Source: Defluviicoccus sp. (GTDB lineage: Bacteria > Pseudomonadota > Alphaproteobacteria > MPNO01). From it: a stretch of DNA of 34,298 nucleotides. The translations under genes were made by a program, and so were the position numbers. Under the pieces are notes generated by a model that saw nothing but the letters and a program-made list of their open reading frames with translations, was not told the DNA's origin and did no database searches. The stretch spans positions 1-34,298 of the forward strand of contig JAPPIT010000025.1 of assembly GCA_028820505.1 (NCBI GenBank), given 5' to 3'. Within the stretch, counting starts at the first letter, position 1. The number at the start of each line of letters is the position of its first letter. Positions 1 to 34,298 of this stretch are shown here, piece by piece.

Positions 1-303
1 ACGTTTTGTTTTTTTCCAGCGCCATAAAAACTCGTGGATGGTCGGCCTTCGCCGACCATGACGGTGGGGGAAAGCGGCGCGACACAGGGGACGGCGACGG
101 GGGAGACGCCGGTTGCCGAAGTCCCGGGTCGCGAGTCGCGCAATCCTGCGCCCCCTGTCCCTCGGCTTCGGAGCCGGTTTCGCGCACCGCCTCGTTCGCC
201 CGGCCGTCGGTCGTATCGAGGGTGAGATTGTCCCCGACCGCGTCCTGAAGGGCCGCGATGTCAATTGGAGAAGCGGCCTTCGCCGACGAACCTGCGACGC
301 GCC
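1..303. other. Region without a confident gene, downstream of nadK
   Basis: No supportable gene is visible. The stretch holds one palindromic repeat (33-63) and GC-rich sequence after the nadK stop. On the minus strand one frame stays open from about 306 to the window edge with coding-like G/C third positions for about 45 codons. It has no ATG or TTG, only an internal GTG, and becomes proline/serine low-complexity, so I do not call it. A remnant of a gene broken by the contig edge remains possible. Confidence 0.5.
33..63. repeat. REP-like palindromic element, variant stem
   Basis: A 9-bp perfect stem (38-46 with 51-59) closes a 4-nt loop CTTC. The outer bases CGTGG before the stem and GACG after it are the same as in the 32-nt elements at 8299-8330 and 8379-8410, but the stem is a different sequence (GGTCGGC type instead of GCCCGGA type). 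The following GTGGGG is also shared with the element at 8379-8410. This looks like one intergenic repeat family constrained by structure. Confidence 0.7.
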
Positions 304-1071
304 TCAGGGGGTGAACTGCTCGTTGAGGATCCGCTCTTCGAGGTTGTGCTCGGGATCGAACAGCAGGGTCAGGGTCGCGGAACGGTCCTCCCGGACGACC
401 ACCGAGCGCACGTCGCGCACCTCGGTATAGTCGGCGACCGCGCTGACCGGGCGTTTCTTCGGCTCCAGCACGTCGATCCGGAGCTGAGCCGAGGACGGCA
501 GCAGCGCCCCGCGCCAGCGGCGCGGACGGAAGGCGCTGATCGGCGTCAGCGCCAGGAGCTGCGCGCCGAGCGGGATGATCGGCCCGTGAGCGGACAGGTT
601 GTAGGCGGTGCTGCCGGCCGGCGTCGCGATGATCGCGCCGTCGCAGACCAGCTCCGGCATCCGCACGGTGCCGTCGATGCGGATGCGCACTCTCGCCGCC
701 TGACGGGTTTCCCGCAGCAGCGCGACCTCGTTTATGGCCATCGCCGAAACCCTGGAACCGTCGATCGAGGTCGCCCTCATCGACAGCGGCCGGAGCTCGA
801 CTTCCTGGGCGGCCGCCAGCCGCTCGCGGAGGCCGCGATGGTTGTAGGCGTTGAGGAGAAACCCCACCGTGCCGCGGTTCATCCCGTAAATCGGAACCTT
901 GCGGCCGATGAACCGGTGCAGGGTCTCCAGCATCAGCCCGTCGCCGCCGAGCGCGACGATGACGTCGGCCTCGTCCGGTTCGACCGAGCCGTATCGCGTC
1001 TTCAGCGCCTTGAGGGCGCTCTGGGCGTGGCGGGCCGGACCTGCGATGAAGGCGATTCGGTCGCGATTCAT
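304..1071 (-). CDS. nadK: NAD kinase
   Basis: Cytosolic NAD kinase (255 aa), which phosphorylates NAD to NADP using ATP or polyphosphate. The hallmark GGDG motif is at residues 42-45. Further along are the family's N-E pair (AINEVAL), the [20 protein letters not shown] block that binds NAD, and the substrate-loop region [10 protein letters not shown]. Length matches alphaproteobacterial NadK, which is shorter than the E. coli enzyme. The ATG at 1071 is the only sensible start, and no strong ribosome site precedes it. It lies 59 bp after rplI on the same strand and may be read through from the ribosomal operon. In many alphaproteobacteria dnaB occupies the position after rplI, so this placement is unusual. 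Confidence 0.95.
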
Positions 1072-1130
1072 GCGCTCAGCGGGGCGATGCGGTGTTCCGG
1101 AGCGGGCGGGTGTCGCGGCGTTCGTCCGGG

Positions 1131-1748
1131 CTAATCCTCGGCCGGCGGTTCTACAGCCGGCGGTTCCTCGGCCGGCGGTTCCTCGGCCGGCGGTTCCTCG
1201 GCGGGCGGCTCTTCGGCGACCTCCGCGGCGCCGGTCTCGAAGGCACCGTCGTCTTCGTCGTCCGCGCCGATGATCTCGCCGCGCGCCTGCGCCTTGGCTT
1301 CTTCCTCGGTGCGCGCGACATTGGCGGTGATCGTGACGAAAACTTCCGGGTGCAGCTGAATCCGGATCGGGTGCATACCGACCGTCTTGATCGGACGGTC
1401 CAGCACCACCTGATTGCGCGCGATGGTAAAGCCGGCCTCGCTCACGGCGTCCGCGATGTCCCGCTTCGTCACCGAGCCGTAGAGCTGGGCGCTTTCCGAG
1501 GCCTGCCGGGTCAGGACGACGGTGAGCCCGTCGAAATCGCCCGAAACCTTTTCCGCTTCCTCGCGCCGCGCGAGGTTGTCCGCCTCGAGCTGCACGCGGC
1601 GAGCCTCGAACGCCTGCCTGTTTTCCTCGGTCGCGCGCAGGGCCTTGTGCCGCGGCAGCAGATAGTTGCGCGCGTAGCCCGGCTTGACGTCGACCACGTC
1701 GCCCATCTGACCGAGCTTTTCGACGCGTTCCAACAGGATCACCTGCAT
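1131..1748 (-). CDS. rplI: Large ribosomal subunit protein bL9
   Basis: Ribosomal protein L9 (205 aa), a two-domain 50S protein that binds 23S rRNA and projects from the subunit near the L1 stalk. The N-terminal rRNA-binding domain [19 protein letters not shown] and the [11 protein letters not shown] motif are intact, followed by the long helix and C-terminal domain up to about residue 150. A tail of about 55 residues, acidic and then Pro/Glu-rich, extends the usual ~148 residues. Its end consists of EEPPA repeats encoded by 15-bp tandem units. The start lies only 2 bp after the upstream DUF2232 stop, so the pair is probably translationally coupled. Confidence 0.97.
1141..1215. repeat. Five 15-bp tandem repeats in the rplI 3' end
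   Basis: Five consecutive 15-bp units based on gccggcggttcctcg. The three central copies (1156-1200) are identical and the two outer ones (1141-1155, 1201-1215) diverged. They encode the EEPPA repeats of the L9 tail. The unit length is a multiple of three, so copy-number change would alter tail length without shifting frame. Confidence 0.9.
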
Positions 1749-1750
1749 CG

Positions 1751-2692
1751 CTACTCCTCCTCGTCCTGGCTGCGGCCACGCGAAAACCGCTCGCGCAGGG
1801 AAAGCCATGTTTCGAGAAAACCGATCGCCGCGACGATCACGGCCGGCCAACCGGCGACGAACAACGCGAGATATACGCAAATCAGCACGAATATCCGCGC
1901 GGGCCAGCGCACCGAAAGCGCATGTATAACCGACAGGCCGAGAAAGACAAAGGGCAGCGCCGCGACGATCGCCGCGTTCCCGCCCAGATCGCCGATCCGC
2001 CCCGGCACGAAGGACGCGACGAGCGCCGCGGCGAGCGCGATCGACAGCCATTGCGGCAGCCAGAGCTCGCGGAACGGCGCGCCCGGGCGGATGTTCAGCG
2101 AAAATCGGGAGAGGACCCCCTGGGCCAGCATCCCGTTGACCATGACCATGATCTGCCACGAGCTCAACACCAGCGCCGGCAGGAACCAAGCGAGCCGGTG
2201 CTGCGCCGCCGCGACCGCCTGCTCGCTCAGCCCGCCGACGAGCGGCCCGCGCATCATCTCGGCGAGCAGTTCCCGGGCCGCGCCGACCATGCCGCCCTCC
2301 TGTCCCCAGAACACCAGCGCGGCGGCGATCAGCGCCGCGAGGGCCATGCCGTTGAGGATCGCCACCAGATGGCCGGGCGGATACCACTCCACGACGCCGT
2401 CCGGACGGGTACGGCTGAGCAGCGCGCGGTTGGTCAGGACCAGCACGGGAAGCGCGGCGGTCAACAGGAACAGGCCGGCCGCGCTCAGCGGCAGCGCGGC
2501 GGCGATCAGAACCGCGCCGATGCCCGAGGCGAGCAGGGCGTGGTGGAAACCGGCGCCGAGCCCAATCGCGAACAGGGGAAGCTGCGCGAGATAGGCGAGG
2601 ATCAGCGAGCCGAAGGAACCAAGCCCCACCGCCACGTAGAACAAGGCGGCCAGCGCGCCGGCGCCGACGGCAAGCAGGAACTGGCGGGACAT
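1751..2692 (-). CDS. DUF2232 (YybS-like) membrane protein
   Basis: Polytopic inner-membrane protein of 313 aa with about eight hydrophobic segments, starting [20 protein letters not shown]. It matches the DUF2232 family by character and by its invariant place between rpsR and rplI in alphaproteobacteria. Function is unknown; the family resembles small transporters and energy-coupling S-components, but nothing here shows a substrate. The C-terminus is charged ([10 protein letters not shown]). It starts 25 bp after rpsR and ends 2 bp before the rplI start, so it belongs to the S6-S18-L9 operon. Confidence 0.88.
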
Positions 2693-2717
2693 GGCGCGCC
2701 GCCGCCCGGATCGGCCG

Positions 2718-2945
2718 TCAGCGGATGATGAACGGCAAGAGCGCGATATTGCGTGCGCGCTTGATCGCCTGGGCGAGCTCGCGCTGCTTCTTGGTGGAGA
2801 CCGCCGTGATGCGGCTCGGCACGATCTTGCCGCGTTCGGAGATGAAGCGCTGCAGGAGCCTCACGTCCTTGTAGTCGATCTTGGGCGCGTTGGGTCCCGA
2901 GAACGGACAGCTCTTCTGCCGCCGGAAGAAAGGCCGCCGGCTCAT
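2718..2945 (-). CDS. rpsR: Small ribosomal subunit protein bS18
   Basis: Ribosomal protein S18 (75 aa), which heterodimerises with S6 on the platform of the 30S subunit. The N-terminal [13 protein letters not shown], the [17 protein letters not shown] core and the LPFII C-terminus are typical and complete. Its ATG overlaps the rpsF stop codon (ATGA), which couples translation of the two partners. Confidence 0.98.
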
Positions 2946-3421
2946 TCGGTCGTCTCCTTGGGTTCATCGGCGGGCTTTTCTTCCGCCTTGGGCTTTTCTT
3001 CGGCCTTGGCGGCTTCCGCTGGCGCGGGGGGGGCGCTTTGCGGCCTGGGGCCGTCGCGGCCGCCGAAGCCCCGGCCCCGGCCCCGGCGGTCGTCGCGGGA
3101 GCCGCGGGTCATCATGATCGAGGGATTGTCGTCCAGCGCGTCGACTTTCACGGTGAGGTAGCGGAGCACGTCTTCGCTGAGGCGCATGTTGCGCTCGTAT
3201 TCGCCCACCGCGTCGCTCGGCGCGTCGATGTTGAGCAGCGAGTAGTGCCCCTTGCGGTTCTTCTTGATCCGGTATGCGAGGTTCTTCAGGCCCCAATATT
3301 CGTTCTTGGTGACCTGTCCGCCGCCCGCCTCGATGATCTCGGTCAGGCGTTGCGTCAGCGCCTCCACCTGGGCGGACGAGATGTCCGGTCGCGCGATATA
3401 GACGCTTTCGTAAAGTGCCAC
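2942..3421 (-). CDS. rpsF: Small ribosomal subunit protein bS6
   Basis: Ribosomal protein S6 (159 aa), partner of S18. The start is GTG at 3421, chosen because it gives the conserved [15 protein letters not shown]-terminus and is preceded by GAGGAG at good spacing. The core with [26 protein letters not shown] and the RYLTVKVD strand is intact. Beyond about residue 110 there is a glycine/arginine-rich stretch and then a Lys/Glu/Ala/Pro tail, a long extension common in alphaproteobacteria. First gene of rpsF-rpsR-DUF2232-rplI. Confidence 0.97.
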
Positions 3422-3551
3422 TTGGCGGCGCTCCTCGATGCCTCGCCCGAACGAGCCGCAAACGCCCCGACATCTCGCGGCTGTGTGCCCCGGCCGGACC
3501 GCAAAATCGGGCAAATCGCCGTGCGCAAGCGAAACCCGTCCGCTTGACGGC
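3422..3551 (-). promoter_or_regulatory. Long rpsF leader, possible S6:S18 autoregulatory structure
   Basis: The predicted rpsF transcript has a leader of about 130 nt. Within it a 6-bp stem (3477-3482 pairing with 3454-3459) carries a CCG triplet. In many bacteria the rpsF leader contains a motif, with an exposed CCG, bound by the S6:S18 complex. I see only the length and a plausible hairpin, not a verified match. Confidence 0.3.
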
Positions 3552-3557
3552 GCGCGG

Positions 3558-3585
3558 ACTATACACATTTCCCGATACCGCGCAA
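3558..3585 (-). promoter_or_regulatory. Predicted promoter of the rpsF operon
   Basis: On the minus strand a -35 TTGCGC (3580-3585) and a -10 TATAGT (3558-3563) are separated by 16 nt, with TG just before the -10. This is the best sigma-70-type promoter in the divergent rpsF/fabD interval. Confidence 0.55.
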
Positions 3586-3621
3586 GCAAGCGCCCCACAC
3601 CGTCCCGCCGGGCCGCCCGGG

Positions 3622-3650
3622 TTGACAGGACTCGCGGCCGCGTGTCTGTT
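3622..3650 (+). promoter_or_regulatory. Weak candidate promoter for fabD
   Basis: A consensus -35 TTGACA (3622-3627) is followed 17 nt later by TCTGTT (3645-3650), which is only a half match to a -10. It faces fabD and would give a leader of about 45 nt. Confidence 0.3.
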
Positions 3651-3701
3651 TTCCGGGCCGATTCTCATCGGCCTTGCTTGTCGTTCCCCGTCGGACTTGC
3701 G

Positions 3702-4640
3702 ATGACGATTGCCTTTGTGTTTCCGGGGCAGGGCTCCCAGGCGGTAGGCATGGGAGAGGCGCTGCTGGCTTCCTTTCCGACCGCGCGCGAGACGCTGGAG
3801 GAAGTCGACGACGCGCTCAGCCTGAACCTGTCGCGCCTGGTTCGCGACGGGCCGGCGGAAGACCTCACGCTGACCGAGAACACGCAGCCGGCGCTGATGG
3901 CGATCGGCATGGCCGTGCTTCGGGTCCTTGTGCGGGACGCCGGATTCGATTTCGTCGGCCGGGTGTCCCGTGTGGCGGGCCATTCGCTGGGCGAGTATTC
4001 GGCGCTCGCCGCAGCCGGTTCGTTTTCCCTGGCCGACGCGGCGCGGCTTCTCCGCACCAGAGGCCGAGCGATGCAGGAGGCCGTTCCGGTGGGCGAGGGC
4101 GCGATGGCGGCCCTGCTCGGCGCGACGCTGGAACAGGCGCGCGGGATCGCCGGGGATGCCGCGGAAAACCAGGTTTGCGACATCGCCAACGACAACGCGC
4201 CCGGCCAGGTCGTCCTTTCCGGCAACAGCGAAGCCGTCGAGCGGGCGGTGGCGCTGGCGAAGGAGCGCGGCATCCGGCGCGCGGTCATGCTCTCGGTCTC
4301 GGCGCCGTTCCACTGCCGGCTGCTGCGGCCGGCGGCGGAGATCATGGAAGAAGCGCTCTCGACCGTCGACATGAACCCGCCCGAGCCGCCGCTGGTCGCC
4401 AACGTCTCGGCGGAAACGGTGTCGGATCCCGATGAGATCCGCGAGCTGCTCGTCGCCCAGGTGACCGGGCTCGTGCGGTGGCGCGAATGCGTGCTCGCCC
4501 TGCGCGCCGCCGGCGTCGAAACGGCGGTCGAAATCGGCGCTGGGAAGGTGCTCACCGGGCTCGCCCGGCGCATCGATCCCGATCTCGCCGCGCTTTCCGT
4601 GGAAAGTCCCGACGACATCGAGGCGCTGTTGAAGCTCTGA
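3702..4640 (+). CDS. fabD: Malonyl-CoA:ACP transacylase
   Basis: FabD (312 aa) moves the malonyl group from CoA to acyl carrier protein, supplying the extender unit for type II fatty acid synthesis. The N-terminal FVFPGQGSQ, the nucleophile elbow AGHSLGEYS with Ser95, and the catalytic His204 in SAPFHCRLL are present. The C-terminal NVSAE and LVRW segments are also typical. The ATG at 3702 matches the family N-terminus; no clear ribosome site is seen. fabG follows 26 bp downstream. Confidence 0.97.
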   Translation: MTIAFVFPGQGSQAVGMGEALLASFPTARETLEEVDDALSLNLSRLVRDGPAEDLTLTENTQPALMAIGMAVLRVLVRDAGFDFVGRVSRVAGHSLGEYSALAAAGSFSLADAARLLRTRGRAMQEAVPVGEGAMAALLGATLEQARGIAGDAAENQVCDIANDNAPGQVVLSGNSEAVERAVALAKERGIRRAVMLSVSAPFHCRLLRPAAEIMEEALSTVDMNPPEPPLVANVSAETVSDPDEIRELLVAQVTGLVRWRECVLALRAAGVETAVEIGAGKVLTGLARRIDPDLAALSVESPDDIEALLKL

Positions 4641-4666
4641 ATATCCGGGGAGTTGGGGGGGCGGTC

Positions 4667-5404
4667 ATGTTCGATCTGGAAGAGAGGCGCGCGCTGGTCA
4701 CCGGCGCCTCGGGCGGTATCGGCGGCGCGGTGGCTTCGGCGCTGCACGCGCAGGGCGCGACGGTCGCGCTGGCGGGCCGCAACCGCGCGGCGCTGGAGGA
4801 GCGCGCCTCCGACCTCGGAGACCGTGCCCACGTGCTGACCGCCGACCTCGCGGATCCCGGCGCCGCCGACGCGCTGGTCCGGGCGGCCGCGGAGGCGATG
4901 GGCGGAATCGACATACTGGTCAACAATGCCGGGCTCGCGCGCGACGGCCTGTTCGTGCGCGTCAAGGACGAGGACTGGCAGACCGTGCTCGACGTCAACC
5001 TCACCGCCGGGTTCCGGCTCGCCCGCGCCGCGCTGCGCGGCATGATGCGCGCGCGCTGGGGCCGCATCGTCGCCATCACCTCGATCGTGGGCCAGACGGG
5101 AAATCCGGGACAGGCCAACTACGCCGCTTCCAAGGCGGGAATGACCGGGATGACGAAGGCGCTCGCGGCCGAGGTCGCGGCGCGCAACATCACCGTCAAT
5201 TGCGTCGCCCCGGGGTTTATCGACACCGCGATGACGCAGGCTCTCGGCGACGAGCAGACCGCGCGGCTCGCCGAACGGATCCCGGCGGGCCGCCTCGGAA
5301 CGCCCGAAGACGTCGCCTCCTGCGTGGTCTTTCTGGCGAGCGACGAGGCCGCCTATGTCACCGGGCAAACGATCAGCGTGAACGGCGGGATGGCCATGCT
5401 TTGA
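4667..5404 (+). CDS. fabG: 3-oxoacyl-ACP reductase
   Basis: NADPH-dependent beta-ketoacyl-ACP reductase (245 aa) of the short-chain dehydrogenase family, performing the first reduction of the elongation cycle. The cofactor loop TGASGGIGG is at residues 12-20, NNAG at 86-89, and the catalytic Ser139, Tyr152 and Lys156 (YAASK) are all in place. The C-terminal ITVNCVAPGFIDTAMT and YVTGQTISVNGGMAML are diagnostic of FabG rather than a generic SDR. A G-rich stretch precedes the ATG. It sits between fabD and acpP in the usual cluster. Confidence 0.97.
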   Translation: MFDLEERRALVTGASGGIGGAVASALHAQGATVALAGRNRAALEERASDLGDRAHVLTADLADPGAADALVRAAAEAMGGIDILVNNAGLARDGLFVRVKDEDWQTVLDVNLTAGFRLARAALRGMMRARWGRIVAITSIVGQTGNPGQANYAASKAGMTGMTKALAAEVAARNITVNCVAPGFIDTAMTQALGDEQTARLAERIPAGRLGTPEDVASCVVFLASDEAAYVTGQTISVNGGMAML

Positions 5405-5428
5405 CGGGCCGCTGGATTCGGGCGTGCG

Positions 5429-5457
5429 TTGGCAAGGCGGCGGCAATTGTGGTAGTT
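5429..5457 (+). promoter_or_regulatory. Candidate acpP promoter
   Basis: TTGGCA (5429-5434), a 17-nt spacer, and GTAGTT (5452-5457). It would give acpP its own transcript with a leader of about 80 nt, in keeping with the high expression expected of ACP. The -10 is weak. Confidence 0.35.
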
Positions 5458-5545
5458 GTCGGCCCTCACCGCGCGGCCGAGTATCCCGTTGGACTCTGGT
5501 CCCTCAGTGCCCGGTCCATCGCTTACCACACCGAGGAACCCTGAC

Positions 5546-5785
5546 ATGAGCGACACCTCCAACCGTGTGAAGAAGATCGTGGTCGAGCATCTTGGCGTCG
5601 ACGAGGCCAAGGTCACCGACAATGCGAGCTTCATCGACGATCTCGGCGCCGACAGCCTCGACACAGTCGAGCTCGTGATGGCGTTCGAGGAGGAGTTCGG
5701 ATGCGAGATTCCGGACGACGCGGCGGAGAAGATTCTGACGGTCAAGGACGCGATCAACTTCATCGACGAGAACGCGAACGCCTGA
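5546..5785 (+). CDS. acpP: Acyl carrier protein
   Basis: ACP (79 aa), the small acidic carrier of growing acyl chains. The 4'-phosphopantetheine attachment site is Ser37 in GADSLD. The start at 5546 gives the usual N-terminus and has GAGGA upstream. It lies 141 bp after fabG, enough for its own promoter, and 72 bp before fabF. Confidence 0.98.
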
Positions 5786-5857
5786 TCGCGGTTACGGTCC
5801 GGGATCCGCGAACCTCGTGGAGCGTTAGCCGATGAAGTATGGAGGATCGGTGCTGAA

Positions 5858-7120
5858 ATGAGGCGTGTCGCCGTCACCGGGCTTGGCCTCGTCACGCCCC
5901 TGGGCGCCGGGGTCGGCCATGTATGGAAGCGCCTCGTCGACGGCGAATCGGGTATCCGGGCGATCCAGACGTTCGACGTCTCGGACCTGCCGTGCAAGAT
6001 CGCCGGAACGGTTCCCGTCGGCGAGAGCGGAAACGGACGGTTCGATCCCGATTCGGTCGTCAGCGTCAAGGACCGGCGCAAGATGGACGACTTCATCGTC
6101 TACACGCTCGGCGCGGCGGCGGAGGCGGTCGAGGATGCGGGCTGGACGCCGGACGCTGAGGAAGAGCTCGAACGGACCGGCGTGCTGATCGGATCCGGGA
6201 TCGGCGGCCTCAAATACATCTTCGACGGCTCGATCACGATGAACGAGCGCGGCCCGCGCCGCGTAACGCCGTTCTTCATTCCGGCCACCCTGATCAACCT
6301 CGCTTCGGGACAGGTCTCCATCCGCTACGGATTCAAGGGCCCCAACCATTCGGTCGTGACGGCCTGCGCGACGGGGGCGCACGCGATCGGGGACGCGGCG
6401 CGGATGATCATGCTCGACGATGCCGACGTGATGGTCGCCGGCGGCGCCGAGGCGGCCGTCTGCCGGATCGGAATCGCCGGGTTCGCGTCGGCAAGGGCGC
6501 TTTCCACCGGCTTCAACGATACGCCCGAGCGCGCCTCGCGCCCGTGGGACCGCGACCGCGACGGGTTCGTGATGGGCGAGGGCGCGGGGATCGTCGTGCT
6601 CGAGGAGATGGAGCACGCGAAAAAGCGCGGCGCGACGATCTACGGCGAGGTCGTCGGCTACGGCATGTCGGGCGACGCGCACCACATCACGTCGCCGCCG
6701 GAAGACGGTAACGGGGGCTACCGTTCGATGCAGGCCGCGCTCAAGCGGGCCGGGCTGAACACCGACGAAATCGACTATATCAACGCGCACGGGACGTCGA
6801 CCCCGCTCGGCGACGAGATCGAGCTCGGGGCCGTCAAGCGGATGTTCGGCGAGGACGCGTACAAGCTGTCCATGTCGTCCACCAAGTCCGCCATAGGGCA
6901 CCTTCTCGGAGCCGCCGGCAGCGTCGAGGCGATCTTTTCCATCAAGGCGGTCAACGACGGCGTGGTCCCGCCCACGCTCAATCTCGACAACCCCTCGGAG
7001 GGCTGCGATCTGGACCTCGCGCCCAACGAGGCCAGGGAACGCCCGATCCGCAACGCCTTGTCCAATTCGTTCGGTTTCGGCGGCACCAACGCGTCCCTGA
7101 TTTTCGCCGCGCCACCCTGA
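5858..7120 (+). CDS. fabF: 3-oxoacyl-ACP synthase II
   Basis: Beta-ketoacyl-ACP synthase II (420 aa), which condenses malonyl-ACP with acyl-ACP. The thiolase-fold catalytic residues are present: Cys170 in TACATGAH, His311 in NAHGTSTPLGD, Lys343 and His348 in STKSAIGHLLGAAG. The glycine-rich C-terminus NSFGFGGTNASL is intact. The N-terminus RRVAVTGLGLVTPLG matches the family. mltG follows after 16 bp. Confidence 0.98.
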   Translation: MRRVAVTGLGLVTPLGAGVGHVWKRLVDGESGIRAIQTFDVSDLPCKIAGTVPVGESGNGRFDPDSVVSVKDRRKMDDFIVYTLGAAAEAVEDAGWTPDAEEELERTGVLIGSGIGGLKYIFDGSITMNERGPRRVTPFFIPATLINLASGQVSIRYGFKGPNHSVVTACATGAHAIGDAARMIMLDDADVMVAGGAEAAVCRIGIAGFASARALSTGFNDTPERASRPWDRDRDGFVMGEGAGIVVLEEMEHAKKRGATIYGEVVGYGMSGDAHHITSPPEDGNGGYRSMQAALKRAGLNTDEIDYINAHGTSTPLGDEIELGAVKRMFGEDAYKLSMSSTKSAIGHLLGAAGSVEAIFSIKAVNDGVVPPTLNLDNPSEGCDLDLAPNEARERPIRNALSNSFGFGGTNASLIFAAPP

Positions 7121-7136
7121 TCGCGCGGTCCCGCCG

Positions 7137-8159
7137 ATGGCTCGGCTGGCGCTTCATGCGGCTGTATTCGCACCGCTCGGGGCGTTCGTGTTCGCGCTCG
7201 GGTTCTCGTATTTCGCCTATCTCGAATTCGTCCGCCCGGGACCGCTGACCGAGGCCACGACGCTCGTCGTTCGCAAGGGCTCGGGTGTCGAAGGCATCGC
7301 AACGCAACTCCTCGACCGCGGCGTAATCCGCGACCGTTTCCTGTTCAAGGCGGGCGCGGGGCTCACCGGGCGGAGCAGGGCGATGCGCGCGGGTGAGTAT
7401 CGCTTCCCCGCCGGGATTTCGCTGGACGCGGCGATCGCGCTTCTTGCAAGCGGCGAAACCGTCAAGCGGCGGATCACCGTCGCTGAGGGGCTTACGACCG
7501 GCGAGGTGCTCGACCTCGTCGGTGCCGACGAAGGTCTTTCCGGCGACCTGCCGCCCGATGTGGGGGAGGGATCGCTGCTGCCCGAGACATATTATTTCTC
7601 GTATGGGGACACCCGCTCCGGGCTCGTTCGCCGGATGCGGGAGACGATGAAGGCGACACTTGCGGCGCTGTGGGAAAAGCGCGACCCGAACATCCTGCTC
7701 GCGACCCCCGGGGAGGCGCTGGTGCTCGCCTCGATCATAGAGCGGGAGACCGCCCTGGCACCGGAGCGGGCGCGCATATCGGCCGTTTTCCACAACCGCC
7801 TTCGGCGGGGGATGCGGCTGCAATCCGATCCCACCGTCGCCTATGCGCTTACCCTGGGGCGCATGCCGCTCGACCGGCCTCTCTCCAGGAGCGATCTTCG
7901 GGTCGATTCGCCGTACAACACCTATCGCGTAAACGGTCTGCCGCCCGGGCCGATCGCCAATCCGGGCCGCGCGTCGATCGAGGCCGCGCTGCATCCTGCG
8001 CCGACCCACGAGCTTTATTTCGTGGCCGACGGTACGGGCGGGCACGCGTTCGCTCATACTTTCGCGGAGCACCTCCGTAACGTCGCGCGATGGCGGCAGA
8101 TCGAACGCGAAAGAAGGGAGGGGCAGAAGCCGAACCAGAGCCCGTCCGTATCAGAATGA
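7137..8159 (+). CDS. mltG: Endolytic murein transglycosylase MltG
   Basis: MltG (340 aa, YceG family) cleaves nascent glycan strands at the periplasmic face of the inner membrane and is thought to set glycan length. One transmembrane helix lies at about residues 7-28, then a LysM-like segment, then the catalytic domain with Glu202 in LASIIERET. The motifs RLQSDPTVAYA, SPYNTYR and GLPPGPIANPG are characteristic. It is co-directional with fabF, as in many alphaproteobacteria. The region downstream is repeat-rich. Confidence 0.96.
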   Translation: MARLALHAAVFAPLGAFVFALGFSYFAYLEFVRPGPLTEATTLVVRKGSGVEGIATQLLDRGVIRDRFLFKAGAGLTGRSRAMRAGEYRFPAGISLDAAIALLASGETVKRRITVAEGLTTGEVLDLVGADEGLSGDLPPDVGEGSLLPETYYFSYGDTRSGLVRRMRETMKATLAALWEKRDPNILLATPGEALVLASIIERETALAPERARISAVFHNRLRRGMRLQSDPTVAYALTLGRMPLDRPLSRSDLRVDSPYNTYRVNGLPPGPIANPGRASIEAALHPAPTHELYFVADGTGGHAFAHTFAEHLRNVARWRQIERERREGQKPNQSPSVSE

Positions 8160-8169
8160 ACCGCTTCCT

Positions 8170-8301
8170 CGTCATGCTTGGGCCTACCCCGTCATGCCCG
8201 GACTTGTCCCACTGCTGTCCGGTTTAGAATTTCGACACGGGTTTTGCTCCGAAGGTCTGGTGGGGCAGGCGTTCTCCGGCACTCCTCTCCCTCCCAGTCG
8301 T
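8170..8301. repeat. Composite intergenic repeat, copy A
   Basis: Two half-palindromes beginning CGTCATGC (8170 and 8190) lead into about 110 bp that is related to 34106-34229. Both copies share, in order, a truncated REP arm, CACTGCTGTCCGGTT, a stretch resembling GATTTTCG..CGGG.TTTGC, and CACTCCT.TCCCTCCC.GTCGT. No open reading frame is convincing. It may be a miniature mobile element or the end of one. Confidence 0.6.
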
Positions 8302-8330
8302 CATGCCCGGACTTGTTCCGGGCATCCACG
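8299..8330. repeat. REP-like palindromic element, left arm of an inverted pair
   Basis: A 32-nt element with an internal 9-bp stem and a 5-nt loop (ATGCCCGGA / TCCGGGCAT). It is the exact reverse complement of 8379-8410, 48 bp away. Confidence 0.85.
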
Positions 8331-8378
8331 TCCCTCCGCCGCCTCGCCCGCGCCCGCTTATACCGCGATGCCGCAAGA

Positions 8379-8410
8379 CGTGGATGCCCGGAACAAGTCC
8401 GGGCATGACG
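8379..8410. repeat. REP-like palindromic element, right arm of an inverted pair
   Basis: The exact 32-nt reverse complement of 8299-8330. The pair lies between the convergent genes mltG and rmuC and could fold into two hairpins or one long stem. It could act as a two-way transcript end, though no U-tract follows. Confidence 0.85.
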
Positions 8411-8487
8411 GTGGGGGGCGGCCGCGCGCCGGAATCCGCGTCCCGATCCACCCGATCCCACGGAAACCCTCCGGTACGCAGGCCGTC

Positions 8488-9837
8488 CTATTCCGCGGCC
8501 GGCTTGACCGGCGGGTGCGGTTCGGCGGCGGTTTCCGTCGTGGGTCCGATTACCAGATCCCGGTCATCGCGCGGCATCTGCACCTCGGTATCGATATACT
8601 GCGCCTCCGGCAAGGGCCGCGATGCGCCTTCCACCTTCAGGTCGGCGAAGCGCCGCGCCTGCGGCATCACCCGCGACTCCAGACTGCCGACGAAGGCGTT
8701 GTACCGCCGCACCGACCTGGCGATGTCTTGGCCCAGCCCGGCGATATGATCGCCCATCGTGCCCATGCGCTGGTAGAGCTCCTGTCCGAGCCTGGCGACT
8801 TCCCGGGCATTCTCGGCGACTTTCTCCTGCCGCCAGCCGAAGGCGACGGCCTTGGCGAGACCCAGCATCACCGTAGGCGTAACGATCAGCACGTTGGACT
8901 TCAGCGCGTCGTCATAGAGCGTCCGGTCGCGCTCGATCGCCGCTGCGTAGAAGTTGTCGCCCGGCACGAACATCACGACGAAGTCGGGCGTCACGTCGAG
9001 GGCGTCCTGGTAACGCTTCGAGGCCAGGCTTCGCATGTGCGTTCTGAGTTGCCCCGCGTGCCGCTTGAGCAGTTCTTCCCGCGTTTCGTCGTCCTCCGCC
9101 TCGACCGCGTCCAGGTAGGCGGCGAGCGAAGTCTTGGCGTCGACGATCATGTAGCGATCGCCCGGGAGACGGATGATCACGTCCGGGCGCAGAATCCCGG
9201 ATTCTTCGTGCAGCGATTGTTCGCGGACGAAATCGCAATGTTCGGTCATGCCCGACAGCTCGAGCACGTTCCGCAGCGTTTCCTCGCCCCACCGCCCGCG
9301 TGTCTTGGGCGCCGCGCGAAGCGCGTTGACCAGCCTCGCGGCCTCGCCCCTGACCTTCTCCTGCCCGTCGACCACGTTCTTCAGCTCCGCGGTCAGGTTC
9401 CCGTAATGCTCCCTGCGGGTCTTTTCGATCTCTTCGAGATTCTTGCGCCAGTCGGCGAGCGCGGTCGCGATCGGCTTGAGCTCGACGCCGACACGCTCGC
9501 GGTGCTTGTCGAAGACCTCGTTGGCGAGTCCCAGGAACGAGGTCTGGTTCTCCTTCAGCGCCTGCTGGGCCAGCGCCTTGAGCTCCTTCTCGATGTCGCC
9601 CCGCACGCGTTCGAGCGAATCGATCTTCTCCTTGTGCGCCCGCTCGACCTCCTCCAGCCGCGTGCGGCTGGCCGCGAGCGCGATCCGTTCGGCTTCCAGG
9701 TCGCGCGACGCGGTATCCGCGCGCTGCCGCTCCGCGTCATGGGCGCCGGAAATCCGCGCGATTTCGCCCCGCTTCACGATCCAGACGATTGCCGCGCCGA
9801 CCGCGAGCCCGGCGAGGGCCGCAATCACCGGTTCCAT
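8488..9837 (-). CDS. rmuC: RmuC family DNA recombination protein
   Basis: RmuC-type protein (449 aa), a member of the PD-(D/E)XK nuclease-like superfamily linked to limiting inverted-repeat recombination. An N-terminal membrane anchor at residues 1-22 is followed by a coiled coil to about residue 160 rich in Glu, Arg and Ala. The conserved domain contains RGRWGEETLRNVLELSGM, RPDVIIRLPG, IVDAKTSLAAYL and VMFVPGDNF. The start at 9837 has GAGGA upstream. It sits antisense between mltG and yicC, with inverted REP elements just downstream. Confidence 0.93.
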   Translation of the reverse strand: MEPVIAALAGLAVGAAIVWIVKRGEIARISGAHDAERQRADTASRDLEAERIALAASRTRLEEVERAHKEKIDSLERVRGDIEKELKALAQQALKENQTSFLGLANEVFDKHRERVGVELKPIATALADWRKNLEEIEKTRREHYGNLTAELKNVVDGQEKVRGEAARLVNALRAAPKTRGRWGEETLRNVLELSGMTEHCDFVREQSLHEESGILRPDVIIRLPGDRYMIVDAKTSLAAYLDAVEAEDDETREELLKRHAGQLRTHMRSLASKRYQDALDVTPDFVVMFVPGDNFYAAAIERDRTLYDDALKSNVLIVTPTVMLGLAKAVAFGWRQEKVAENAREVARLGQELYQRMGTMGDHIAGLGQDIARSVRRYNAFVGSLESRVMPQARRFADLKVEGASRPLPEAQYIDTEVQMPRDDRDLVIGPTTETAAEPHPPVKPAAE

Positions 9838-9948
9838 GGGCAATTCCTCATCGGCAACAGGCTTCGAATCTACGCCGCGCCGGAAATGGATGCGAGCCGA
9901 AAACTGCCTGAAAGCCGCGCACGATTCGTTCGAGGCACCGTCAATCTG

Positions 9949-9954
9949 TACTAT
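9949..9954 (+). promoter_or_regulatory. Predicted -10 box of yicC, leaderless spacing
   Basis: TACTAT preceded by TG, ending exactly 7 nt before the ATG at 9962, so transcription should start at or next to the A of the start codon. The -35 is poor. The same geometry is seen at rnd. Confidence 0.45.
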
Positions 9955-9961
9955 CCGCGAC

Positions 9962-10903
9962 ATGGCCGGGGCCGGAAAGACAGCGGTTGCCGAGGACGGC
10001 GCGCATGAAGCGGATTGCGCGCTCCAGAGCATGACCGGATTCGCGCGCGCCGAGGGCGGGGACGGCGAGGTCCGGTGGAGTTGGGAAGTCAGAAGCGTCA
10101 ACGGGCGCAACCTCGACCTGCGGGTTCGCACGCCTCACGGGCACGACGCGCTGGAGCCGCGGGCGCGCGCGCTGGCCGCGGAACGGTTCAGCCGGGGCTC
10201 CCTGTCGCTCCATTTGACGATCGCGCAGGCCGGTCGCGCGCCCGAGATCCGCGTCAACGAGGACGTCCTCGAACGTCTGCTGGAGATCCATCGCTCGCTA
10301 CAGGATCGGCATGGCGCGCCGCCCGCGCGGCTCGAAGCGCTGATGGCGCTCCCGGGGGTTCTGGAGAGGATCGAGGCGGAGGAAACCGAAAGCGACCGCG
10401 ACCGCCGCCTCGGCGCGATCGCGGATACCCTTGCCGGCGCTCTCGACGGTCTCGCAGCGGCCCGTTACGAGGAAGGCGAACGGCTGGGATCGGTGGTCAA
10501 CCGTCAACTCGACGAGATCGATTCGCTCGCCCGAGCCGCCGCGGCCTCCGCCGCCGTCCAGCCCGAGCGGATCCGCGACCGGGTCCGCGACCAGATCGCC
10601 GCCCTCCTCGACGCCAAGCCCGCGGTCGCCGAGGACCGTCTCGCGCAGGAGGTGGCCTATCTCGCGGCGCGGGCCGACATTCGCGAGGAGATCGACCGGC
10701 TGACCGGCCATGTCGCGTCGGCGCGCGAACTCATGAGCGGCGGCGGACCGGTGGGCCGGCGGCTCGACTTCCTGTGCCAGGAATTCAACCGGGAAGCCAA
10801 CACCCTATGCTCGAAATCGACCGATATGGATCTCACGCGCATCGGGCTTGATCTGAAGGCGGCGGTCGAAGGCCTCCGCGAGCAGGTTCAGAACCTCGAA
10901 TAG
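9962..10903 (+). CDS. YicC family endoribonuclease
   Basis: YicC-family protein (313 aa from this start). E. coli YicC has been described as an endoribonuclease affecting small-RNA stability. The hallmark SMTGFAR lies near the N-terminus, followed by the EVRSVNGRNLDLRVR block. The C-terminal DUF1732 part contains GRRLDFLCQEFNREANTLCSKS. An ATG at 10031 would begin exactly at MTGFAR, but the family normally carries LQS or similar before it, which favours 9962. Neither has a clear ribosome site, and the -10 box 7 nt before 9962 suggests a leaderless mRNA. gmk follows after 1 bp. Confidence 0.93.
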   Translation: MAGAGKTAVAEDGAHEADCALQSMTGFARAEGGDGEVRWSWEVRSVNGRNLDLRVRTPHGHDALEPRARALAAERFSRGSLSLHLTIAQAGRAPEIRVNEDVLERLLEIHRSLQDRHGAPPARLEALMALPGVLERIEAEETESDRDRRLGAIADTLAGALDGLAAARYEEGERLGSVVNRQLDEIDSLARAAAASAAVQPERIRDRVRDQIAALLDAKPAVAEDRLAQEVAYLAARADIREEIDRLTGHVASARELMSGGGPVGRRLDFLCQEFNREANTLCSKSTDMDLTRIGLDLKAAVEGLREQVQNLE

Positions 10904-10904
10904 C

Positions 10905-11543
10905 ATGGGTACGGACGCAATTCGGCGCCGTGGCCTGATGCTGGTCCTGTCCTCCCCGTCAGGGGCCGGCAAGACCACCATTTCCCGGCTCTTGCTGGAG
11001 TCGGATGCGAGCCTCACGCTGTCGATCTCGGTGACCACGCGCCCCAAGCGGCCGGACGAGGTGGACCGGCGCGACTATTCGTTCCTGGACTCCGCCGCGT
11101 TCGAAAAGATGCGCGCCGCCGGCGATCTGCTGGAACACGCCAAGGTGTTCGGAAACGACTACGGGACGCCCCGGGCCCCGGTCGAAAAGGCGCTTCGCGA
11201 AGGTCGCGACGTCCTGTTCGACATCGACTGGCAGGGTGCGCGCCAGCTCAAGGGCAAGGCGCCAAAGGACGTCGTCAGCATCTTTATCCTGCCGCCATCG
11301 ACCGCCGAACTTCACGCACGTCTGCGGCGGCGCGCGCAGGATCCGGACGAGGTGGTGGCGCAGCGGATGAAGAGGGCGCCCGACGAGATCGCGCATTGGA
11401 GCGAGTTCGACTACGCGGTGGTCAACCGGGACATTCAGGAAAGCGTGTCGAGCGTGCGCTCGATCCTTACCGCGGAGCGGCTGCGCCGCCAGCGTCAGAT
11501 CGGCCTTCCCGATCTCGTCAAGCAGTTGAGCGAGGGGTTCTGA
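10905..11543 (+). CDS. gmk: Guanylate kinase
   Basis: Guanylate kinase (212 aa), which converts GMP to GDP with ATP. The P-loop SGAGKT is at residues 19-24, the GMP-binding region SVTTRPKRPDE follows, and the lid contains RLRRRAQD. The C-terminus is full length. It is coupled to yicC with a 1-bp gap, a common pair. Its last 26 bp overlap the 3' end of rsmA on the opposite strand. Confidence 0.97.
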   Translation: MGTDAIRRRGLMLVLSSPSGAGKTTISRLLLESDASLTLSISVTTRPKRPDEVDRRDYSFLDSAAFEKMRAAGDLLEHAKVFGNDYGTPRAPVEKALREGRDVLFDIDWQGARQLKGKAPKDVVSIFILPPSTAELHARLRRRAQDPDEVVAQRMKRAPDEIAHWSEFDYAVVNRDIQESVSSVRSILTAERLRRQRQIGLPDLVKQLSEGF

Positions 11544-12369
11544 GCTCCGCGAGACCGCGTGCGAGCGCGCAGAACGCCTCGGGCGGGAGCGTCTCGGCCC
11601 GCGCCGTCGGCGCTATTCCCGCCTGTGTCAGAAGCGCCTCCGGATTCTCGACCAGCCCGGCGAGAGCCGAGCGCAGCATCTTGCGCCTGCGTCCGAAGGC
11701 GGCGGCGGTGACCGCTTCCAGCGCGGCCATGTCCGCGGGCGCCAGAGGCGCGTCGCGCGGGACCAGATTGACGACGCTCGACGTGACCCTGGGCGGGGGC
11801 ACGAAAGCGGTCGGCGCGACGTCGAAGGCCCGCCTCGCTTCGCAGAGCCATTGCGCGACGACCGCGAGCCGGCCGTAGGCGCTCGTGCCCGGCGTCGCGA
11901 CGATGCGCTCCGCGACCTCCTTCTGGAACATGAGCGTCATCGCGGAGATCGAACCGACGTTCCGCAGCCAGCCGATCAGGAGCGGCGTGGCGACGTTGTA
12001 GGGCAGGTTGGCGACGATCGCGACCCGTCCGGCCCCGGCGAGCGCGGGGATGTCGACATCCAGCGCATCGCCGGCGACGACGTCGAGCCGGTTCCCGTGG
12101 CGCTCGGAAAGATCCGAAAGCGCGTCGATGCAGCGCGGATCGCGCTCGATCGCGATCACGCGCGCCGCGCCGGTTTCGAGGAGGGCGCGGGTTAGGCCGC
12201 CCGGACCCGGTCCGATCTCGACCACGGTCTTCCCGCCAAGATCGCCCGCGGCCCGGACGATGCGCCGGGAAAGGTTGAGGTCGAGGAGGAAGTGCTGGCC
12301 GAGCTGCCGTCTCGCGCGAATCCCGTATCGGGCGATGACCTCGCGCAGCGGCGGCAGGGCGTCAGGCAA
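11518..12369 (-). CDS. rsmA: 16S rRNA dimethyladenosine transferase
   Basis: RsmA/KsgA (283 aa) dimethylates two adjacent adenines near the 3' end of 16S rRNA during 30S maturation. The substrate-facing QLGQHFLLD, the SAM-binding EIGPGPGGLT (51-60) and the catalytic NLPY (121-124) are intact. TTG at 12369 is chosen as start: it overlaps the pdxA stop by 8 nt and places LPPLREVIARYG at the normal N-terminus. An ATG at 12429 would overlap pdxA more deeply and add a basic, non-conserved extension. The 3' end overlaps gmk convergently. Confidence 0.95.
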   Translation of the reverse strand: MPDALPPLREVIARYGIRARRQLGQHFLLDLNLSRRIVRAAGDLGGKTVVEIGPGPGGLTRALLETGAARVIAIERDPRCIDALSDLSERHGNRLDVVAGDALDVDIPALAGAGRVAIVANLPYNVATPLLIGWLRNVGSISAMTLMFQKEVAERIVATPGTSAYGRLAVVAQWLCEARRAFDVAPTAFVPPPRVTSSVVNLVPRDAPLAPADMAALEAVTAAAFGRRRKMLRSALAGLVENPEALLTQAGIAPTARAETLPPEAFCALARGLAELRTPRSTA

Positions 12370-13375
12370 GGGCGTCCGGCGTCCCAGCCCGCGTGCCCGC
12401 CATCGTCGCGGCGAGGCGCAAGGCGGCAATCAGGCTGTCCGGCCGGGCCGCGCCCTTTCCCGCGATGTCGTAGCCAGTGCCATGATCGGGGGAGGTCCGG
12501 ACGATGGGAAGGCCGAGCGTCACGTTGACCCCGCCGAAGAAATCGAGCGTCTTGATCGGGATCAGCGCCTGATCGTGATACATGCATAGCGCCGCGTCGT
12601 AGTCCCGGCGCGCTCCCTCGTGAAACAGCGTATCCGCGGGGGACGGTCCTTCGACTTGGATTCCGTCCCGGCGCAGGATGTCGATGGCGGGTTCGACGAT
12701 CTCGATCTCCTCGCGCCCCAGATGTCCGCTCTCGCCGGCATGAGGGTTGAGACCCGCCACGGCGAGCCTCGGCGCGCGGATCCCGAAATCGCGCGCGAGC
12801 CCCGCCGCCGCGGTGCGTCCGCAATGCACGATCGCATCGACGGTGAGGGCCTTCGCAGCCTCCGCCAGCGGCAGGTGGACGGTTACCGGAACGACGCGCA
12901 GCGTGTCGCAGACGAGCATCATCGCGGGCGGCGACACGCTGCCGCAGAGATCCGCGAGATACTCGGTGTGGCCCGGATGCCGGAAGCCGCACCGGTAAAG
13001 GACGGCCTTGCCGATCGGGTTGGTGACGACCGCGGCGGCTTCGCCGGAGCCGGCCAGCTCCACCGCCCGATCGATCGCCTCGATGGTGGCGGGTCCGTTC
13101 GAGGGATCCGGCTTGCCGCAGACCACGGGCGCGGAAAGGGCGATCGGCAGTACCGGGAACGAATCCATGAAGACGTCCGCCGCCTCGGCCGGCCCGGACA
13201 CGGTTTCCACCGGTACGTTGAGACCGAGCGTCGCGGCCAGGGCGTCGACGTGATCCCGCCCCCCGAGATAGACGAAGGGCGGGACGGCCGCTTCGCGCCG
13301 TCGAACCCAGGTTTCCAGCGCGATCTCGGGGCCGATTCCCGCGCTGTCTCCCATGGTCAGGGCTATGGCGCGCAT
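12362..13375 (-). CDS. pdxA: 4-hydroxythreonine-4-phosphate dehydrogenase
   Basis: PdxA (337 aa), a metal-dependent NAD(P) oxidoreductase of the DXP-dependent pyridoxal phosphate pathway. Motifs seen are MGDSAGIGPEI at the N-terminus, the metal histidine in HPGHTEYLA, GLNPHAGE, MYHDQALIP and TSPDHGTGYD. It lies 15 bp after surA and overlaps rsmA, the common surA-pdxA-rsmA operon. Confidence 0.97.
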   Translation of the reverse strand: MRAIALTMGDSAGIGPEIALETWVRRREAAVPPFVYLGGRDHVDALAATLGLNVPVETVSGPAEAADVFMDSFPVLPIALSAPVVCGKPDPSNGPATIEAIDRAVELAGSGEAAAVVTNPIGKAVLYRCGFRHPGHTEYLADLCGSVSPPAMMLVCDTLRVVPVTVHLPLAEAAKALTVDAIVHCGRTAAAGLARDFGIRAPRLAVAGLNPHAGESGHLGREEIEIVEPAIDILRRDGIQVEGPSPADTLFHEGARRDYDAALCMYHDQALIPIKTLDFFGGVNVTLGLPIVRTSPDHGTGYDIAGKGAARPDSLIAALRLAATMAGTRAGTPDALA

Positions 13376-13390
13376 CGGCCTCGCCCGAGC

Positions 13391-14653
13391 CTAGAGGCGT
13401 ACATCGACGATCGCGGCGCTTCGCAAATCCCTGAGATAGCGTTGCACCGAAAGATCGAGCCGCTGCAGACGGAGCTGCTCCGTCACCGTTTCCCGGCTGG
13501 GCAGGTTCGCCTTGGGGAGGGTACGGCCGCAAACCACCATCAGCGCGATTCCTCCCGGGGTCAGGACCGGCTGGCCGGCTTTCCCGACCGCTACGCCGGC
13601 GACGCTTCTCCGAACCTCCGCCGACAGGTCGGTCAGCTTGACCTTGCCCAGATCCTGCGGCGCCTCCGCGCCCAGCCGCCGGGCCGCGTCGGACAGATCT
13701 TCGCAGCCCTCGATGGCATTGGCTTCCGACCTCGCGGCGTCGACGCGGGTTCGCATGCCGGCGGGATCCTCGCCGTCCGGGACGGGAAGGAATATCTGCT
13801 TGAGGTCGAGTTCCGCCAGGTCCGGATCGGGGGTCGCGATCCTGCGCTTGCCGGCCAGCGTCACGATCCGGAATCCGGACACGGTGCGAATCGGGCCGGC
13901 CACCTCGCCCGGCGAAAGACGGTCCGCCGCCGCCGCGACCTCCGGATCGAGCTGCGAGCGCGGGGTCCATCCGAGATCGCCGCCGACCGCGGCCGTCGCG
14001 GATTGCGAGAACTGGCGGGCGAGCGCGCTGAACCGGGCGCCCCCGCGAATCTGCTCCACCAGACGCTCGGCGGTCTCGCGGATCGAGGGTTCCTCGTCCG
14101 GACCGTTGACCGAAAGGAATATTTCCCCGAGGCGGTATGTGCGCTCGCCCTCGGCCGCCTTGAGCCGCGCGAAAATCTCGTCGACCTCTTCGGCGCCGAT
14201 ATCGATTCTCGGCGCCAGCCGGCGGCTCACCAGTTTGGACCAGGCGATTTCGCTCCTCATCTGGGCGCGGAGCGAATCGTAGCTCACGCCGTTGCGTTGG
14301 AATATGGAGGGGAGGCTTCCCGGCTGCATTCCATTGCGCTTCTCGATGCTCGAAACGCCCCGCCCGATATCGTCTTCGGAGACCGTTACGTTCCACTTTT
14401 TCGCTTCCTGAAGCTGGAGGCGCTCGTCGATCAGCCTTCGCAGCACCTGTCCCGCGACCCGCTGCCGTGCGTTCGCGGTATCGTCGATCCCGCTGGAAAA
14501 AAGGACCAGGCGTATGCGCTGCCTCAGATCCCGGAGGGAGATGACCTCGTCGTTGACGATCGCGGCGATCCTTTGTTCGGCCTGCGAGAGCGCCGGCGCG
14601 GGTGCCGCCAGGACGGCCGCGACAAGGAGGGCAAAGAACGGGCGCATCGACAT
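13391..14653 (-). CDS. surA: SurA-like periplasmic peptidyl-prolyl isomerase
   Basis: SurA-type chaperone (420 aa) that assists outer-membrane protein folding in the periplasm. A Sec signal peptide spans roughly residues 1-24 (hydrophobic core FFALLVAAVLAAPAPALS). A SurA N-terminal chaperone domain (IAAIVNDEVISLRDLRQRI) follows, then a parvulin domain with EIFLSV, ARQFSQSATAAVGGDLGW and GPIRTVSGFRIV, then a C-terminal helix region. ATG 14653 is used; ATG 14647 or TTG 14659 are also possible. A good promoter lies upstream. In related genomes lptD normally lies upstream of surA and is absent here. Confidence 0.93.
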   Translation of the reverse strand: MSMRPFFALLVAAVLAAPAPALSQAEQRIAAIVNDEVISLRDLRQRIRLVLFSSGIDDTANARQRVAGQVLRRLIDERLQLQEAKKWNVTVSEDDIGRGVSSIEKRNGMQPGSLPSIFQRNGVSYDSLRAQMRSEIAWSKLVSRRLAPRIDIGAEEVDEIFARLKAAEGERTYRLGEIFLSVNGPDEEPSIRETAERLVEQIRGGARFSALARQFSQSATAAVGGDLGWTPRSQLDPEVAAAADRLSPGEVAGPIRTVSGFRIVTLAGKRRIATPDPDLAELDLKQIFLPVPDGEDPAGMRTRVDAARSEANAIEGCEDLSDAARRLGAEAPQDLGKVKLTDLSAEVRRSVAGVAVGKAGQPVLTPGGIALMVVCGRTLPKANLPSRETVTEQLRLQRLDLSVQRYLRDLRSAAIVDVRL

Positions 14654-14704
14654 GTTCAAGGCGACCTACTCCGGCCGACGGTTTCGCCGGCTCGACTGCC
14701 CGGG

Positions 14705-14734
14705 TTTATACCGCCTGGGCCGAAACCCTGTCCA
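14705..14734 (-). promoter_or_regulatory. Predicted promoter of surA-pdxA-rsmA
   Basis: On the minus strand, -35 TGGACA (5 of 6 consensus, 14729-14734), an 18-nt spacer and -10 TATAAA (14705-14710). The leader would be about 45 nt. A plus-strand TTGACA (14735-14740) abuts the -35 but has no good -10 toward pepA. Confidence 0.6.
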
Positions 14735-14857
14735 TTTGACAGAAAGGGCAGGCCGCGCAGGGGTTGGAGTCCGCCGCCGGTTGTGGCGGCGCGGCGGCCT
14801 TCTTAAGTTTGACCCGCCGACGGCGCCCGTCCGAATCCGGAAATCAGGAGACCGCCC

Positions 14858-16357
14858 ATGAAGATCAGCTTCGCAGCCCCCAGACTTCCTCGAAGCGGCG
14901 CGCTCGCGCTCGGCGTCCACGATGGCGGCGATCTCGCCGCGACGGCGACGGAGGTGGACGCGGCAGCCGGCGGCGCCCTGTCGCGGGCGGTCGGGTCCAG
15001 CCGTTTCAGCGGCAAGAGCAACCAGACGCTGATCCTCAACGCGCCCGCCGGCGTGGCCGCGAGCCGTGTGGTGCTGGTGGGGCTCGGAAAGGCCGCCGAT
15101 TTCGATGCCCGCGCCGCGCAGAGCATGGGCGGAACGATCGTTTCCACGCTCGAAAAAAGCGGAGACAGCGCGGTCACGATAGCGGTCGATGCGACGGACG
15201 GGGCGCCCGTTTCGCCCGCCGTCATGGCGGCCAATGTCGGTTTCGGCGCGTTGCTGCGCGGCTATCGGTTCGACAAGTACCGCACGAAGGAAAAACCGGA
15301 CGACAAGCCGAGCCTGAACCGGATAACCGTTGCCACGCAGGTCCATGCGCGGGCGCGCGGCGAATTCCGGCCGCTCGCCGAGGTCGCGGAGGGGGTCTTC
15401 CTGACCCGCGACCTCGTCTCCGAGCCCGCCAACGTGATTTTCCCCGCGAGCCTCGCGGAACGGGCCAAGTCCCTGACCGAGCTCGGGGTAACGGTCGAAA
15501 TCCTCGACGAAAAGCGGATGGCAAAACTCGGGATGGGTGCGCTTCTCGGCGTCGCCCAGGGAAGCGCCAACGCGCCCAAGCTGGTGACGATGCGCTGGAA
15601 CGGCGCGCCCAGAGCGAAGGACAAGAGGCCGATCGCCTTCGTCGGCAAGGGCGTCACGTTCGATACCGGGGGCATTTCCATCAAGCCGTCCGGCGGCATG
15701 GAAGACATGAAATGGGATATGGGCGGTGCCGGCGTCGTGATCGGGCTCATGCGCGCTCTCGCCGGGCGCAAGGCCAGGGTCAACGCGGTCGGCATGATCG
15801 GCTTGGTGGAGAACATGCCGTCGGCCACCGCGCAGCGGCCCGGCGACGTGGTGACGTCGATGTCCGGCCAGACGGTCGAGGTCATCAACACCGACGCCGA
15901 GGGGCGCCTCGTGCTGTGCGATGCGTTCTGGTACTGCCAGGAGAAATACAGCCCGCGGGCCATCGTCGATCTGGCGACGCTGACCGGCGCGATCATCGTC
16001 TCGCTCGGACATGAGAATGCGGGGCTCTTCGCCAATGACGACACGTTGGCGGATCGGCTGATCGCCGCGGGCGGCGCGGTCGGCGAATCGGTGTGGCGGA
16101 TGCCGCTCGGCGATGCCTACGACCGGCAAATCGATTCCGACATCGCCGACATGAAGAATGTCGGCGGACGCGACGCGGGTTCCATCACCGCCGCCCAGTT
16201 TCTCCAGCGCTTCATCAAGGAGGGGACGCCCTGGGCTCATCTCGACATCGCCGGCGTGACATGGTCGAAGAAGAGTTCCGCGACCGTCCCCAAGGGCGGA
16301 ACCGGGTTCGGCGTGCGGCTGCTCGACCGGCTGGTGCGGGATCATTACGAGGGCTGA
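14858..16357 (+). CDS. pepA: Leucyl aminopeptidase
   Basis: Cytosolic M17 leucyl aminopeptidase (499 aa), a two-metal hexameric exopeptidase. The metal and catalytic residues are visible: Lys264 and Asp269 in VGKGVTFDTGG, Lys276, Asp287, and the signature NTDAEGR with Asp346, Glu348 and Arg350. An AGGAG ribosome site precedes the ATG. It is followed after 7 bp by holC, a typical pairing. In related bacteria it is divergent from lptF; here it is divergent from surA. Confidence 0.97.
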   Translation: MKISFAAPRLPRSGALALGVHDGGDLAATATEVDAAAGGALSRAVGSSRFSGKSNQTLILNAPAGVAASRVVLVGLGKAADFDARAAQSMGGTIVSTLEKSGDSAVTIAVDATDGAPVSPAVMAANVGFGALLRGYRFDKYRTKEKPDDKPSLNRITVATQVHARARGEFRPLAEVAEGVFLTRDLVSEPANVIFPASLAERAKSLTELGVTVEILDEKRMAKLGMGALLGVAQGSANAPKLVTMRWNGAPRAKDKRPIAFVGKGVTFDTGGISIKPSGGMEDMKWDMGGAGVVIGLMRALAGRKARVNAVGMIGLVENMPSATAQRPGDVVTSMSGQTVEVINTDAEGRLVLCDAFWYCQEKYSPRAIVDLATLTGAIIVSLGHENAGLFANDDTLADRLIAAGGAVGESVWRMPLGDAYDRQIDSDIADMKNVGGRDAGSITAAQFLQRFIKEGTPWAHLDIAGVTWSKKSSATVPKGGTGFGVRLLDRLVRDHYEG

Positions 16358-16364
16358 GCCCGCA

Positions 16365-16817
16365 GTGACCGATATCGGCTTCTACCATCTGACCCGGAGC
16401 ACGCTCGAGCAGGCCTTGCCCAGGCTGCTGGAAAAGGCCCATGCGAGCGGCGCGCGCACCGTCGTCATGACGGGTTCGGAAGAAAGGACGAAGGCGCTCG
16501 ACACGATCCTCTGGACCTATGACCAGAACGCGTTTCTCCCGCACGGCACCGCGCGCGACGGCAACCCGGGGGAACAGCCCATCTGGATCACCCATGAGGA
16601 CGAGAATCCCAACGGCGCTGATATTCTCGTGCTCACCGACGGGGCGGTGTCCGGCCGCGTCGCCGACTTCGCCCGCTGTCTGGAGATGTTCGACGGCAAC
16701 GACGACGATGCGGTGTCGAAGGCGCGCGAACGCTGGAAAGCCTATTCGACGGCGGGCCACAGCCTGACCTACTGGCAGCAATCGCCGGCCGGCCGCTGGG
16801 AGGAGAAGGCCGGGTAG
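16365..16817 (+). CDS. holC: DNA polymerase III chi subunit
   Basis: HolC (150 aa), the clamp-loader accessory subunit that bridges the polymerase III holoenzyme to SSB. Family features are [21 protein letters not shown], the [12 protein letters not shown] block, [19 protein letters not shown], and the end [16 protein letters not shown]. The start codon is GTG at 16365, 7 bp after pepA, so it is probably in the same transcript. Confidence 0.94.
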
Positions 16818-16821
16818 CCGG

Positions 16822-16850
16822 TTGCCGCGTTCCCGGGATACGGATATATA
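16822..16850 (+). promoter_or_regulatory. Predicted ndk promoter
   Basis: -35 TTGCCG (16822-16827), 17-nt spacer, -10 TATATA (16845-16850). The expected leader of about 26 nt contains AGGGA before the ATG. Confidence 0.6.
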
Positions 16851-16882
16851 GCCGCGCCACCCGCCCGCAGGGACAATCCGAC

Positions 16883-17305
16883 ATGGCCGTTGAACGGACG
16901 CTATCGATCATCAAGCCCGACGCCACGCGGCGCAATCTGACGGGACAGATCAATGCCCGGCTCGAGGAGGCCGGGCTCAGGATCGTCGCGCAGCGGCGGG
17001 TCCGGCTGACGCTGGAGCAGGCGCGGCAGTTTTACGCCGTTCACGCAAGCCGTGCCTTCTTCGACGATTTGTGCAAGTTCATGGTTTCCGGCCCGGTCGT
17101 GGCTCAGGTCCTCGAAGGAGAGGACGCGATCGCCAGGAACCGGGACGCGATGGGCGCGACCAATCCGGCGAACGCCGCGGACGGCACCATCCGCAAGGCG
17201 TTCGGCGAATCGATCGAGGCCAATTCGGTGCACGGCTCCGATTCGGCGGAGACCGCGGCTACGGAAATCGCGTTCTTCTTTTCCGAACGCGATATCGTCG
17301 GATAA
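16883..17305 (+). CDS. ndk: Nucleoside diphosphate kinase
   Basis: Ndk (140 aa) balances nucleoside triphosphate pools by a phosphohistidine ping-pong mechanism. It begins with [11 protein letters not shown], contains the [15 protein letters not shown] loop, and has the active-site His117 in NSVHGSDS. Length and motifs are complete. It has its own promoter and is convergent with the small oxidase-subunit gene 15 bp downstream. Confidence 0.98.
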
Positions 17306-17320
17306 CGGCGGGCGCGGCGC

Positions 17321-17449
17321 TCAGAGCAGGAACAGAGCCATCAGGACGAGCGCGAGGATTACGGCGGCCGTCGACAAGAAGGTGAACAGCACAAAACCCT
17401 TCCAACCCGCAGCGTGGCGCGCGTTTTCCTGTTCGATGTCGAAAGCCAT
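17321..17449 (-). CDS. aa3-type cytochrome c oxidase subunit IV-like small protein
   Basis: A 42-residue protein with a short polar N-terminus (MAFDIEQENARHAAGWKGF) and one long hydrophobic helix ending in LMALFLL. Size and the pattern of charged head, Trp-x-Gly-Phe and single helix match the small subunit IV of bacterial aa3 oxidases (COX4_pro_2 family). GGAG stands 9 nt or so before the ATG. It lies 67 bp after purN on the same strand, far from any oxidase genes in this window. Assignment rests on short-sequence resemblance. Confidence 0.7.
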   Translation of the reverse strand: MAFDIEQENARHAAGWKGFVLFTFLSTAAVILALVLMALFLL

Positions 17450-17516
17450 GCCGATCTTCTCCACGGTAAGCCGAGCCGCCGAACCTATAACCCACTCCGG
17501 CCGCGAGCGGAAGATG

Positions 17517-18179
17517 TCACCGGCCGCCCGGGGATGACGGCGAGAACAGCGTCGCGCCCGACTCTTCCTCACCGTCGATAACGCAGCGGTCCCCGGCAAT
17601 CCGCACCCGGCCTTCGGCGATCAGCCTTACGGCAAGCGGATAGGCGCGATGCTCGGCCGCCAGGACGCGCGCCGCGAGCCGCGCCTCGTCGTCGCCCTCG
17701 ACGACCGGCACGGCGGCCTGAACGACGATCGGGCCGCGATCCATCTCGGCGCGGACGAAATGGACGGTGCAACCGCTGACTCGCGCGCCGGCGGCAAGCA
17801 CGCGGGCGTGGGTGTCGAGCCCCGGGAAGGCCGGCAACAGGGATGGATGGATGTTGATCAGCCGATCGCGCCAGCGCTCGACGAACCAGGGGGTGAGCAG
17901 GCGCATGAAACCGGCGAGACAGACCAGCCCGGTATCCGCCTCGCCCAGTGCCGCATCGAGCGCGCGTTCGAAAGCCTCCCGGTCGGCAAAAGGCCGGTGA
18001 TCGACGGTGCGGGCGGCAATTCCCGCGCGCGCCGCGCGTTCAAGGCCCCGGGCGTCCGGGTTGTTGGAGATCGCGATCCCGATCTCGGCCGGATATCCGG
18101 CGTCGGCGCAGGCATCGATCAGGGATTGCAGGTTGGTCCCGCGCCCCGAAATCAGAACGGCGAGCCTCAGCCGGGCCAT
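17517..18179 (-). CDS. purN: Phosphoribosylglycinamide formyltransferase
   Basis: GART (220 aa), which transfers formyl from 10-formyl-THF to GAR in purine synthesis. The phosphate loop SGRGTNLQ (11-18), the catalytic Asn109 and His111 in [12 protein letters not shown], and Asp147 in EMDRGP are present. The start overlaps the purM 3' end by 13 bp, as usual for the purM-purN pair. The C-terminus carries a short acidic/serine extension. Confidence 0.97.
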
Positions 18180-19171
18180 GCCGTCTCGTGGCCCGCGATC
18201 TGGACGGCCGGCAGGTCGGGCGTGCGCTGGACGATCGTGCCGATGTCGTATACCCGCTCGCCCTCGGCCTCGAACGCCCGGCGGCAGGCATCCGCGTCTT
18301 CGGCGGCCGCGATCGCGACAAGGCCGATGCCGCAGTTGAAGGTCTCGGCCAGGTGTGGCGCAGCGAGCCCGCCGGCCTCCGCCAGCCAGACGAAGACATC
18401 GGGCAGCGTCCACAGGCGGGCATCGATTTCCGCGGCGAGCCCGGCGGGCAGAACGCGGCCGATATTCTCGACCAGCCCGCCGCCGGTGATATGGGCGAAC
18501 CCCCGAACCAGCCCCTCGCGATGGGCGGCCAGCGCGGCGGATGCGTAGATCCGCGTCGGCGCGAGGAGCGCCGCCCCGAGCGGCCGGGACGCGAACGGCG
18601 CGTCGTGGTCCCATGAAAGGCCGGCATCGGCGACGATCCGCCTGACCAGCGAGAAACCGTTCGAATGAACGCCCGAGGAGGCCAGCGCCAGAATCCGGTT
18701 GCCTTCCCGGACGCGCTCGCCGGTGAGCAGGGCACCCCGCTCCGCGGCGCCGACCGCAAAGCCCGCGAGGTCGTACTCCCCGTCGGCGTAGTGCCCCGGC
18801 ATCTCCGCGGTCTCGCCGCCGATCAGGGTGCAGCCCGCTTCCCGGCAGCCGCGCGCAATGCCCTCCATCACCGTCGCCGCGACCGACGGGTCCAGCCGCC
18901 CGGTCGCGAAATAGTCGAGAAAGAACAGCGGCTGGGCCCCTTGGACCACGATGTCGTTGACGCACATGGCGACGAGATCGACGCCGATTCCGCCGTGCAT
19001 CCCGCAGTCGATCGCGATCCTGAGCTTGGTGCCGACGCCGTCCGTCGCGGCGACCAGGATCGGGTCGGAGAATCCGGCGGCGCGCGGGTCGAAGAGCCCC
19101 CCGAACCCGCCGATTTCTCCCACCGCGCCGGGCCGCGCGGTAGACTTTGCGAGAGGTCGAATCGTTTCCAC
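18167..19171 (-). CDS. purM: Phosphoribosylformylglycinamidine cyclo-ligase
   Basis: AIR synthetase (334 aa from the GTG at 19171), which closes the imidazole ring using ATP. Motifs include [66 protein letters not shown] and FNCGIG. The recognisable family N-terminus continues in frame upstream of this GTG: codons 19213-19175 read [13 protein letters not shown], equivalent to SYKDAGVDIDAGN in E. coli. Before the in-frame TAG at 19253-19255 there is no ATG, GTG or TTG. The only candidates are ATC at 19226-19228, with GGGG a few nt before it, or ATA at 19190-19192. The true start is therefore uncertain and probably non-canonical. Confidence 0.92.
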
Positions 19172-19327
19172 AAGGCGGGCCGCCGCGTGTATATCGACGC
19201 CTGCATCTCTGTAGGGAGAACGGTTGATGACTGCCCCGCAAGAGCCGGAATGCTAGACTGCGGCCGACAAGCCGTTCTGGGCCGGGCTCACCGCGACATG
19301 AGGATAGATGAACGGCGGCCGTTTTCA

Positions 19328-20500
19328 ATGGCATGCCCAACGCGATCGAGGCGCAAGCCCGGTGCGCCGGCGGTGACCGCCGCCCTGTTTCTGGTGCCTC
19401 TTCTGCTTGCGATCGCGGCGGCCTGGCCGGCGGCTGCCCGCGACGCTTCGGTATTTCTGATCCGCGACGTGGCGGTCGACGCCTCCGCCGAAAACGCCAC
19501 CCATGCGCGCGATATCGCGCTGGCGGACGGCCATGCCGTCGCGTTCCACCGGTTGATGGAACGGATCGTGCCAATGACCGCGGTCGGGAACGTGCCGCAA
19601 CTGGACTCCGGCGACATAGCGCCGCTGGTGCAGAGTTTCGAGGTGGACGGCGAAAAGACCTCGCGGGTGCGCTATCTGGCTCGGTTGACGTTTCAGTTCG
19701 ACCGTGCCGCGGTCCGCCGGTTCCTGCATGCGCGCGGGGTGAAGTTCGCGGTCACGAGGGCGAAGTCGCGCCTGGTGCTTCCGGTGTTGCGAATGGCCGG
19801 CACGTATCTCCTGTGGGACCGGCCCAACCCGTGGCGCGAGGCCTGGGCGGACCTTTCCGGGCTCGACGGGCTTGTGCCTCTCGCGATCCCCTCGGGCGAT
19901 CTGAAGGATTTGCGCGACATAAGCGCGCGGCAGGCGGTACTCGGCGATCCCGAGCGTCTTGGCGCGATCGCAAAGCGCTACGGCGCCGGTTCGGTCGCCG
20001 TGATGGTGGCGACTCTCGGACGCAAGGGCGGGTCGCCGCCCGCGATAAACGTTTCGACCGCGACCCACGGTGCCGACGATGGCGGACGGCCCGTCGTCGA
20101 AACCTTCCCGGTCGATCCCGCCGACACGATCGATGGCCAATTCCGATCCGTGGCCTCCCGCGTCGCCCGGCGCATGCAGGAAGCCTGGAAATCGAGCAAT
20201 CTGCTGTTCTTCGACCGCGGGGGGCAGATCGAGGCCACGGTACCGGTCTCGGGGCTGGAGGAGTGGGTGGCGGTTTCGCGCGCGCTTTCGGACACGCCGT
20301 CCACGCATGAGACCCGCGTGATTTCCGCCTCCCGGGACGCCGTCCGAATTCGCGTGCGCTATTTCGGGGACGCCGACGGGTTCCGGGCCGCGTTGCGGCG
20401 CAACCAGCTTGATCTGCGTCGCGGCGAAGCCGGCTGGATACTCACGCGCATCCCCGAAGGGCGCGGCCCGCAGCCGGGGGCGCCGGGGTCGGAGTCGTGA
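19328..20500 (+). CDS. DUF2066 exported protein
   Basis: A 390-aa protein of the DUF2066 family, usually found beside purM in alphaproteobacteria; function unknown. The N-terminus has an arginine-rich segment and a hydrophobic core (ALFLVPLLLAIAAAWPAAARDA), consistent with a signal peptide cleaved near residue 38. The body contains the family-like pattern DVAVDASAENATHARDIALADGHAVAFHRLMERIV. An in-frame ATG at 19298 would add ten residues (RIDERRPFS). The stop overlaps the GTG of the next gene by 4 bp, which implies co-translation with the phosphatidyltransferase. Confidence 0.85.
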   Translation: MACPTRSRRKPGAPAVTAALFLVPLLLAIAAAWPAAARDASVFLIRDVAVDASAENATHARDIALADGHAVAFHRLMERIVPMTAVGNVPQLDSGDIAPLVQSFEVDGEKTSRVRYLARLTFQFDRAAVRRFLHARGVKFAVTRAKSRLVLPVLRMAGTYLLWDRPNPWREAWADLSGLDGLVPLAIPSGDLKDLRDISARQAVLGDPERLGAIAKRYGAGSVAVMVATLGRKGGSPPAINVSTATHGADDGGRPVVETFPVDPADTIDGQFRSVASRVARRMQEAWKSSNLLFFDRGGQIEATVPVSGLEEWVAVSRALSDTPSTHETRVISASRDAVRIRVRYFGDADGFRAALRRNQLDLRRGEAGWILTRIPEGRGPQPGAPGSES

Positions 20501-21042
20501 GCATTCCGAATCTGATAAGCCTCGCCAGGCTGCTTTCCGTACCGCTGATCATCTACCTGATCGTGAACGCGTCCTATGGCTGGGCCTTCGCGGTTTTCCT
20601 GCTCGCGGGCGCATCGGACGCGATCGACGGCTATATCGCCAAGGCCCTGGACCAGACCTCGACGCTCGGGGTCTATCTCGATCCTCTCGCCGACAAGGCG
20701 CTGATCGTCAGCGTCTACGTAACCCTCGGCCTCAACGGGTCGATCGACGATTTCGTCGTGATCCTGGTGGTTTTCCGCGATGTGCTGATCGTCGGCGGGC
20801 TGCTTCTGCTTCTGGTCCTGCGCAAGCATTGGGAGGTGAGGCCGGTACTCCTGAGCAAGGTCAACACGGGCGTGCAGATCTTTCTGGCGGGCGCGGTTCT
20901 CGCGCAATCGGGATTGTCGATCGACATCGCCGGGATCGTCGATGTCGCCGTTTACGCGGTCGTTCTGACGACCGTCGGTTCCGGCGGCTGGTACCTCGTG
21001 GCATGGGCCCGCCAGATGGCAAGCAATGGCGTCCGGCAATGA
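20497..21042 (+). CDS. CDP-alcohol phosphatidyltransferase (PgsA-like)
   Basis: Inner-membrane enzyme of 181 aa that joins a CDP-diacylglycerol phosphatidyl group to an alcohol, most likely glycerol-3-phosphate. The family motif D-x2-DG-x2-A[R/K]-x8-G-x3-D-x3-D is present with Asp41, Asp44, Gly45, Gly58, Asp62 and Asp66. The usual Arg is Lys49. Several transmembrane helices surround it. It begins with GTG overlapping the upstream TGA, and its stop overlaps the next ATG. Many alphaproteobacteria have a second pgsA elsewhere, so the substrate is not certain. Confidence 0.88.
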   Translation: MSIPNLISLARLLSVPLIIYLIVNASYGWAFAVFLLAGASDAIDGYIAKALDQTSTLGVYLDPLADKALIVSVYVTLGLNGSIDDFVVILVVFRDVLIVGGLLLLLVLRKHWEVRPVLLSKVNTGVQIFLAGAVLAQSGLSIDIAGIVDVAVYAVVLTTVGSGGWYLVAWARQMASNGVRQ

Positions 21043-22115
21043 CGGCGCAGCGGCAAACCCTCTACTGGCTGCTCGCGCTCGGCGTTTTCGTCCTCGCGGT
21101 CTACCTGCTTCGCAGCATCCTGCTACCCTTCGTTCTCGGCGTCGCGGTGGCGTATTTCCTCGACCCCGTGGCGGACTGGCTGGAACGGCGGCGTATTTCC
21201 CGAACCCTGGCCGCGACATTGCTGACCGTGGCTTTTCTGGTCGGGGTGGGGCTGTTCTTCGCGCTTCTCGTGCCGCTGCTCCAGTCCCAGCTCTTCGGTT
21301 TCGTGGGCCGCATTCCGGCCTATGCCGAGATGTTCCGGGTCGTGACCGAGGATCTGCTCTCCATAGTGCAGGCGAACCTGTCGGAGGAAGCGATCGCGCG
21401 CCTCCGCGAGGCGGCCGGCGGGCTGGCGTCGGCCACCGTGCGCTGGCTCGGAGACGCGGTCCTGAGCCTGTGGAGCGGCGGCCTCGCCCTGCTGAACCTG
21501 CTGTCGCTGGTCGTCATCACGCCGATCGTGGCGTTCTACCTCCTACGCGACTGGGACAGGATCGTTGCCAGGATCGACGGCTGGCTGCCGCGCGATCATG
21601 CGGAGACCATCCGGGAGCAGGTGGGGCTGGTCAACGAGACGCTGGCGGGTTTCGTCCGGGGTCAGGGACTCGTCTGCCTTGGACTGGGCACGTTCTATGC
21701 GGTGGCCCTTTCCATCGTCGGCCTGGATTTCGCCGTGATCGTGGGGCTGGGCACGGGACTCATCTCCTTCGTCCCCTATTTCGGGATGCTGGTCGGACTT
21801 TGCGCGTCCGTCGGGATGGCGTTCGCCCAGTTCGATACGTGGCAGCCGGTCGCCATCGTCGCGGCCATCTTCGCGGTCGGCCAGATCGTCGAGGGCAATT
21901 TCGTCACGCCCAAGCTGGTCGGCGACCGCGTCGGCCTGCACCCGGTCTGGATGATCTTCGCGCTGCTGGCGGGTGGCGCGCTGTTCGGCTTCCTCGGCGT
22001 CCTGCTCGCCGTGCCGGTCGCGGCGATCGTCGGCGTCCTCGTTCGGTTCCTCGTGTCGCGCTACACCGAAAGCCGGCTCTATTTGGGCGCGGGCGGAAAA
22101 CGCGATGGCGAGTGA
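21039..22115 (+). CDS. AI-2E / PerM family transporter
   Basis: Polytopic membrane protein of 358 aa in the PerM (AI-2E exporter, UPF0118) family. Two N-terminal helices with LLPFVLGVAVAYFLDPVADWLERR are followed by a periplasmic helical section (about 80-150). The C-terminal helix bundle has the family signature GLISFVPYFGMLVG and QIVEGNFVTPKLVGDRVGLHP. Family members include transporters of varied or unknown substrate, so the autoinducer label should not be taken literally. The ATG overlaps the previous stop (ATGA), and the 3' end overlaps hda by 11 bp. Confidence 0.93.
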   Translation: MTAQRQTLYWLLALGVFVLAVYLLRSILLPFVLGVAVAYFLDPVADWLERRRISRTLAATLLTVAFLVGVGLFFALLVPLLQSQLFGFVGRIPAYAEMFRVVTEDLLSIVQANLSEEAIARLREAAGGLASATVRWLGDAVLSLWSGGLALLNLLSLVVITPIVAFYLLRDWDRIVARIDGWLPRDHAETIREQVGLVNETLAGFVRGQGLVCLGLGTFYAVALSIVGLDFAVIVGLGTGLISFVPYFGMLVGLCASVGMAFAQFDTWQPVAIVAAIFAVGQIVEGNFVTPKLVGDRVGLHPVWMIFALLAGGALFGFLGVLLAVPVAAIVGVLVRFLVSRYTESRLYLGAGGKRDGE

Positions 22116-22767
22116 CCGAAGACGGCGCGCGCAGCTCGCCCTTCCCCTCGAACAGAAGCCCGCCTTCGGGCGGGAAGATTTCCTGGTCGCCGATTGCAAC
22201 CGGGACGCGCTGGACTGGATCGACGCGTGGCCCCGCTGGCCGGGACCCCTTGCCGTGCTTGCGGGACCGGAGGGAAGCGGAAAGACGCATCTCGCGCATA
22301 TCTGGTGCCGCCGGTCGAACGCCCGAATCCTCGACGCCCACAGCCTCGATCTCGACGCTGTCGCCCGCGCGCCCGTCGCGGTCGAGGATGTCGACCGGTC
22401 GTCCGACGACGCGCGCCTGCTCCACGCGCTCAACCGCGCGGCCGAGGCGGGGGGGCATGTCCTGGTTACGGCGCGGGTGGCGCCAGGCTATTGGCGCGGC
22501 CGGCTTCCCGATCTCGTATCGCGGTTGCGGGCGGCGCCCACGGTGGAAATCGGCCGTCCCGACGACGGGCTGATCACGGCGGTCCTGCTCAAGCTCTTCC
22601 GCGACCGGCAGATCGAGGCCTCCGGCGAGGCGATCGCCTATCTGCTGCGGCACATGGAGCGCAGCCTGGAGGCCGCGCGGCGGACCGTCGAGGAGGCGGA
22701 CCGGCTGGCGCTCGCGGAACGCCGGCCCGTCACGATTCCGCTTCTCGGCCGGGTGCTCAGAGGTTGA
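22105..22767 (+). CDS. hda: Hda-like DnaA-related regulator
   Basis: DnaA-paralogous AAA+ protein (220 aa), the likely agent of regulatory inactivation of DnaA by stimulating ATP hydrolysis on the clamp. The N-terminal QLALPL (10-15) fits the beta-clamp binding motif. Walker A GPEGSGKT lies at 54-61. The Walker B-like strand reads APVAVEDVD, and the sensor 2 region LLRHMERSLEAARRTVEEAD resembles DnaA domain III. It has no DnaA domain IV. It is last in the plus-strand run; its 3' end overlaps the amidotransferase by 11 bp. In many relatives ppk would follow. Confidence 0.92.
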   Translation: MASDRRRRAQLALPLEQKPAFGREDFLVADCNRDALDWIDAWPRWPGPLAVLAGPEGSGKTHLAHIWCRRSNARILDAHSLDLDAVARAPVAVEDVDRSSDDARLLHALNRAAEAGGHVLVTARVAPGYWRGRLPDLVSRLRAAPTVEIGRPDDGLITAVLLKLFRDRQIEASGEAIAYLLRHMERSLEAARRTVEEADRLALAERRPVTIPLLGRVLRG

Positions 22768-23488
22768 GCCCGTCGAGCCAGGCGGTGAAGCAGGCCTTTC
22801 CGGCGGCATTGCAGGCGCCCGCGAGGCGCCGGCTGTCCTCTCGCAGCTCAGCCAGCGACAGGCCTGCTCCCGCGATTTCCACGGCGTGGCCGACGAACCA
22901 CGATTCCAGCGCCTCGGCGGTGGTTTCGAGGTGGAACTGGAGGCCGAGCGCGTTGGTGCCGAACAGGAACGCCTGATTCCGGCATAGGTCCGTCGCGGCG
23001 AGGTGCGCCGCGCCTTCCGGCAGGTCGAACGTGTCGCCGTGCCAGTGCAGCACGTGCAGATCCTCCGCCGCTAACGGGGCGAGGCAGGAGTTCCGGCCCG
23101 CGTCGCTCAACGTGAGCGGCTTCCAGCCGATTTCCTTGACGCCGGAGGGATAGACGCGCGCGCCGAGAGCCGCCGCCATCAGCTGGGCGCCGAGACAGAT
23201 GCCGAGGGTGGGGAGGCCGCGGGCGAGACGTTCGCCCAGGATCGCGATCTCGCGCGAGAGAAACGGGTACAGGTTGGCCTCGTAGACGCCGATCGGCCCC
23301 CCGAGGACGATCAGCAGGTCGGGCGCGGCGGGGTCGACGTCATCCAGCGAGGCGCGGGGCGCGTCGACATGGCCGACCGAAATCCCCCGTTCCGCCAGCA
23401 AGGGCGCGAGTATGCCCAGATCCTCGAAACCGACGTGCGACACCACGCTCGCCGTTCGCAACCGCCGTTCGTCAGGATCGCGTGCCAC
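22757..23488 (-). CDS. Class I glutamine amidotransferase-like protein
   Basis: A 243-aa stand-alone GATase domain of the GMP-synthase-like type (COG0518). The nucleophile Cys98 is in GICLGAQ, and His186 and Glu188 are in LQFHLE, so the triad is complete. LGGPIGVYE forms the oxyanion region. No synthase partner domain is fused or adjacent, so the acceptor is unknown; related proteins hydrolyse glutamine or gamma-glutamyl compounds. The GTG start at 23488 overlaps rnd by 17 nt, which suggests coupling with rnd. Confidence 0.88.
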   Translation of the reverse strand: MARDPDERRLRTASVVSHVGFEDLGILAPLLAERGISVGHVDAPRASLDDVDPAAPDLLIVLGGPIGVYEANLYPFLSREIAILGERLARGLPTLGICLGAQLMAAALGARVYPSGVKEIGWKPLTLSDAGRNSCLAPLAAEDLHVLHWHGDTFDLPEGAAHLAATDLCRNQAFLFGTNALGLQFHLETTAEALESWFVGHAVEIAGAGLSLAELREDSRRLAGACNAAGKACFTAWLDGLNL

Positions 23489-24632
23489 CGCCGATCACCC
23501 GGATGCTGCCGTTCTCGATGCCGAGCGCGATCCTGCCGTGCTTGAGGGCGAGCGCATCCTCGCCGAAGATCTCGCGGCGCCAGCCCCGCAGCGCACGTAC
23601 CTTCGCCCGGTCGTCCCGGGCGATGGCCTCGATGTCGTCGGCGCTGGCGACCAGCTTTTGCGCCACGTCGTTTTCTTCGCAGCGGAGCTTGAGGAGCACT
23701 TTAAGAAGATCGGCGGACGGCCCGGCATGGTTGGCGACGCGCGCGGGCTTTCTCTCGTCCGGGTAGGTCGAGGAGGGCGCCGCGCGCACCGCCGCGACGA
23801 CGGCCAGCAGGGCGTCGGAGGCGTCCTTTCCGACGTGACCGCGGTTGAGACTGCGCAGGTTCCACAACTCTTCCCGCGTCCCTGGCTCCTGTGCCGCGAT
23901 CTCGTTCAACGCCTCGTCCCGGAGCACGCGGTTTCTCGGCACGTCGCGTCGTTGCGCCTCGGCTTCGCGCCAAGCCGAGACCTCGCGGAGGACGGCCAGC
24001 TGACGGGGCTTCTTGAGCCGGGTCTTGACCCGGAGCCAGGCGTCCGACGGATCGAGACGATAGGTGGCCGGATCGGTGAGCGTCGCCATCTCCTCGGCGA
24101 GCCAGCCCTCGCGCCCGTCCCGCTCCAGCCGGGCCGCGATTTTCTCGTAGACGACGCGGAGATGGGTGACGTCGGAAATCGCGTAGTCGTACATCCGGCG
24201 GGGCAGGGGGCGGCGCGCCCAGTCGGTGAAGCGCTGGGTCTTGTCGATCGATGCGCGTACCAGCTTCGCGACCAGCTTCTCGTAGCCCACCTGATCGCCG
24301 AACCCGCAGACCATCGCCGCGACCTGGGTATCGAAGACGGGCGATGGGACATGGCCGTCGAGGTGGTAGAAGATCTCGATGTCCTGGCGCGCGGCGTGGA
24401 ACACCTTGAGCACCCCGGGATCGCGCATCAGCGCGAGCAGCGGAGCCAGATCGATGTCCGGCGCCAGCGCATCGACCGCCGCCGCCTCGTCCGAAGACGC
24501 AAGCTGCACCAGACACAGGCGCGGCCAGTAGGTGGCGTCGCGCATGAATTCGGTGTCGACGGTGATGTAACGCGAAGCCGCCAGCCGATCGCAAAGGGCG
24601 CGAAGCGACCCGGTGTCGGCGATGAGATGCAT
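23472..24632 (-). CDS. rnd: Ribonuclease D
   Basis: RNase D (386 aa), a 3'-5' exoribonuclease of the DEDDy class that trims tRNA and other small RNA precursors. Exo I DTEF (Asp26, Glu28), Exo II with Asp84 in FHAARQD, and Exo III with Tyr150 and Asp154 in YAISDV are all present. An HRDC-like domain occupies about residues 210-300. The -10 box lies 7 nt before the ATG, suggesting a leaderless transcript. It is divergent from aspS, a classic alphaproteobacterial arrangement. Confidence 0.96.
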
Positions 24633-24639
24633 GGCGGGG

Positions 24640-24668
24640 TCTATACACGGTTTGGCATAGGCGGAAAA
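24640..24668 (-). promoter_or_regulatory. Predicted rnd promoter, leaderless spacing
   Basis: On the minus strand, -10 TATAGA (24640-24645) preceded by GTG, with a weak -35 TTTTCC (24663-24668) 17 nt further. Exactly 7 nt separate the -10 from the ATG at 24632. Confidence 0.5.
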
Positions 24669-24796
24669 GGGAAGCCCGCGAAGCCTTGCCTCGCTTGACA
24701 AACCCCGTCGCCCGTGCGCTCTTGCGCGCGCTTCGAAGCCCGCACCGGGCCGCCGGCACCCCGCATCATCGTTGCAATAAACCGAGGGTCAGACCG

Positions 24797-26590
24797 ATGC
24801 ACGCCTATCGCACGCACACATGTGGTGAGCTGAGGCGCGAGCATGAAGGCGAACCGGCCCGCCTGTCCGGCTGGGTCCACCGCAAGCGGGATCATGGAAA
24901 CCTCCTGTTCGTCGATCTGCGGGACCATTACGGGCTGACCCAGTGCGTGATCGATTCGAGCAGCCCGGTCTTCGCCGAGGTCGAGGCGATCCGGCTGGAG
25001 GCGGTGATCACCGCGACCGGCAGGGTGGTGCGGCGGAGCGCCGATACGGTCAACCCGGACCTGCCGACCGGCGAGGTGGAGCTGGTCATCGAGAGCTTCG
25101 ATGTGCAGTCCCACGCCGATCCGCTGCCGCTCGAGGTCAACAGCGACCGCGACTACGGCGAGGAAATCCGGCTTCGCTACCGGTTTCTCGACCTGCGGCG
25201 CGACAAGATGCACCGCAACATCATGCTCAGATCGGCGGTCATCCAGAGCATCCGGCGACGGATGATCGAAGGGGGCTTCACCGAATTCCAGACCCCGATC
25301 CTGAGCGCGGCGAGTCCCGAGGGTGCCCGCGATTTCCTGGTACCGAGCCGGCTTCACGCGGGCAGCTTCTACGCCCTCCCGCAGGCTCCGCAGCAGTTCA
25401 AGCAGCTCATCATGGCCGCGGGCTTCGACCGCTATTTCCAGATCGCGCCCTGCTTCCGCGACGAGGACGCGCGGGCCGACCGCTCGCCGGGCGAGTTCTA
25501 CCAGCTCGACTTCGAGATGTCCTTCGTCACCCAGGAAGACGTGTTCGCCGCGCTGGAGCCGGTGCTGTTCGGGGTGTTCGACGAGTTTTCCGGCGGCCGT
25601 CCGGTATCGCCCGCGCCTTTTCCGCGGATACCGTACGCGGAGGCGATGCTCGCCTATGGCAGCGACAAGCCCGACCTGCGCAACCCGCTCAGGATCGCCG
25701 AGGCGACCGAAATCTGGCGCGGCACAGAGTTCAAGATCTTCGCGCGGCAGATCGAAACGGGTGCGGTGGTACGCGCGATCCCGGCCCCCGCGGCGGCGGC
25801 GCAGCCGCGCAGCTTCTTCGACAGGCTCAACGACTGGGCGCGGGACGAGGGCGCCGGCGGGCTCGGCTACATCGTCTTCGAGGACGGCGAGGCGAAGGGG
25901 CCCATAGCACGGTTTCTCGATGCCTCGCGCATGGAGGCGCTCCGCGAGGCGACCGGCGCGGGGGACGGCGACGCCGTCTTCTTCAGCTGCGGCGAGGAGG
26001 ACCGCGCGGCGCGCTTCGCCGGCCTTGCCCGCACGCGGATCGGAGAGGAGCTGGACCTCGTCGACCGGGACCGGTTCCTGTTCTGCTGGATCGTCGACTT
26101 CCCGATGTACGAGCGCGACGAGCGAACCGGCGCGATCGCGTTCTCGCACAACCCCTTCTCGATGCCGCAGGGCGGGCTCGAAGCGCTGGAGACGCAGGAC
26201 CCGCTCTCGATCCTCGCCTACCAGTACGACATCGTCTGCAACGGGGTGGAGCTGTCGAGCGGCGCGATCAGGAACCACCGGCCCGACATCATGTGCAAGG
26301 CCTTCGAGATCGCGGGCTACGGCAGGGAAGAGGTGGAGGCGCGCTTCGGCGGGATGCTGAACGGGCTCAGGTTCGGCGCGCCGCCGCACGGCGGGTCGGC
26401 GCCGGGCATCGACCGTATCGTGATGCTGCTCGCCGACGAGCCCAACATTCGCGAGATCACGCTGTTTCCGATGAACCAGCAGGCCCAGGACCTGATGATG
26501 GGATCCCCGGCCCCGGTTACGGAAGACCGGCTGCGCGAACTGTCGATCCGTGTGGTCGCTCCGCCCGCGGGCGGCTCCGCCCCTACTTGA
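24797..26590 (+). CDS. aspS: Aspartyl-tRNA synthetase
   Basis: Class II aspartyl-tRNA synthetase (597 aa) of bacterial type. It has the OB-fold anticodon domain ([21 protein letters not shown], residues 23-43) and the [16 protein letters not shown] region. Motif 2, [10 protein letters not shown], is at 220-229. A GAD insertion domain covers roughly residues 290-420, and motif 3 is GIDRIVMLL. Alphaproteobacterial enzymes are often non-discriminating (charging tRNA-Asn too), but sequence alone does not settle that here. A TTGACA lies at 24695-24700 without a good -10. The 3' end overlaps rpmG by 8 bp convergently. Confidence 0.97.
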
Positions 26591-26750
26591 TCTTCGCTTC
26601 CTTGAACAGGACGTGCTTGCGCGCGACCGGATCGTATTTCCGGAACTCGAGCTTGCCGGTCGTCGTCCGCGTGTTCTTCTTGGCGACGTAGTAGTAGCCG
26701 GTATCCGCCGTGCTCACGAGCTTGATCAGTGTCGTGGTCGGTTTCGCCAT
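26583..26750 (-). CDS. rpmG: Large ribosomal subunit protein bL33
   Basis: Ribosomal protein L33 (55 aa), read directly from the minus strand. It starts [20 protein letters not shown], contains [18 protein letters not shown], and ends VLFKEAKIK. It lacks the zinc-binding cysteine pairs, so it is the zinc-independent form. GGAG precedes the ATG. Its stop overlaps the end of aspS on the other strand. In alphaproteobacteria rpmG commonly lies near rnr-topA, as here. Confidence 0.96.
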
Positions 26751-26786
26751 CGCGCCGGTCTCCGGAACCCTGTCGATCCGCCGCGG

Positions 26787-26814
26787 AAGATAGGGGGCGG
26801 GTTGGCGATGTCAA
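26787..26814 (-). promoter_or_regulatory. Predicted rpmG promoter
   Basis: On the minus strand, a consensus -35 TTGACA (26809-26814), a 16-nt spacer and -10 TATCTT (26787-26792). It gives a leader of about 30 nt. Confidence 0.65.
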
Positions 26815-26940
26815 GGCTGGGGCGTTTATGTCTCTCTCGGGCCGGGTGGGGCCATTCGGCCGCCGCCGCTTGGCCGACGAACCGGCGATGCATTAACCTT
26901 CGGATCGGAGCGGTCCCGGGGGAAGATCATCGGCCGACGC

Positions 26941-27564
26941 ATGCGTGACGAGTCGTTTCCTTTCTTCGCTCCCCGGCTGTCTCTCGCCGGGCTCGAACCC
27001 TTCGCCACGGGCGGGCATCGGCGTTGCTACGTTCACCCCGAAAACCCCGATCTGTGCGTCAAGGTCCCCGCGCGGTCCGACGACGGGCGCTGTCTCGCGC
27101 TCCAGCGACGGGAGCTCGAAGACTACGCCTCGCTCCGGGATCGCGGGCCGGCGACGCTCCTCGAGAGGATTCCCGTCATAGAGGGCGTTGTCGATACAGA
27201 TCTGGGCGTCGGCATCGTTTCGGAGTTATGCCGCGACGCGGACGGCCGGATTTCGCGGAATCTGACGACGGTCATTTCGGAGCAAGGCTTGTCCCCCTCT
27301 CTCGTTGCGGCGATCGACGGGTTGAAGCAGTGGCTGAAAGCCCAGCGCCTGGTGACCCGCGACACCGGGCCGCACAATGTCGTCGCGATGCGTTTGGACG
27401 AGGACGAATGGAAGCTGGTCATCGTGGAAGGGTGGGTGCATCGCAGATACCAATGGCTCGCGCGTTGCCACCGCGTCTTCGCCGACCGCATGGTCGGCCG
27501 TCAGCTTGCCAAGTTCGATCGCCGTGTCTCCCTGTTGGCAGGGATACGCGCCGGCGGTTCCTGA
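26941..27564 (+). CDS. YrbL-like kinase-fold protein
   Basis: A 207-aa protein resembling E. coli YrbL (PhoP regulatory network protein family), a small protein kinase-like fold. The N-terminal signature GGHRRCYVHPENPDLCVKV (24-42) is close to the family's GxHRKCYxHPE...CIK. Kinase equivalents can be placed: Lys41 (VAIK-type lysine), the RRELE helix (56-60), a catalytic-loop-like TRDTGPHN (139-146) with Asp141 and Asn146, and a VEG (162-164) where DFG would be. The substrate is unknown and YrbL proteins are uncharacterised biochemically as far as I know. No PhoP box is evident. A weak candidate promoter (26870-26899) and no strong ribosome site precede it. It lies alone between rpmG and rnr. 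Confidence 0.82.
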   Translation: MRDESFPFFAPRLSLAGLEPFATGGHRRCYVHPENPDLCVKVPARSDDGRCLALQRRELEDYASLRDRGPATLLERIPVIEGVVDTDLGVGIVSELCRDADGRISRNLTTVISEQGLSPSLVAAIDGLKQWLKAQRLVTRDTGPHNVVAMRLDEDEWKLVIVEGWVHRRYQWLARCHRVFADRMVGRQLAKFDRRVSLLAGIRAGGS

Positions 27565-27586
27565 CGAACGTTCGGCCGCTGCCGGA

Positions 27587-29608
27587 TCAGAATGACGTCG
27601 CCCCGCCGGGCGGGCGTTTTCTCCCGATAGCGGCGGGCGTGTCGACCGATACGATGGAGCAGACGAGCGAACCGGTTCTCGTATGGACCTCGTCCAGCCT
27701 CACCCGCAGCGCATCGCCCAGCCGGGCGACGGACCTGCCCCGCCGGTCGGTCAGCCGGACGCCGTGCGGATCGACGCGAAGGGGTTCGGCCCGGACGGTC
27801 GACAGGGGCACCAGCGCGCTGGCGCCGGTCTCGTCCAGCCTGACGAACAGGCCGGCGCGCGTGATGCCGGCGATCGTCGCCGCGAATTCCCCGCCCGTCC
27901 GGTCGGCCAGAAAGATCGAGCATAACCGGTCCATCGCGTCGCGCTCGGCGGCGGCGGCGCGCCGCTCGGTGCCGGAGATGTGCTCGGCCACCGCCTCCGC
28001 CCGTTCCTTTCCGCCGCCCTCGGACCCGCCCTCGCCGAGACCGCAGGCGGCAATCAGGGAGCGGTGCACCATGAGGTCCGCATAGCGGCGGATCGGCGAG
28101 GTGAAGTGTGCGTACCGCCCGAGCGCCAGCCCGAAATGGCCGATGTTCGCGGTGCTGTATACCGCTTGCGCCTGCGTCCTCAGGATCGCCTCGCCCACCA
28201 GCTCCGCCTCGGGCGTGTCGGCAACCCGGTCGAGCAGCCGCGAGAAATGAATGGCCCGCAAGGCGCCGCCGCGGGGGAGGTTGAGCCCCAGACTCCCCAG
28301 CATCTCCCGAAGGGCTTCGATCTTCTTCGGGTCCGGGCTGTCGTGAACCCGGTAGACGCAGAGCGCGCGCTTCTCTTCGAGGGTCTCCGCCGCCGCGACG
28401 TTGGCGGCGATCATGAACTCCTCGATCAGCCGGTGGGCGTCCAGCGTGCGGCGGCGTTCGATCCCGGCGATCGAGCCGTCGCCGGCCAGCCTGACCCGGC
28501 GCTCGGGGATCTCCAGGTCGAGCGTTCCCCGGGCGCGGCGCGCGTCGTTCAGGACCAGGAACGCGCGGTGAAGGGCTTCGACCGGGGCCTTCCCCGTATC
28601 CGGACCCCGCTTGCCCTCGATCGCGGCCTGTAGCTCGGTGTAGGTCAGCCGCGCGGCCGAGCGCATGAGCCCGCGGACGAAGCGGTGTTCGCGCTTGCGG
28701 CCCTCCGCATCGAACCGCAGGTGCACGGCGAGACAGGGGCGGTCCTCGCCCGGCTTGAGAGAGCACCAGCCGTTCGACAGGGTCTCCGGCAGCATCGGCA
28801 CGACGCGGTCGGGGAAGTAGACCGAGTTCCCGCGCTCGCGCGCCGCGTCGTCGAGGGCGGAGCCGGGGCGGACGTACCAGGCAACGTCGGCGATGGCGAC
28901 GATCAGGCGGAAGCCGCCGTCAGGTCCGGTCTCCGCCCAAACCGCGTCGTCGAAATCCCGCGCGCTCTCGTCGTCGATGGTCACCAGCGGGATGCCGCGC
29001 AAATCCTCGCGTTCTCCGAGAAGCGCCGCGACGGCGGCTTCCGCCTCCGCCGTCGCCGCGTCGGCGAAGCGGTCGGGAATGTCGTGCTCGGCGATCGCGA
29101 TCAGGCTCGCGGTCGCGACGGGGGAGCCGCGGCCGAGCCTCTCGATCACGCGCGCCTGGGGCAGGCCGAGCCGCCGTCCGGGGCGGGTCTCCGCGCGCAC
29201 CAGCTCGCCGGGCCTTGCGCTCATCGAGTCGCTCTTGGCGATCGCGTACGCGGTCCTGACCCGCCGGTCGGTCGGGTCCAGCCGGCCGCCGCCGGCGACG
29301 CGCCGGTAGATCCCCACGACGCTCCTGTCCGTTTCCCGGGGAAGGCGGCGCATCGTGCGCGCTTCGTAGGTGTCGGGCCCCAGCCTCTCGATCCGCGCGA
29401 GAATGCGGTCGCCGGGCGCGATGGCCGCACCCGCGCGGTTGTCGGGCAGCACCTGGATGCGCGGCGGGGGTCCGTCCTCCCTCGCGGGGGCTGGCCGCGC
29501 CGTGGCGACGCCGTCCTCGTCGACGTCGAGCACTTCCAGGACGGCGACCGGAGGCAGTCGCCCGTCCCGTCGCTTCTTTGTCCGGTTCGCGTTTTTCCTG
29601 CGTCTCAA
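27587..29608 (-). CDS. rnr: Ribonuclease R, lacking the N-terminal helix-turn-helix region
   Basis: RNase R (673 aa from TTG at 29608), a processive 3'-5' exoribonuclease that degrades structured RNA. A cold-shock-type domain spans roughly residues 18-130. The RNB catalytic domain begins near 195 and has the acidic cluster Asp212, Asp213, Asp218, Asp220 and Asp221 in TIDDESARDFDDAVW, plus FTSPIRRYADLMVHR. A C-terminal S1 domain follows (about 575-650). Relatives are usually about 750-800 aa and start with a winged-helix segment of some 75-90 residues, which is absent. The TTG lies 16 bp after the topA stop, and no other ATG, GTG or TTG precedes it in frame. No ribosome site is clear. It is cotranscribed with topA by position. 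Confidence 0.94.
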   Translation of the reverse strand: MRRRKNANRTKKRRDGRLPPVAVLEVLDVDEDGVATARPAPAREDGPPPRIQVLPDNRAGAAIAPGDRILARIERLGPDTYEARTMRRLPRETDRSVVGIYRRVAGGGRLDPTDRRVRTAYAIAKSDSMSARPGELVRAETRPGRRLGLPQARVIERLGRGSPVATASLIAIAEHDIPDRFADAATAEAEAAVAALLGEREDLRGIPLVTIDDESARDFDDAVWAETGPDGGFRLIVAIADVAWYVRPGSALDDAARERGNSVYFPDRVVPMLPETLSNGWCSLKPGEDRPCLAVHLRFDAEGRKREHRFVRGLMRSAARLTYTELQAAIEGKRGPDTGKAPVEALHRAFLVLNDARRARGTLDLEIPERRVRLAGDGSIAGIERRRTLDAHRLIEEFMIAANVAAAETLEEKRALCVYRVHDSPDPKKIEALREMLGSLGLNLPRGGALRAIHFSRLLDRVADTPEAELVGEAILRTQAQAVYSTANIGHFGLALGRYAHFTSPIRRYADLMVHRSLIAACGLGEGGSEGGGKERAEAVAEHISGTERRAAAAERDAMDRLCSIFLADRTGGEFAATIAGITRAGLFVRLDETGASALVPLSTVRAEPLRVDPHGVRLTDRRGRSVARLGDALRVRLDEVHTRTGSLVCSIVSVDTPAAIGRKRPPGGATSF

Positions 29609-29624
29609 GGGCGCGGTTGGCCGC

Positions 29625-32189
29625 TCACGCCTGCGTCGCCTCGGCGTCGGCCTTCTTCTTCCTGCCGCGCGCCGCCCTGGAGCGAGACTTGCCGCCCTTG
29701 GCCGCGCGCGCGGCCAGGAGCTCGAGCGCGCCCTCCATGGTCAGCGTGTCCGCGTCGGCGCCCTTGGGCAGCGAGGCGTTGGACCTCCCGTGCTTGACAT
29801 AGGGGCCGTAGCGGCCGGAAAGGATTTCGACCGGCTTGCCGTCCTGCGGATGGTCGCCGAGCGACCGCAACGCCTTCGCCCGGCCCCGCTGCGGCGCTTC
29901 GTCGATCAGCGTGACCGCCCGGTTGAGACCGATCGTCAGCAGGTCCTCGTCCGGGCCGAGGGAAGTGTACCGGCCGTCGTGGCGCAGGTACGGGCCGTAC
30001 CGGCCGAGGCCCGCGGCGATCGTCTTTCCGGTCCCGGGATGGGTGCCGACATCGCGCGGCAGCGACAGCAGCGCCAGTGCTTGGTCGAGGGTGATCTCGT
30101 CCGGGTCCATCGATTTGGGCAGCGAACACCGTTTCGGTTTCTGCTTTCCCCTGGCTTCGCCGGCCTGCACGTAGAATCCGTAAGGTCCCTTGCGCAGCGT
30201 CACGGCCTCGCCGGTTTCCGGGTCCTCGCCCATCTCTCTGGGACCGGCCGGAATTTCGGCGTCGCCGGGGCCCACCGTGAGCGGCCGCGTGAAGGCGCAT
30301 TCCGGGTAGTTGGAACAGCCGATGAACGCGCCGTGGCGGCTGAGCTTCAGCCCCAGCCGGCCGCCGGCGCAGGCCGGGCAGGTCCTGGGGTCGCGGCCGT
30401 TGCCGCCGTCGGCGGGGAAGAAATGCGGGCCGAGATCCTTGTCGAGCGCGTCGATGACGTCGCCGATCTTCAGGTCCCTGGTTCCGCCCACCGCGGCCGA
30501 GAACCCGCGCCAGAACTGCTCCAGCACCGCGCGCCAGTCGCGTTCGCCGCGCGCCACCCCGTCGAGTTGTTCCTCCAACTCGGCGGTGAAGTCGTACTGG
30601 ACGTAGCGGTCGAAGAAGCCGGAGAGGAACGCGGTGACGATACGCCCCCGGTCTTCCGGGACGAACCGCCGGCTTTCGAGCCTGACATAATCCCGTTCCT
30701 GAAGAACGCTCAGGATCCTGGCGTAGGTCGAAGGCCGGCCGATGCCGAGCTCCTCCAGCCTCCGGACGAGGCTTGCCTCGGTATAGCGCGGGGGCGGCTT
30801 GGTGAAATGCTGCTCGGGGCGGGTCTCGGTGCGTTCCAGCGCCTCGCCCTCGGAAAGCGGCGGCAGGATACGGTCCTCCCCGTTCGCCGACTTGTCGTCC
30901 TGGCCTTCTTCGTAGAGCCGCAGGAAACCGTCGAACAGGACCACCGACCCGGTTGCCCGGAACGTCGTGGAGCGGTCCGCCGAGGCGATGTCGACGGCGA
31001 CCTGCTCCAGCAGGGCGCTGTCCATCTGGCTCGCGACCGCCCGCTTCCAGATCAGGTCGTAGAGCCGGCTCTCGTCCGCCCCGAGCGCGCGGGCGACCGA
31101 AGCCGGGTGCCGGGTGACGTCGGTGGGGCGGATCGCCTCGTGCGCCTCCTGCGCGTTGCGGGCCCGGGACCGGAAGGCGTGCGGGCGCTCGGGCACGTAG
31201 CGCGGCCCGTATTCGCTCTCGATCAGCCGGCGCATCGCCTGCCGCGCCTCGTTGGCCAGATTGATGCTGTCGGTCCGCATGTAGGTGACGAGCCCGATGG
31301 TCTCGCCGCCCAGATCGACGCCTTCGTAGAGCCGCTGCGCCGCGCGCATGGTCCTCGATGCGCCGAATCCCAGCTTGCGCGACGCCTCCTGCTGCAATGT
31401 CGAGGTCGTGAAGGGCGGCTGCGGGTTGCGCCTGACCTGCTTCTTCTCGATCTGCGAGACGCCGTATGCGTGGCGTTCGATCTCCGCGACCGCGGCGGCG
31501 GCCGCTTCCCCGTCGCCGATTTCCAGGCGGTCGAGCTTGGCGCCGTTCAGATGGGTCAGACGCGCGGCGACCGCGGAGCCGCCCGCGGTGCGGAAATCGG
31601 CCTCGATGGACCAGTATTCCCGCGGCCGGAAGATCTCGATCTCCGCCTCGCGCTCGCAGATCAGGCGGAGCGCGACCGACTGGACCCGCCCGGCGGACCG
31701 CGCGCCCGGCAGCTTGTGCCAGAGCACCGGCGACAGCGTGAAGCCGACGAGATAGTCCAGCGCGCGGCGCGCCAGATAGGCGTCGATCAGCCCCTGGTCG
31801 AGTTCGCGCGGGTTGCGCAACGCCTCGTTGACGGCGGACTCGGTGACCTCGTGGAACACCACCCGCTTGACGTCGACGCCCTTGAGCGCCGCCTTCTCGG
31901 CCAGCACCGCGCAGACGTGCCAGGAGATCGCCTCGCCCTCCCGGTCGGGGTCCGTCGCGAGGTAGAGGGTCTTCGCGCCCTTGACCGCCCTGACGATCGA
32001 GGCGAGGTTTTTCTGGGATCTGGCCATGACCTGCCAGCGCATCGCGAAACCGTCGTCTGGGAGAACCGAGCCGTCCTTTTCCGGCAGGTCCCGGACATGC
32101 CCGTTGCTCGCCACGACGGCGTAACGGCCGCCGACATATTTGCCGATTGTCCTGGCCTTGGTCGGCGACTCGACGACGACGACATCCAT
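29625..32189 (-). CDS. topA: DNA topoisomerase I
   Basis: Type IA topoisomerase (854 aa) that relaxes negative supercoils. The TOPRIM domain has Glu7 in VVVVESPTKA and Asp80-x-Asp82-x-Glu84 in ATDPDREGE. The active-site tyrosine is Tyr303 in GLVTYMRTDS. A single four-cysteine zinc finger (CPAC...GCSNYPEC) is followed by three C-terminal repeat domains containing GPYGFYV, GRYGPYLRHDGRYTSL and GRYGPYVKHG. The tail is basic (SRSRAARGRKKKA). It lies between dprA (74 bp upstream) and rnr. Confidence 0.98.
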   Translation of the reverse strand: MDVVVVESPTKARTIGKYVGGRYAVVASNGHVRDLPEKDGSVLPDDGFAMRWQVMARSQKNLASIVRAVKGAKTLYLATDPDREGEAISWHVCAVLAEKAALKGVDVKRVVFHEVTESAVNEALRNPRELDQGLIDAYLARRALDYLVGFTLSPVLWHKLPGARSAGRVQSVALRLICEREAEIEIFRPREYWSIEADFRTAGGSAVAARLTHLNGAKLDRLEIGDGEAAAAAVAEIERHAYGVSQIEKKQVRRNPQPPFTTSTLQQEASRKLGFGASRTMRAAQRLYEGVDLGGETIGLVTYMRTDSINLANEARQAMRRLIESEYGPRYVPERPHAFRSRARNAQEAHEAIRPTDVTRHPASVARALGADESRLYDLIWKRAVASQMDSALLEQVAVDIASADRSTTFRATGSVVLFDGFLRLYEEGQDDKSANGEDRILPPLSEGEALERTETRPEQHFTKPPPRYTEASLVRRLEELGIGRPSTYARILSVLQERDYVRLESRRFVPEDRGRIVTAFLSGFFDRYVQYDFTAELEEQLDGVARGERDWRAVLEQFWRGFSAAVGGTRDLKIGDVIDALDKDLGPHFFPADGGNGRDPRTCPACAGGRLGLKLSRHGAFIGCSNYPECAFTRPLTVGPGDAEIPAGPREMGEDPETGEAVTLRKGPYGFYVQAGEARGKQKPKRCSLPKSMDPDEITLDQALALLSLPRDVGTHPGTGKTIAAGLGRYGPYLRHDGRYTSLGPDEDLLTIGLNRAVTLIDEAPQRGRAKALRSLGDHPQDGKPVEILSGRYGPYVKHGRSNASLPKGADADTLTMEGALELLAARAAKGGKSRSRAARGRKKKADAEATQA

Positions 32190-32263
32190 CGGGCGGGGCG
32201 CTCACTCACCGGATTGCCGGGACGGCCGGAACCGTCCGGAGGCGGAAAAGGCTCTCGTTTTCC

Positions 32264-33361
32264 TCACGTTATCAGGGATACGCGGTTCCCCGGCTGGCGC
32301 GAGACGCGGCCCGCCAACTCCAGTTCCAGCAGGACGGTCTGCACCGACGCGGCAGACAATTGGCATTCGCGAACCAGTTCGTCAACCGTGAGCGGAGCGT
32401 GCCCGAGTCGGTCCGCCACGATCCCCCGGGTGCTGTCGTCCACCTCGTCGGAGGACGGAATATCGGGTTCCGCGGCGGTTTCGGGCGCCTGGCCGGCCGG
32501 CCGCGCCATGCCCTCGATCGCCGCCAGCACGTCTTCCGCGTTCTCCACCAGCACCGCCCCCTGGCGCAGCAGGTCGTTGGGTCCGGCGGCGCGCGGATCG
32601 AGCGGCGAGCCCGGGACCGCGAAGACGATCCGGCCCTGCTCGTTGGCGAGGCGGGCGGTGATGAGCGAGCCCGAGCGGAGATTGGCCTCGACCACCGCCA
32701 CCCCGAGCGAAAGGCCCGAGACGATCCTGTTGCGCGGCGGGAAATGCCGCGCGGTCGCCACCGTGCCGAGGGGCTGATCGGAGACGACGGCGCCTTGCGA
32801 GATCAGACGGTCGTAGAGCCCCGCGTTCTCGCGCGGGTAGGGCATGTCGACGCCGCCCGCGAGCACCGCCACCGAGCCCGTCGCGAGCGAGCCCTCGTGC
32901 GCCGCGGCGTCGATCCCCCGCGCCATGCCCGAGACGACGACGACGCCGGCGGCGCCGAGGTCGCCGGCGAGCATGCGCGCGAACTTGCGCCCCGCCGCCG
33001 AGCCGTTCCGCATCCCCACCATGCCGACCGCCGGTCCCGCCAGCCGCGCGGCGTCGCCCAGCACCGAGAGCGCCGGCGGCGGATCGGGGATCGCGGCGAG
33101 CGCCGCCGGATAGTCCGGACCGCCGAGAAGAACCATTTTTCCGCCGAGCCCTTCGAGCGCGGCGAGCTCGGCCTCGGCGTCCCGCTCCGGGCAGGGCTTG
33201 AGCGGACGCCGCCGCCCGCCGCGCGCCGACATTTCGGGCAGTCCTTCCAGCGCCTCGGCGGCGGTCCCGAAATGCGCCATCAGCTGCAGCCAGGTGCGGG
33301 GTCCCACGCCCTCGCTGCGCGCGAGCCTCAGCCGCGCGAGCCGGTCGGCATGTCCGGTCAT
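32264..33361 (-). CDS. dprA: DNA-processing protein DprA
   Basis: DprA/Smf (365 aa), which binds incoming single-stranded DNA during transformation and loads RecA. An N-terminal helical region (about 1-75) precedes the Rossmann-like domain with the G-x-R-x-x-S motif (GMRNGS), [37 protein letters not shown] and [11 protein letters not shown]-terminal winged helix (about 305-360; [22 protein letters not shown]) is typical of the longer form. The ATG overlaps the plsY stop (ATGA). Confidence 0.97.
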
Positions 33362-33975
33362 TCGCGCCCGCCCCCGATGCGGGGCTCGGTTCCGGTCAGC
33401 AGACGGCGGATGTTTCCCGTATGGCGCAGCCAGACCAGCACGGCCATCAGGAGGGAGAACTCCATCTTCTGCGGATCGGCGAACTGCCAGAGCCAGACCG
33501 GAGCGAGCGCGAACGAGACCAGCGCGGAGAGCGACGAGTAGCGCGCGAGACCCGCGACCGCCAGCCAGGTGACGCAGGCCAGCGCGCCGGCCGGCCAGGA
33601 GAGGCCGAGCAGAATGCCGAGCCCGGTCGCCACGCCCTTTCCACCCCTGAAGCGGAGCCAGACCGGAAACAGGTGTCCCACCAGCGCGCCCAGCGCCGCC
33701 ACGATCGCGATGTCCGGGCCCCAGTGCGCCGCGATCAGGACCGCGGCCGCGCCCTTGCCCCCGTCGAGCAGGAGGGTCAGCGCGGCAAGCGGCTTCGAGC
33801 CCGTCCGGAGCACGTTGGTCGCGCCGATATTGCCCGACCCGATCTCGCGAATATCGCCGTGCCCCGCGAGCCGGGTGAGGATCAGCCCGAAGGGGATCGA
33901 CCCCAGCAGATAGGCAAGCGCGAACGCCGCCCCGAGATAGGGCGCCGCATGCGCCCAGCTGATCGGATAGATCAT
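33358..33975 (-). CDS. plsY: Acyl-phosphate:glycerol-3-phosphate acyltransferase
   Basis: PlsY (205 aa), a polytopic inner-membrane enzyme that makes lysophosphatidic acid from acyl phosphate, the first step of phospholipid synthesis. The conserved loops are [45 protein letters not shown] and [18 protein letters not shown]. It is first in plsY-dprA-topA-rnr. A TATAGT (34062-34067, minus strand) could be its -10, with no good -35. In relatives pyrC often lies upstream; here the assembly ends. Confidence 0.97.
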
Positions 33976-34105
33976 CCGACCGTCTCCATCGGCCTGCCTC
34001 CGCGGACTGTCTCGGTTGGAATGTTAGTGCGGGGACGGTCGTCTCGGGAACCTGCGGGATGACTATAGAGCAACCCGCCGGCGCATTCCGGCCTCTCCTC
34101 TACCG

Positions 34106-34229
34106 CGTCATGCCCGGATCAAGTCCACTGCTGTCCGGTTCGGATTTTCGGCGCGGGCTTTGCGCCCATGGGCGGGGACGATGTCGGGCGGGGCGGGCCT
34201 TCTTCAGCACTCCTTTCCCTCCCGGTCGT
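34106..34229. repeat. Composite intergenic repeat, copy B
   Basis: Related along its length to 8190-8301: a REP-type arm CGTCATGCCCGGA, CACTGCTGTCCGGTT, a central GC-rich part of somewhat different length, and CACTCCTTTCCCTCCCGGTCGT. In copy A the next bases begin a full 32-nt palindrome; here the sequence turns to poly-G at that point. Confidence 0.6.

Positions 34230-34298
<69 letters not shown>

Follow-up and report, generated by a model that had tools for sequence, protein, structure and literature searches.

In most of the sampled members of the order to which the genome studied here belongs, pepA stands divergent from the run lptF-lptG-lptD-surA-pdxA-rsmA, the arrangement that a preliminary description of this locus had given as usual. 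Outside the genus, lptF adjoins pepA divergently and within a few kilobases in 20 of 22 order genomes; one of the remaining two carries lptF and pepA on different contigs and the other is incomplete, with neither gene found. lptG-lptD-surA-pdxA-rsmA then follow in the order genomes in which the region could be fully read, except in the sister genus (G005). A search of the literature on this gene order found nothing to the point. The other system to which the locus can be compared is the imuA-imuB-dnaE2 SOS mutagenesis cassette; the alphaproteobacterial LexA motif is GTTC-N7-GTTC (PMC3323433, PMC8565304).

The window, that is, the whole stretch of 34,298 nucleotides that was analysed, comes from an uncultured alphaproteobacterial genus. 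It resembles the alphaproteobacterial neighbourhood seen in G007, G009, G027, G029 and G035 in its genes, in the divergent pepA and in the order surA-pdxA-rsmA, but in the genus the lptFGD block is cut out of this run and located elsewhere, and surA abuts pepA (Table 1). Gene calls, together with tblastn and tblastx searches of the gap using the moved LptF, LptG and LptD as well as the lptF, lptG and lptD of relatives, bore out the earlier observation that surA and pepA are divergent, 204 bp apart and free of any lpt remnant between them; these searches returned only short matches at chance level. The most likely start of surA is the ATG at 14653, the longest frame beginning at an in-frame TTG at 14659, and pepA shows 86-94% identity within the genus. 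The gap holds a conserved stretch, AAACCCTGTCCATTTG, and a shared GTTTATA (TATAAAC on the minus strand), which by their sequence would fit divergent promoters. We infer that lptF-lptG-lptD once occupied the surA-pepA interval and that this was the ancestral order.

Table 1. Coordinates of the surA-pepA junction and its flanks in the window, and of the lpt locus beside imuA in the same genome.
Feature	Coordinates	Strand	Evidence and remarks
rsmA (16S rRNA dimethyladenosine transferase)	11518..12429	-	Pfam RrnaAD 1.5e-49; after pdxA as in relatives (synteny)
pdxA	12362..13375	-	Pfam PdxA 7.7e-103; after surA as in relatives (synteny)
surA (periplasmic chaperone, peptidyl-prolyl isomerase)	13391..14653	-	Pfam SurA_N 5.1e-20, Rotamase 3.3e-21
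surA-pepA divergent intergenic region	14654..14857	.	exactly 204 bp
pepA (leucyl aminopeptidase, M17)	14858..16357	+	Pfam Peptidase_M17 7.1e-127, both Peptidase_M17 domains
holC (DNA polymerase III chi)	16365..16817	+	Pfam DNA_pol3_chi 2.3e-39; conserved flank (synteny)
ndk	16883..17305	+	Pfam NDK 4.4e-54; conserved flank (synteny)
imuA-lptF shared region	G000:C130:35655-35828 (L003:5656-5829)		174 bp; conserved LexA-type box
lptF-lptG-lptD block	G000:C130:35829-40214 (L003:5830-10215)		fast-stem block

The genes absent from the gap, which serve the transport of lipopolysaccharide (LPS) to the cell surface, were located in this genome on a different contig, C130, where lptF-lptG-lptD lie intact and in that order, with full Pfam domains and no stops. 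The whole-genome count gave exactly two matches to the LptF/LptG family and one to LptD, all on C130, and the whole-genome search found no second copy or remnant of lptF, lptG or lptD anywhere in the genome of the window. Both LptF/LptG permease proteins match PF03739 at full length (1.3e-61 and 3.3e-59), and LptD matches PF04453 (5.6e-61); in LptD the cysteine columns 150, 153 and 679 are retained in every compared sequence that covers them, as are, in the genus, most of the columns conserved outside it. lptA and lptC are adjacent on C217 (PF03968, 2.4e-24, and PF06835, 1.6e-09), and directly after lptA, in the LptB position, comes an ABC ATPase (ABC_tran protein) which, going by that position, is probably LptB. 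LpxC was located on C186 (PF03331, 2.1e-103) and LpxD on C36 (PF04613, 6.1e-18). Of the homologues for which the preliminary description had proposed a genome search, LptD, LptF, LptG, LptA, LpxC and LpxD are present. It had offered two options, that the LPS export genes had moved or that LPS export had been lost or altered; the former holds, given the intact lptFGD on C130, which reduces the case to a rearrangement, and the latter is refuted, as a loss, by the presence of the Lpt proteins and of LpxC and LpxD.

On C130 lptFGD stands back to back with imuA-imuB-dnaE2, and its far end abuts an SDR gene followed by a gene of the dienelactone-hydrolase family. The names imuA and dnaE2 were given on the basis of gene position, of the sequence and of what is established about the cassette. 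The order imuA<>lptF-lptG-lptD is repeated in G001-G004, in which lptF and pepA are on different contigs. Each of the five genomes sampled from the genus, representing five species, has the surA-pepA junction, with a length between 204 and about 260 bp, as well as lptFGD beside imuA, and none of the five has lptF-lptG-lptD between pepA and surA; the possibility, raised beforehand, that close relatives would all show this order turned out to be true within the genus. In the sequence available, imuA has no lpt neighbour in six other genomes (G005, G007, G009, G014, G015 and G016), nor does the SDR-dienelactone-hydrolase pair of G018. The SDR gene after lptD varies within the genus, being absent in G001 and cut to a short match in G004 (L073 about 10225-10421; L076 about 10233-10594).

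The change in gene order is an ordinary one, and genus-wide. We are confident that the lptFGD block was relocated, not lost, through a rearrangement in the common ancestor of the genus. In that ancestor the block would have left the pepA-surA interval and inserted between imuA, of the imuA-imuB-dnaE2 cassette, and the SDR/dienelactone-hydrolase gene pair, presumably all at once and through ordinary recombination within the genome. LPS export itself would be unchanged in the genus. A loss or alteration of LPS export in the lineage is suggested by the absence of the genes at their expected site and by nothing else, and there is practically no chance that it occurred: the whole-genome searches, with their intact lptFGD, lptC, lptA, LpxC and LpxD and a likely LptB, refute a loss, and the retention in LptD of its conserved cysteine columns and of most columns conserved outside the genus also stands against this explanation. 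A false lead is thereby removed, since the lineage keeps its LPS export genes, and the case is a reminder that a missing neighbour gene calls for a check of the whole genome. A junction or an lpt contig derived from another organism through faulty assembly or binning deserves equally little credence. The genomes are draft MAGs in which the relocation sites lie on separate contigs, and that of the window comprises 228 contigs with 3.6% estimated contamination; yet both arrangements appear in five separate genomes of the genus, among which identity is 78-94% for LptF and LptG and 65-84% for LptD, and the recurrence of the surA-pepA junction in every one of them shows that assembly did not create it. 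As to what might have driven the move, no insertion element was found at the junctions, the three junctions share no word longer than 9 bp, neither the window nor the scanned loci contain a tRNA, and the repeats within the moved block and on its margins are all weak; on these grounds we rejected the idea that a mobile element or repeat was the driving agent.

The origin of the moved genes was addressed with trees. In that of LptG, made with the best matches from 385 genomes of the class, the genus and its order form one side of a branch with a support of 100, against 36 class rows, and the concatenated LptF+G+D tree likewise recovers the order clade with a support of 100. LptG alone and the three Lpt proteins together are placed inside the organism's order, and the LptF-only and LptD-only trees, which have open or long branches, agree in outline. 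This placement of the moved proteins speaks against another order as their source, and the LptG, concatenated and single-protein trees alike disfavour a transfer of lptFGD from another order or class. A transfer within the order would be a different matter: a foreign lptFGD could have inserted next to imuA, followed by deletion of the native block from the pepA-surA interval. The new location agrees with such a displacement, and so does the identity of the Lpt proteins of the genus to those of order members (about 40-51%), mostly below that found among the other members. The stem of the genus agrees with it as well. On a shared topology this stem measures 0.79 changes per site for LptF+G+D against 0.35 for SurA+PepA+PdxA+RsmA, the proteins of the former neighbours, a ratio of 2.28 (about 2.3-fold); other branches of similar length gave ratios of 0.77 to 1.48, but, short branches being noisy, the stem ratio deviates by only 1.9 standard deviations in the full set of 37 branches. 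Inside the genus, both protein sets evolve at an equal pace (sums of 0.61 and 0.62), so that the burst is old and over. The unusually long stem of the moved proteins is a point against relocation, and within-order transfer from an unsampled source could produce it too. Even so, we consider the displacement unlikely: the nearest relatives are of the organism's own family or order, with LptG showing 51% identity to the sister genus and no more than 48% to any of the searched class genomes, the likelihood of the LptG tree improves when the genus is constrained with this sister genus, and no donor was found. Under relocation, the explanation that we retain, the locus is a clean example of the movement of a whole LPS-export operon, and one that can be placed on the stem of a single genus.

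The new position places lptF next to the region upstream of imuA. Between the two genes all five genomes of the genus carry GTTC-N7-(A/G)T(T/C)C-N7-GTTC or a near match, and two of them the exact GTTC-N7-GTTC, which shuffled sequence matches in about 0.6% of cases. This LexA-type box lies ~125 bp from lptF. It belongs to imuA, because six relatives in which lptF is not next to imuA carry a like box upstream of that gene; the same six relatives rule out that it arrived with lptF as its control site. The genus therefore resembles these relatives in having a normal cassette with its LexA-type box, and differs in the divergent lptF neighbour, which among the genomes checked is found only here. A conserved GCGAATATGCTATAG nearer lptF could be the lptF promoter, judging from the sequence. 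With lptFGD set divergently against a LexA-controlled promoter, DNA damage might now alter LPS transport in the genus, and the move would have coincided with the burst of change in LptF, LptG and LptD. We hold this to be very improbable; if it were true, outer-membrane building would be tied to the SOS response.

Breaks of the pepA-surA neighbourhood are found in other Alphaproteobacteria too. As in the genus, part of the lpt set is gone from the interval in G005, G037, G038, G040, Azospirillum and Skermanella. The sister genus G005 still has lptF-lptG between pepA and surA, its lptD being alone on another contig; lptD also lies outside the neighbourhood, elsewhere in the genome, in G037 and G040, and lptFG lies elsewhere in G038, a genome from another family that is on a single contig. 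Of 80 named pepA loci, the ones from Azospirillum, Skermanella and Arenibaculum have no lptD in the interval, and in many more the available upstream stretch contains none of the genes, although some of these stretches are truncated by a contig end. The direct surA-pepA junction occurs among the 80 only at L118, the one locus from this genus, and among all the loci examined only in this genus. Those lineages split off lptD alone or lptFG alone, whereas the genus moved lptF-lptG-lptD together. The lptD of G005 (L077 = G005:C195; L248 = G005:C205) is situated between carbamoyltransferase-like and saccharopine-dehydrogenase-like frames, named by reading the sequence. A better candidate for a real loss of LPS export is G032, a genome of the same class (1.7 Mb, 99% complete) in which PepA is present but searches for LptF/LptG and LptD gave no match. 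Another member of the order, G022, carries two LptF/LptG pairs (G022:C22:10187-12432 and G022:C57:1825-4017), which reflect either contamination (6%) or a true duplication.
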